Assembly: GCA_004519485.1 (NCBI GenBank)
Contig: CP038111.1
Span: 564,001-628,000 of the forward strand
From: Nannochloropsis oceanica
Taxonomy: Eukaryota > Sar > Eustigmatophyceae > Eustigmatales > Monodopsidaceae
Direction: 5' to 3'
DNA length: 64,000 nucleotides
Part shown: positions 1 to 64,000 of the stretch, piece by piece
Numbering within the stretch: position 1 is the first letter of the stretch
Layout: each line of letters begins with the position of its first letter
The notes under the pieces: generated by a model
What the model saw: the letters and a program-made list of their open reading frames with translations, nothing else
Told to the model about the DNA's origin: nothing
Database searches by the model: none
Translations under genes and position numbers: made by a program

Positions 1-1
1 A

Positions 2-1252
2 CTATCTGCAACAGTAGCAGCAGCACCAGCAGCGGCGGCAGCCGCAGCAGCAGCAAAAGGAACGTCAACATCAGCTTCTATCCCCCCACCTGTCAACTGC
101 AACAGCAATAACACCAACCCTCCATTCTCCTCCTCCCCCTTCTCCACCTCCCTGGGACCCCGCTGCCCTCCCCTCGTCCTTCGTGTGATGTCACAGCCGT
201 TGGTGTTAGCTAGGCTCAACAAGAATTACCTCCAAGAATGCTCGCACCTCCTCGCGCGTCTCCTTCTCTTTGACCGCAGGCCCGTGCATCGTTTCGGCTC
301 CTCTTCTTCGCATTCTAGAAGGTTTAGGAAGGAACGGAAGGAACGCAAGATGAAGATGAAGAGGGAGGGTGGAAGAGGGGGCGGGAGGGACAGCATCGAC
401 GGGCACATCTGCTCACCTGCCACGGCTGGTGCTGCCACTTCGCACGTGATTCCCATCATCCACTCGTCCACCTCCTCCTCCCTCACTCCCTCCTCTGTCG
501 CCTCCTCCTCCTCCGCCTCCTCCTCCTCCTCCGCCTCCTCCTCCGCCTCCTCCTCCTCCTCTGCCTTCTCCTTCTCTTCCTCGCTCAACCCCTCCCCCGG
601 AACCCACCAGAGAAAGGGAAAAGGGCGCGAAGGTTTCCTTCGCTCTCACCTCCAGCAACACATTCTCTCCTCCCCCTCCCTCCCTCCCCATCTCTCCTCC
701 TCCTCCCCCTCCTCCCTCCCTTCGTCCTCCGACTTTGGTCCCTTGGCAATGATTGAAATGGAGGGAGAGGTAACCCTCCTACTCGAGGAAGCATCGCTCT
801 CCCTCTTCCCCCCCCTTGCCCTCCTCCCCTGTCCTCTCCGATGGCGGGCGTTGAAGTTGTGTGGTCGTCCGTTTGGATTCGAAGAGACGGGCTTGGTGGC
901 CGCGATGAGTAAGATGGATGACTCCATCCCACTGCTTAATTTTTCGACATTTCAGACGAACTTTTCGCTGGTCGAGGAGGGAGGAGTGGCTGGGACCGTG
1001 GCAACATTACGGAGGGAGGTAGGGGCAGGAGTGGACGGATGGGAGGAGGAAGATGAGGAGGAAGAGGAGAAGGAAGAGGAAGAGGAAGAGGAGGAGGAGG
1101 AAGGGGAGAAAGGGGATGATGAGGAGGAGGGGCTGGAACCGGGAGGGGGAAGGAAGGTTGGGATGGGATTGAGTCGGAGCGTGGAGGAGGGAAGAGGTCG
1201 GGGAGGAGGGAGGGCGATGTTTCATTCGGGGGGAGGGTTTGTACGATTTTGA
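2..1252 (+). CDS. 3' part of a low-complexity protein, open to the left edge
   Basis: One frame is open from base 2 to a TGA ending at 1252 (about 416 residues), so the gene starts outside the window; the first in-window Met is at 185. It begins with Ala and Ser/Pro-rich sequence, has a short ordered stretch around residues 62-95 (LNKNYLQECSHLLARLLLFD), then a long poly-Ser tract, a moderately ordered part (LLLEEASLSLF to STFQTNFSLVEEG) and a poly-Glu tail. I recognise no domain. The Ser and Glu tracts come from TCC and GAG/GGA repeats, so the opposite strand also carries long frames here. The ordered stretches make coding on + more likely than on -, but the assignment is uncertain. Confidence 0.45.
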   Translation, partial: LSATVAAAPAAAAAAAAAKGTSTSASIPPPVNCNSNNTNPPFSSSPFSTSLGPRCPPLVLRVMSQPLVLARLNKNYLQECSHLLARLLLFDRRPVHRFGSSSSHSRRFRKERKERKMKMKREGGRGGGRDSIDGHICSPATAGAATSHVIPIIHSSTSSSLTPSSVASSSSASSSSSASSSASSSSSAFSFSSSLNPSPGTHQRKGKGREGFLRSHLQQHILSSPSLPPHLSSSSPSSLPSSSDFGPLAMIEMEGEVTLLLEEASLSLFPPLALLPCPLRWRALKLCGRPFGFEETGLVAAMSKMDDSIPLLNFSTFQTNFSLVEEGGVAGTVATLRREVGAGVDGWEEEDEEEEEKEEEEEEEEEEGEKGDDEEEGLEPGGGRKVGMGLSRSVEEGRGRGGGRAMFHSGGGFVRF

Positions 1253-1589
1253 GCCAAAATAGAGAGGATGAAGAAGAGAAAGGTGGGGGAGACATGGGAG
1301 GAAATTGTAGACAGGAAAGAGGGATGACGAATACTGTGTGTGGGAATGGCACAGCAGCACAAAGGCGCCAGGATTTATGGAGAAAACAAGTAGGTGTATG
1401 TGTATATTCACACAACAAATACATGGAGAGGTAAAACAAGTTGTTCGCAGAGGAAGTATGATAGCAAGAGAAAGGGTGCAGCGTGAGATGCAAGATTCTA
1501 GCTGGGGTGGCAAACACTGAAAAGAATGATGTCTCTTTCAATAAATCGTTGCTGGATATTTGAACATTTTGGCAAGTAAGTCACATAAT
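1253..1589. other. Spacer, probably 3' UTRs
   Basis: This is a stretch between the left-edge gene and the decayed minus-strand frames. It is A/G-rich with no convincing coding frame, and I see no RNA gene. It probably holds the 3' UTR of the upstream gene. Confidence 0.3.
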
Positions 1590-3441
1590 TTAATTCTTCT
1601 CTAATACGCATAGATGTGCTGTTGTTGAACGACCCTCGCGCCTTCCACCCACACCCCGGTCCACATACATGCCCGAGCCCAAACTCACGTGCTGCCACAC
1701 CACGGCAATGAACAGAGTCGTCTGAGCAGAGGAGAATAATGCGTCTTGTGCTTGCTTCATGGAAGAGGCCGAGAAGTTCATGGCAAAGTCCACCAGGATG
1801 ATGAGGTTGCCGTTGGGGAGGTTGAGGCGGAGGATGCGCATGGACTCGCGCTGCGTGGGCTCAAAAATATAGTGCTCCAAAAACTTGTCCTTCGAGCACT
1901 GGCACAGCAGCATCAATTCAACAACAGCGGGTCAACATTCCTCGTGCCAAGCAGATGAGACAAAATCCTTGCCGCCATGCGCAAGCGTGAAGAGACGTAC
2001 CTCGATTTCATCCGCAATTTCACACATGCGTCTCCGCCCTAGAACTGTCTCAAGCCCGCGGCCTTGCACACCTCCCTATTCTTCGCCTCGGTTTTCGACC
2101 TCCTTGTTCTCAATGCCTGCACATGCCCCAGCTATATGTGATGTGATGGAGGGTGGGGAGGAAGAGCGGTGAGTGAGGAATGAGGGAAGAAAAAAATGGT
2201 GACTGGAAAGAGTAAGCCTACCTTCTGCGTCATCTCCTTCCTCGCCGACTCGAGATTAGCGTTGTCTTGCTTGGCCTTGTCGAGCTGCCCCCACACCGCC
2301 AGCCCCTCCCTGTACTCCTCTAATTCCCTTTCAAAATCCTCCACCTCATCACTTAAGTTGGCAACAATGATGCCCTGCTCCCTCTTCTCGTCGAGGGATT
2401 CATTGACTGCCTCCGATGTCAACTCTTTCAATGATGCCAGCTCCCTCTCCAGCTTCTCATTACTAATACCCGCCCGGAAAAGCTCCTGCTTGACATGATC
2501 ACATTCTTTCCCCTTCTTCCTGTGCCGCAAAATCATTAAACTCCTATACTCCTTCTCCTCTACCAGTTGCTTCGCATTCCTATTCACCTTCTCCCTCAAC
2601 TTCCTCCCCTCCTCCTCCCTTCTTTCGACGCCTCAAGCTCCCACACCTTGATGGCGCAGTCCTCCCTCACGCTTGCAACCTCATGTCGGTGGTCAGCATC
2701 GTTGGGACCCCGTTTGGCCTCCAACTCCGCTTCCAAGATCTTGATCTGGACGAGCTGCTTCCGGTACGCCGCCAAAAGAACTCCGTTGCCAAGTAGGGCC
2801 TGGAACAACTCCACCTCTTGTAGTAGCCCAGCATTGTCTTCTTTCAGGCTCGCTACCTGTTCCTCCAACCTCTTGTTGACCTTATCGAAATTCCCTTTAT
2901 TCGCATGGTTCTTTCTCCACCTGTGTTGAGGAGGGAAAGTGAAGGAGCAGGGAAAGAGAGTGAGGGGGCTGCTTGCTTTGGGGGGGGGGGCTGCTTTAGT
3001 TTGTGGCACGCGAACTTGACCAATTTATCACTGATACCTCTCCTTAACGGTGCAGCTGGCCTGATTGCTTTTGGAGCGAGCTCGGATGGCTTGAATGGAT
3101 CCCAAAGCGGCATAGGCGGCGCCTTGTTGGGCTTGGGCGCAGCCTCTCCCTGGGAAGGTTATTCCGCCTGCTGCGCCGCTTGATGCCTTCCTTTGGTCCT
3201 TCCTGGCACGCTTAAGCTCAGCATTGGCACCATCCTCTTCTGTTTCTGGTAAGCGCTTTCGACTGCGGGCATAGACATTTATGATGTGTTTTGTGATGGG
3301 GGAGGAAGTGGGCTGGGGGTGGGTTGCCTGGGGGAGGTCATGACCGATGTCCCTAGCACGCCAATCGCCAAACCACAGCCCAGTCACGTCCTCACATGTC
3401 TGTAGAAGACATGTGCAGTGGTTACGGTCTTTATCATGCAT
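1590..3441 (-). pseudogene. Decayed coiled-coil / transposon-like reading frames
   Basis: Several minus-strand pieces read like protein but do not form one intact frame. From 5' to 3' on the minus strand: a basic stretch (3441-3028); a coiled coil (about 2930-2600, with KRLEEQVASLKEDNAGLL); a second coiled coil (about 2599-2222) ending at a good donor after CAGAAG; a short piece near 2120-2010; and a final piece (1916-1590) with VDFAMNFSASSMKQAQDALF. The two coiled coils lie in different frames separated by a GGA/GGG-rich run, and there are in-frame stops between later pieces. The last piece resembles the VDFAENY...DEIQ...VTLF segment common in proteins of repetitive origin, so I favour a broken transposon-derived or host gene. 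An intron-rich live gene with sequencing errors is the alternative. Confidence 0.35.
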
Positions 3442-4363
3442 TTTGGCACGTGTTTGGGGTCCTGAGGTGTATGCAGGCTGCTAGAAATATTTCCGTATGC
3501 TACTTTTGAATGCAGGCGATGTGGGAGGCCGGCCGGCCCCTTGGTGGTGCTTAGTCAGTCCCCTTGCCGGGAGTACTGCGAAGTAATGCGGGCGCGTTCA
3601 CCATTCTACACGGAAATATTAAAAATACGGACAGAGTCATTTTAAACGAGCTTCGACGGTTTTTGGCAAGGTGACCGCGGAACGACGGCTGCGGCAGAAA
3701 TTCCCGGAACTTCCTTGAAGGGCCATCGGCGAACATGAGCACGTTCGACATCAACACTTGAGTGCTTCCCCCGCGCGGAGAGGCTCTGTGGTTAGCGGAT
3801 TAGCGACTCACCCTTCGGCCTACTAGCGCTTTACGGCTATATCATCGTGCAAATTTTGACATCGCCATTTTCTTAAACATGCCATTCCCTTCAAGCCTGC
3901 AAGATGTGCGTGTATCCTCCCACGCGCGGCCGTGCTTCCAACGAGCGACAGCGTTTGTTCCATCGCGCATCGAGACATACCTACAAGTACAAGTATATCA
4001 CCTTTTCTAGCCACTGGCTTGCTGGTTCCAGTTGTACTCCGTGCCATACAAGGCAGCGCTTGCTCCAGTAGTGATCCTTGACAGAGGTGCCGGCAGCTGG
4101 ACTAGCATTATAATATCCCAAGCTGAATACCCGCTTAATTAAACTGCTCTACTGCTGTAATGGACGCAAGCAAGGATTGTACCAACTGCTAACACAAACC
4201 ACACGTAGCAGATGCCTAGCAAATTTCCTTTCCTGATGATGAGGGCCGCGCGGAACCCGGGCACAGTGCCATGCAAGTGTTTGCCAAGTCTTGAGATGAG
4301 AAATCGTTCTTTCATGTTCCCCTCCTCGTCCTCTCCCCTCCTACCTACGATCACAGTCCCAAC
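3442..4363. other. Spacer without a recognised gene
   Basis: The short minus-strand frames at 3551-3757 and 3823-4047 show no recognisable motif. I found no tRNA-like T-loop. The last 150 bases are pyrimidine-rich and probably hold the promoter and 5' UTR of the glutathione S-transferase gene. Confidence 0.3.
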
Positions 4364-5117
4364 ATGCCTCAATCTTTACGCCTCATCTATTTCAATTTCG
4401 GGGGTCGAGCGGAAGCCATCCGTTTGGCTTTACACGTTGGATCTGTCGAGTTTGAAGACATAAGAATAACCGAGAGGGAATTCCGCCAGCAGAAGTCTGG
4501 TACGTACGCAAAGATTCTGGTAGTTGTCCGATAAGATTTAACTCATCAAACATCCGTTTATCCTCTTTCCACCTTGTCCTCTTCAATAACCCCTCCCAGA
4601 GGGCAAGTACCCCTTTGGAAGCGTCCCCGTCCTCGAAGTCGACGGTGTCGTCTATGCACAGTCTGTGGGCATCCTCCGCTATGTCGGTCGGCTCGGTAAG
4701 CTCTACCCAGAAGACCCTCTGGCAGGGCTTGCTATCGATCAAATCGTCGGAGCAGTGGAAGATATGATCGTCGCTACTGTACCCTACCTCTTCGCTCCTG
4801 AAGCAGACAAACCCTTGATGAAGGAGAAGCTGGAGCAGGAAGTGTACCCACGGTTTTTCTCGGCGTTTGAAAATTTGTTGAAGGCAGATGGGAAGGGATT
4901 TTTTTATGGGCAGCACTTGACAATTGCCGATTTGGCGGTCTACCCGGTGCTGCAATGGATAACGACCTCAATTGTTGGTAAGGAGAGCTTGGACCCTTAC
5001 CCTCTGCTCAAGGCGTTGTTTGCGACGATTGAGGGGCATGAGAAGGTCAAGGACTATTATGACTACGAGAGGCGACGGACCGAGGAAAAAGAAGGGGAAG
5101 TGGGGCCAACAAGCTGA
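4364..5117 (+). CDS. Glutathione S-transferase, sigma/prostaglandin-D-synthase-like
   Basis: Two exons, 4364-4499 and 4600-5117, joined in phase 1 by a 100-base GTACGT...CCCAG intron, give 217 residues, the usual size for a cytosolic GST. Exon 1 encodes the thioredoxin-like start: LRLIYFNFGGRAEAIRLALH, with the early Tyr expected of sigma-class enzymes, then FEDIRI. Exon 2 begins with the cis-Pro loop (GSVPVLEVDG) and the glutathione gamma-glutamyl contact (YAQSVGILRYV). The all-helical C-terminal domain carries the GQHLTIADLAVYP capping motif. The enzyme is predicted to be soluble, conjugating glutathione to electrophiles or reducing peroxides; the substrate cannot be told. The start is the first ATG giving the complete fold. 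Confidence 0.93.
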
Positions 5118-5993
5118 GGTGTGAATAAATGTGAGGGTTTATGTAAGGGAGGGTAGATGGGGAAGTGAAGTCGGTAGTAGGTTCTGTTCTGGGAATGCCT
5201 TGTAAGAAGAGAACAGGAATAGGAGAAGTGAGCGCGAGTTTTGTGAAATCCTGATGAGAGGCGAGTGTCATTAGTTTGGTCTTTGGCAAACGGGAAGAGG
5301 TTTGAAAACACCCCCCCACATGGTTGTAGTTAACTCTTGGTCTTGTGCTTGACCACGTTCACAAGATTTGCTCTATCTTGTCTGTTTTATTTTCAGTGTA
5401 CCCTCAGGGAGGAATATAAATGCTGCAGCCGAAGCAGGCCGAGTCTGCCAAATCTTAGTGTTGCGTTTGACTTGTGAAAAGGCAGGCAACCCTCCCAAGT
5501 GTGGCTGTCTGGCCCATGCTGAAGGCACAAAGAGCAGCAGGCTGCGGCGACGCGCAACTCTTCTCTCTGCTGCCATATTGATACGTTCATCCCCGTCTGT
5601 CAAGACCGGCACCCTGAACAGTCATACAGCTTGCTTCCAAGCAGAAGTGCATGCTTTTGTGTGTTTGTGTGCATTGCGTGGCAGGGGAAGATGCAGACTT
5701 AGATGAGCCCTACCATGTATGACCCCCGAAGCCATGCCATCCGCACCATCACCAACACGTGACGCACGCCCGCTGCTCATTCCCCAACCCGCACCACTGC
5801 CACATCCACAGTCTTGGCTGCACCAACAGCACCTGAATCTCCAGTAGCAAGCCCACCACGTGCTGCTTCTGCCGGCGTGGTGTGGCCTTTTTGTGACTGC
5901 TTCAATCCAAGGAGCAATCCCTGTGGGCTCTGATAAGTCGCCCTTCCCCTCCGCACCCTTGCTCTCCACAATCACCGGCGCCCAGACAGCCCG
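5118..5993. other. Spacer without a recognised gene
   Basis: The frame at 5368-5706 (+) lacks family motifs and looks fortuitous. The last 200 bases are likely promoter and 5' UTR for the Atp23 gene. No RNA gene is visible. Confidence 0.3.
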
Positions 5994-7143
5994 ATGGACT
6001 GTCTGAAGTGCAAGGCCTCTCTCAAGTCCGTCATGGCACGGCCCCGCCCCAAGGCGCTACTGGATGCGCTGGCCGAGACGGGCATCCAAACCTTAGAAAA
6101 TGCGCCCGAGTCCCGTCGTGCCGCGATAGCCGCCTCGACTCAAAGACACTTCCAGGGAGGAGGAGGAGGAGGAAGAGGACAACAAGACGGAGGGGAAAAG
6201 AGTGAAACAAAAATAAGTGGAAATTATGGTACGGGGGGCGCAGCAGGAGTAGGAGGAGCAGGGGCGACTTTAAATATAAAGTGCCTTAACTGTGCAGAGG
6301 AAGGGATTGCGATGAAAGCACGGGCATACATGGAGGCGCCGCCAATGTCGGTGGTGTTGTGTGCGAATCGTTTGCAAGATCGTCGGGAGATGGAGGAGGC
6401 ACTGGTCCATGAGTTGGTGCATGTTTATGATGTATGTAGGGTAGTAGGAGCAGGGGAGGGAGGGAGGGAGGGGAGAGGGGAAAACTGACGAAGGAGGGGA
6501 GAGCTGTCGACAAGGAAGTATATGTCCTTTGTTAATCGGTGGAAGAGGCGTCTGTTACTAGATGTCCCTGATTTTATGCCTGATAATTACTCCTCCCTCC
6601 CTCCCTTTCTTCCCACAGCACGCCCTTGTCAAGATGGACCTCACCAATTGCGCCGAGCTTGCCTACAGTGAGATCCGAGCCGCTCGCGAGGCCGAATGCC
6701 ATTACACCTCTCAGCTGTGTTCGTGGTTCAAGAAGCAGTGCGTGAAGAGCACGGCGACCCGGAGCACAGCCACCTTGTTCCCCGAGGAGGGTGCGAAGTG
6801 TGTGATGGGAGTATTTGAGGCTGCCTTTAAGGACATGGGTCCTGAACAATTGCATGCCGGGTTGACCACAGGAGGGGGGGCTGGAGGGGATAAAGGAGGT
6901 GGTGCACGAGGAGGGCGGGAAGGAAGAAGGGAGGGAAGAGGAGGAGAAGGGGGGGGGGAAAGGGAGGGAGGTAAGGCCCCGATTGGACGTACTCCGACGG
7001 CGGCATCGATGAGAGTTTTGATAGATAATCTACAGACAACTGGCCCTCCCTCCGCCCCTTCCTCCTCCTCTTTCTCCGCGTTTTCGGGGGTATCAGGAAT
7101 GGGGCTGGCGGAGACTTTGGCCACGGCTTTTGGGATTCGATGA
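5994..7143 (+). CDS. ATP23: Mitochondrial inner-membrane metalloprotease Atp23
   Basis: Exons 5994-6431 and 6619-7143 (phase 0; GTATGT...CCCACAG) encode 320 residues. Exon 1 ends exactly on the zinc protease motif HELVHVYD (His139, Glu140, His143). Exon 2 continues with the conserved NCAELAYSEIRAA segment, followed by AECHYTSQ and the Cys-containing region CVKSTA...CVMGVFEAAF typical of Atp23/KUB3. Known role in yeast: processes the Atp6 precursor and helps assemble the F1Fo-ATP synthase in the intermembrane space. Insertions peculiar to this copy are a Gly-rich loop before the LNIKCLNCAEEG segment and a Gly/Arg-rich stretch followed by a Ser/Ala tail after residue 220, so it is longer than the usual 230-250 residues. 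No classical N-terminal presequence is evident, consistent with Cys-dependent import. Confidence 0.92.
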
Positions 7144-7606
7144 CCAATATATGCGATGGAGATAGAAGGGGGGAGAGGGGAGATCACTCACACACATATA
7201 TATATATATATATATATTATGTATGGAGCAGGATAGTGGGAGAGGAATGAAGTCTAGTTGCTTCGCTCACAGGGGAGAGGAGAGGAATGAAGTCTAGTTG
7301 CTTCGCTCACAGGTCGGCTGAGAATGTAGATGTCCTTAAATGATAAGCACACACACACACACATACGCGCACACACACGCATACATACACACATAATCAC
7401 ACAACCAAAAGTGCTGTGTGTGTATGACAGAGAGATAAATCGAAAGAGATTGACGATAGCAATAATGAGAACAAGATGAAAGGGGACTGCATAGAGGAGA
7501 TGCATTATATATTTACCTCCCATTGTTATCAACCCCAAGAGTTGCTTTGCGCTCACCCTCTTTCCCCCCCCCCCACCCCCCCCTCTCCCCCCACCCCCAG
7601 CCACAT
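7144..7606. other. Microsatellite-rich spacer
   Basis: The spacer holds a (TA)n tract near 7196-7217, a 33-bp direct duplication (listed separately), (CA)n/(ACACGC)n around 7349-7395 and a poly-C/poly-CCCCA run just before the next gene. No gene is seen. Confidence 0.6.
7241..7313. repeat. Direct repeat, 33-bp units 40 bp apart
   Basis: The sequence from AGAGGAATGA to CTCACAGG at 7241-7273 recurs identically at 7281-7313. Two copies only, with a GGAGAGG spacer. Likely a recent local duplication. Confidence 0.9.
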
Positions 7607-9353
7607 ATGGTCTCCTCCTCCCGCCCCAAGAAGAAGCCTTTCTCCTCCTCCTCCTCCTCCTCCTCCTCCTCCTCCTCCTCCTCCTTCTTCTTCTTCCCCA
7701 CCTTTTCTTTCCTCATCCTCCTTGTAGCCGTCGGCCTGAAGCTATTCTCCATGCTCCTCTTCCGTACTATGGGCCACACCCTCGATCGCTCCCTTCCCTC
7801 CCACCTCGCCGCTGATGCACACTCTCTGCTAGGTACTGACTTCGTTTTCCGTGTGCCCGTGCGTCATCCTCACCCTCGCTCAGGACGAGGACGAGGACAA
7901 GGAGGAGGGGAGAACGGCAAGGACGACGAGGAAAAGCTGCTCGTGACCGTCCTGGTCAAGAAAGCCGTTCGCCCTCAACCACCAACGACAACAACAACAG
8001 CAGCAGCAGCAAAAACTGGCAGGGGGAAAGAAAATGAAGAAGATGACCCTCCCCTCATCCTCCTTTTGCACGGTTTCCCTGATGACGCGTCCACATTCCA
8101 CGCACAAATCCTCCCGTTTGCGACCGCGGGCTTCGACGTGGTCGTTCCTGTGATGCCGGGGTATGAGCCCAGTACGGCCCTCCTCCCTCCTGAGAGCTAT
8201 ACCTTGCCGTCACTCGCTTTGATGCTGGAGAATGTGGTTGAGTGGGCGGTGACAACTTCGTTTGTACACGCCGACGAGGATGGAGAGGAGGAGAAGGGAA
8301 ATAATGCCGTTAAAGAGGAGAAGGAAAATGAGCAAAGGAAATGTAAATTACGAAAAGGAGGGCGAAAAATCCATGTCCTCGGGCATGATTGGGGCGCGGC
8401 GCTGGCTTACCTTCTTTCGGCCGAAGGGAGTACGTCGGTAGGGAGAATAGCGTCGATTGCCACGCTGGCCGTGCCGCATAATCCTCTACCTGCCTTCTTG
8501 GCACATCCAGGGCAGTTTGTGAGGAGCTGGTACATGATTTTTATGGTAGGTAAGCGGGGGGGAGAGGGAGGGAGGGAGGGAAGAAAGGAGGGAGGGAGGG
8601 AGGGAGGGAGGGTGAGTCTCTCTTGACTCTCTGCTTGCATGTCTGGTGCATTCCCAGTGGTTTCGATTTATAGCTCTAATAAGAGAGGTGTGGAGTGGAG
8701 GGCCCCTCTCCCCCTCCTCTCTTCACTCCCCTCCCTTGCTCCTTACCTGCTTATTAATTTCCTCTTTTTCCTTCCCTCCCTCCCTTCTCCAGCAACTGCC
8801 CTTCTTGCCCGAGTACTGGTTCCGGCTCGGTGGTCGATTTGCTGGTCTGCACAAATTGTGGCGGGACTGGTCACCAGGATACGTCCTCCCTCCCTCCCTC
8901 CTGGCCTCGCTCCACACGACCTTTTCGGAGCCCGGTGTGCTGGTGAGTGCCATGCAGTATTATCGCGCCAATGTTCCGCCGATGCTGCAGCGTCTGGTGA
9001 GAGGGAAGGTGGAGGGGTGGGCAGGGGGAGAGGGAGGGACGGAGGGAGGATTTGTAGTTGGGGTGCCCACGTTGGGGCTGGTGGGAAAGGAGGATGGATG
9101 TATTGCTTCAGTGCTCTTTGACGTGGCCATGGGAAGTGTGGAAGGAGGGGGGCGGCACCACCCACTGTTTTCGAAGGCGGTCCAGGTGGCGAAGGTGGAA
9201 GGAGGGGGGCATTTTGTGCACCAGGAGAGGCCGAAGGAGGTAAACGCCTTGGTGTTGGCGTGGTTTGAGAGGTTTGGGGAAAACGGGACGGAGGAGAAAT
9301 CCAGGAAAGGGGGGGGTGAAGGAGAAATTCTGACAGAAAATGCAGACAGGTAA
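7607..9353 (+). CDS. Membrane-anchored epoxide-hydrolase-like alpha/beta hydrolase
   Basis: Exons 7607-8545 and 8793-9353 (phase 0) give 499 residues. The N-terminus is a poly-Ser run followed by a hydrophobic segment (FFFFPTFSFLILLVAVGLKL), probably a signal anchor. The hydrolase domain then shows the oxyanion motif LLLHGFPDDAS and nucleophile elbow GHDWGAALAY with the catalytic Asp, as in epoxide hydrolases and haloalkane dehalogenases. FVRSWYMIFM joins QLPFLPEYWFRLGG across the intron, reconstructing the family's SWYMFFFQLP signature and confirming the splice. The acid KEDGCI and the base GGGHFVHQERP complete the triad. The lid loops carry acidic and Lys-rich insertions. An upstream in-frame ATG at 7523 is possible but adds only Pro/Ser-rich sequence. 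The epoxide substrate is inferred from the family. Confidence 0.88.
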
Positions 9354-9960
9354 AGGTAGGGAGAAGGATAGAAGAAGAAACACATGCATGTAATGGAATT
9401 TGTCGCTTGTGCCCTCGCTTGAGTCTCATGTATTCGGATTTGCTTTGTGGTGATTTTCGTCTGGTGTACATGTACTGTTGCTGCTTTCTGTCTTTATTCC
9501 CACCCTTATCTCTTGTGCGTGTGCATGTTTCCTTTTCCGTTTCTATTGTCCTCATTCAATTGCTGCTGTCTTTTGAGTAAGTCGGCTCGTGGTGGATGGC
9601 GTTGCTCTTCATTCTCGTGAATCTGTCGGTCTTCATCGAGAGCCTTTGAACAGTCTCCTTGCATGGTGCCAGTGTCAAATAACCTCATCTGTTGCTTTTT
9701 GTATGCTTGATCCCCTGACTAGACTCGACGCACATGTATTCTGTATTCATCATGCCCCCACGCCCATAAATGCACATAAATATCTTTTTGCGTCGCACTC
9801 ATGACTCGAAAAAATAAAAGTCGTGTCCCTCCCCCACCTTCTCTCTTTCCCCTTCTCTTTGCCTGCCTCCCCTCCTGCATTCCTCCCCTCCTTTCAAGTG
9901 GGAGAAGGCCTGGGACATCTCATCCTCCTTCCTCCTCCCTCCCCTCCCTCCCTCCCTTTC
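9354..9960. other. Convergent spacer
   Basis: This lies between two genes that end towards each other, so it should contain both 3' UTRs. A T/G-rich first part is followed by CCCTCC-type sequence near 9820-9960. No gene is recognised. Confidence 0.4.
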
Positions 9961-10899
9961 TCACCACCGCAACGGGCCTGTTCCCAGATACTTCTCAATC
10001 AACCCCTGATAATACGGCCACACTTTGTCGACATCCACCCCCTTCCCCTCGTCTTTCGTATACAAATCAAATACGTTAAATTTTTTCACCGCAGCCATCA
10101 ACATCTCGTCTCCAGGCTTCATAAACTGGCCATATTCCCCCTTATCGTGCCAGGGGTAGGCGGAATGGTACCTCACCATCGCTAAGCCCTCCTTGGGCAA
10201 CGTCGCTCCATTCGCGACCAGCATGCGGTACATGTATTCGTCATGTCCCCACGCCCACTTCAATTGCTCTATACCACACCCTTCCTCGTACATCCCATTT
10301 CTACCATTATACCGCTCATCTTGCTCATCAGGATTCAAGCCGTTAAATTCTGGGAATACCACCGTTGAGGGGATCGCGCACCCCAACACCCACGTGTCCC
10401 CTCCCAAGGCCCACTGTGCTCCCTCCCCCGTACCCTCCTGCCCATCCTCCCTCTTTCCCCACAAAAATTGAATCTTGCCCATGTCATGTAAGAGGCCGAT
10501 GAGCTGCATCCAGTCGGGATGGCCAGCCTTGCGGATACCCTCCGCAGTCTGGAGCATGTGAATGAGGTTGGGCAAGTCCATGTCAGGATCAGAGGAATCA
10601 ACGTACGCCTCCAATGCTTGAAAGGCCTCGCGAACTGTCATTTCAGCGCGATGTTTTCCCGGGGCAAATGAATACTTCTCCTCCATTTTCTCGTAGAACG
10701 CCACGGTCTGATTTTGGCGCATTCCACGATAATGGCGCTTGACGCGGGCTTGGAGCGCCGAATCGCTGTAATTGCGAAATGCAATCACATCCTTGTCATG
10801 TGCTGTCTTAATATGCATGATGGTGTCGGCCGCGGGCACTGCGGTGGTACGAAGGAAGGGTGCGGTGGCCCTGGCTTCGAGGGTGGCACCCTCAGTCAT
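9961..10899 (-). CDS. MIOX: myo-Inositol oxygenase
   Basis: Single exon, 312 residues, close to the family size. The enzyme is a non-haem di-iron oxygenase that cleaves myo-inositol to D-glucuronate (EC 1.13.99.1). All expected HD-type iron ligands are visible: His in LPNLIHMLQTAE, the HD pair in LIGLLHDMGKI, His in KWAWGHDEYMY, His in VRYHSAYPWH and Asp in KKFNVFDLYTK. The FRNYSDS start and the substrate loop GNT-like region (GGDTWVLGCAIP) fit as well. The first 27 residues (Ala/Thr-rich) show no clear targeting signal, so cytosolic location is likely. It would feed inositol carbon into glucuronate, cell-wall uronic acids or ascorbate-type routes; which one cannot be seen here. Confidence 0.97.
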   Translation of the reverse strand: MTEGATLEARATAPFLRTTAVPAADTIMHIKTAHDKDVIAFRNYSDSALQARVKRHYRGMRQNQTVAFYEKMEEKYSFAPGKHRAEMTVREAFQALEAYVDSSDPDMDLPNLIHMLQTAEGIRKAGHPDWMQLIGLLHDMGKIQFLWGKREDGQEGTGEGAQWALGGDTWVLGCAIPSTVVFPEFNGLNPDEQDERYNGRNGMYEEGCGIEQLKWAWGHDEYMYRMLVANGATLPKEGLAMVRYHSAYPWHDKGEYGQFMKPGDEMLMAAVKKFNVFDLYTKDEGKGVDVDKVWPYYQGLIEKYLGTGPLRW

Positions 10900-11609
10900 G
10901 GCTTCTTATCTGCGTGTGATGGGTGGTGGGGTCGTGGGAGGTGTCAAGGCATTTCCAGACGTGTAAGTCATAATAATTAGATCTGTTGGCAATGAGTGCG
11001 CATTATATGGTTCTGCTCTGTGCACATCCTGGTGTCGTGCGGCGTTGGGAAGGGTGGTGCGGCGTCTGAACGTCAGCCAGCTGCACGTTCTTATCTCTAA
11101 AATCGAGTGGCTGGCAGACTCGAGGAAAAAGACAAAGGTTGCCAGGTTGACGAAGTGTTGCGTCCTGTCCTTTGTGAGTGCGGGATGGGTTTACTTTGAG
11201 CGTTGCGTCATATAACAGGAGTGGTACACTTTGAAGCCATGAGAAACGTACGTGTACGAGTTATTGTCAGACAGCCCTCATTTAAAAGCTACAGCAAGAA
11301 AAATGGTACAATGTACATGGCGGTCTTTATTAATACCCTTCTCCTCTTTCCCCTGCCCAAAGTCGTGTGGAAGTTCCCACCGCACAGTTCCCAAGAAATG
11401 CGACGGGAGGCAGCCCGGGCAGTGGTCCGGAACGGGGTCTCCTAGAAAGAGCGACTCTGATGGCATTAACCCTTCAGTTCCAAGTTGCGAAGGACTATCC
11501 GTCATAATCCCGTACTCCGTACCCATGCTCTCGACTTGAATAAAATAAGGCCCTGTGCTCTCCATCATCAGAAGGAGGGGACACGTACCATTCCATGTAC
11601 GTCCTTCAT
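10900..11609. other. Spacer between MIOX and a small uncertain gene
   Basis: It presumably contains the MIOX promoter on the minus strand. The minus-strand frame at 11278-11643 has no recognisable motif and probably overlaps the 3' UTR of the small gene upstream. No RNA gene is seen. Confidence 0.3.
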
Positions 11610-11891
11610 CTAACCTATATCCTTGTGCCTGGGCTCTTGCCAAACATTGGCGTTGCGGCTGCTGTTGACGCGGCTCACCAAGGCACCCTCCCGGAGGGAG
11701 GCCGCGTGCTCGGCTTCTTCTTGCAACACTCCTAAAACCTTTGGCTCTGCTTCCGAGTCAATCTTGGCACCCACTTCTAGCCTTCACCCCGATCTTCCTC
11801 TATCTGCCACTCACGTGCCACAGCACTCTGTGTTCGGGCGACAAGAAAGCAGCAACGCGGCAATAGTCTTGTGGGCTTTCGAAGCCTTCAT
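11610..11891 (-). CDS. Small unidentified protein, structure uncertain
   Basis: A minus-strand frame from about 11783 to a TAG at 11610-11612 reads like real protein (AKIDSEAEPKVLGVLQEEAE, then VNSSRNANVWQEPRHKDIG at the end). It has no Met and is preceded by an in-frame TGA, so it needs an upstream exon. A candidate first exon starts at the ATG at 11891 and reaches a good GTGAGT donor at 11814, but joining it in frame needs an intron of only about 33 bases. The frame whose phase fits a slightly longer, 38-base intron (RLLPRCCFLVARTQSAVA, mitochondrial-presequence-like) has no Met. The product and exon structure remain open. Confidence 0.3.
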
Positions 11892-12106
11892 CCTTGCCTT
11901 GCCCTTGCCAATGCCACGCCTCCACCATTAAAACCCAGGGGCATGCGACGCAGAACGACACAGCTGACAGCAACAACAACAACAAACTAATTACTGCGTC
12001 CCTTTCCCCATCCATCCAGCAATCTCGCACGCACACAGCGACGACTGAGCCTACACGTCTTGACGCTAGCTCTGGAGGAGGGCTTCTGCGCGTCTAGCAA
12101 GGCACC

Positions 12107-15100
12107 ATGTCAGAGCGAGGGTACGTACAAAGTTGCGTGCAGTTTTGTTTGCGATGGAGTTTGTGTCTTTTCGTGCGTGTGTGGTTGTGGGTGGGAGCGG
12201 GCGTGATGAGTTGAAGCTGCCTGTTCCCTCGTAGTTGTTTTTCGACGTAATGCCCGCGACGAATGTGAGAGGCACAAAGATGCATCAGTCCCGAGTGTAG
12301 CCAGTGGATTATCGTCATGGTGTAGGAAGTGGCACGAAGGGGAGTGCCATCTTTTGTAAAAGGCGAGCGCGACGAAACCACAGAACTTACAGAAAACGGT
12401 GGCCTACCTACCCCTTCCCTCCTCCGGCTAGACCCCCCCACTTCATTGTACACTCCCCGCCATTACGCCCAGTTATTCACACCCACATCCTCGCACATCA
12501 ATACACAACGCATAAAACAGACGCGGGCGTGGCGGTGGATACCGTGGGGGAGGCGATCGAGGCGGAGGACGAGGGGGCGGCGGAGGACGAGGAGGGGACC
12601 GAGGAGGGGACCGAGGAGGAGGCGGCGGTGGCTACCGTGGCGGTGGTGGGGGTGGTGGTGTCCATCGTGGTGGAGGAGGGGGTGGAGGACGAGGAGGATA
12701 TGGTGGAGGGGGGCGGGGGGGGTATGGAGGGGGGGGGGCACCGCGGGCGGAAGAGTTTATGCGGGATATCCAGTTCTTCGATTCGGGGGTGACGGAAGGG
12801 CAGGCGAGTGCGGAATTGGTTGATCGCCTAACGGCCGTTTGTTTAACCGACGTGGAAACGGACGCGATTGCGTTGCCTGTCCGGCCACGGGTAGGGACGA
12901 AGGGAACTCCCGTGACGGTGTTGACGAACCATTTTAAGACCTCGCTGGATGGGAAGAAAGTGTTGTATCAATACGACGTTTGCATTACCGAGGACAATGG
13001 GCGGCCGATTGACAAGTTGCCCATGGCGAAGGCACGCGTAATTGTGGCCGCTGCCATCGCTCAGGCCGAGGGGGCAGGGGTCGCCAAGTTGCCCGTGGCT
13101 TTTGATGGACAGAAGAATCTGTTTACCATTAATAACACCACCCTGGGAGGGACCCGGACATTGACTGCACGCTTGGAGGTTGTGCGTGGGCCGGCGGGGG
13201 CAAAGGGGAAAGCGGCGGAGAAGAGCTTCGATGAATACCAGGTGAAGATACAAGTAGTAGGGGAACGACGCATGTCGGAGATTGTAAATTATGTCGAGGG
13301 GCGGGACGCGTCGGCTAAGCCGCAGGACGCCATCAATGCCTTGGACGTGGTGCTGAAGGAGGAGGCGCTGAAGCAATACAAGGAGATTGGTCGTTCGAAA
13401 TTTTTCTCTCCCCTGAATCCGGACAAGATTTTCAACGGGCTTTTCCACGCCTATCGGGGTTTTTTCCAGTCGTTGCGTCCGACCCAATCGGGACTAACCC
13501 TGAATGTCGACCAAGCCGTCGCGGCGGTGATGCGTGAACAGCCCCTGGTGGAGTTTGTGGCGGCCTTGTTGGGCATGCAGGGACCACCCTCGGGAAAGCT
13601 GGACGACCGGCAAGCAAAGGCGGTCTCCAAGGCCGTGAAACGGTTGAAGGTGGAAGTTACCCACCGAGGGGGTGGGCGCGTCTACACCATCATGGGCTTA
13701 TCGCCCCTCCCCGCGAACGCCACCAAGTTTATGAACGAGGAGGTAAAGGCGGAGCAGACTATCCAAGCGTACTTCCAGAGCAAGTATGGAAAACAGCTTC
13801 GCTTTCCCTTCCTTCACTGCGTCCGAATGGGCTCCAAGCGTCGTCCTACCTACTTCCCAATTGAGGTCTGCAAGGTGGTGGCCGGCCAGCGCATCCCCAA
13901 TCAGTTCGTTCCCAACGTGGCGGCGGACATCGTTGACATTGCGGCTGTCCCCCCCTCGAATCGCTTCAATAAAGTGTACACGCAAGTGCAGGCGATGGCG
14001 GCCGGGAGCGGGGGTGCGGAAGGCTTGGCGTCGTCGTTTGGTTTGAAATTGGAACCGAAGGTGGTGCGGGTGAAGGGCCGCTTTTTACCGGGACCCAAGG
14101 TATGTGTATATACGTATACGTAATCTTAATATAATATGTATATTAAGAAAGGGGTAGAGGGAGGGAGAGAGGGAGGGAGGAAAGTTTTGAGGAGGGTAGT
14201 GTGGTCGTAGTGTCTTTTGTTTCGGTCTCGTTTCTCCTTTCCTTGTCATCCCTCGTCTTCTCTTCTCCCTTTTCATACGCGGCTTCTCATGGATACATGC
14301 ACATATGCATGAAACGAAACAGTGGAATAACTCCTACCCTTCCCATCCCCCCTCCTTCCCTTCCTCCCTCCCTCCCCAGGTGACGGTCAAGGGCTCCAAT
14401 GGCCAACCCCTCACGGAGCAAGTCTCCGGGGGCATTTGGACGCTCATGCGCAAGTATTTCTACGCCTCGGCCGCCCTCGAAGAATGGGCCATCGTGTCCT
14501 TCGTGAGCAAGCGGCGATTAAGCGATCAAGACGTGCAGGCATATGCCGACGGTCTCCGGGACGCCCTCAACAAGACGGGCGTGCGTGCCCCGCCGCCCTC
14601 GACGATTATTTTCGCGGAGGACCAGCATGACACCGTCTCGAACTGCTTGCGGCTTGCACTAAAATCTGGAAAAATCCAATTAATCGTGTGTTGCATCGAG
14701 AAGGAAGTGCCGATCTACACGGAGGTGAAACGGGCAGCGGAAACGGTGCATGGCGTCATGACGCAGTGCGTGGTGAGGGACAACGTTCGCAAGTGCAACT
14801 TCATGACCAACGTGAATATTTCCATCAAGGTAGGGAAGGAGGGAGGGAAGGAGAGATGTTGCTAAGTCTGCCATGAGCTGTTTCATGGTCCTCTATTTCT
14901 AAAACTATTGAGATATCAACCATTCAACCCACCACTGCCCTCCCTCTCTCCCTCCCTCAATTCACCGATGTCCCTCCCTTCCCCTCCTCCCTCCCCCCTT
15001 CCCCCATCTCCAGGTGAACGAGAAGCTGGGCGGGATGAACTGTATCGTTGCCAAGGAACACATGCAATACATTCAGAAGAACCGTGTCATGATATTCGGT

Positions 15101-16713
15101 GCAGACGTGAACCACGCTAGGGTCGGGTCGATGCGACCGTCTTTCGCCGCCGTGGCGGGCTCGCTGGATGGGGATGCGCGCAAGCACGCGGCGGTGTTGC
15201 AGGCACAGTCGCCTCGGTTGGAGATTATTCAGGTTGGGCTGTGGGGGGAGGGGGGGGGCTGAGAGGGAGGGGAAAATGGAGGGAGGATAGGAGAGGGTAG
15301 GAAAGAGGGAGAGAGGGAGGGAGGGAGGAAGGGGGGGGGGGGAAGAGCTGTCCCACCGGTGATCTGCTTTCATTCTTTCTTCTTTCTATGCAGGTTTTCA
15401 CCCATGCCCGCCCGCTAATCATTTCCCCCATCCATCCCTCCTTCCCTCCTCAGGACCTCTCCAACATGGTCCAGAAGCTGCTCCTCAAATTCCACGCCTC
15501 GACTAAGTCCCTCCCCCATCGGATTATCTTCTACCGTGACGGGGTCTCCGAAGGCCAGTTCAAGGAGGTGCTGCAGTACGAGGTAAGCCCCGCCCTCCCC
15601 ACCCTCTTTCCCTCCCTCCCTGTCTCCCTTTCATCGTCTTGTATTTTGATACCATGACGGTTTGGACAGAACGAGATATTTCCCTCCCTCCCTCCCTCCC
15701 CTTTATCGTCAGGTGCCCGCCATCAAGGCTGCCTGCCTTTGCATCAACCCCAAGTTCAACCCTACCTTGACCAACATCATCATCTCACCCCTCCTCCTCC
15801 CTTTATCTTCAGGTGCCCGCCATCAAGGCCGCCTGCCTTCGCATCAACCCCAAGTACAACCCTACCTTGACCTTTATCGTCGTTCAGAAGCGTCACAACA
15901 CTCGCTTCTTCACCCCCGATATCAAATGCCAGGACGGGAAGAGTGGGAATGTCCAAGCGGGTATGGGAGGGCGGGAGTGAGGGAGGGAGGGAGGGAGGGG
16001 AGGAAGAAGGTGAAGATGGAGACGTGTGTATATATGTTGTTCTCTCTTGACTTGCCAACGTATCATGTGCCGGCACACATAATATGAAAACCCACGTCTT
16101 CGCTCACCCCCCCCCACACCTCCCTCCCTCCCTCCTCCCTCCCTCCCTCGTAGGCCTGGTGGTGGACACGGGCGTGTGCCACCCCATCGAGTACGATTTC
16201 TTCCTCCTCTCCCACGCGGGATTGAAAGGCACCAGCAAACCCTCGTATTATAGGGTAGGGAGGGAGGGAGGGACGGACGGAGAGATAGCATCTTGCTGGT
16301 GACTGGGGGGGCGCTGTTACGTGCTTGAGATTTGTGTCGTGGGGATCCGCGGTTTTTCACCCTCCCTCACTCCCTCCCTTCCTCCCTCCCTCCCTTCCTT
16401 CCTCACTCCCCAGGTCCTCCGTGACGAAGCTAAGATGGGCCCGGACGAGTTGCAGCTGCTCACGTACTTCCTCTGCCACAACTATGCTCGCTGCACCCGC
16501 GCCGTGTCCATGGTGCCTGCGGTGTACTATTCACATTTGGCGGCGAAACGGGCGCAGATCTTTTTAACGGACGAGGCGTTATCCAGCGAAACGGGGACGG
16601 AATTGTCGGGGGGGATGGATGAGGAGGAAATGGATATGTACGCAGATGTGAATTGGGATAATAAGATGATCCCGATTAAGTCGACCGTGATCGATAAGAT
16701 GTGGTTTTTGTAA
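12107..16713 (+). CDS. AGO: Argonaute, slicer-type, RGG-rich N-terminus
   Basis: Eight exons: 12107-12120, 12521-14099, 14380-14829, 15014-15232, 15454-15582, 15813-15960, 16154-16254, 16414-16713; the phases close to 979 residues. Residues 4-80 are RGG/RGGG repeats, as in plant and protist AGOs that bind partners through methylated arginines. Then N domain, linker L1 ([18 protein letters not shown]), PAZ (about 330-470), MID and PIWI. The four PIWI catalytic residues are present: Asp712 (FGADVNHAR), Glu751 (RLEIIQDL), Asp783 ([10 protein letters not shown]), His867 (FFLLSHAG), so target cleavage is expected. The C-terminus MWFL matches the buried end of eukaryotic AGOs. A 14-base first exon and a 400-base first intron separate the start from the RGG region. 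Function: small-RNA-guided silencing, cytosolic or nuclear. The family is clear; its guide RNA class is unknown. Confidence 0.97.
15701..15872 (+). repeat. 100-bp tandem duplication copying an AGO acceptor and exon start
   Basis: Bases 15701-15772 (end of intron 5, acceptor and the first 60 bases of exon 6) recur at 15801-15872 with four differences, offset exactly 100 bases. The second copy continues into the conserved PIWI sequence and is taken as the real exon; the first diverges after CCTACCTTGACC. Because 100 is not a multiple of three, using the first acceptor and reading through shifts the frame. Confidence 0.93.
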
Positions 16714-17487
16714 GTAGAGATGGAGGGAGGGAAGGAGGGATATAGGGGGGAAATGTATCAAGTGTTCTGGTGAAAAATGGAGGAAGAAGAAGGGAGGAAG
16801 TGGACGTACAATGATGTCATGAAGAGGAACATAGAGAGAAAGGGATCAAGACACAAAAAGAGGAAGAGGAAAGAAAGAAAGAAAAGAGACATCCACAGAG
16901 AGAGTCACACAAAAAGAGAGACGGAGAGGCAGAGGCCATGCCGAATGCATGCGATCGTTCGCATACAAAGGCCGGTGGGCCACGCACAAATAGAGCCGAA
17001 GGGACAACGAATCGAAAGCCAGGCATGTTTTCATGGTCCATCTTTTTGCGTTTCTTCTTGTCAAGGGTGACAGCGGGGGTTGGTTGGCCTTAGCCCAGGC
17101 GCATGTAACACATGGTAATTCCTGTGGAGAGAACGGATTAAGAGACGTTCCAGTTACACACACACGCACGCTCGTGTAGTCAGTCACTGTTGGAGCTTCT
17201 CATTCACCCTCTTGCAATTGCGTTATATTTTTGATTTAGTTGGGCGCTAACAAATGCGATATTTTTCTGATAAAAGTTTGGCGCTTGCAATTGCAATATT
17301 TCTCTGATAAAGTCGGGCGTTTCTCCGATACAGGGATGTGAGCCATTTTTCCGTGAGTCTTTTTTGTCGTGAACCGGCGGTCTTGCGCTTTTTCTTTTTT
17401 TTCCTCTCATTGCCTCTTCCTTTTCCTTTTTACGTTTTGTTGCTTCAGCTGATAGTAATGCTTTTCCCCGCTTCCTTTTCCTCCTGC
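16714..17487. other. Convergent spacer with purine tract and degenerate AT-rich repeat
   Basis: It holds a GA-rich tract (16780-16930) and, at about 17214-17320, two to three diverged units of roughly 37 bp containing TTTCTGATAAAG-like and TTGGGCGC-like sequence. No gene is recognised. Confidence 0.4.
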
Positions 17488-18858
17488 TTACTCTCGCCCA
17501 GCCTGTCCCATCTCCCGGAGGCGGTGGTGGATCTCTTTATTCTTACACGGCATCCCACTCTTGACGAAAGTCTTTTCAGTGGCCTGTGTCTCATTCACCG
17601 ACGCGGTCGTGTTTTGTCCTATCTCCTCTCCCTGCTCGCCTCGACCTGCTCTATCCGCTTCATCTCGAGTCTGTTGTTCGGGCTGCTGCTGCTGCTGCTG
17701 TACGTCGCCTCGCTGTTCTTGCGGTAACCGCTGCTCCCCTTGCTGCCGCTGTCCCTGGTCTCGATACTGCTGCTGCTGGTCCTGGTACTGGTCCTGGTGT
17801 TGGCCCTCTGGATGCTCACCCTCCTGCTGCTGCTGCCCAGGGCGGACGCGGGTAGGAGGGTAAGGAACAAGCAAGCCCCCAGAGGACTCCTGCAGGGTCG
17901 CGTTGCTTCCCATGCGCGGCAAGAATTCTCTTGGCTTCTCCTCATCAAAGACGTTTGGCGCCGTGAGGTTGTACAAAGCATTTGGTGTGGTGACATAGCT
18001 GAGGCTCACATTCGGTCGTCCCTCGACCACGGGCATGATAAACCCGAAGCGCTGGCTTTCGTTCGGATGCAAGAAACCGCCACGCAAGGGCAGGTATGTA
18101 GCGTTGGTCGCAGGATCATACACCAACTGCCACGTGCCAGTAGTCGAAGTGATGTTTTGCACATCCACGCCCACGGCGCTCAAAGGATAAGAACCCATGT
18201 TCGTCACGCGGCCACTCCAAATCACGTAGCGCTGGTCCCTCCAGTAGCTCTCCTTCACATCTTCCTCCACCAGCACCGCATCGGTCCCATCAGGATTTGG
18301 AGGGGAGGGAATAATAGAGGTAAAGTTAAAAAATCGTCCGTCGCCGGTTTGCCCGTAAAGAGGTTCTACCTCGGCAAAGCTTGGCCGGTTCGTGTTCTGA
18401 ATGAAACCAAATATCCATTTATCGCCTTGGCGAAGGGGTGCGCGGTACTTGGGCAGATACTGGTAGGTTTCATTGCTGTCCAAGGTGTTTAAGCCCCAGA
18501 AGGAGGAAGAAATGTTGAAGTCCTCAATCTTGATCGCAAGCTGTGTCACGTCCCCTGGACCCTCGTTCAACACGCTCACTTTATATATTTGAGTGCTGCC
18601 ACTAGAAGGCGTGGTAAAATTGCCGAAGGCGTCATAGTTTACAAAGAGGGTAGGACGGATATGCAAGATCTCATCCACAGTTCTATCGCCCTGCCGTGCA
18701 GCAAACGTTGTGTTGAAAACTGTGGGAAAGGTGCTCAGGTCTTCCATGGCGCCCCACTGAGTCAAGGGCGGTTGTTGCTGTTCTTGGCCTTGGCCGTTGA
18801 CGACAAAACCGACAAGCCAGAGCAAAAGATACTTGAAAAGGGAGGGGCGGTGGTGCAT
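17488..18858 (-). CDS. Secreted glycoprotein with two CBM49-like domains and a Gln-rich tail
   Basis: Single exon, 456 residues from the ATG chosen because it opens a signal peptide (LFKYLLLWLVGFVVNGQG). An in-frame ATG at 18975 would bury that signal. Two beta-sandwich-like modules follow. The first (about 85-165) has VSVLNEGPGDVTQLAIKI, FWGLN and WIFGFIQ. The second (about 225-295) has GRVTNMGSYPLSAVGVDV and QRFGFIMP. This spacing (Trp-Gly-Leu, then Gly-Phe-Ile) resembles CBM49, a cellulose-binding module. Many N-x-S/T sequons support secretion. The C-terminus is a Gln/Asp/Tyr-rich repeat region, then a charged tail. A role in cell-wall binding is inferred; the domain match is by eye. Confidence 0.65.
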   Translation of the reverse strand: MHHRPSLFKYLLLWLVGFVVNGQGQEQQQPPLTQWGAMEDLSTFPTVFNTTFAARQGDRTVDEILHIRPTLFVNYDAFGNFTTPSSGSTQIYKVSVLNEGPGDVTQLAIKIEDFNISSSFWGLNTLDSNETYQYLPKYRAPLRQGDKWIFGFIQNTNRPSFAEVEPLYGQTGDGRFFNFTSIIPSPPNPDGTDAVLVEEDVKESYWRDQRYVIWSGRVTNMGSYPLSAVGVDVQNITSTTGTWQLVYDPATNATYLPLRGGFLHPNESQRFGFIMPVVEGRPNVSLSYVTTPNALYNLTAPNVFDEEKPREFLPRMGSNATLQESSGGLLVPYPPTRVRPGQQQQEGEHPEGQHQDQYQDQQQQYRDQGQRQQGEQRLPQEQRGDVQQQQQQPEQQTRDEADRAGRGEQGEEIGQNTTASVNETQATEKTFVKSGMPCKNKEIHHRLREMGQAGRE

Positions 18859-19251
18859 ATTGCTTGAAAAGTGGTGAGGCAGTGCTGTGGCGGTAGATTG
18901 GCTGGGGAGGGTAAGAAAAGGCAAAGGTATGAGCATAAGTCGTGGAACATATATGGGATAGCATGCCCCATGCAAAAAATCGAACAGAACACAGAGTTCG
19001 TTCGACCCTCAATTTTTGCTTTCCGAGAAAAGGCAGGGAAACATTTCTCAATTTCTTCATATTCTGTATAAGGTCCTCTAAATCGTGTGGTTGTGGGAAA
19101 ATTTCCTTTAAAATGAGTGAGAGAGGGTGATGGGGAGGTTTGCCACGTACTCGCCAAATGCGACGTTCCCCAATTCTTCCATATTTTCGCAATCCCTGCA
19201 CCTCTGCACTCAATTCCCACCACCACATACCGTACCAGACACAGCTCCATT
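18859..19251. other. Divergent promoter region
   Basis: A 393-base spacer between the start of the secreted protein (minus) and delta-tubulin (plus). It must contain both promoters. A stretch at 18940-19100 is AT-richer than its surroundings. No specific motif is recognised. Confidence 0.4.
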
Positions 19252-21000
19252 ATGGCCTCTACAACGCTGCACGTCCATGTGGGCCAGTGCGGCAATCAAG
19301 TTGGAGAACGATTCTGGTCCTTGGCGGCTACAGACGCCTCTTCTGGTGCTTCTGCCGTCGACAGCGACGAAGCTGCAGCTATCCCGTCGGGCTCCCGCCC
19401 GCACCCCATGTTTCACGAGGTAGACAGCAAAGCGGTTGCTGTCTTTGTGGACAGCGAGGCTAAGGTTGTGGATCGCTTGCGCCAGAATCCATGTCTGTCG
19501 GGAGTCATTCGAAAAGACGCGTGCATTACCGACAGCTCGGGGCGGGCCAACAATTGGGCCATGGGTTTTACCGCCTCATGCCAAGAGCTACGGAAAGGCC
19601 ATGGACTCTTTTATAAAACCGTAAATACTCTTCGAAGGGAGCTGGAGCGGGTAGATCGCTTGCAGAGCGTGGTCATACATCATAGCTTGGCGGGAGGGAC
19701 GGGATCGGGAGTAGGGTCGGCGCTGCTGCAGTATTTGCGGGAGGCTTGCCCGGCATTGACTATCACCACCTCCTCCGTGGGGCCTTTTTCGTCGGGGGAC
19801 TGTGCGACGCAGTGGTATAATACGGCGTTCTCCTTGAGTGCATTAACAGAGTATGCAGATGCGGTGCTTTATCGAGACAATGACATATCGCTGAGCCATC
19901 ACCTGATGACCTCTGCAGCGGCTTCTCATGGAAAGGGCAACGGCAGCAGGATGCCCGCCGGGTGGGGCCACGCAGCCGCTATAGCAACGGCGTCGATGGG
20001 CACAATAAATGATAGCTTGGCCACGGATCTCGCTTGTGTCTTCTTTCCTACCATTACTTCTTCCTCTCTCTCCTCCTCGTCTTTTATGGGCTGCTACCAG
20101 CCATGGGACGCCCGGCAACTGAGTCGCAGCTGCTGTCCCTTCACCTATGCTAAGTTTGTGGACGTTCGTTCGTCTTGGTCCATGTCGTCCTCCTTACCTT
20201 CGCCGTCATCATCTTGCAGAGCAGCAGCGAAATCGGGTCAACATCAATTGGTGGCAAGAGGAGGAGAAGAGGAAGGAAGCCGGGGATGGGGGGAGGACTG
20301 GTCAAGCCTAGGGCGGAAGCTGGTGGCCACATTACCTCGTAAGGATTTAAAGGGGAGACCGAATGTGACGATTGCTGCTCAAACCATAGTGCGGGGAATG
20401 AGTCCTGAGGCGGTGCCCTCGCCTGCAGCTGTGTCGACATGGGAAGAAGCCTCGACCTTGCCGTCTCTGAAACGAGGAGGAGGAGGACGGGGAGGGAAAG
20501 GGGGACCGGGAAAAGGAAGCAGAAACAGGAGCCGGGGGTTATGGGCCGCAGCTGTGACATGGGAGGGAAGGAAGGTAAATCCATATGTACCTGGAGCAGT
20601 TGCTCCTCCTTTTGATTCAGCTCTGGCGACGCTCCTCCATCAAGACCTCCCCCGCGCCCTCCTCCTCGCCCCCTGGCGTCAGCAACACCAATCCCAGCCA
20701 GTGGAAACCACCTACTCCCTCGATTGCCCTCCTACTTCCTCCTTCCCCCACTCCTCTGGCTCAAGAGGCTTGGCCGTCTGTGCCAATCGCACCTACATGG
20801 GTAGCACTATTGGCAAAGTATTAAAAAGAGCAGAGGAGATGTCGGCGCATGGTGCCTACCTTCACTGGTACAGCCGCCATGGAATTGAAGAAGCAGATTT
20901 TGCCGTTGCCTTTGAACAGCTCCGGAGAATGAAGGAAGAGTACGAGGAATGGGGGAGGGGCGCAGAGCAGGGTAGGAGGCAGGGAGCGATTATAGGTTGA
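19252..21000 (+). CDS. TUBD1: Delta-tubulin
   Basis: Single exon, 582 residues, tubulin family. It shows the N-terminal nucleotide loop (HVHVGQCGNQVGERFW), RANNWAMGF near residues 98-106, and the GTP-binding loop LAGGTGSGVGS (147-157). The Cys-Gly-Asn-Gln start excludes FtsZ. Delta rather than alpha, beta or gamma is indicated by the ending YLHWYSRHGIEEADFAVAFE, which matches the delta-type YxHQYxKFGIEEEDF end, and by a PRKDL...VRGM segment like the delta KDLHFN...LRGKDV. It is about 130 residues longer than animal delta-tubulin, with low-complexity Ser, Gly and Lys insertions between residues 260 and 520. The known role is maintaining centriole/basal-body triplet microtubules. The long insertions make it diverged but the frame is intact. 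Confidence 0.86.
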   Translation: MASTTLHVHVGQCGNQVGERFWSLAATDASSGASAVDSDEAAAIPSGSRPHPMFHEVDSKAVAVFVDSEAKVVDRLRQNPCLSGVIRKDACITDSSGRANNWAMGFTASCQELRKGHGLFYKTVNTLRRELERVDRLQSVVIHHSLAGGTGSGVGSALLQYLREACPALTITTSSVGPFSSGDCATQWYNTAFSLSALTEYADAVLYRDNDISLSHHLMTSAAASHGKGNGSRMPAGWGHAAAIATASMGTINDSLATDLACVFFPTITSSSLSSSSFMGCYQPWDARQLSRSCCPFTYAKFVDVRSSWSMSSSLPSPSSSCRAAAKSGQHQLVARGGEEEGSRGWGEDWSSLGRKLVATLPRKDLKGRPNVTIAAQTIVRGMSPEAVPSPAAVSTWEEASTLPSLKRGGGGRGGKGGPGKGSRNRSRGLWAAAVTWEGRKVNPYVPGAVAPPFDSALATLLHQDLPRALLLAPWRQQHQSQPVETTYSLDCPPTSSFPHSSGSRGLAVCANRTYMGSTIGKVLKRAEEMSAHGAYLHWYSRHGIEEADFAVAFEQLRRMKEEYEEWGRGAEQGRRQGAIIG

Positions 21001-21704
21001 TTTGTCGAGAAGGAAATGGGAAAAAGTTACACGGAAGCAAAATCTTCAACGATATGTGCTACTACTGCTATTCTCGTATTTGTGTACTCTGCTCTCTAGT
21101 ACTTCGTCCCTCACAAGTATTTCGGTAAATAGACATTCTGGTTCACGTGCGCACGTTAGCAAGGCAGGATGGACGGGCAGGCAGAAGAAGATGTAATCGA
21201 AGGTAGCACCATGTGATGGAAATCGTTTGCTGTTGCGTCAAGAAATAGCAGCGTGATGGGGGAGATGTGCCTTGAGATTGGAACATGAACACATACATGC
21301 TCAAGCAACGTGTCAATTTTCAAGGAGGTTGGACAAACATGTTGCTTGTGACGGTGGGAAAATAACAAGCAGAAGAAGCAGTCTACTATGCGCCCGCGCG
21401 TGCTCAGGATACAGCCACCTGGTGCTTTTGTTGTGTCCCATGCGTTTTCATGCGTCTGTGGGAGAATGAAGCAGTGGATTGAAGAAGGGTGATGGTGTTT
21501 TCTCCATCGCAACGGCTTCAGCAACCGACTCTCAAAATTCTTCGTCGCATTCATCACCGCTCACCGCGTCCCACTCCCACTCAAAACACACACACCACAC
21601 CACAAAGACAGAGAAATACCGCTCGTGTCACTCGTCCGCTTGGGCGCTTTCGCCTTCTCTTCAGTTCTCTAGCTCCATCTTCACGCCATCAGGACCCAGC
21701 GAGA
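21001..21704. other. Spacer and probable 5' region of VPS52
   Basis: The frame of the next gene stays open back to an ATG at 21489, but that extension is Thr/Pro/His-rich and reads like leader sequence. The rest shows no gene. Confidence 0.4.
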
Positions 21705-24125
21705 ATGCCCTCGTCAACGGCGGCATCACGGCCACCTTCGGACTCCCCTGCCAGTGTCATGCGCGCTGCCGTCATCGCAAATAGCAATCGGCAACCATTG
21801 TCGTCTTCATCCACCATGCATGAAGCCGGCTCGGTGGCGGATGGAGCCGGGGCTGTCTCCTTATCCTCTTCTTCCTACCCCTCCTCCTCTTCGTCTTCCC
21901 ATGGCATGCGCCCACCCAGTCTGTCCTCCAAGGAGCTGAGCGAGTTTGACTTCACCGGCATTGACCAAGACCTGGCGCGTTTCCAGCAAGATGACTTTGT
22001 GAAACAGACCCTGTCTCGGGGTGTGGAACTGAAAGGCTACTCGACCCAAATCGAACAAGAACTCAAAGAAGTCGAAATTGAATCCGTCAAGGAATATGTT
22101 CAGCAATCTTCGAACGTCGTGGCCTTGCATGGTCAAATCCAATCCTGCGACTTGATTTTGGCGCGGATGCAAGAAATGCTGCTGGGGTTTCAGGCAGACT
22201 TGGGAGGGATTAGTGATGAAATCAGACATCTACAAGAAGAATCTCGCTCGATGAGTACCAAGCTCCAAAACCGTCGTGACGTGGAAGCCCAACTCCAGCA
22301 ATTCCTCGACAAGATGGTCCTACCTCCCGATATGGTTGCCACCCTTACCGGCAAGGAGGTCAATGACGCCTACATGGAATACATCATTAATCTTAACGGG
22401 AAACTCGCCTACGTCTCTCAATCCACCCCTGCCTCCGACGGCTCCTCCCTCGATCTTGCTCCACAAGCCACAGAGGCCGGAAAGGAATTAGCGCCTAAAT
22501 TAGAAAGGCTACGACTCAAGGCAGTGGCGAATGCACGGGACTATTTTTTGCATCGGATCGCAGAATTGATGAAGCCCAAGACGCATGTACAGATGCTCCA
22601 GCGGCATGGCTTATTGAAATACCAACATTTGTACGGCTTTCTCTTGGAATGTGCCCCCGAAGTCGCGGAGGAAGTACGACTGAACTACGCGGAGACAATG
22701 GGCAAAACGGTCTTCAGTTTATTCAGGGCTTACCAGGCACAACTGCAGAAGTTGGTATTGGAGGTGGCGAATAAGAACGACTTGATCGCTGTCGAGGAGG
22801 GGGCAGTCCGCGGCTTGTTTTCTAGCAAGGTTGATTTGAGCAAGCGTGGCGACGCCTTTTCCTTGGCAGATAGGGATAAGATCCTGGGAGAGGTTGAGAG
22901 AGAGCCGATTTTGGTGCACATCGCCCAGGCGGAGAAGGCCCGATTCCCCTATGAGGTGTGTATGAGAAGTGTGTTCAAACACCTTCTCGAGGCGGCCACT
23001 TGTGAGTTTTTGTTTTGCCAGGACTTTTTCGAGGTGAAGCCAAGAGGGTCTGCAAGAGGAACACCGGCGGGAGCTGTGGGCAAGGCGGGGGAGACCTTCA
23101 ATGCCGTGTTTGCGCGGACGCTGAGCCTGTGTCTCGAGAACTTGGAGAACCACCTGTTCAATTGCTACGATGCCGTGGGGCTGTTATTGATGATCCGGTT
23201 GACCACGTCGTTTCGGCAGATCATGCAACAGAGGCGAGTGGGGGTCCTCGATGCATTTTTCGATCGGGTAACCATGTTGCTTTGGCCGAGATTCAAGGCC
23301 ATTTTCGACGCCAACCTAAAAAGTGTTCGCGTGACAAACGCCGAGAAGCTGGGGGCAGTTGATTTGCACCCCCATTATGTCTCGAGGAGGTACGCGGAGT
23401 TTACGGCGACTTGTTTAACATTGCATGCCACGGCCACGCCTGGCATGGGGGTGGGGGGAGGAGGGGAAGGAAGGAGGGGTGGAGGGGTGGGACAATTGTT
23501 GCAGAGTGGGGGGAAGGATATGCTTTTGAATGACGTGAGAACGTTGACGAAGGAGGTGCTGCTGCTGCTGCAGCGATTGGCGGAGAGGCAGCGGGGCCCC
23601 CGAGAGAGGTATGTATTTTTGATCAACAATTATGACCAGGTATTGAATGTCTTCCATGAGCGGCGGGTGGAAGGGGAGGAGAGGAGAACGTTTGAGGAGG
23701 CGCTGGGTCTGCAGCGGGAACTGTTCGTGGAGGAGGAGCTAAAGAGTGCCACGTGCTATGGAAGATTGATTGCCTTCGTGCGGGAGGCCGAGACAAATGC
23801 GGCGGCTGCGGTGGCAGCAGAGGAGGGAGGCGGGGAGGGAGTATGTGTGGATGCACGGCAGGCAGAGGAACTGGTGCGGGAGTTCGCAGCCACCTGGAAA
23901 GGCGGTATAGAAGGGATCAACCACGATGTGATGGCCTACTTTTCAAATTTTCGAAACGGAATGGAGATTCTGAAGCAGGTGTTGACGCAGTTGTTACTGT
24001 ACCATACTCGGTTTCTAGAAGTTTTGAAGAGAGCGTACCCGAGAGGGTTGCCCGGGTGGGCGAAAGACGTGGTGCAAACGAGTCAGATTCTGTTGGAGAT
24101 TCGGAAGTACAGTCGGACGTTTTAG
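21705..24125 (+). CDS. VPS52: Vps52, subunit of the GARP/EARP tethering complexes
   Basis: Single exon, 806 residues from the ATG chosen here; an in-frame ATG at 21489 would add 72 residues of low-complexity leader. After a Ser-rich N-terminus the conserved start of the family is clear (LSEFDFTGIDQDLARFQQDD), followed by the coiled coil that joins the GARP complex (QIEQELKEVEIESVKEYV, then LHGQIQSCDLILARMQEML) and the KMVLPPDMVATLTG motif. The helical C-terminal part includes YFLHRIAELMKPKTHVQ and YFSNFRNGMEILKQVL. Known role: tethering endosome-derived vesicles at the trans-Golgi (with Vps51, 53, 54). A Gly-rich insertion lies near residues 575-600. It is longer than human Vps52 (about 720) mainly at the N-terminus and loops. 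Confidence 0.95.
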   Translation: MPSSTAASRPPSDSPASVMRAAVIANSNRQPLSSSSTMHEAGSVADGAGAVSLSSSSYPSSSSSSHGMRPPSLSSKELSEFDFTGIDQDLARFQQDDFVKQTLSRGVELKGYSTQIEQELKEVEIESVKEYVQQSSNVVALHGQIQSCDLILARMQEMLLGFQADLGGISDEIRHLQEESRSMSTKLQNRRDVEAQLQQFLDKMVLPPDMVATLTGKEVNDAYMEYIINLNGKLAYVSQSTPASDGSSLDLAPQATEAGKELAPKLERLRLKAVANARDYFLHRIAELMKPKTHVQMLQRHGLLKYQHLYGFLLECAPEVAEEVRLNYAETMGKTVFSLFRAYQAQLQKLVLEVANKNDLIAVEEGAVRGLFSSKVDLSKRGDAFSLADRDKILGEVEREPILVHIAQAEKARFPYEVCMRSVFKHLLEAATCEFLFCQDFFEVKPRGSARGTPAGAVGKAGETFNAVFARTLSLCLENLENHLFNCYDAVGLLLMIRLTTSFRQIMQQRRVGVLDAFFDRVTMLLWPRFKAIFDANLKSVRVTNAEKLGAVDLHPHYVSRRYAEFTATCLTLHATATPGMGVGGGGEGRRGGGVGQLLQSGGKDMLLNDVRTLTKEVLLLLQRLAERQRGPRERYVFLINNYDQVLNVFHERRVEGEERRTFEEALGLQRELFVEEELKSATCYGRLIAFVREAETNAAAAVAAEEGGGEGVCVDARQAEELVREFAATWKGGIEGINHDVMAYFSNFRNGMEILKQVLTQLLLYHTRFLEVLKRAYPRGLPGWAKDVVQTSQILLEIRKYSRTF

Positions 24126-24436
24126 AGAAGAAAGAAAATAAGTAAATAAGTGAGAGAAAGACATGGAAAAAGACAAAGCAAGACATCACTGTACCTGTTG
24201 CATACCACGTTTTAACGGGCTTGCTGATGAACAAGGTCCTTTTTTTCTGTTGGTTTGTTTTATACATCCTATTATCTACAACACACAAAGTACTTTACTT
24301 TTTCAACTCCCTCCCTCCCTCCCCCCTGCAGGATCTCCCTCTTCCCCTCGTCCAATATACGTAACCACCTCCCCCCCCCTTCCTTCTCTCCAGCCGCTCC
24401 GCCAGCGCACGCCGACATGCTCAGATTCATGCTCGC
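24126..24436. other. Convergent spacer
   Basis: 3' UTRs of VPS52 and the TANGO6-like gene meet here. CCCTCC tracts appear from about 24305. No gene is seen. Confidence 0.4.
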
Positions 24437-27400
24437 TCACATCCCCCCCTTCCTCCCTCCCTCCCTCCCCTCCTTCATCATCTCCTCTAATACATCCCCC
24501 AACCCTCCCTCCCTCCCTCTCTCCAACCGCATCGTCAAAGCCTCTAACGCTGACACTCTCCCATTGGGGTCGCAGCTGTCAAATATTGGTTGGATCAGCG
24601 CCTGTTCCACACCCTCCCTCGCCCTTCTCGCATGCACACGGGTCACCTCGTCTCCTTCCCCATAACCTTCCGTCCTCGCCAGCACCTCCATAACTTTCTG
24701 AAGCTCCGACACGCCCAGCACAGGGAGCAACCGTTGGCTCCCCAGTCCCCGCAGCAGACGCTCGAGGAGAAAGGCCGCGGCACGACGGACTAGGGTATGT
24801 GCTTGCCGTCGCGCAACCTCCACCAAAGACCCTTTCCCCTTCGCCTTCTTCCTTCTCCTACTGCTGCTGCTGCCACCATTGCTACCTTCTATACGTTCCC
24901 TTGTCAAAATTGCAAGGGTCAAATCGAGGATTTCACTCCGATACCTCTGTATAGACCATCCTAATAATTCACACACGTCGGCCAAGCCCGATAAACAACT
25001 AGCACGGAAGTGCCCTTCTTCTTCCACAGACCCTGCTTTCTCCTCCTCCTCCTCCTCCTCCTCCTCCCCCTCCTCCTCCTCCTCCTCTTCTTCCTTTCCA
25101 TCCTCTCCCCCCTCCTCCTGTGAAGATGTTTCGGGGGCAGCAGTACAGACGCGAGGCGTGGAGGAGGGAGATAAGGAGGGCCGTTGGCTTCCCCGAATGA
25201 GAGCAGGGACGGCCTTGGGAGCATACGCAGGCATGGCCTCCCCACAGCGTTGCAACGCTTGGACCAGAGCCTCGGCAATCTTAAGTCTATACTGCCACAC
25301 CTCCGTGGGTGTCAAACCCCCCCCCTCCTTTCCTCCCTCCTTCTCAACCTCCGCATTCATTTCAAATAACAGACGATCCATCACCAACAAAGTGGCTTTG
25401 CCGCTCAACACGGACAACCCCTGCACGGCTGCTAAATAGACGAATGAATCTTTGTCGCGCAGCAGGAGCAACAGTAAATCCAGGGCCTGCCCTACAGGTG
25501 AACAGGGAGAGCATTCCCTCCTTTTTTCTGCATCCTCCCCATCCTCGTTCGCGACCACCACAATTCCCTTCTGTTGCTGCTGCTGGTGCTGTCGGGGTAA
25601 ATTGTGCAGGACCTTTGTCAGTGTCACGAGGCCCCGGGCACGTAGAGGGACCATGGGAGAATGCACGTCCATCTCAACCGCCTTCAAAACGTCTTCCAGT
25701 CCCATCCCCCCCCGGATTTGCACGGCTCGTTCCTCCCTTTCTCGTTGTTCTTGTCGCTCCTGCAGAGAAAGCGCTCTCGTCCAAATCATGGCTTGGACCG
25801 TCAATGCCATCTCAGTCACCGCCGGCGGGAATCGACGCCGTCTTCTGGTTTTCCCGTCCTCCTTCCCTCCCTCCCCCTTCTCCTCCTCCTCCTCCTCTTC
25901 AGGGGCAATAATTCTAGATAACAAGGGAAGCAGATCCCTCAGCGCCTTCTCCTCTCTCTTTCCCCGTTCTTCTTTCCCTATCTCCAACAAGACAGATAAT
26001 AGACTAAGTACCACTGACAACAGCTCTTCCAACCCTCCGTTCACCCCCCCCTCCTCCTCCTCCTCCTCCTCGTCCACCACCTTGCTGAAAATAGAAGGAG
26101 AGGGGGAGGAAGCGAGAAAGAGCACCAAACCACAGCATCTTATGATTTGCGTCCCAGTGCCCCACACCGCGGGGCCAAGCGCCACCACCTTCTCCAGCAA
26201 CACCGCCAATACCGCCCCCCGCACCATCCTCCCCTCCCTTCCTACTCCTCCTCCCTTCTTCTCGTTCTCCTCCTCCTCCTCCTCCTCCTCATCCTCGCCC
26301 ATATCCCAGTTCGCTTTTGAACAATGCATTTTTACCACGTCCTTGGACGCCCTCGTGCCTTTTAACCGCAAGTATAGCACCATCAATCTCTCCAACACCT
26401 GTCCCGGTACCTCCCTACCTCCCTCCCTCATTCCTCCCTCTTCCTCTTCCTCCCCCCGTGCTAGCTTTCGAAGGAGGGGGATGGTGACCTTTCCGGCCAC
26501 ATCATCTGCGTTGCTCAACGCCTTGTCCATCCACCCTGACCCCAATCCTTGAAATTCCTCCAAAATCGAAGACGAGGATGAGGACGAAGACGAAAGAGGT
26601 AGGGAACAGCGACTGCCTGCTTCTTCGAGAGAGATCCACCGTCGTGCCACCCCCCCACTACCTCCTGCTACGAAAGTCAGCTTTCTTCCTCCCTTTCCAC
26701 CACCTTCTCCTCTTCCTTCTTCTTCCCCTCCTCCTTTTCTCCCAAATCCTAATAAATACAAGTACCCATCCACAAGCAATGCATGCGCCATCACCTTCCC
26801 TCCCTCCTGCTCTGCCTCCTCCGCCGCCTCCTCCTTCTCCTCCTCCTCCTCCTCCTCCTCCACCGCCACCCCCTTCAACAAAATCGTCAAGCACGCCTCC
26901 GCCTCTTCTCTCCCCCTCGCCTGGGCGGTGCTACAAAACAAATATAATTCCAACAATGGAAACAACATGCAAGGGGCAGCCAATATCTCAACAAGAGTCG
27001 GTACAGGAGGAGTGGCTGTCAGGAGGACAGACAGATCTCCCAATGCCTGCCCCACCGCCCCCTCTCCCTCCCCCTCCCCCTCCCCCTCTCCCTCCCCCTC
27101 TCCCTCGCGGAGAAGCAGTGGTTGGAAGAGCAACGGGAACAAGAGCTCATCCCTCGTCAGGCGTGGGAAACGCTGACAAAGCCTGTTCACCACCAGGGCA
27201 AGCAGCTTTTCTACCAGCACCCTATCCCTCGCGGGGGTATGGAGCAAAGGAGGAATTTGAACGGCCAACGCCCCGACGTACCTGTCAGCTGCCATTCCAA
27301 CGGGAAGGGACGTGAGGAGAGACGCGACCTTTGCATGGGCTTGGAGGGATTCGTGGCCGTCGGGTAATCCGCCTAGGAAGGCCTCGAGTACTGCACGGAC

Positions 27401-28804
27401 TCCACCGGGACAGAGGAGGACATGGGTGAGCCGTGTGGTGCATTCTGTGCGCATCCACGGGGGGAGGGAGGGAGGGAGGGCAGGCGGGCGGGAGAGGAGT
27501 GTGCGGAGGCCGGTGACGAGAAGGCGGGGGCCCACGCGCGTGGAAAGAAGAGAGAGGCGGTGTTCGAAGAGGGAGGGAGGGAGGGAGGGTGGGAGGGAGG
27601 AGTGGTGATGGGCTAGGGTGAGGTAAAGGGCAAGCAGGTCGGATATATGCCGTGCCTGAAAGAGGGAACCAAATTGTTCCAATTCCATGGCAGCTTCGAG
27701 GACGTTGGCAAAGCGGAGGGAGTCGGAGAGTCGCTGCTGGCGAGAAGGGCTGTTTTGGTTGTTTGGGAGGTAGGGAGGGAGGGAGGGAGGAGGGAGGATC
27801 GGGGTCGTGAGAGGGGATGGGAGGGAGGAAGTGAGGGTGGAGAGGGGGGGAGAGAGTAGGATTCAGGTATGTAGTGTGCATCACTGAAGGTCAGGAGTAT
27901 CTGCATCATACCCCCCTGTTGCATCTTGTCCCTTTTTCTCTTGGTTCGATAAGCCAACTAAAAGAGACGTGTGCCCTTGGCAAATGAAGGGTTCTAAGCC
28001 TCCCAAAGCCGCAAACACAAGCCAGGACAAAACCAGGGTCATCACCATCCTACCGTTGTTTTAAGAAATATACTCCCTACATTCCCTTCGTCGTCTATCC
28101 CCCCCCTCTGCTTACCTCACACCTACTTCTTGAACTCCTCCTGCTGGTTCTCCTGCAGCTTCTCCTACTGCTGTAGCCGCCAATCCCCACGCCAATATTG
28201 CCCGTGGTAACACCACCGCCTTACTCTCTGGCCGTCGCTCTAAAGGCTGACCCACACCTTCATCGAAACAGGGATAAACACCCCAGAGCACTAACACCTC
28301 CAACGCCGTCCGCAGGAAATTGAAATCAAGCATGCTGAACATCCCAGCGGGAGGCGGCCCACCACTCCGATGTCCGGGAGCTTGTGGTGCATGACCTTGG
28401 GGAGGTGTCAAAGAATGGGCTAGGAAAAGGACACGGGTGAGTAAGGGGCACCATATGCGGTCCAGTAGCGTGGCGAGGAGCTCTGGTGGGGACATTGCTT
28501 CAAGGTAGCTGCCGCTGGTGCTGACATTGAGATCAGTGTCGGCAACAGAAGCTGGAGCAGGCACGACAACAGCAGGATTAAGACCCACATCAAGGAATGG
28601 TGCGCAGGTTTGTACAAGCAAGGGGGAAAGGGCAAGTGCGGCCTCTTGAGGAGTCTTGGCCTGTGCGCAGGCTGGGGGAACGGTGATGCCCTTGAGCACG
28701 TTGATGAATGCTGCCAATGTGGTCCGTAGTGCTTTAAACTCGGCTTTCAGCGCGGACAAGGGCAAGGATACTGTCGGGGTCACCGTGCTGGTGCTGCTGC
28801 TCAT
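24437..28804 (-). CDS. TANGO6: TANGO6/Rtp1 homologue (RNA polymerase II assembly, Golgi organisation)
   Basis: Two exons on the minus strand, 28804-28116 and 27749-24437. The AG|GTAAGC donor and AAAACAG acceptor agree in phase (2), and the sum is 1333 residues. Exon 1 carries the N-terminal segment FLRTALEVLVLWGV...DEGVGQPLERR; exon 2 continues RLSDSLRFANVLEAAMELEQ. The C-terminus has the conserved RTP1-type segments (FRASCLSGLADVCELLG, VRRAAAFLLERLLRGLG and the end EQALIQPIFDS). The fold is HEAT-like, broken by Glu, Gly-Glu and Gly-Arg inserts, including a repetitive EG run near residue 430. Known role of Rtp1: cytoplasmic assembly and nuclear import of RNA polymerase II. Animal TANGO6 affects Golgi organisation. 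A start at 28996 is possible but adds poly-His leader. Homology judged by eye. Confidence 0.78.
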
Positions 28805-29113
28805 GCCTGTGTCGTCGTGGTGGTGATGGTGGTTAGAGTGGGGGAAGGAGGCAGGAGGTCTGAGGAACAACGGCGTTTCCTTGCCTCTTTCACAACGCGC
28901 CAACAGCCCCTCCCACAAGACAAAGTCCCTAGACTGACCGTCACAATGACTGATGTTTAAACAAAAATCATTGTTAGTCCTCGCTATGAGGCACATCGCG
29001 CCTATACCATTCCCAACCGTGCCTCAAGTCCACTCCCATTCTCACGTGCGTGGCGTCTATATTTCTCAACTCCACAACCCCCCATACGCTACATACACAC
29101 CCATGACACAGCC
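28805..29113. other. Divergent promoter region, 309 bases
   Basis: It separates the TANGO6 start (minus) from the RCC1-like start (plus), so both promoters and 5' UTRs are packed here. No motif is recognised. Confidence 0.4.
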
Positions 29114-30862
29114 ATGTCCGCTTCGACCCTCTTATTAAGGCGCTCGTGGGCCCGAACTGCTGCCTGTATGACGAATTCGTCCACTTTTCCACGGCGCGCC
29201 TGGTCTTCCTCCTCCTCCTCCTCCTCCTCCTCCTCCTACTCCTCCTCCTCCAGCACCCCGGCTGCCGTTACAGCCGCTGCCACGGCTATCGCTTCTCTGC
29301 TCTACCTGGCCTCTTCTGAGCCCAAGAGTTTTCACAGTAATTCGTCTTCCGCCTCATTCTGCGCCCCTTCCAAAAGCACGCCCCAAACCCTTTACGTGAC
29401 AGGTTCAGAGAGCGGGCGAGGTTTCAAGGAGACCGTGGTTGGAGTGCCCAAAGAAGTCGTTTTTCCTGGCCCACCCAGCCCGATTGACAGTGTGAGCTTC
29501 GGTCCTGCTTGGGCAGCGGTAGCCAAGAATGGAAACGTTTATCTGTGCTCGGGCTTGGGGGAGGGAGGTCCGACCGGAGGAGCGATGGTGATCACCAGTA
29601 CGTTGCATGAGGCGAAGGGTGGATGGTTTGGAGCGGCACAGGCAGTGGTGCAGGTGGCATGTAGCCGAGATAAAATCTATGGACGGACGAGCAAAGGAGA
29701 GATATTATATTGGACACGCGTGCCATCAGCGGCAAACGAGGAAAAAGGTGCAGGGCAGTCAGCAGCAGCAGTAACAGCAGCAGGAGCTGCAGCGTCGTCT
29801 CAACCACGTTTTAAAGGCCCGTACAAATACAGCACTTGGGAAACCAACAGCGACAACAACATTATCGGACAAAAACGCCCTGCATCCGTTACACACGTGA
29901 GTGCCGGGCCAGAGCATGCACTCTTCGTTCTGAGCAACGGTGCGGTCTATGGGGTGGGGGCAAACCCCGACGGCCGGCTCGGACTCGGGCCACAACAACT
30001 ACATCAAGAAGAAGGCGGAGAACATGTCAGGAACAACAATTACCACCGCAAGAATTTCTTTTCCTCCCCTATTGCCATGAAGCCCCTTCCGCAGGGGAAG
30101 AGAGTCCTCAGCGCGGCCTGTGGAGGGACGCACTCTCTCCTGCTGGATGAGGATGGGGGGGCGTGGTCCTGCGGGGCCGACGCGTGGTACCAACTCGCAC
30201 AGGGGGAGACATGGAAAGTGACGAAAGATCGCCCCGAAGCTGTTTTTTGGGAGCCCAAGAAAATCCGGGCGTTTGAAGATGTGATTGTGGGCGCCATTGC
30301 CGCAGGAGAGAACCATTCCCTCTTTTCTGTCGTCGTGGAGGAGGGTGGTTACTGGCTCGAAAAGGGCAATTTTGGAAAGGCTGCCAAGACACCTGCGAGG
30401 GTTGTGGAGATGTGGGCGTCGGGTTTTGGTCAGTACGGGCAGCTAGGAGACAGGGCTTACGTGCACTTGTCGGTGGCAAAGCAGATTAAGGATCTGCGGT
30501 TGTTGACATTCCCCGAAGTGAAGTTGCCCGTGCCGGTGTTGGGGTGTGGGAGCAACCACAGTGCGGCGGTTGTGGTGGAGCCGAGCGTGAAGGCCAACAG
30601 TCGCGGAGGCCCACCCTCGAGAGACGTTGAATTAAAATACAAACCACAGGTGTACGTGTGGGGTCACAATTTGGGGGGCCAATGCGGGACGGGGAAGGCC
30701 GGTAATATCGCCAAGCCAGTGCAGCTTGCGGTGGAAGCGGAGGAGGGACGGAAACAGGGAAGGATGGTAGAGGGGGTGGTGTGTGGCTATGATTACACGG
30801 GCTTTGTGGTGAGGGTGGATGAGGGAGGGGAGGAGAGGGGAGGTAAGGGGGGCAGCAAATGA
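29114..30862 (+). CDS. RCC1-like repeat protein, probably mitochondrial (Fmp25/RCC1L type)
   Basis: Single exon, 582 residues. The N-terminus is Arg/Ser/Thr-rich (LLRRSWARTAACMTNSS), then poly-Ser, then an Ala-rich hydrophobic stretch (AVTAAATAIASLLYLA). That fits a mitochondrial presequence plus inner-membrane anchor. RCC1 blades follow: GVGANPDGRLGLG, GTHSLLLDEDGGAWSCGADA, MWASGFGQYGQLGD and VYVWGHNLGGQCGTG, with the GxxH(S) loops CGSNHSAA and AGENHSLFS. The architecture resembles yeast Fmp25 and human RCC1L, which act in respiratory-chain or mitoribosome assembly rather than as Ran exchange factors. The exact function is inferred from the layout only. Confidence 0.8.
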   Translation: MSASTLLLRRSWARTAACMTNSSTFPRRAWSSSSSSSSSSSYSSSSSTPAAVTAAATAIASLLYLASSEPKSFHSNSSSASFCAPSKSTPQTLYVTGSESGRGFKETVVGVPKEVVFPGPPSPIDSVSFGPAWAAVAKNGNVYLCSGLGEGGPTGGAMVITSTLHEAKGGWFGAAQAVVQVACSRDKIYGRTSKGEILYWTRVPSAANEEKGAGQSAAAVTAAGAAASSQPRFKGPYKYSTWETNSDNNIIGQKRPASVTHVSAGPEHALFVLSNGAVYGVGANPDGRLGLGPQQLHQEEGGEHVRNNNYHRKNFFSSPIAMKPLPQGKRVLSAACGGTHSLLLDEDGGAWSCGADAWYQLAQGETWKVTKDRPEAVFWEPKKIRAFEDVIVGAIAAGENHSLFSVVVEEGGYWLEKGNFGKAAKTPARVVEMWASGFGQYGQLGDRAYVHLSVAKQIKDLRLLTFPEVKLPVPVLGCGSNHSAAVVVEPSVKANSRGGPPSRDVELKYKPQVYVWGHNLGGQCGTGKAGNIAKPVQLAVEAEEGRKQGRMVEGVVCGYDYTGFVVRVDEGGEERGGKGGSK

Positions 30863-31270
30863 ACGAGAACAAAGTAAAAAGGGGAATCATTCGGTAAATC
30901 CCGAATGAGACAGAGAACGAGATGTGCCACACCAGATGCTTCCTCGGTTGTCGAGGGCTTGACATATATATCATCGGTGGACGTCTTTATTTTCAAAATC
31001 CGTCTTGTTCTGTGTGTATTGGTTGGGCACTTGCACCGCTTGTATATCGGTACAAGTTCTATATTATTTTCTATTGGTTACATTTACATTCCGCCCCCAA
31101 GGCGCGCGCCACCGTTTCAATTCCTCCCTCCCTCCCTCTTCACCAGTCTCCGAAAGGGAAGAGTTTTGGGGCGCTGTCCACCATCCCTCTTCTTTCAAAA
31201 CAGACGTACATGGAAGATCTAGAACACAGTCTCGTCTACTTTCTCCCTCCCTCTTTCCCTTCTTCATTCC
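30863..31270. other. Convergent spacer
   Basis: AT-rich 3' flank between two genes that end towards each other. CCCTCC sequence appears near 31120-31270. No gene is seen. Confidence 0.4.
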
Positions 31271-32398
31271 CTAACCCTCGCTGAGAAACCGCACCACCTC
31301 TTTCGCCCACGCAACTGGCGTTTCAAACACACAATTGTGATTCGCTCCTTCGAACAAAACAACATCCCACCCCTTGCCCGCCTCGGCCGCTAACCGTTCG
31401 ATCTCTAAGGCACTGGCCACTCTGTCCTCATCCCCCCCCAGAAGGAGGGTGGGAGCCACCACTTGCTTGGCCAGCTGGAGGGTATGCATAGGGTCTTGCA
31501 CATCATATACCTGTGACTGTTCGACAATGGATAGAATCCCCTCCACGGTGTTGGATCGGTAGATGAAGTCAACCCATTCAGGGATCTTCTTCTCGTTCTT
31601 GGTCAGGAAGGCGGGTCCATGACAGGCAAGCATGGAGTTCCAGGCGAACTCATGCAGGCTTCCTCGTCTGAGGGCTGTGTGGGGTGAAAGAGAAAGGGAT
31701 TGGCATGAGACTACCTTCTTTCCTCCCTTCCTGTTCTTGATCTCCTGATCCCACCCTCCAGCGTAGAAACACCTACCTGCTTTCCACGACTGTAGGATAA
31801 GTCTTCCCACCGCGTCGCGCTCAGCAGGCACACCCGTCAGCACCAAGCGACGCACCAACTCGGGGGCTTGCGCGGCCACGCCAAGGCTGACACGGCCGCC
31901 AAAGCTGAAGCCACATAAGTCAACAGGACCATTGAGTTGGAGAGCGGCGTGGATGCGGCGAAAATCCTCTATGTGGGTGCCCAGGGACGCTTGGGTCAAA
32001 TCCAAAAGGGTCCGGCGGCCTTGGCCCCGGGCCTCATATATAATAAGACGTCGATTTTTGCCTAAGGCTTGAATGTGGCCTTGCCAACTGGTGATTACTT
32101 GGGCCGTCCCCCCGATTAGGATGATGGGGGGTGCGATAGGTCTACCTGTGCACGGCCCTGTGTCGAGCACATGGACCTCGCGCGTGGGTTCGCCCGGCAG
32201 CGTCACGTCTTGGATCTCGAGCATAGATGAGGTCATGCGAGTCACGGCTTTCAATGAAAAAAAACGCCGGGCATGTCTAAGCGAAGTAGCAGAAAAGACG
32301 ATGGGAAAGCCGTGCGACGCACGTAGGAGCATCGTCGTAATTATGGCGACAAGCATGAGCAGGTAATGCACCGGCACCCGGCCTGGCGGGCGGCGCAT
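31271..32398 (-). CDS. Alpha/beta hydrolase with N-terminal signal, possibly plastid-targeted
   Basis: Best read as two minus-strand exons, 32398-31777 and 31674-31271 (phase 1), giving 341 residues. The 102-base intron (GTAGGTG...CCACACAG) has no stop and keeps frame, so the unspliced frame is also open (375 residues). The start has a hydrophobic signal (LLMLVAIITTMLL), then ASHGFPIVFSATSLRHARRF: Phe after a small residue and a basic Ser/Arg stretch, as in stramenopile bipartite plastid signals. The catalytic core shows GFSFGG (nucleophile Ser), GGDEDRVAS (Asp) and GANHNCVF (His). IIYEARGQGRR replaces the usual D-x-x-G-x-G-x-S loop. The family includes lactonases, esterases and pheophytinase-like enzymes; the substrate is unknown. 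Confidence 0.8.
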   Translation of the reverse strand: MRRPPGRVPVHYLLMLVAIITTMLLRASHGFPIVFSATSLRHARRFFSLKAVTRMTSSMLEIQDVTLPGEPTREVHVLDTGPCTGRPIAPPIILIGGTAQVITSWQGHIQALGKNRRLIIYEARGQGRRTLLDLTQASLGTHIEDFRRIHAALQLNGPVDLCGFSFGGRVSLGVAAQAPELVRRLVLTGVPAERDAVGRLILQSWKAGRCFYAGGWDQEIKNRKGGKKVVSCQSLSLSPHTALRRGSLHEFAWNSMLACHGPAFLTKNEKKIPEWVDFIYRSNTVEGILSIVEQSQVYDVQDPMHTLQLAKQVVAPTLLLGGDEDRVASALEIERLAAEAGKGWDVVLFEGANHNCVFETPVAWAKEVVRFLSEG

Positions 32399-33018
32399 TT
32401 ATGGCCTGTTGGGTGTGTAGGATGCATTAGTAAATAGATGAGTGGTGGACACTCTGCATTCGTCGTCGGAAGCAAGGCAGAAAGCAACAAGGGCGTTGCC
32501 AAGCAGCAACGGCAGCCTCGAACAGTCGGCCTCGAAACTTTCCGGTTTCTCCGCGCAATGGGAAGCAAAGGGCGGAGAGGACAGAGATACCTGCGCCAGG
32601 CTATGTACAGTACAGTACCATCACCCTACACCATGTCATATGAATCGACGTCGTACATTTTCATCAGCTATCTGATATGGAAAGTCCTTCACAGGCGCAG
32701 ATTAGCTTGGTTGCCTGGGTTCGCCCCTCTACCAGCATCATCTTTGCTTGGCTCGTCGTCGTAAGGTCCTAGCTTCTTAATCGAAGGACAACAAGGTACG
32801 TTGTCGGCGCTGGCACGCCCATCTTGCGAAGCAGCGATGAAACAGTGAGTGTGCAGTGCCCTGCGGTGCCCAGAGTCAGCAGGGATTGTTGTTCGGCGCA
32901 GGAGAGGAGGAAGAAATGAGGAGCAGCGTTCCATCATGCGCTTCTGGCTTGGTATTAAAATCTCATGCTCACACACGCCACCTCTGAACCTACCTGTACA
33001 AAGCCAAGGCATACGACC
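32399..33018. other. Divergent promoter region
   Basis: This spacer lies between the hydrolase (minus) and NDUFA12 (plus). The short frames show no family motifs. No RNA gene is seen. Confidence 0.35.
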
Positions 33019-34575
33019 ATGGCATCTGTGATACAAAAATATATCAAGGCCTACCGGCTCTATGGCTGGCGTGAGACCCTCAGTAAGATGTACTCGGTAC
33101 GTTGTGCTACCCATTTCTCCCTCCTTTGATCCCTACCCTTCTTCCACCCTTTCCCTTTCTCTAGCTGCCCCTCTCTTTCCAAGCTCATATGAATGTGCAG
33201 CTTAGATTACTGAACTTATTGTACGTCATTCGGTGATATGGATCAGGCAGTAGGAAAAACCGACCTTAAGAAAAACCGACCTTTAAAGAATACTCACTCC
33301 TTCCCTCCCTCCCCGTCCTTCCCTTTCCTTCCTTTTCAGATGGGCGAGGTCAAGTTTGGAGAACTGAAGGGCGAAGACGTGAATGGCAACAAGTACTTTG
33401 AGAACTTGGAGTACCCCTTTGGTCAGCACCGATGGGTTGAGTACAAGGTGAGGAGGGAGAAGTGGAGGGAATTTTGTTGGAGAGGGCTGTGTGAAGTCCC
33501 TCTCTTCCACCCCTCCCTGATGACGATGACAGGGATTCAGGCGTAAGATGCGACAGAGAGAATGGTGAAAAGGATTGTTCTGATGCTCCCGCGCACATAT
33601 ATATATGTATAGGACAAGACAACTGGCATTCACACTTTCTTCCTCCCTCCCCTCCCTCCCCTCCCTCAGGACATCCACAACTACGAGCCTTCCAGCATTG
33701 CACCCGAGTGGCATGGATGGATCCATCACATGACAGACGAGGTGCCCGTGCCCGGCAAGGCGGGAGTGACGGAATCGGGGATGAAAATTGCCGAGGGGCA
33801 GCATACCCCTTATCAAGTAAAAACAAAAGTCCCTCCCTTTTTTTCTTTTCCCCCCCCCCCTCTCACCCTCTTTGACGTGAATGACTTGCCCTCTTTTGCT
33901 CTATCCCTGATGTGAATGATAAAATCTTCAGCCGTTCAAGCCCAGAGAGGCGGAGTCAAGAGCGAGGGGGGGGGAGGGGAAGGGACGGAGGAAGGAAGGG
34001 ACGAAGGGAAAGCTGAATGCTTCTCCTTCTTTCGAAAAAATGACAATGCAGGTAACGATAAATACAAGCCTACTCACTCGATCCGTCTTCCTTCCCCTCC
34101 CCCCCCCCTGTTTACCCGCCCCCCCCCCCTTCTTCTCCTCGTCCCTCAGGTGGCGGCCGGCAAGACCGAGTATCAGATGGAAGAGCAGTTGAACTGGACC
34201 GCTCACCGTTCGCGCGGTTATGGGGTAGGCAGCTTGAAGCAGAAGTCTGGAGAGCCTGACAGGTTCTGGGTGCAGCCGGGGCACGCCTTGGCGGAGAAGG
34301 GCATGTCTAAGGCGAAGGGGGGAAGGTTTGAGGTGCGTTGCGGGGGAGAGGGGGAGGGAGGAGGGAAGGAGGAAGAGGAGGAATGAGAATTATTGGACGA
34401 TTGAAGTCGAACAGCCCCAAATCAGCCGCGCTTGCACTCTTTATTTCCTCTTTTTCACTCTCCCCCGGACCTTTCATGTTTTTAATAGGGACTGAAGGGA
34501 TACGAATCGTGGAAGCCCTCAGACCCGGAGGGGAAGGACACCAAGCAGCCTATCCGCTCGCTGGACGAGAACTAG
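33019..34575 (+). CDS. NDUFA12: NDUFA12 (B17.2), complex I accessory subunit, with C-terminal extension
   Basis: Six exons, all in phase 0: 33019-33096, 33340-33447, 33670-33816, 33932-34051, 34150-34332, 34489-34575, total 240 residues. Exon 1 gives KYIKAYRLYGWRETL. Exon 2 contains GEDVNGNKYFEN and HRWVEYK; exon 3 IAPEWHGWIHHMTDEVP and HTPYQ. These are the hallmark segments of NDUFA12 on the matrix side of mitochondrial complex I. Exon 4 opens PFKPREAE, similar to the family end, but its remainder is Gly/Lys-rich and its inclusion is uncertain; skipping it also keeps frame. Exons 5-6 add about 90 residues (QLNWTAHRSRGYG, then YESWKPSDPEG) beyond the usual 145. No presequence is seen, as is normal for this subunit. 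Confidence 0.88.
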
Positions 34576-35926
34576 AGGACTTCGGGGGTAGGCATAGAAA
34601 TTGCATTGATAAGGACAAGGCGGGGAGGCACGTGGGGTGTGTAGACAATGGAGGGCTTGGAGGGGAGGGGACAGGAAATGGGAAACGAAGGAGGTTGAAG
34701 GGGTGGGAAGATGACAGATTTCTAGGGGATGTGTGTGAGAGAGAAAGTCTCTCTGTGTACGACGACAAAAAAAAACAATAAATATTCCTGATAGAGCATA
34801 GTGATTTATGGTACATGCAGCTTTTTGGTTGTTTCTGTACGCCTTGATGAGCGGGAGATGACACATGTGTGTCTCTTACATCACATACTTTATGGGCGTG
34901 TCTCTTCTCTCGAATACTCAATAACGCGAAGGACGTCTAATAGGGGGGGGGGCGTGGGGTGAAAAGTACGGAGATACTCCGACCGGTCACAATCTCTACT
35001 CTTTTCCTGTCGACCTGACTTGTTGCATCGCCTCGTCCGCTGTTGACCTTCCCTATCGGGGGAGTTCCCAGTTGGGGATTGTCGCCTATTATGGGATTCT
35101 GGATTCTCATAATACTCATTTGGGACATGGATTATCGCCCTTACCGATTCTACCTAGCTAGTGGCATCTTACCGCTAGAATCCCTCTCATTATTAACTTT
35201 CGCTGCAGTGCACAGGGCCCTAAAAGTGCTGCAGCAGCCCCTCGGCAAACCGCTTCACGTAACCGCTCCGCTTGAACCTCATTGCCATGTCAGGCATGCT
35301 TCTCGTAAGCTATCTTTCGAGGGGACTAAAGCCGACGATGTCGCTTAACGAAAACAAGGCTACCATAGGTTTGACAATTTAGTAAATGGTCTGAGATGAC
35401 TCGAGTATGCTTTTTTACTGCGTATGGCTGTGGTGGGGGTCCTGTAGACGAAATGTATCATGTGTAATCGCTGACAAGACGCACCGGCCCAGGAAGCGTT
35501 TGTTTCAAGGGGTTGCGCCATTCTGCTTGGTGAGCAAATAGGCAAAGTAGCTAGCCTTGCGTCTTATCGCTCGCCTGCCAAGCATACTACGGGCTCACAA
35601 TGAATGCCCGTGGCTCTATTGAGGGACCATCGGGTCGCAGAGGCCTGCAGGCGATTTCGCACGCTCACATAAAACCCACCATAGTATTGGATAGCGGCGA
35701 CCTGCTAGCCAGTGTCGGCGTCCAAAAACCCATGGCTTAGATCTCAAAAATTGCCACAAAAGTAATATTCTTAGGCCTTGTGACCCACCTCGCTTTACGC
35801 TTTGCACATGCCTCTATACACACAAAACACAGCTGGAGACGGGTCACATCAAGCCCCAAGGTTTGTGTGGGCCGAGCAGGGGGACGGACGGCTTGACCAA
35901 AACGCCGACCTGCGTCGTTCCTCGAG
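34576..35926. other. 1.35-kb stretch without a recognised gene
   Basis: The composition is less G/C-tract-like than its surroundings, especially 34937-35830. The frames are short and stop-rich. I cannot link any to a family. It could be decayed repeat sequence. Confidence 0.3.
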
Positions 35927-38418
35927 ATGGCGTCGTTGTCGCCATCCTCACCCACGGAGATCCGCCCAGCCTGTCTCCTGATCGATGGACATCACATGCA
36001 TCAAGCCAGGGAAGCTGCAGGTACGTTATGTTGTGGCTGTGTCGAATCTATGTCCCTGCGCCTGCAGACACCGCAACGGATTTTAGGCAACAATGCATCC
36101 ATTTCATTTTCGCGATACCTTTCCTTCCCTCGCTAACTTTCCTTGCACAGGCAACCCTCCCTTTCACCACGTCGTCCGCGCTCTGGAAATCGCTTATGGG
36201 TGTAGGTTCGTCCGCAAGGAATGGCACGAAGGCACGCCCGACGGCCGTCCCACACCCTTCCACCTTGCCATCTCTACACCAGAAGCGGGGCATGTCATCC
36301 CGAAAGTCCGTGCTTTACATACGACTCCCGGGTTTGCGGTCACGTCGGAAGGACGGACCACATCCCACCGTGTCGCGATTCGCGTCCCTAAAGGCGTGGA
36401 TGTGGCATTAGCCCTGGCAATGGTGCAACATGGCCATCACAATAAGAGATTCGACGATTATGGGCTTGTTGTCGTGGTGACGGGCGATGGGGATTTGGAA
36501 GAGGCTTTTGAACGGACGCCCATGCGAGTGGTGGTGTGTGGGTCCAGGGACGTGCTGGCACCAGCCTTGAGGCCTTGGGTGCGGTCGGAGGGGAACCGAG
36601 GGCTGTATTTGGATGAGGTCATGGCGGCTGCTCTATCACTGGCTGCTGGGGAGCACGCGGGAGGGTCCGGGAAGATGGTTGCTAAGCAGCACCAGCACCA
36701 GCACCAGCATCAGCATCAGCACCAGCAGGAACTCGCTGCGTCACGAGACCCTGGGACTGGCGGTTTGCACACCGACGACGCCCTCTCCTCTTCTTCCTCT
36801 TCCCGCAGCACCAATCGCAACGACACGCGGCCAGTTAACACTGTGGTCAACTCCGGTATGGGCACCCTGTCCTCCGCTGCCACCGCGACGAATAGCAGTA
36901 GCAGCACCAACAAGATGGTTGACTCCTCCGTTTCCTTCGCCTCTGCCTACGGCACCATCCCTACCTCGGGTGACGTACAATCGGAGCACTGGAAGCAGCA
37001 TGTACTACAACAGCAGCATCAGCAGCATGACGACGAACACGCTTTGATTGGCCCTTCTTTGCTACAGCCCCATCTCTCCGGCTGCGACAGCAATGCCACC
37101 ATCGGAAGCCTCGGGAGCAGCAACGGCAGTGACAGTGGGACCGGCAGCGAAATGCACGGACGACAGAGACGCCGTAAGTCCTCGAAGCTCCGATTACGTT
37201 GCTTTGCTGGTCCGCTGTGTACGAAACTGAGGGATGAAGATCACTTGCGGAGGACGACGCACCCATGTCCTATGGGCTTGGCGTGCCCGGTTTTGCATGC
37301 CGTCGAGACGCCAGAAACGACCTTACACATGGAGAGGTTCTTGCATCCATGCCCGAGGGGGCGTGTGTGTTTGGACGAAACTTTCGAGCATTCGTCGCTG
37401 TTTGAGCATGTAGGACGGAATGTGTTGCCCCTGTGCTCGATCGTGGGCTGCAAGGGGGGGGCTAACGGGGGAGGGATTATTGGGGCGGCCGGGGGGGGGG
37501 AGGGGGGGAAGGGGGGGGGGGGGAGGGAGCCAGAAGGATCGACAGATGATCAAGATGGCAGTACAGCAGTACCATGGTGGGGTGCCACACATGCACATAT
37601 GTCCACATGGGCGACAATGTTCGTTTTTATCGCACTCGGTGGCGGACAAGAGAGTGATTCGGCATACGGCGAGTTTCATCCATCCTTGCCCCTGGGGGGC
37701 AAGGTGCGTGGCGCGGAGGGCGGAGACGTGGAACTGGCAGCACATGTTGCAATTTACCCATTTCGCGGAGGATGATGAGCAGGTGCAACGGGAGAGAGAG
37801 GAGGAGGAGGCGAAGGGAAGGTTGGGAGGAGGGAAAGGGAGGGAGGACATAAGCGCGGAGAGGGACGAGGGGAGGATGGAGGAGCACGGGTTCTTTTCCC
37901 TGTCGTCGAACATTGGCAACGGTGGCAGCAACAACCATGTCGGGCTGCATGGGCTGAACCGTTTGTCATCGCTTATGCACCACTTGCCTTCCTCTGGCAT
38001 GACAGCTGCTCATGCCTCAATTGTGACTCGTCTGCAGGCCCAGGCCTACGCCCATGCGCTTGCCTCCGCGCAGCACAGCCCGCCTTCAATGCCGGAGGAG
38101 CGGAGAGACATTGATGCAGGACTGCTGCTATCTTCCTCTTCCTCGGAAGGAGGAGATTACTCCCTCTTGGGTGGCGCGGGGGTGGCGGCAGGGAAGGGGG
38201 AAGGGGAGCGAGGAAGGAGGTATTTTCAAAATGGGCAACACCACACGGCTTCTTCTTTGGGGCGAGGTGGCGTGGATGGCAGTGGAGAGGACGAGGAGGA
38301 TGAGGAGGGGAGGGAAAGAGAGGGGGTAGGAGGAGGCGATGGTGGTGAGAAAGAGCAGTTTTTGATTCCGTCTTTTAGCTCTTCTCTCTTGCCGCCGGCC
38401 TACCAAAATATTTGGTGA
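35927..38418 (+). CDS. NYN-domain (putative RNase) protein with repeated HPCPxGxxC zinc fingers
   Basis: Exon 1 (35927-36020) and exon 2 (from 36151, phase 1) join CLLIDGHHMHQAREAA to the rest of a NYN/PIN-like domain (to about residue 190). The acidic residues of the fold are visible in LLIDG and VVVTGDGDLEEAF. A Gln/His repeat and a Ser-rich linker follow. Zinc-finger-like units start near residue 375: CFAGPLC, HPCPMGLACPVLH, FLHPCPRGRVC...HSSLFEH. After a G-rich stretch (37455-37530) the reading moves to another frame, open to a TGA at 38418, with ICPHGRQC and FIHPCPWGARC. So either an intron (possible acceptor CGACAG at about 37550) or a homopolymer length error lies in the G run. NYN domains are often ribonucleases; RNA turnover is inferred. 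Confidence 0.72.
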
Positions 38419-39904
38419 CACAAGTTTGAGGCTTTTTCGTATTTGTTTGGTACCGCTCTTGGCATTGCCAGGGCGGTTCAAAAGGGGTATATCGAATGTC
38501 AGTGACGACTTTTCGGTCGGTCGGTGGTCCAGTGCATTAATCTTTATTTAAGATATCTTTGTGTAAGCCTCAAATTTATCCTAGCGAGAGGAAGGGAAGT
38601 AGAAATAGAAATAGGAGAATTAAAATTGGGGAGCTACACCCATATCAAAATCCGACAGGAAATAAGAAATTCGTGAACTCATGGGAAGAGTTAATGAGAT
38701 ATGAATCAGTCAATAATAGGTGTGTAAAAGTGACAAAAATAAAAGGGTAACAGTATAAATTGGACAGATAAGTGTAGTATGGCAAATGTATGAGTCAGAC
38801 AGTCAGTTCCAAGAGAGAGTGCATGTGGCTTTGAAACTGATATGAACATTATGCTTCACCACAATAATGGTCATTGCGCTATTCTCTATCTGTCTGTCTG
38901 AAATATAATGCTGTGGTTCAAAGTTGATACTGCATGACGGAGTATGACTGAGACGAAAGGGAAGGAGATTTACCGCTCTGTGTATCGCAACAACGAAGGA
39001 GCTGCCGCGAATTCGGAACCCCAAAAAAATATTTTCAACAAAACTGCCGATGTGGTGTAGTCCACAGCCAACCACTAACAAAAAACACCACAGATTTTAG
39101 CTATAATAGCAATTAACAAAAAACGAAACTGGGGCCACCGCAAGCAGGAAGCCCGAAAGATAGAATATCAAAAGAAGCCTCTGTCCCGCCATTGACTGTC
39201 CGTGAGTGGGTGCTTTCAGAGCTTACAGCCGCACATAAAAGCACAACAACCATCGTATCATGTATTTCGTAGCACTAGCACGGCCAATAACAACAATTTA
39301 AGAAAAAGTAACCACGAATAACGCTTGTGTGTTTTTTTGCCTTAGCTTTTTATTTTCTGGCGTTAGTGGTCGGGGTGGTATCCTCGGGAGAGTCATGGCT
39401 TGTAGGATATGTGAAACCGAAGTAAGTGGCCATGAGGATTGATGTTTCTGCTATTTTAATAGCAGATAAATCGTCATAAGTCGTAAAAGACGGTGCCATT
39501 AGCACGATTCAGAAGGCTGGTGTTTGTGCGTGGACCTCGGGTGTCTTTGACACATGTGCGGAGGGGGACGCGATAACATAGGACCGAGTGAAGGGACCCG
39601 CACTTTCAGTCAATCTGTATGTATAATATGAGATAAATAAAGCAAATTTTATCACTGCATATAATACACATATAAACTGCCATTCCCCTAGTAATATTGT
39701 GAATTTACTGATTTGCTGCCTTCGGAGGGGTGGGGCGCCCGGTTGTGTCTTGACTCCATAGGTCAAGCCACAACAGAGCAGATTGCGCACCCGAAGTCGG
39801 CAAATTTCAAAGTCAAAGCACAAATTGTTGTTTTTAAATGCTTCATCTAAAGTCGCAAACTCCCTTGCAAATTAACCTCCCCTCCAAAAACGCAGCTTCA
39901 ATTG
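38419..39904. other. 1.5-kb AT-richer stretch without a recognised gene
   Basis: The base composition is clearly more A/T-rich than the rest of the window (many AAAA/ATA runs at 38540-38800 and 39240-39700). No coding frame of note and no tRNA-like structure is seen. It borders the long inverted repeat. Confidence 0.4.
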
Positions 39905-40418
39905 AACAACGGCTCCATCACCAGCGACAGTGATGCCATTGCCATGGCCACAGCGGAAACAACTTCTGACACCGGCACCATCCGTACGAGAAACAAGGCC
40001 AGTAGGACGCCTTCGGGGATTGCACTGGCCTTCGCGAAGCCAGACGTCTCGCCGGAAGAGGCTGAGGAGTACATCAAAAAACATCTCATGCCAGACGCTA
40101 TGCTTAGGGAGGGTAATTGGAGAATCAAAGAGGCACCCAAATTCCATGTTAATCGCAGCCCAATCTGGACATAACATGGAATTTGGGTGCCTCTTTGATT
40201 CTCCAATTACCCTCCCTAAGCATAGCGTCTGGCATGAGATGTTTTTTGATGTACTCCTCAGCCTCTTCCGGCGAGACGTCTGGCTTCGCGAAGGCCAGTG
40301 CAATCCCCGAAGGCGTCCTACTGGCCTTGTTTCTCGTACGGATGGTGCCGGTGTCAGAAGTTGTTTCCGCTGTGGCCATGGCAATGGCATCACTGTCGCT
40401 GGTGATGGAGCTGTTGTT
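39905..40418. repeat. Near-perfect 247-bp inverted repeat with 20-base loop
   Basis: Left arm 39905-40151 pairs with right arm 40172-40418; positions i and j sum to 80323. Reading both arms I find one mismatch (39911 G against 40412 T, which would still be a wobble G-U in one of the two RNA strands) and no gaps. The loop is 40152-40171. Both arms encode the same peptide (for example DVSPEEAEEYIKKHLMPDAM), the right arm on the minus strand as part of a gene, the left arm on plus without an ATG. Transcription through it gives a long hairpin RNA. Confidence 0.95.
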
Positions 40419-40586
40419 ATCATTAACCTTGTCGTCCTCGACTTCGAGGTCGAAACCTTGGAAGTCGTTTTCGTCCTCCTCCTGTTGTTCTTCGTCGTGA
40501 TGGAGGTGATGGAGCTCCATCTCCTTTTCCTCCTCCTCATGAGAAGACAGACCAGGAAGAAGAGCATTCTCGTCGGTCACTAACAT
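40149..40586 (-). CDS. Unidentified acidic protein, 3' end inside the inverted repeat
   Basis: An open frame of 145 residues begins with MLVTDENALLPGL, then acidic and His-rich sequence (EEEEKEMELHHLHHDEEQQ), a DxxSDSD-like stretch, and an ordered basic end (DVSPEEAEEYIKKHLMPDAM, then NWRIKEAPKFHV). It stops a few codons into the hairpin loop, so the original gene was probably longer and cut by the inverted duplication. Residues from about 58 onward are coded by the right arm of the repeat. The (GA)n tract upstream (40624-40660) is presumably 5' UTR or promoter. I do not recognise the family. Confidence 0.5.
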   Translation of the reverse strand: MLVTDENALLPGLSSHEEEEKEMELHHLHHDEEQQEEDENDFQGFDLEVEDDKVNDNNSSITSDSDAIAMATAETTSDTGTIRTRNKASRTPSGIALAFAKPDVSPEEAEEYIKKHLMPDAMLREGNWRIKEAPKFHVMSRLGCD

Positions 40587-41344
40587 GACGCGTGCTATAG
40601 CTGTATGTGTGCGTGTATGTGTGAGAGAGCGAGAGAGAGAGAGAGAGAGAAAGAGAGAATGAGAGGGAGGAGGATCAGTCAGCGACTTTGCGGAACAAAT
40701 AGAGTTCATTGTTCACGAGGCGGCGTACTTGCGCGCCTGCAGACTTGCACAGACATCAACCCACTTCGTGGCCACGGGTTTATTGGTCTGACTTCATGCC
40801 AGAATCTGTCGTTGTGACGAATTACTCCTGTCCGCTTCATGGTGGTGCGCAGATTAAATACAGAGTGGTGAAGTAACTTCGTGAGGGTCCAAAAATCATG
40901 TACGAAGTAACCCTCGTCACTTTGTGCTGCCCACGATTTTGTGTACGAAGTGACGGCATAACTTCGTCCGCCGCCACAAAATGTGTACAAAGTGATGGAT
41001 TACATCAAATATAGACGAATTAGACAAAGTAACGCATAATTTCCTGGACAGGGCCTTTTTCGTCCAAAATTCGTAGGACGTGTGGCTTCAACCGAGGCTT
41101 CAACTCACCATGCCCAATGGGGTCATGTATTGACCTCCTGGCTCCTGCACGGACATAATAAAGATCATAGAACAAGACAGCTCGACATTGCTTTAGGCAT
41201 GCTACGATAGGTCCCGGGATAATCTGCTTGGCTGCTTTACCTGGCGGCGCGTTCCTTTTGTCACTTGAAATCTAGGAAAAGCGAAACATTGATTTGACGC
41301 CTCCTCCTCCTCCCCCTCAACACTAACACAGAAGAAGGCCTGAT
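40587..41344. other. Divergent spacer with short inverted motifs
   Basis: It lies between the small acidic protein (minus) and the secreted hydrolase (plus). It contains a GA microsatellite (40624-40660) and a cluster of short motifs at 40866-41000 (listed separately). No gene is seen. Confidence 0.4.
40866..41000. repeat. Cluster of TACGAAGT / ACTTCGT motifs
   Basis: Within 135 bases the octamer TACGAAGT and near-copies occur three times on plus (about 40910 and 40944, and TACAAAGT at 40986). The complementary core AACTTCGT occurs at about 40875 and 40960, with GTCACTTTGT at 40916. The pairs form imperfect short palindromes. This could be a decayed tandem repeat or clustered protein-binding sites. 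Confidence 0.55.
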
Positions 41345-43195
41345 ATGGGCTTCTCTTGTGGCTTACCGCTTCTCTTGTCCCTCATCCTTGCCCTCGCCTG
41401 CCCCACCGTCAGCCTTATCCTCTCTCCAGTCAATGCCGCCACCGGACCCGACGTTGCCCTCATCATTTTACACGGCGCAAACGTTGCACCTGAAGCCTAC
41501 GTACCCCTCTGTCACATCCTCCAAGCCAAGCTTCAAGCAGATGTGCGTCTCTGGGTTGGGCTACCGGACGTAGATTTGAACGTGCCCATATATTTGGACA
41601 ACGCAATGCAAAGCCTTCAAGTCAATCTCACGGCGCGCGGGATGCCTGCCAACGTCCCCAAAATCCTGGCAGGCCATTCCTTGGGCGGTATTCGGTCCCA
41701 GTATTACGCAAATGACCACGCAGAAGACTTTATAGGACAGACACTTATGGCTTCAGCCTTGCTCCGAGAGTTCGATAATGTCACCTACCTCGTTCCCACA
41801 CTCACCATCGGCGGGGAGAAGGATGGCAACATGCGAGTCTCCCGCCTGGCCCAGTCCTCGCACATCTATAGGATGCAGTCTGACAAAGTAGATGACTTCC
41901 CTGTCGTGGTCGTGCCTGGGGCAAACCATATGTCATACTGCGTGGGGAAGCCGCCCTTGCCGGTGGCAGCTGTGGATCTGACGGCGGAGATCTCGAAGGA
42001 GGAGGGCCACCAAACGATTGCTCAAGTCATGGCAGCTTTCATTCGAATGCGTCTGCGGGCCACGAACAAACTTCTCCCGGCTGCTAATGATAATGGAAAC
42101 TGTCACAGCAGCACCAGTAGCAGATGCAGCAGCACCACCAGCAGCAGTACAGACGAAGAGATAATGCAGGCTGCTCTCGAGGCGACCGCCAAGGTCGTCG
42201 ATCCTCTCGTAAAAGCAATGCTTTTGGAAGGCTCCTGGCACTTTCAGCCCCCATGCAACTCGGACCGGCCCAGTCCCCACTGTCCATTCTATCCTGTCTG
42301 GCCTCCACAGCCCTGGGATCGAGAGCCAAGTAACGAGACAAATTGCGTGTGTGGGTGTGAGTGGGTGGAGCAAGTCGCCCAAGCGCATATTGGAGGCCTG
42401 GAAGAGTACGATGTCACTTATGTTGTGAGAGACAGCTTTCATGATGTCCGGGACACGGAGCCGTATCACCATGCCCATCTGTGGAATGAATGTACCGACG
42501 CAACATTGCAGAATGGAGATTGCATCTTGAATATAACGACTGTGAGCGAACTGGTTTTTAGCCCCTTGGACGCGTTTGACGCGGGCTTCCCCCCAGTCAC
42601 CGCGTCGGAGATCCGGGCCAAAATGAAGAGCAGGCAAGCGATTTATCAGCAGACGATTGACCCGACTGCCAAGCTGGCCGACACTGACAATCCTGATTTT
42701 TGTAAAGAGATTAATGTGAGAGCGTTTGCATGGGCGTATGCACAGGCCCCGCCGCGGACGAGGGAGAGGTTTCGGGCCGTTGGGGTGCAGCCTGTGTTTG
42801 ATGCTGACATTCGACATCGTGTACAGATTGGTCCTCTGTGGATCAATAGTCCGTTGAGGTTGCAAGAACGATACGATAAAGGTTCAGGAAAGTATGTTTG
42901 GCATGTGCGAGCGCCCGCCCTGGTGACTGATGTGAGTGCGCATATCTATCCGGATTCGGCTGGGTATCATTATTGCAAGTTACTCTCGCCGGCGAGGGCA
43001 CTTGAATGGATGTATGTAGACGGGCTGAGGAGGTATGATCGACAGAGTGGAGCACTGGAGGAGGAGGAGGGGAAAGAGGAGAATCAGGTGGAGGAAGAGG
43101 AGGAGGGAGCAGCGGTCTCTGTTGATGAGATGGTCCATTGGAGGGATAGAGAGGCGGCTACCACGCGCCAGGCGTCCTTGCGGGCGATGGAATAA
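41345..43195 (+). CDS. Secreted alpha/beta hydrolase with large uncharacterised C-terminal region
   Basis: Single exon, 616 residues. The signal peptide is clear (LPLLLSLILALACPTVSLIL). The hydrolase domain (about 30-240) has VALIILHGANVAPEAY, the nucleophile elbow AGHSLGGIRSQYY, GGEKDGNMR (acid position) and VPGANHMSYC (base position), so the triad looks complete. A Ser-rich linker with CAG/AGC repeats follows. The second half contains a Cys-rich segment (PPCNSDRPSPHCPFYP, then NCVCGCEWVEQVA) and a conserved-looking region around HDVRDTEPYHHAHLWNECTD that I cannot assign. The end is Glu-rich. A lipase- or esterase-like extracellular or vacuolar role is inferred; the substrate is unknown. Possible N-glycosylation sites fit secretion. 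Confidence 0.82.
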   Translation: MGFSCGLPLLLSLILALACPTVSLILSPVNAATGPDVALIILHGANVAPEAYVPLCHILQAKLQADVRLWVGLPDVDLNVPIYLDNAMQSLQVNLTARGMPANVPKILAGHSLGGIRSQYYANDHAEDFIGQTLMASALLREFDNVTYLVPTLTIGGEKDGNMRVSRLAQSSHIYRMQSDKVDDFPVVVVPGANHMSYCVGKPPLPVAAVDLTAEISKEEGHQTIAQVMAAFIRMRLRATNKLLPAANDNGNCHSSTSSRCSSTTSSSTDEEIMQAALEATAKVVDPLVKAMLLEGSWHFQPPCNSDRPSPHCPFYPVWPPQPWDREPSNETNCVCGCEWVEQVAQAHIGGLEEYDVTYVVRDSFHDVRDTEPYHHAHLWNECTDATLQNGDCILNITTVSELVFSPLDAFDAGFPPVTASEIRAKMKSRQAIYQQTIDPTAKLADTDNPDFCKEINVRAFAWAYAQAPPRTRERFRAVGVQPVFDADIRHRVQIGPLWINSPLRLQERYDKGSGKYVWHVRAPALVTDVSAHIYPDSAGYHYCKLLSPARALEWMYVDGLRRYDRQSGALEEEEGKEENQVEEEEEGAAVSVDEMVHWRDREAATTRQASLRAME

Positions 43196-43914
43196 GCTGG
43201 GAAAGTGTATTGTTGTATTGTTGTTGTTAAAAAAGTTTGAAAAAAGAGTGAATGCGAAATGGGAAAGAAAAAGCGATCCGACTTATTGGCTTGCGGTCGT
43301 CGTCGCAGTCGTGGCCGTGCTTAGACCCTTAGTCATCTTTCTATCACCGTTACTATCATTGAGGTCATACGGCGAGACGTCCAAAAGCAAACCATCATAC
43401 ACACGCAAACGCGCGCACATAATAGCGTAGTCGCGCAGGGCTTGTGGACGAGGATGCTAAGAGAAAGGCTTTCTCCCTCCTCCCTTGCTCCATTTCTATT
43501 CCTAATTATTTTGGGGAATTCCCGTTTTCCCTTTACCTCCTGGTTGCTTGTCTTTTCTTCCTTCCATGTCATATTTCTAATCTGCTCATCCATTGTTTGA
43601 CTACTTTGTTGATCGGTTTTGTACTCACGCAGTGTAACTTCTATTCCAACATTCTTGAAGATCGACGCACGACGCATGCACATGCACAATCTCCCTCCCT
43701 CGTTCCCCTGGGGCGTTCTTCCTGCATTCACTCCTTTCCTTGTCGAATCTCTTAACCTTTCTTCCATTCTCTTCCTCTCTCCCACCGCGCTAATGTCACG
43801 CTAGCCGCTACGATTTATCCCCTCTCTTGCAGCACACAATGGGGATGTGCACAGTGTAGAAGCGCAGCCCTCCTTTTGCCCTTCCCCTCGCAATCCTTTC
43901 CCTTCCCTTTCTCT
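43196..43914. other. Convergent spacer
   Basis: It should contain the 3' UTRs of the secreted hydrolase and xanthine dehydrogenase. The short frames lack motifs. No RNA gene is seen. Confidence 0.35.
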
Positions 43915-46900
43915 CTACCAACTTCCCTTCGCCTGAAATGCTTCCGGCACTATCCCCTCCTCCATGCTCGCCGCCACAAAGTCATCGCAACACGCCATCC
44001 GAATTCGTTCCGTCGACGCCGGTCCATAAAAAGGAAACCACCCCTCCACCCCCCTCTCCTGCCTCCGATACGCCCCCACCGCGTCCTTAATCGCAAAGAA
44101 CGCCGACGCCGCCATAAAAAAAGGTGGTTCTCCGATCGCCTTGCTCGAGTGAACCGCCACTGGGTTTTCCACATCCTTCATCAAGGTCACTCGGAAGTCT
44201 ATCGGGACATCATTAAACGCGGGAATCTTATAGGCTCCCGGTCCGCGCGTCAACAGCGACCCAGCCTTGACCCACGGGTGGTCAGCATCCCCCCAAATCA
44301 ACTCTTCAGTCGTCAACCACCCATAGCCCTGAACAAACGCACCTTCTATCTGACCGATGTCGATGGCAGGATTAATTGAAGCCCCCACATCCATCACCAC
44401 GTCCGCCCGTACCACCCTCGCGTCTCCCGTTAGACAGTCGACCTCCACCTCCGCAACAGCGGCGCCTTGCGTGAAATAATTAAAGGGCTGTCCCCTTTCT
44501 TCGTTGCTCTTGGCCCCCACCTTCTCCCAGTCGTAACCGCACATATTATCGGCCACAATATAAAAGCCATGCGCCGACAAATCAATCCTCGAAAAATATG
44601 CCGCCTGCACTACACTCACCCATGGCACCTCCTTCGCCCCGCTCTTCGCCTCTAACCCCTCCCTCACAGGAGCCAGCCTCTTTAAGATCTGCTGGCAAGC
44701 ATCCAACGTCGCCATCCCGTACAAATCCGTACTCATCGACGCGGCGGTCGGTTGTGAGTTAGCCACACGGTCAGTCGCCGTCTCGGCAATGTGGACCTTC
44801 CCCTCCTCGAGCCCAAACGCTCTGGCCGCGATTTGACACACCTTCGTATGCAACCCTTGTCCCATTTCTGTTCCTCCGTGCGATACTAACACAGTGCCGT
44901 CCTGGTACACGTGGACCAATGCCCCTCCCTGATTCATGAACTTTGCCGTAAAACTAATCCCAAACTTGGTGGGAATAACACACAACCCCCGCTTTCTAAA
45001 CCGATGCTTCCTGTTAAACGCATCCACCGAAGCCCTCCTCCTGTCCACCCCTCCCTCCCTCATCGCCTCATCCCACGCCCTCGGCACATGCCACCTTATA
45101 AGTTCCTGCCCAAAATGCGTCTTTTCCCCCTCCTTATAAAAGTTCAACCCCCTCATCACCATGGGATCCATCCCCAGAGCAGAGGCAAGATGATCGATAA
45201 TCGCCTCACAAATGACCATCCCCTGCGGCCCTCCAAACCCTCTGAACGCCGTGTGACTCGCCTGATGCGTTCGCACGATCCTCCCCCTTGCCCTCAAGCT
45301 CGGCCACCGGTAGCAGTTATCAATGTGAAACAACGCCCTGTCCATGACCGGCCCTGACAGATCAAGGGAGAAGCCGCCATTATTAAACATCTCGACGTCC
45401 AAGGCCAACAAATTCCCCTCCCTCGTCGCAGCTGCTCGGTACTTCGCCACAAAGGCGTGCCTCTGCCCCGTGATGTGCATGTCCACATCCCGATCCAAAC
45501 TTACCCTGACCGGCCTCCGGGTCAAATGGGCCGCCAATGCCGCCGTGCAGGACACAAATACCGACCGCGTCTCCTTCCCTCCGAAGCCACCCCCCATCCG
45601 TTTCATCCGGCAGACCACTTGGTTCGCGGGCAAGCCACAGACATAGGCACAAAAATTTTGCGTCTTGCTGGGGTTTTGGGTCGATGCCCACACTTCCAAC
45701 GCCCCACCCTCCCCCGGAATCACATAAGTTGCATTTGTCTCCAGGTAAAAATGCTCTTGTCCCCCGATTTTCATCTCTCCCTCCACCACCACCGCTCCAT
45801 CCTTATCCTCCCTGGCCGCGGTCAAGACCTGGTCGACCTTCGGTCCACTCTCAATGGTGTGATCGTGCGCGAAAAACGATCCATGTTTCAATCCCTCCTC
45901 TATGTTTGTAATGACAGGCCCGAGGTCCTCGTACACAATCTTGACTGCCCGACTCCCCTCTGCAGCCGCCGCCTCCGTCTCAGCCACCAGGATTCCAATC
46001 ACGGCTCCAATATGATGCACTTCCTCCGTGGCGAAGCACTCCTCGTCCTTCACCACTGCCCCTATTTTATTCCCACCCCCCCGAGGAATGTCCTTGGCCG
46101 AGATAAACCTCACCACCCCCTCCATCGCCAACGCCTCCGTCGCATCCACGGCAATCAATCGCGCGTATGGCCTACTGCTGGTCACTAAGACCCCATGCAG
46201 TAACCCCGGTGGAGGAGGCATCGGCAGGTCGTCCGTGTACTTGGCCTCCCCCGTCGCTTGGGCCAGGCCCGATCTGTGCATGAGAGGCTTCCCCACCGCG
46301 CCCCGACCTTTCTCCACTTCATCCGCAGGTGCCGGAGTATGAGGGGCGGAAGGAACGTGTTCTTGCAGCCCGTCGCCGGCACGCACAGAAGTGAACTTTT
46401 GTTCGCCGCGCGTGGCTGGCTTGGGTTCAGTGAGAAAGGAGCGGGCGGCGGAACGGTCTGCAGGAGGGATGATCGGGGCCGGAGGAAGGGAGGCAGAAAA
46501 CGGCATGGAAAGCGCAAGGTATGTCTCGAGCTCCAAGGTGGCTTTGATGAAGAATTTAAGGAGGAAGGAGGGAGGGAGGGTGCGTCTGTATTCAGGCTGG
46601 CCACCAGGGACAGTCGCAGGGAGGGGGAGGTCCTCTCTCAAAATATTTCCGGCCAGCAGAATCGTTTCTTGGGTCCAGGGCTTGCCAATAAGAAAGGCCT
46701 CTGTTTTAGGTGCAGCGACGGTAGTGGGGGCCATGCCTCCGAACCCAAAGCCGGCTTCTTCGACAACCCAGCCGGAGGAGCCAGGAAGGGAGGGAGGGGC
46801 AGGGGCAAGACGGACGCGGAGACAGGCAGTGACGATGCTAATGTCGTCCTCGCGGCGCCGGGCTTGCTTGAAGGGGGCGATAAACTCAAAGGGGGACGTA

Positions 46901-48306
46901 GGGAGGGGAAGCGTAATAGATTTTATCACCTCCTCCTCCTTCAGCTCGACCTTGCGATAGCCCTTGAAGAACTCTCGGACGGGAACCTCGCGTTCCCCCC
47001 CCTTGAGCGAGGCCAAACTCACGGTAGCGCCCAGAGAAATCAAGGCAGGGTTCATATCGGAAATCGGAGAGGCCGTGGCCAGATTCCCTGCCAGAGACGC
47101 CACGTTCCTAATCTGATTCGAAGCGAACCACCTCAACTGTGCATGGAGTGCCTCCAGCCCCCGCGCCTTCCACCCATCCCTCCCTACCTCCTTTCCCCCT
47201 TCCGTTGACTTGAAACCCGCCTCGTCGTGCGTGATGAAGTGCTCCAGCCGGGCCAGGGTGACCGCCCCTCCCACCGCTATCCCTTTCCCGTCATGCGTGA
47301 GACTGATAGAGCATAGCTCTGGAACGGCCAGGGGGGTGAGGACAACGGGAGTAGGGACATGTTTGAATTTTGTTTCGATCCCTACTTCGGTGTTGCCCGC
47401 TATGAGACGCGCGTGGGGGAAGGAAGCTTTGAGGGAAAGGAGGGAGGAGAGAGTGGTGGGCCGGTACCAGGTCATTTTAGGGGAGGCGAAGCGGAGGGGC
47501 CGGGGGAGGGCGAGGGCCAGCTCGGGGGGGAAGATTGGTTCGGTGGTGGGATCGGAAGCAAGAGAGGGGTAGCGAGTCAGGTCAGCAGCACGACCTTCCG
47601 TCGTGGCGTGGACGTGGACGTCGGTCTTGCCTTCATGGGGCACCGGCAAATCGCTCCCCTCCCCTTCCCTACAGGGACACCCTCCTCCCGTCCCTCGACA
47701 ACACCCTCCTCCCGCCCTCCCCGCTGGAGCCACCAAAGTTTTGGCCGCATCCAACAAAGGACGATAACCCGTGCACCGACACAAGTTCCCGTCCATGTTT
47801 TCCTCAATAAACGCTGCGCTCGCCTCGGGATGTGCCCGGAACAAGGTGTACATCGCCATAATGATACCCGGCGTACAGTACCCACACTGACTCCCATGCA
47901 ACTCCGCGATCCGTCTCTGCAGCGGGTGCACGCCCTCTCGCATTGACCCTATTCCCTCCACCGTCGTAATCGCACACCCATCCATGCTCGCCAGCGGAGC
48001 CAAACACGCATTAACAGACAAGTGCCTCGGTTTCCCAGAAACGGAATCCCAGGAGGAAACCATCACAGTGCACGCACCACATCCTCCTTCCCCACAGCCC
48101 AGTTTTGTGCCCGTCAGTCCTCGCAGGCGGAGGTATTGAAGGAGGGTCATCTCAGGATAGACGTTTGTGAGGGAGCACCGGAGGCCGTTGAGGTAGAAAA
48201 GGAGGGTGGAATCCCATTGGACGGAGTCGCTGTCGCTGCTGCTGCCAGTGGTACTAGTGGCGCTGAGGTTGACATTCTCGCAAGTGGAGGGGGAAGCATG
48301 GAGCAC
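43915..48306 (-). CDS. XDH: Xanthine dehydrogenase
   Basis: Single intronless exon, 1463 residues. Domain order is that of XDH. The plant-type [2Fe-2S] cluster at residues 71-79 is GCGEGGCGAC. The second [2Fe-2S] has HGSQCGYCTPG and NLCRCTGYRP. The FAD domain has RLIAGNTEVGIE and SLAGNLATASPISD. The molybdopterin part has GQEHFYLETNA, GGFGGKETRS, FRGFGGPQGM and the catalytic Glu in SKAIGEPPFFMAA. The Arg in FRGFGGPQGM and the Glu positions fit xanthine rather than aldehyde oxidase. It oxidises hypoxanthine and xanthine to urate in purine breakdown, needs molybdenum cofactor, and acts in the cytosol or peroxisome. Slightly longer than animal XDH (about 1330), with extra residues at the N-terminus and an insert near residues 195-240. 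Confidence 0.97.
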   Translation of the reverse strand: MLHASPSTCENVNLSATSTTGSSSDSDSVQWDSTLLFYLNGLRCSLTNVYPEMTLLQYLRLRGLTGTKLGCGEGGCGACTVMVSSWDSVSGKPRHLSVNACLAPLASMDGCAITTVEGIGSMREGVHPLQRRIAELHGSQCGYCTPGIIMAMYTLFRAHPEASAAFIEENMDGNLCRCTGYRPLLDAAKTLVAPAGRAGGGCCRGTGGGCPCREGEGSDLPVPHEGKTDVHVHATTEGRAADLTRYPSLASDPTTEPIFPPELALALPRPLRFASPKMTWYRPTTLSSLLSLKASFPHARLIAGNTEVGIETKFKHVPTPVVLTPLAVPELCSISLTHDGKGIAVGGAVTLARLEHFITHDEAGFKSTEGGKEVGRDGWKARGLEALHAQLRWFASNQIRNVASLAGNLATASPISDMNPALISLGATVSLASLKGGEREVPVREFFKGYRKVELKEEEVIKSITLPLPTSPFEFIAPFKQARRREDDISIVTACLRVRLAPAPPSLPGSSGWVVEEAGFGFGGMAPTTVAAPKTEAFLIGKPWTQETILLAGNILREDLPLPATVPGGQPEYRRTLPPSFLLKFFIKATLELETYLALSMPFSASLPPAPIIPPADRSAARSFLTEPKPATRGEQKFTSVRAGDGLQEHVPSAPHTPAPADEVEKGRGAVGKPLMHRSGLAQATGEAKYTDDLPMPPPPGLLHGVLVTSSRPYARLIAVDATEALAMEGVVRFISAKDIPRGGGNKIGAVVKDEECFATEEVHHIGAVIGILVAETEAAAAEGSRAVKIVYEDLGPVITNIEEGLKHGSFFAHDHTIESGPKVDQVLTAAREDKDGAVVVEGEMKIGGQEHFYLETNATYVIPGEGGALEVWASTQNPSKTQNFCAYVCGLPANQVVCRMKRMGGGFGGKETRSVFVSCTAALAAHLTRRPVRVSLDRDVDMHITGQRHAFVAKYRAAATREGNLLALDVEMFNNGGFSLDLSGPVMDRALFHIDNCYRWPSLRARGRIVRTHQASHTAFRGFGGPQGMVICEAIIDHLASALGMDPMVMRGLNFYKEGEKTHFGQELIRWHVPRAWDEAMREGGVDRRRASVDAFNRKHRFRKRGLCVIPTKFGISFTAKFMNQGGALVHVYQDGTVLVSHGGTEMGQGLHTKVCQIAARAFGLEEGKVHIAETATDRVANSQPTAASMSTDLYGMATLDACQQILKRLAPVREGLEAKSGAKEVPWVSVVQAAYFSRIDLSAHGFYIVADNMCGYDWEKVGAKSNEERGQPFNYFTQGAAVAEVEVDCLTGDARVVRADVVMDVGASINPAIDIGQIEGAFVQGYGWLTTEELIWGDADHPWVKAGSLLTRGPGAYKIPAFNDVPIDFRVTLMKDVENPVAVHSSKAIGEPPFFMAASAFFAIKDAVGAYRRQERGVEGWFPFYGPASTERIRMACCDDFVAASMEEGIVPEAFQAKGSW

Positions 48307-49495
48307 GCCGTTGCCAATGTTGTTGGTGTGTGTGCAGGTGGTGCCATTGCCGGTAGCATGCGTGCCTGGGGGTTAGGAGTCATCGGTGAGAGTGTGGACG
48401 CAGTGGGGAGAGAAGTGAAAAAGGCCTTGTGTAGATTAAGATAAAGTGCACATACTACGTTCGGTCAAAGGGCAGTGAGGCTGAGGATGTCATAATACAC
48501 ATGCCAAGACAGCTACGCACCAAGGTCATGGCTTGGGCAAGACGCAACAACGGTAGCGAGGATTAGAACGGGGACGGCAGCCAGCTATACAATGGAATGC
48601 ACCAAACGTAAAATTTTTCGTGTCTTAGGTTTTTCGATCTGCTGGTCATAACACAAGCTCTCACATGCTGGGCTTGTGGCATCACCCACCCACTGCATCA
48701 GAAGCTTCCTGCTTACCGTTCATGGCACCCTTGCCACAAGCCGCCGGCATGATGCTGCAGCTGCTGTCTTGCCTCCTGCTGCTGCTACTTGATGCGGAGA
48801 TACGTTTCGGCCGCCTGTCCCAGCCTCCAGAACGCTGTGAATGTGTGTGATGCCAGAGAGGGATAAGCCAAGGGATAAAGTTGAAGGCGAGCGCTTATGA
48901 CTGAGAGCCAAGGGTTGCCTAGGAGACAGAGTCGAGCTGTTACGCGTCCCCTGTTCTCAAACCACGTCAAAGCATTTTCCAAAATAGACAGACAACGCCA
49001 TTAAAAAGCTACCCGCGCGGACATGTGCAAGGTCAACGCCGCCATGGAACGCCCCCACTCTTTTTGGATGCGTGGTGAGTAAAGCCGTGGTTTTTGGAGT
49101 CTGGTTGCTGTCGTTCGCGCAATTTAATGGTGAGGCAGAGAAGCATCGCCCTACGAGTGGACAGCAAGCAGGAAGCAACTTCTCAACAACGTCAAAAGGA
49201 TTTTGGGCTTTAGGCATGTTTTGGCGCTCGTACAAGCAGGTGCAATGGCAGTGGTAGAACAGCTGTGCGTGATGGAGCTTGTTCAAGCTCTCCGGTTGAT
49301 GGTCGGGAGTTCAAGCGGATGGCCAAGAAGAAGTCCTTCTACAATACAGGGCACCAGGGATCAAAATGCAGCGCATTGCATGCCTACACACCATAATTAA
49401 TTCACTCGAGGCACCTCTTTCATGACCTACATCTTCGTTTCTTCACACTCATACACCACTCACTTACCATAGAGTCGTCCTCGCTCGCGGCAAGG
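48307..49495. other. Divergent spacer, 1.2 kb
   Basis: It carries the promoters of xanthine dehydrogenase (minus) and ketol-acid reductoisomerase (plus). The short frames (for example 48957-49286 minus) have no motif. I looked for tRNA-like T-loops around 49290 and found none convincing. Confidence 0.35.
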
Positions 49496-51622
<2,127 letters not shown>

Positions 51623-52239
51623 ATGGGGGATGAGGAAGGAGGGGAGGGAGGAGAAGGAAGGAACTGCCCTGTCTTTTGGAGGGCGATAGCCTCGGAAGGA
51701 GGTTGTTCTCGCAGTGTGTACATGATTGCGTGTGAGAGATTTGGAGTGATGGAGGAGGTAGAAGGCTTGGAAGACGATTGAAGGGGCCACGAAACGCCGG
51801 TCTCACCCTTTTGTGTGATGCTGGGTGATTGGGAGGTGGGAGGAGTTAAGACACCAAGAGAAGATAAGAGATGATGGTGGTAGAACATAAATTGACCACT
51901 CTTCCTTGATCTAGCGAGTGCTCTGAACGAAAAGGAAAGGCTCCCCAACCGAGAGCAAGCAAGCAATATTGGAAAAAGCCAGGGTGGAGGAAAGATGGGG
52001 AGGTTCATGGGAATCGACGGGGGAGATTAGAATATGCTGTCGTCGAAACAAAGAAACAAAGAAAAAAAGAAAGCGAAATCGAAAAATGTGGAAGGGAGTG
52101 TTGGCATTGCGGACATGTTTTGCTTTCCTTGGCGTGAGATGAAAATCTCAACGTTTTTCCGTTGCCTCCTTCAAATATATGCCTTCATCACACTCACTCA
52201 CACACCACTCAAAGCACAGGCTAGCAAATAACGCCGACC
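51623..52239. other. Spacer
   Basis: 3' flank of the reductoisomerase and promoter of the CDK5RAP3 homologue. A-rich around 52040-52080. No gene is recognised. Confidence 0.35.
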
Positions 52240-54133
52240 ATGGCGCCAGCAACCTCGTCATTGTCGTCGAATGACCCGAACAAAGTCCCTATCTACGTGC
52301 CTTATCAAAAATTGACTGGTAAGAGGGACCTCGGTAAGAGAGACCTCATTCTCCGTACCTTTGCTGCCACACCGTTGGCGTGCTTGCGGCGTCTTGTGAT
52401 GCTGTACAATTGGAATGACCACATCGCCGCAGGCAAAAGGCAGGGGACGCTATAAAGGAAAAGCTGCCAGGATTAGATGCGCGCTTTCTGTTTGCTCACT
52501 CCTTCCCACCACTTGTCTTCCGTCACCCCCCGATCCGCAACACACAAACATAGATTGGCTCGTGAACAGAAAGCAGCTCCCGGCCAACTGGCATGAGTCG
52601 CTTAAGCTTGTGAAAGAGGATTTACGAGCAGCCCTACGTGGGTTGGAGGAGGGTGGGGGAGAAGTTGCGGTGTGGGTCAAAGGGAAGGAGAGTAGCGCCG
52701 TCACGTACTACACTTGTCAGCAAATCATGTCTCTGCTGGAAAGGACACAGCAAGGCCGCACGAAGAATATCTTCGGGTCATACACCGTGGCGGTGCTCAA
52801 GACGTGGGATAGCATTTTGCGCGCGTATCGCAAGGACAACCTTTTTTTAGGGGAAGCTGCGCAGTTACTGGCGACACATACCACCTACACTTGTCCCGCA
52901 GTGCGTCGTCGAATTGCGGGGTATGATAAGCAGATCGAGGACTGCGATCGACGAATGGGAGAATATAGAAAAGCAATGACGGAGGGAAAAGTCCGCTTTC
53001 ACATGGCGTGTGGAGAGTGGAGTTTGAGCCCTGGGGAGGATGTTTGGGGGGAGGGCAAGGAGGAGGTGGGGGAAGCGGATGAAAAGGAGGGAAAAGAGTG
53101 GAGGAGGTCCTTGGTCGAGATGGCTCAGCAGGAATTACCGAGTATGATGGAGGAGGTAGAGAAATTGTTGTGTGCGGAGGAAGTGGCGGAGGCCTTACTG
53201 TACTATCAGCAGGTGTGGTGCTTCCTTCATTCGTACGAGCGGAAGGAGGATGGGAGGGAGGAAGAGGATACAGAAATTACGACGGAGTTCTTTCCTGTGC
53301 TCTCCAAGGTGCGACGAGGGGAGAAGCTGTTAGCGGTAGAGGGAGTGGAGGAGGAGGAGGAGGAGGAGGAAGGGCAGGGGGTGATGGAGATTAATTGGGG
53401 TGCTGGTGCGCCTTCATCGGATGAGGTTGTGCCCGAGGGAGAAGGGGGAGGGATTGATTGGAATGAAGGAGGCGGAGGAGGACCGGAGAACGGCAGCAGC
53501 TTCGAGCCTGTCGATAACGAAAGAGCAGTGAACTTCACATCGACCAGCAGCAGCAGCAGTACTGACGCGAGCCCCCCATCCGCGACCGTGGCATCACCCA
53601 AAACGGGTCTGGAGGGGCAGCAGGGGGGATCCCTCCTTGCGGACGCCAGTCTTCGGGCCGGGCTTGTGAACGATATGATGGAATTGGAGTCCTTCTTACA
53701 GCAGCGGCGTCTGGAGGTTGGAGACACGAGCAATGTCGTTTTTGTGGGGCAGTTTCAGGGGTCGCATGCCGCGTTGCAGCAGCAGTCCGTAAGTATGGTA
53801 GACAGATATCTTAATGCGGTCAAGCGTGCCTTGGGTGTGTTACGTGAGAAACGGCTGCAGCAATTGTGGCTAGTGTGTTCTTCGCCTGTGTATGCCGACA
53901 GGGTAGTGCAGGGATTAATGCAGTATCGACGGCGTGTGCGGAAGCTGGACAAGGCAAGACGGGAGACGGAGGGACGGAGGGAGGAAGCGGCGGAGGCGTT
54001 GGCCAAGGCGTTGCCGGAATATGAGGCGATGGCGGCGGCGACGACTGCCTTGAAGAAAAGGGTAGAAGAGTCGTTAAAGGAGTTGTTTAAGGGTAGGGAT
54101 ATTTTGATCACCGGGGGCGTAAATGCACTGTGA
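52240..54133 (+). CDS. CDK5RAP3: CDK5RAP3/C53 homologue, UFMylation and ER-phagy factor
   Basis: Exons 52240-52318 and 52554-54133 (phase 1) give 552 residues. The splice rebuilds VPIYVPYQKLT-DWLVNRKQLPANW, the family's N-terminal VPIDI...LLDWLVDRR segment. TKNIFGSYTVAVLKTWDSIL and YRKDNLFLGEAAQLL match the next conserved helices. A central acidic disordered loop (about 290-360) carries INWG and IDWN, resembling the shuffled AIM (IDWG) motifs through which C53 binds UFM1 and ATG8. The C-terminal coiled coil (residues 400-520) includes VFVGQFQGSHAALQQQS and ends KGRDILITGGVN. Known role: with UFL1 and DDRGK1 it forms the UFM1 E3 complex at the ER and triggers ER-phagy on ribosome stalling. Confidence 0.9.
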
Positions 54134-54879
54134 GAGGGTTTTGTGAGTTTGACAGATTGTACAAAAAGACGAGAGCGTTGAAAACGTTGACTAGAATTGC
54201 TGGGTTCTTCTTTCCTTGGCCGGCCTGGCCTATTTCCTGCGAATTGTTTGGCAACTTGGACGACATCCATACGTCACAGCTCGTCCTTCGCTCCCTCCAT
54301 CATCAGCTCCAAGTTTTCTTTATTTTTCCTGGGTGCATCGGTGCAGATGCATCAGCTCAGTCCGCCCTCAGTTTCGAAACTGGAACGACCTGACGTTTGA
54401 ATGACCCTCGGACTTAGGGAATCAGGAAGTCAACGAATTATCGGCAAAAGAGTATGCAAAAAGGTGCTAAATACCACTCGACATGCAATCTTGCTCTTCT
54501 TATCAAGATGGCCTCTCAACAGTGGGGGGGGGGGTCTCCACCACGTCCTTTTGTAAAAAGCAATTGTCGCACGATTTATCAACCGATGACCAAGAAGCGG
54601 ACAAACACTTTCAAAAAGCAAAAAGGAATGTGGCTGAGCCTGCCCTTAAATACATTATATCCGCGTTGCGATCCAGGTAGAGCTGCAGGCAGGCAGACTT
54701 TCACAATCTCTCTCCATTTCTTGTATTTGATTTATGCCTCTTTGTTTCTCCACTCTCGTTTGCATCGCTCTGTCTCTTGCCTACATCTGTTCCCTTAACC
54801 ATTCCCCCTTTTCCTTCTACCGATATATGTCTTGCCTTCCAACCTTTACCTTGTCTCTGAATCTTCTTCCCTTATCCCT
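54134..54879. other. Convergent spacer
   Basis: It contains the 3' flanks of the C53 homologue and the SDR gene. Poly-G run at 54525-54534. No gene is recognised. Confidence 0.35.
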
Positions 54880-56200
54880 CTACCAATTTATCTCCTTCTC
54901 GTCGTAAAAAAATCCTCCCGCCTTCGCTCCATCCTCTACTCCCTTCGATGCTAGCCAAGCTGGCGTTCGTGCGCCGTGTTCCGCACTCCTCGGGCCACTA
55001 TGGCTGCTCATATCCGTATCACACCACCCCGGGCAGCACGAAGCCAACCAAATTGCCTTCCTTCCCTCGCCCTCTCCCCCGATCCCTCGCTTTGCCTTCC
55101 CTTCTTTCTCTTCGTGTGCAAATACCTTTCCGAACGAGATCAAGGCCAATTTACTCATCCCATAACAGGTATTGGGCCATCCCTCCTCCTTGTGCTTCCC
55201 TTCTTTCACATCTTTCTCAAACTTACTCACCAACGCAGACAATCGCTCTCTCGTCAAGCCCGGCGAGGAAAACTCCTCCTGCTTGTTCTTATCAGTATTT
55301 AAGATGCTCAAGCGGCCACTTTGGCTGGCCACATTCACAATGCGAGGAGTTTCAATTTTCGCCTTGCGCAATAGCGGTGTCATGGCGTCGATCAGTTCGA
55401 TTGTGCCCCAGAAGTTGGTCTTGAGGGTGGGAGTGGCTTGTTCCCGGAAGGGGGTGGGGTCGCTGTTTTTGAATGCAATACCTGGAGGAAAAGGAGGGAT
55501 AGAGTGAACAGGGAGGCGCGACATGGGCGATAATGTGTACCTACAATAGAAGTCGCTGCGCAAAGCACCTCAAACACGCCCTCTGCCCACCCAATACATC
55601 ACTCTCATCACTGTGACACGTACCTGCGTTATTGACAAGTACATCCGTGAGCCCAAAGTCCTTCTCCATCCCGGCGGCAAACTGCTGAATGGACTCGGAA
55701 GAAGAAATGTCCAAAGGACGAAACACCACGTTATCCAGCCCCTCCTCACGCAGCTTTTGTGCAGCCACCTGCCCGCGGCCGGGGTCTCGAGCTGCAAGAA
55801 TCATGACGGACGAAGTTGGTGCGAGTTTCTTCAGAATTTCCAAGCCGATACCCTTGTTACTGCCCGTGACGACTACAATGGGGCCCGATGGCGCAGACAT
55901 TGCCAAGCGGGTGGTGAAGGCGCCGGCAGGAATACCAAGAAGGAGGCAAGAGGTGACGGTCGCGAAGACGTTGCGCAAAATACCTTGCCTGCTCAAGCTG
56001 GCCGAGGAAGAGGACGCTTGAGATGAAGCAAGGCGGGAAAGGGGGACCAGCATTACTGGGATGAGGATATAGATGTGTTGAATATCTTGTCCGTGGTCTG
56101 GCCTTGTTCTGATGCATTGCGCTGGCGCAGGCATAAGGGTCGTGGGACCCAAGGTCGATGGCGTTTGCTTTTCGACAGGAGGTTGATACACGAAAGCCAT
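54880..56200 (-). CDS. Carbonyl-reductase-like short-chain dehydrogenase
   Basis: Two minus-strand exons, 56200-55624 and 55481-54880 (phase 1), 392 residues from the first ATG or 343 from the ATG at 56053. The latter opens a leader with a hydrophobic stretch (FATVTSCLLLGIPAGAFTTR) that could be a signal with Phe-containing cleavage site for plastid import. The NADPH loop is VVVTGSNKGIGLEIL, the dinucleotide Asp is in FRPLDISS, and NNAG spans the intron, followed by IAFKNSDPTPFREQA and LKTNFWGT, nearly the CBR1 pattern. The catalytic Ser is in RIVNVASQSG and the YxxxK in CYGMSKLAL. CPGWCDTDMSSH follows. It reduces carbonyls or quinones with NADPH; the substrate and the start are uncertain. 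Confidence 0.9.
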
Positions 56201-56315
56201 AAAAACTCAACTCAATCCCCAAAAAAGGTCAACTCGTCCCCGAACTAAAGAAAGCCATATGTAGGCTCACAAACAAATCAATGCGATATAATTTATTTTT
56301 ATTTTTATTTTGTTT

Positions 56316-58046
56316 TCAAGGCGCGCTTTGTCCCTGTCCCCCGCCGGCGCCCCCTTTCTTCCGGGCCAAGAAGCGTTCCCGGGCCTTGCGAATGGCCTCG
56401 TCCTTTTGCCGCTTGGCCTCCGCAGGATCCACAGTCGCTGCTGCTGCTCCTGCTGCTCCAGCTGCTCCTGTACTTTCTTTTCCTTCTTCCTTCTCCTCCT
56501 CCTCGCGGACTGCCGCTGGTGGCGATGGTGCTGGAGCCATGGCAGCGATTTGGTGCCTTTTCTCAAGCTCTGCCGCTCCTGTCCCCACCGCTCCTCCTGA
56601 CTCCTCATCCTCCTCCTCTTCCCGAGGCCGTTTCGGCAGCTTGGTGCCATCGACGCTGCTGTCTACCATCCGACTCGAGATCCTTTTATCCTCTTCTAAC
56701 TCTACCTCCTGCCGGTGCTTACCACCACCACCATCACCAGTATCATTATCACCACCACCACCACCACCAGACGCGGGCAAGGACGTGCCAAACGCATATT
56801 CCTGTTGCTTCGACCCAACCGTATATGCTGATCGAGCCGCAGTCTTGACATCCGCACCCATCGCAATGTTCTTCGTGAGCAAATTCGAAAAAAATGCGTC
56901 CATCCCACTTCCTCCTCCTCCTTTCCCTCCCGCTTTTGAACCCCTGCCTGCCGCTTCGTCTTCGCGGCGTTGGGCGGCCTCTTCCTCGAGCTTGTCGATG
57001 GTGTCCCATTTCTTCATTTCCATTAATTTCTTCTTATAGGCGCTCGTGACTGATTGTGGAAGGAGGGAAGGACGGAGGGTGAGAGACATTTATGTGAAGA
57101 TGCATACAGCACGTCCATCGCCCACACACATACGTTACACACGCTGCGACACGCCAAGTCAAAGGGATATGATACGAAGATCAAGGTATTATTGCACCTC
57201 CAAAACACTCCTCCTTCCTTTCTCCTGCCCATCTCCATCCCCGGCCCGGTGAGTACGTACCAAACACCTCCTTGTCTTTGTACAGCTCGTCCTCCTCCTT
57301 TCTCTCCTTGGCCAACCTCCGCTCGTAAAATCGATCCTGCTCCTGTTTCTTCAACTCAGCCGCTCGCTTTAATCCATCGATGTATTTGGATGATTTTTTT
57401 TCTTCCTTGGCCGCTTCTGTGATAATCTTGGCCCGTTCTTGGCGTTCCGCTTGCATGGTGTCGTACACACCATCATAGTCGTAGATGGATGGGTCGGTGG
57501 CACGGGCAGCAGCTTCAGCTTCTTCCAATTGTTTTTGGGCCTTGGCACTGCGAGCCTGTTTATGAGAGAATAGGGAGTGGACGATTGGTGCTGAATAAAC
57601 ATAAAGCGCGACGGTATTGTGACCGTATGGAGAAGGCAGCGGGGAGGAGGAGAGGAAGTTTGGGGAGAGACTCAGGGCATTCACGCAACGCTCCACCGTC
57701 CCCCTCCCCAAATGTATACCAGCACAAGCGTCACATATTCGTCTTTCTCTCCTCAGGGCACACACACAACGTTCCACCGCACCCCACACCAAACACATAC
57801 TAGCACGAATCCCACACACTCGCTGTTGCGTACCTGTAGCATCTTATTGTACGAGGCCTTGGACGCCAGGTCATCGTCTCCACCCTCCTCATCAGAATCA
57901 TCGTTGTCTAATGAAAAGGCACTACCAGGCGGGCGACGACGGGCTGCGGTAGAGGCAGGGGCAGGCCGTCCGCGCATGCCCGGCAGCGGCTTCTTTTTCG
58001 GGATCGTCAGCCCGTACTTCTTTGGCCCTTGGTCCTGGCCGTACAT
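56316..58046 (-). CDS. NSRP1: Nuclear speckle splicing regulatory protein 1
   Basis: Three minus-strand exons, 58046-57834, 57555-57261, 57049-56316, phases 0 and 1, total 413 residues. Exon 1 starts KKYGLTIPKKK, like the YGLILPKK start of the family, then an acidic DNDDSDEEGGDDD patch. Exon 2 has YDYDGVYDTMQAERQERA and KYIDGLKRAAELKKQEQDR, matching YEYDSIYDEMQ and KYIHNLLKAVEIRKKEQEK of human NSRP1. The exon 2-3 junction rebuilds KDKEVF-VTSAYKKKL. Exon 3 adds a coiled coil, a segment with MDAFFSNLLTKN (the family's FYRHLLNQ position) and Lys/Ala-rich disorder. It acts in the nucleus in splice-site selection; coiled coil with SR-protein partners. The C-terminal part contains Gly- and Asp-rich inserts and is less conserved. 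Confidence 0.93.
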
Positions 58047-58506
58047 GGCTGTGTGTTGAGTAAATGCAAGGGGGTGGTGTGATAAGTGAGAGATTGGTGA
58101 CTTCAGAAACATCCGACCAAAACAATGCTTACATCATAACACACGTGAGACTGAGGCTGGGGGAGTGAGGTGTGAAGCATGCGTCGTGAGTGGGGCTCTC
58201 GTAAGCGAGAGAGGACTTCGAAGGTCCCTCTTCGAACGAGTCCCAAGTCCGCCACTCTGTTCTCGCATTCGTGCTTGCTTTCCTGTGTCCCACGCTTTCA
58301 CTCACATGCAAGCTTTCGCCTACCTCTGTGACACAGGCATCCTGAAAGCACCGCGGGACCTTCAGCATCCAACCAATCGAGCACAAGGCTAGTGCTCTTC
58401 ATCTGCACGCTCCTTATCACAAAAGCAACAGCAAGAACAGCACATCGAATTCTCCAGCAGCACACGCAAACACACCGGATCACATCCCTCGCAACAAGGG
58501 CAAGCC
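58047..58506. other. Divergent promoter region, 460 bases
   Basis: It separates NSRP1 (minus) and the VHS-GAT gene (plus). A CA-rich 5' UTR-like stretch precedes the plus start. No motif is recognised. Confidence 0.4.
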
Positions 58507-59985
58507 ATGAACTTCCTCCTCGGTGGCGGCGGACCTGTGCGGCCCAATTTGCCCCCTCATCTCATGGATGAAGGGGAGCGTGGGGCAGACCTCGTGGAAA
58601 AAGCAACCTCCGACATTTTGCTTGCCGTCGATTGGGCCATCAATATGGAAGTCGTCGACGCATTAAACCGTGCCAGCGACCAAGAAATCAAGCGGGAGAT
58701 AATCCGTCAGATTCGAAAGAGGCTGCAGCACCGCTCCACCCGCGTCGTGCACATGGCGTTGGATCTGATCGAGACCGTGGTTAAGAACTGCGGACCCTCC
58801 GTGCACCGCGAAGTGGCCACGCCTAAATTCATGGCGAGCATGTCAAGAATCGCTCGGAACTACCTGGACCGAACGGGAAAGGAAAATCTGGAGGTGGGGG
58901 AGAAGGCAATGGACTTGATCCAGGCGTGGGGAGAAGCGTTTCTGCCTATGTCACAGAGCCTGCCATTGTTTTCTCGGACCTACCACGAGTTACGAAGGGA
59001 GGGGATGCCGTTCCGACAGCAGTACGATGAGACCAAGGTCCCCATTATGACGCCTCCGCCCTCGGCGCCTTCAGCAAGGGGAAGTGGACAGTTCAACTTC
59101 GCAGGAGAGATTGGAGGGGGGGAAGGAGGGAGGGACGGGGGGGAAGAGGTGGATTTGTTGAAAATGGTGGAGACTAGCGAGACGATGCTTCACGAGATTT
59201 TGTATTCGATTGAGAGCTCTCATGAATTAGGGAGTGGTAATGAGGTGTTGCATGCGGTGTTGGGGCAGTGCGCGAAATTGGGTAGGGTCTTACAGCAGGA
59301 AATCGAGTCCAAAGTTCTGACAGGAGCGGAGGATTTGGAGCAGTATTTTGGGGCCAATGACCAATTGCAGGCCACGTTACATCTATACCAAGGCATGAAA
59401 GATCGGACGATAGCCTTACCGTTGCCCCAGGAAGGACGGGGTCAGGGACGGGCGGGGGGTGGGGAGGGGCAGCAGCAGCCGGAGAAGGAGCTGATTTCGT
59501 TTGATGATGATTTTTTGGTTGGTCTGGGGGATGGTGGAGGGAAGGCGGGGGGGGATACGAAAGTGTCGGCGGCAGAGCTGGGGACGACTCTCACCACCAG
59601 CAATGCTGCTGCTGCCGCTGGTGGTGGCGAGACAGAAGCTCCCATGCTGGCCCCGTCCCGTCGGGACAGCTTTGGGCGAAGTCGTCGGGGGTCGAGGGGG
59701 AGTGCGGGGAGCAGGGGAGCAGGGGATGATTTGCTGGATCTAGGCAATTTAGATGCTGGAAGCAATGCGAATGGAGTGGGTGGAGGAAACGCCCTTGCCG
59801 CCTCTCGTACAGGCACGGGTGCCTTCTCGTCCGTGTCCAGCCCAGCGAGCGATCCCCCTCAATTCGCTATCATGCCTGCACCTCCCGCCGACCCCTTTGC
59901 CTCCGGTCCTCCTGTCCCCATCCTCCCTCCTCCCCGCTCTCTAGGATCACCGCCCGGAAAGCAAGGCAACACTACCACTGCGGGT

Positions 59986-60020
<35 letters not shown>

Positions 60021-60558
60021 CAACATCAATAGCAGCAGCAGCAGCAGTAGCAGTAGTTTGAAGTATCCGTCGACGGGTGTGGCGCCGCAGCCACCTTCAG
60101 CCTTCTTTTCTTTGCCGGGAGGAGTAGGAGGGAGTATGGGGGGAGGGATGGGCGGAGGGCTGAACGGGGGCAGTACTCACATGTCTTTCGTTGGCTCCAC
60201 ACAACCTACCTCGTCGGCGACTGGCATGCAAGCATCGCCGCCACTGTCTTCCGGCTTCGTCTCGACGGGTGGGGGGAGCTTGAGTGTGAGCCAATCGGGT
60301 GGGGATGGGGGAGGACAAAGGACGATGTATGGTGCGCAAAGTGATAGCTTTTTGCAACAGCACCAACAGTTTGCGCCATCATCCTATCCGCCTGCCGTGC
60401 CTGGAGGGTGGCAGCAGCAGCAATGGCCCCAGCAATCGCAGCCACAGCCGTGGCAACAAGCATCGGAGCCGCAGCAGGGACAGAGACCATCGTCTGCTGG
60501 GCCGCAGCCACCAAAGCCACAGGCGCAGCAAGACAATCCCTTCGACGCATTTATGTAG
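58507..60558 (+). CDS. VHS-GAT sorting adaptor (TOM1-like)
   Basis: Single exon, 683 residues. VHS domain at about 25-165: LVEKATSDILLAVDWAINME, REIIRQIRKRLQHRSTRVVH, then ALDLIETVVKNCG and ALDLIQAW-like MDLIQAWGEAF. GAT domain at about 215-300 (VETSETMLHEILYSI, then LEQYFGANDQLQATL), where ubiquitin and Arf-family proteins bind in relatives. The tail is disordered: acidic EKELISFDDDFLVGL (a clathrin-box-like LISFDDD), Ser-rich, Gly-rich, then Gln-rich, ending QQDNPFDAFM, an NPF motif for EH-domain proteins. Expected role: sorting ubiquitinated cargo at endosomes as an ESCRT-0-like adaptor, as for TOM1/TOL proteins. GGA-type gamma-ear is absent. Confidence 0.93.
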
Positions 60559-61207
60559 AATTGCATTTATGTGTGTTACTAGAGTATGGAGAAGATGAAA
60601 GATAAATAAATGAAAACAGTTGGGTTGTGTTTCAGAAAAGTGGGTGGTGTGACGGGTTGGTTTATTTTTATTTGATGGCGATGTTGCTCCGTTGCTTTTG
60701 AATTTCAACCTGCGTGCTTCAACTCGCCGTTGTTCGTCAGAGAATCTCTGCTGGGCCGAGCCACACCATGCCTTCCAAGTCTCGACTACAGCCCTAAAAG
60801 GGCTTGCAATACATCTGGCTAGAATATTTGAACATGCAACATCATGTCTGTTTTGAAAACCTGTGCTTTTTCTTGTTTCTTTGCAGTCTTTCGACCTTCG
60901 CATGCTGCTGGGATTGTCGGACTGAATCACACAACATTCCTTCCCCCTGCAGCGCCTTGCCACATCCCAATTTTCGTGAACGGGCTTCCTGCCTAAGAAT
61001 TCTTCTCATATTTGCGTTGAAAAGACTTTGCCCTGTCATGCTGACCTTGTTTCAACCAAGTCTCACGATAACACGCCGCCCGCCACTCCCATATTCGCAC
61101 ACATATTCGCACACAGAGCACTTGCTACCCTCCCGCGCCGAGGCCGAAAACAAGATCGTTGCTTCTTCCCGCCCGAGTTATAACCCGCACATCTCAAAAG
61201 CTACGCC
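60559..61207. other. Spacer
   Basis: It holds the 3' flank of the VHS-GAT gene and promoter of the glycosyltransferase. No gene or RNA is recognised. Confidence 0.35.
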
Positions 61208-62902
61208 GTGACCGAAATGGCCTCCTTCGATTCCGGTGAGATCAAGCGTTTGGTGCTTGTGACCGATGCGTGGCAGCCCCAGGTGAACGGCGTGGTTCGA
61301 ACACTTAATACGACCACACACGTCCTCCGCGCCTTAGGCGTCGAGGTGCACGTTATCAGTCCTCAAGAATTCAACACAGTACCTTGTCCAACCTATCCCA
61401 GCATCCAATTGGCGGTGCTACCGGGCGAGAAAGTGCGGAGGCGTATCACTGAACTGGCTCCTCACGCACTGCACGTGGCGACGGAAGGGCCTCTGGGGTG
61501 GGCAGCGCGCAACTTTGCGGTGGAGCTTGGCATCCCCTTCACGACGGCTGTGCATACTCGCTTCCCAGAGTATGTGTACGCGCGCTTGGCCTTGCCCTTG
61601 CGTATCACCTATCGTTATCTCCGATGGTTCCATTTTCATTCCAAAGCGATAATGGTCCCTACACCTATGGTCAAGCGTGATTTGGAGGGTCATGGTTTTG
61701 AGAATGTCCAACTGTGGAGCCGCGGTGTCGATACAGACGTCTTTCACACCCCCGCTGCAGGCATTCGTTTGCCTGCGAGTGATTCGACCTACCCCATCTT
61801 TTTGTACGCAGGCCGCGTAGCAGTAGAAAAGAACGTTGAAGCCTTCTTGGCATTGGACTTGCCCGGGCAGAAGTGGGTTGTGGGGGACGGGCCCGCCTTG
61901 GAGGGGCTACAAGCCGCTTATCCCGAAGCCCGCTATTTTGGATTTTTGAACCAGACGGAGTTGGCCAAGATTTATCAGCAGTCGAGCGTTTTTGTATTTC
62001 CCAGCAAGACGGATACCTTTGGGCTTGTTCTACTTGAGGCCATGGCAACAGGGCTGCCCGTAGCCGCATATCCCGTCTCAGGGCCGATTGATGTCGTCAG
62101 CACTTCCGGTGCGGGTGTATTAGACAATGACCTGCGCTCGGCGTGTCTGCGGGCATTGAACATTGATCCGGCCGTGGCTCGAGCGCATGCGGAGAAATAC
62201 TCGTGGACGGCGGCGACGCAAATGTTTGCCTCGAATTTGCAGTATATCTCACCGTTTATCTTTGCGGAAGGGGTGCGGGAGTGGAGCAACGCCAGATTCC
62301 TAGACGATGGGAGCAATGATTTGGTCTCGTCGTTGCCCGCGCATTTGGTAAACTGGTTGGACAAGACGGGAGCGGTGGAGGAGAAGGAGGGGATAGTAGG
62401 CGGCCGATTGATTCGGAGGGCTGTCGAGGCGGCAGAAGCCGCAAAGTCGGAGACCCCCATCTCTCTAACATTCCCACCAGCTGAAACCGCGACGTCAACT
62501 TTCTCCTCCAGCAACAGCAGCAACAATAGCAGCAGCAGCAGCACGCCATGCTTGCAGGCGGCCACGAGTGAGGACCCTTTCCTGAACCCGGGGGGAAATG
62601 GAGGGCCAAGCTCGGATTTGACGTTTGGGGTGCACCATTACGATAGCACCTCCTGGACGTACTTGATGGTGGTGTGTATGGGTGCAACAATGGTTGGAAA
62701 TTATGTGGCCTCATTTTTCTTCAAGGCTCGCGGAGGGAAGAGCATGGGTTTTGGGGCGACGACGAGGAGGGCGCCAATATTCAGGAGGCCACTGTTGCTG
62801 TCCGGCGATGATGGTCGCAGTGTCGGGAGTATCACTCCGCCCCTGTCCCCTGCTTCAACGTGCAGTCATACGAACTCGTTCCACGAGGACGCCCTCTGGT
62901 AA
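61208..62902 (+). CDS. GT4-family glycosyltransferase with C-terminal membrane anchor
   Basis: Single exon, 564 residues; a Met three codons on (MASFDS) is an alternative start. The N-terminal half opens LVLVTDAWQPQVNGVVRTLN, the GT4 donor/acceptor loop. It continues HVATEGPLGWAARNF and FTTAVHTRFPEYVYARL; the second half has the nucleotide-sugar site FLYAGRVAVEKNVEAFLAL, WVVGDGPALEGL and the E-x7-E motif in FPSKTDTFGLVLLEAMATGL. These patterns match bacterial-type alpha-mannosyl or glucosyl transferases and are close to the sulfoquinovosyl transferase SQD2. A Ser/Asn-rich linker leads to a C-terminal transmembrane segment (YLMVVCMGATMVGNYVASFF), so the enzyme is tail-anchored. Sugar and acceptor are unknown; a glycolipid role is plausible. 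Confidence 0.88.
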   Translation: MTEMASFDSGEIKRLVLVTDAWQPQVNGVVRTLNTTTHVLRALGVEVHVISPQEFNTVPCPTYPSIQLAVLPGEKVRRRITELAPHALHVATEGPLGWAARNFAVELGIPFTTAVHTRFPEYVYARLALPLRITYRYLRWFHFHSKAIMVPTPMVKRDLEGHGFENVQLWSRGVDTDVFHTPAAGIRLPASDSTYPIFLYAGRVAVEKNVEAFLALDLPGQKWVVGDGPALEGLQAAYPEARYFGFLNQTELAKIYQQSSVFVFPSKTDTFGLVLLEAMATGLPVAAYPVSGPIDVVSTSGAGVLDNDLRSACLRALNIDPAVARAHAEKYSWTAATQMFASNLQYISPFIFAEGVREWSNARFLDDGSNDLVSSLPAHLVNWLDKTGAVEEKEGIVGGRLIRRAVEAAEAAKSETPISLTFPPAETATSTFSSSNSSNNSSSSSTPCLQAATSEDPFLNPGGNGGPSSDLTFGVHHYDSTSWTYLMVVCMGATMVGNYVASFFFKARGGKSMGFGATTRRAPIFRRPLLLSGDDGRSVGSITPPLSPASTCSHTNSFHEDALW

Positions 62903-63500
62903 CTTTGTGGAGGCATAAAAAAGAATTTGTTTCATAGAGCTTTACAAATATATTAAGAGCGCGATGGGCTGGTCCCTCATGTCTGATTGAATGCATGTTT
63001 GTGCAACCTGTGTTTCCTATAAGTCTATTCTCGGTAAAGATCAGAAAGAGTGAGCCGTGAATCCTATTTTTGTTTTTGTATGTTTTCGTGTTACAATGTT
63101 TAAAATAAGCACACCCCTGTACGGGTGTCTTTCTTTGTGAGGTAGAATGAATAATGTGGGTGAGGCTTTTATCAAGAATAAAAAGTTCTAATCTAAACCC
63201 AGGAGAACGAGCAATGAAATGCAAACACGGTTTCACGACGTAAATCTGTTGGAGTGATGGCATAATGTTGATGTTCCGACAGTCAAATACAAAAACAAAA
63301 AAAGGGGTGCATCCAACCGATTTGTAAGCATTTTCCAACAATGAGCAGCAATCCAAACCATCGACTGGAAAACCACGACAGAAAGAACATCAGTTATTAA
63401 CGCAAGATAAATATTCTTAGAATTTGAGCTTTCTTCGTCTGACTTTCGTTTGTCGCTCCCATTTAGTCAATCTCCGTCCTACGCCCTTCTCTCTTTCCTT
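62903..63500. other. Convergent spacer
   Basis: AT-rich 3' flanks of the glycosyltransferase and the fructosamine-kinase-like gene. No gene is seen. Confidence 0.4.
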
Positions 63501-64000
63501 CTACATCTTCATAATTTGGTCAATCATCCTTTGCGCCTGGCTTCGGTACCCACCACCAAAAAGCACGATGTGATTAAGTATGTGATATAAATTATAAACT
63601 GTTTTTCTCTTTTCATGCCCTTCCTCCAAAGGCCACTCTTCAACGTATGCTTTGTAGAAATCAGGCGCCAACGACCCAAACAATGTCGTCATTGCCAGGT
63701 CTGTTTCTCTATCACCATAGTACGTAGCGGGGTCAAAAATACACATCGACCCCTCATCCGTCACCCCTGTATTGCCCGTCCACAAGTCTCCATGCAACAG
63801 TGACGGCTGCGGCGCATACCCGCCCTCCGTCAATATTGCGCGAACCTTCGTCCGTAGCTCCCCTTCCACCCCCCCAAAATCACACCCTTCTCTCCTGCAC
63901 AGCCGAAGCATGTGTCCTAGCCGTCGCTCGTCCCAAAAATCAACCCACGACTCTTTCCACCCATTAGGTTGTAGGGTGGCCCCAATGGTGTTGTCAATGT
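63501..64000 (-). CDS. FN3K: Fructosamine-3-kinase / ketosamine kinase, C-terminal part
   Basis: The minus-strand frame is open to the right edge and ends at 63501 (at least 166 residues), so the N-terminal lobe lies outside. Visible from the edge: NTIGATLQPNGWKESWVDFW and ERRLGHMLRL, hallmarks of the family (NxIGxxxQ.N.W...F..ERRL). Then the kinase catalytic loop SLLHGDLWTGNTGV with the catalytic Asp and Asn, the DxD-like FDPATYYGDRETDLAMT metal-binding loop, and YNLYHILNHIVLFGGGY at the end. It phosphorylates ketosamine adducts on glycated proteins or small molecules to remove them. It is possibly organellar in algae, but targeting cannot be judged without the start. Confidence 0.95.
   Translation of the reverse strand, partial: IDNTIGATLQPNGWKESWVDFWDERRLGHMLRLCRREGCDFGGVEGELRTKVRAILTEGGYAPQPSLLHGDLWTGNTGVTDEGSMCIFDPATYYGDRETDLAMTTLFGSLAPDFYKAYVEEWPLEEGHEKRKTVYNLYHILNHIVLFGGGYRSQAQRMIDQIMKM

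Follow-up and report, generated by a model that had tools for sequence, protein, structure and literature searches.

We found that a long, near-perfect inverted repeat in the genome of Nannochloropsis oceanica lies within a rearranged copy of a hAT-type transposon. The repeat family, the kept 5' terminal inverted repeat (TIR) and upstream region, the inverted duplication and the near-perfect target-site duplication (TSD) flanking it can all be read from the DNA. In its sequence, the locus has the structure of a rearranged transposon like Mu killer of maize. The hairpin that it would encode could probably yield siRNAs directed at the transposon family from which it derives. The analysis covered a window of 64,000 nucleotides (contig CP038111.1, positions 564,001 to 628,000), and unprefixed positions below are those of this window.

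An inverted repeat inside a transposon copy

The two arms of the inverted repeat are 247 nt each (39905-40151 and 40172-40418) and are separated by a 20-nt loop. They have one mismatch, at 39911, where the left arm has G and the matching site of the right arm has A. The left-arm G is the derived base, because A is present in the right arm and in all aligned relatives (6/6). The right arm is enclosed by a minus-strand frame (40149-40712) with an ATG at 40586, and the upstream region is kept. Six further inverted repeats of at least 20 nt were found between 38000 and 43000. These were only 20-23 nt long and 73-86% complementary, so the 247-nt repeat is not a product of chance. Folding the minus strand of 39880-40440 as RNA gave -550.8 kcal/mol, compared to a mean of -186.4 for shuffled sequences (sd 7.2; n=100; z -50). 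The predicted fold is a long near-perfect duplex, as expected of an hpRNA locus. Arms, loop, frame and the geometry for long double-stranded RNA had all been described in a first-pass annotation of the window, and our measurements agree with it. We dropped the idea that the repeat belongs to a structured-RNA family, as Rfam gave no match at gathering score within the window (0 matches).

The features of the locus, and the Argonaute gene of the same window, are as follows.

12516-16557, plus strand: Argonaute gene, comprising frame 12516-14123 (ArgoN, ArgoL1 and PAZ) and Piwi exons 15008-16557
39895-39902, no strand: left TSD GCTTCAAT, matching the right copy at 7/8 positions (from the sequence)
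39897-39906, no strand: 10-bp palindrome TTCAATTGAA at the outer junction, a possible hAT excision footprint (from the sequence)
39905-40151, plus strand: left arm, an inverted duplicate of the transposase gene's 5' part (sequence comparison)
40152-40171, plus strand: 20-nt loop, continuing the parental gene past the left arm (homology to three C20 copies)
40172-40418, minus strand: right arm, the transposase gene's own, resident 5' part (sequence comparison)
40149-40586, minus strand: truncated transposase frame, MLVTDENALL...APKFHVMSRLGCD, with its stop just beyond the loop (frame list, homology)
40419-41084, minus strand: 5' region of the hAT element, with upstream region and first codons (common to at least nine other loci)
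41068-41084, minus strand: 5' TIR CACACGTCCTACGAATT (comparison of copies)
41085-41092, no strand: right TSD GCTTCAAC (from the sequence)

We searched the genome (29.26 Mb, 32 contigs) for relatives of the locus. The arm together with the loop (39905-40173) matched three places on contig C20 at 94%, and partial arm matches of 71-98 nt were found on C7, C17 and C6 (twice). The right flank (40419-41084) matched at least nine further loci (one on C7, two on C17, four on C20 and two on C6), a lower bound like all copy counts from this search, in which the best candidates were scored. The matches at these nine loci all stop at window position 41084 or 41085. For 35 of the 47 right-flank rows, the sole match was to a simple-repeat stretch rich in GT/GA (40602-40678), which lies within the element's 5' region. 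The left flank (38550-39904) had no match elsewhere in the genome in this search. From these patterns of flank and arm matches we conclude that the hairpin belongs to a single copy of a repeated element, which ends on the right at 41084.

Comparison with the nine other copies examined (L028-L036) indicates that the fragment in the inverted repeat comes from the 5' part of a gene for a hAT-type transposase, and that the unit at about 39903-41084 is one transposon copy. Arm sequence was present in seven of the nine; L033 and L036, which are short relatives, share none. By our own reading of the residues, the arms correspond to the beginning of the gene, and a BED-like pattern follows downstream of them. 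The window copy retains the 5' TIR, the upstream region and the ATG (40586), up to the right arm. There the gene sequence changes strand. The inverted copy takes the place of the 3' part and adjoins the near-perfect TSD.

The first-pass annotation had taken the arms for a piece of a gene that the locus might silence. They are a gene fragment, but the parent is not a host gene, which we ruled out because the relatives of the fragment are transposon copies with a common end. As the parent is a multicopy hAT-type family, and the locus itself a wrecked transposon, the putative target is a transposon. The annotation had also suggested looking for an intact paralogue. Single copies of the fragment do occur elsewhere in the genome, but no plainly intact transposase of the family was seen among the copies read, in which introns make the reading uncertain. 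The transposase body of L030 carries stops. The C7 and C17 copies are open over the piece equivalent to that of L030, but lack about 1 kb upstream. Since no plainly intact transposase was seen, an active target is possibly absent. A simple MITE was ruled out as well, because the arms are internal coding sequence. In MITEs and foldback elements, the inverted repeats are the element's own termini and recur in many copies; here, paired arms were present in none of the copies L028-L036 (0/9).

In gene orientation, copies of the family start with CACACGTCC at the shared end. L028 starts with CAAACGTCC, and the start of L036 is altered after CACAC. L030 and L032 have an inverted partner, ...GGACGTGTG, at the opposite end, giving the short TIRs of a hAT element (CACACGTCCGACGA / TCGTCGGACGTGTG); the window copy has the 5' TIR only. 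A TSD of 8 bp is the defining length for the hAT superfamily. We found such duplications around L032 (8/8; GTCATGAT), L030 (7/8) and the window unit (7/8). L035 has both terminal motifs without a matching duplication, and may join parts of different insertions. In copies other than L030, L032 and L035, no second element end was recognised. The copies L031 (C7) and L032 (C17) have an identical upstream flank, GCGCGTGTCATGAT, which suggests a segmental duplication more than it does two separate insertions.

Assignment to hAT was made through a sister family. The transposase piece of L032 matched this family at 47% identity (E 1.4e-62). The hAT C-terminal dimerisation domain (PF05699) was found in sister copy L059 (34.8 bits; cut-off 21.4), and sister copy L057 scored 21.2 bits, just under the same cut-off. 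Matches of the sister family to Hermes transposase were weak (E about 0.001). We call the hairpin's family hAT-type because of the PF05699 domain and the weak Hermes matches of this sister. None of ten pieces of the hairpin's own family, taken from the window and four other copies, had a hAT match in Pfam, a point in which the family differs from Hermes and TcBuster, and a PDB search with one of its transposase pieces returned 0 hits. The likeness to hAT elements such as Hermes and TcBuster lies in the 8-bp TSD, the short TIRs, the possible excision footprint with complementary insertion and, in the sister family, the C-terminal dimerisation domain.

Junctions and origin of the hairpin

The inner junction fits a template switch with short homology. 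Parental sequence runs 22 nt past the left arm, through the loop, to 40173, and overlaps the right arm by 2 nt. At the outer junction, three bases separate the end of the left arm (39905) from the 7-mer GCTTCAA (39895-39901), which is found again directly past the right TIR (41085-41091). A 7-mer coincidence so placed occurs for 0.0008 of random position pairs in the window (computed post hoc). The chance of a 10-bp palindrome such as TTCAATTGAA centred within 3 nt is about 0.007 (also computed post hoc).

Footprints of TcBuster, with complementary insertions, support hAT excision by way of a flank that is hairpinned and then opened (PMC3499496, in the part of the article available). The outer-junction palindrome looks like the footprint that hAT excision leaves, so the hairpin may have arisen from an aborted excision. 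In this scheme the element would have been cut at its 3' end. Resection would have followed on the element side, which would have folded back on itself, and the fold-back product would have been joined to the processed flank. We think it very probable that the locus is a hAT-type copy that lost its 3' part in such an aborted excision or repair, and that a duplicate of the transposase gene's 5' part, made by fold-back, took the place of what was lost. Four of the seven relatives with arm sequence (one each on C7 and C17, and two on C6) have internal deletions whose start lies in the arm region, which fits a family prone to faulty gap repair.

The arms differ from each other by 0.4%, and from the three arm-spanning C20 copies by about 6%. 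This difference indicates that the hairpin event is young relative to the age of the family, or that the arms were kept alike by conversion. The first-pass annotation had considered the repeat young or maintained; the divergence speaks for its youth, and maintenance would be a further possibility.

Silencing genes and possible function

The window also contains an Argonaute gene, which the first-pass annotation had called slicer-competent. The gene is present; its frame and Piwi exons were taken as one gene because of their order. Three of the four slicer residues are visible (D, D and H), which we take to belong to the catalytic set; no residue was assigned to the fourth, the glutamate. A genome search for Piwi domains returned one gene, the Argonaute of this window. 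Dicer was found as one frame of 1883 aa with DEAD, helicase C, Dicer-dimerisation and two RNase III domains, and RdRP matches were found on C16, one of them within a 1241-aa frame. Dicer and Argonaute genes, expected in a genome with an hpRNA locus, are thus present. The RdRP at C16:600879-602702 has a second RdRP-like stretch in its vicinity (C16:595627-596797). Of the two matches in this stretch, one contains four in-frame TAG, and the stretch could be a pseudogene or an intron reading.

We compared the distinct 21-mers of the arm (n=234) with the other copies of the family. Exact matches were found in L028 (75), L029 (88), L030 (76), L031 (31), L032 (31), L034 (48) and L035 (48), and in neither L033 nor L036 (0 each). 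If siRNAs are made, these seven copies could therefore fall within their reach. Outside the family, the matches listed in two arm searches included only one, a protein-level hit on C18 (E 0.006, 26% identity).

Minus-strand transcription from the kept transposase promoter would cross the right arm, the loop and the left arm. The transcript would fold into a 247-bp duplex with one mismatch, Dicer would cut this duplex into small RNAs, and the single Argonaute found would use them against transcripts (or chromatin) of other copies of the family. Taken as a whole, the best explanation in our view, with about an even chance of being right, is that the rearranged hAT copy is a source of hairpin siRNAs against its own family, as proposed for Mu killer. 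That small RNAs are made from the hairpin in the cell is a prediction that could equally well succeed or fail. A measurable silencing effect on the transposon family is rather doubtful.

As far as the available text on Mu killer goes, the window locus resembles it in being a partial inverted duplication of the transposase gene of a DNA transposon, from the element end next to the gene; in both cases the element copy carries an internal deletion and has a host gene on either side. An inverted duplication of part of the transposase inside a derived copy of the element marks the Mu killer type and is found here. Mu killer differs in deriving from MuDR (Mutator), with arms of about 1.3 kb and two TIRs of the same element end; the window locus is hAT-type and has 247-nt arms, one TIR and a 20-nt loop. 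Dominant silencing was demonstrated for Mu killer, whereas our likeness is one of structure alone. A hairpin RNA and siRNAs were proposed for it (PMC3440606, available part; Slotkin et al. 2005 as cited there).

The inverted duplication might instead be an inert by-product, debris of aborted transposition or gap repair that is untranscribed or transcribed too weakly to matter. Such debris would probably not persist, as near-perfect palindromes are unstable. We give this reading a considerable chance, somewhat below even. Repair accounts for the structure (the 2-nt overlap at the inner junction and the footprint-like outer palindrome), and gap repair is expected to give functionless inverted duplications too, without selection. 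The internal deletions in four of seven arm-bearing relatives are consistent with this, as is iterated fold-back at the second hairpin described below (a 54-nt near-palindrome, L059 2640-2693). The single derived mutation between the arms fits simple youth. Against it, the hairpin copy has retained its ATG, TIR and upstream region, the genome encodes Argonaute, Dicer and RdRP, and small RNAs do come from inverted repeats in two other protist groups.

In Trypanosoma brucei, long near-perfect inverted repeats (7/7) are sources of small RNAs (PMC3447711), and in the stramenopile Phytophthora infestans the most small RNAs per Mbp come from inverted and tandem repeats (PMC3804510). These resemble the window locus as protist inverted repeats; unlike it, they are not described, in the available parts of the two articles, as transposase-gene hairpins of repair origin. 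The hpRNA loci of Drosophila simulans (hp-Nmy, hp-ODox2 and others) are likewise inverted repeats, built of parts of other genes or selfish elements, and hp-ODox2 derives from a transposon and yields siRNAs. They differ in that their siRNAs are Dcr-2-dependent and many of their targets are novel X-linked genes (PMC10317233, available part).

It is very unlikely that the locus acts as an antisense source, in which plus-strand RNA over the left arm, from read-through of an upstream gene or from a left-flank promoter, would give short antisense acting on transposase mRNA. Plus-strand RNA across the right arm (the resident exon) would be antisense to this mRNA, and there are plus-strand frames upstream (36087-37775 and 37414-38418). 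There is also precedent in the proposal of Skibbe et al. that Mu killer may act through short antisense transcripts rather than a long hairpin (PMC3440606, available part). However, a plus-strand transcript over both arms would fold equally, and promoter evidence was found nowhere on the left-flank side. The upstream frames stop about 1.5 kb short of the arm, which makes this reading slightly less likely still. Near-perfect palindromes can arise as assembly or library artefacts, but a simple fold-back chimera is very improbable here because the outer flanks differ (the left is unmatched elsewhere and the right is the transposon common to nine other loci) and the arms differ at one base; moreover, a near-perfect TSD surrounds the unit and the second hairpin has distinct junctions of its own.

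Returning to the hairpin as a possible siRNA source, a hairpin construct lowered the expression of a gene in Nannochloropsis salina (PMC12133928, available part, where N. oceanica work is cited). A ketol-acid reductoisomerase whose nearest solved structure is the rice chloroplast enzyme agrees with a photosynthetic host. Among the matches listed in a search of the small-RNA literature on Nannochloropsis and stramenopiles (titles and starts of abstracts, subscription papers being mostly outside it), nothing concerned the window's hairpin locus. The available parts of two N. oceanica genome papers (PMC3499364 and PMC10943562) have no bearing on the hairpin; the former has 0 occurrences of Argonaute, Dicer and RNAi.

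A second hairpin and other inverted repeats

A second hairpin of similar design was found in a copy of the sister hAT family. We scanned 188,014 bases for inverted repeats, comprising the window and 14 loci that were chosen, transposon-rich and non-random, and kept matches of at least 60 nt and at least 75% that passed a complexity filter. The second hairpin (C6:627160-627664; L059 2661-3165) has paired blocks of 107 nt (100%) and 104 nt (97%) and a 79-nt centre, and its RNA fold has a z of -38. It is likewise built from the 5' part of the transposase gene. Compared to L057, L059 has lost about 1 kb of the middle of the gene and retained the 3' part. The 54-nt near-palindrome mentioned above is at its outer junction, and because of it fold-back apparently took place twice. 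Three relatives (C20:744741, C6:1137782 and C20:730454) have the arm sequence of this hairpin at one place each, and a fifth locus, on C28, matches the element outside the arms only. Thus hairpins were found in one of the ten copies of the first family, all of which were read, and in one among five loci of the sister family matched over at least 220 nt, two of which were read.

In the broadest reading, which we consider unlikely, the hAT elements of this genome "vaccinate" their host against themselves. Transposase would make hairpins of the flank ends on aborted excision, the element would be repaired by fold-back, and an immobile hairpin gene under the element's own promoter would recurrently result. 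Each of the two sister families has yielded one such locus, built of the transposase gene's 5' part. If the reading is true, active transposons would supply an RNAi trigger against themselves, in an organism with one Argonaute gene found. The idea bears on how a transposon is first recognised by a naive cell, for which Mu killer is, in our judgement, the best-known case of a chance rearrangement proposed as the first source of double-stranded RNA. What makes the locus interesting is that a counterpart exists in the sister family and that the searches gave a single gene each for Argonaute and Dicer; a compact genome with these genes and two hAT-derived hairpins suits testing of the trigger idea. 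The junction footprint, if right, would link the birth of the trigger to the excision chemistry of the transposon.

Besides the two hairpins, the scan found inverted repeats in the window (one, 61 nt, 14 kb apart) and in L028, L032, L033, L034 and L036, mostly diverged or far apart. L034 (C6) has a 161-nt inverted repeat (5657-5817 / 6794-6954) that is 98% identical, 976 nt apart and apparently recent. In L033 (C17:641000-650900), inverted repeats 102-397 nt long and with 77-92% identity are clustered. L036 (C20:693500-703400) has several long palindromes that have diverged to 80-88% identity (8893-9699, 9266-9718 and 74-317); they lie in a repeat-rich stretch and are apparently from other repeat families.
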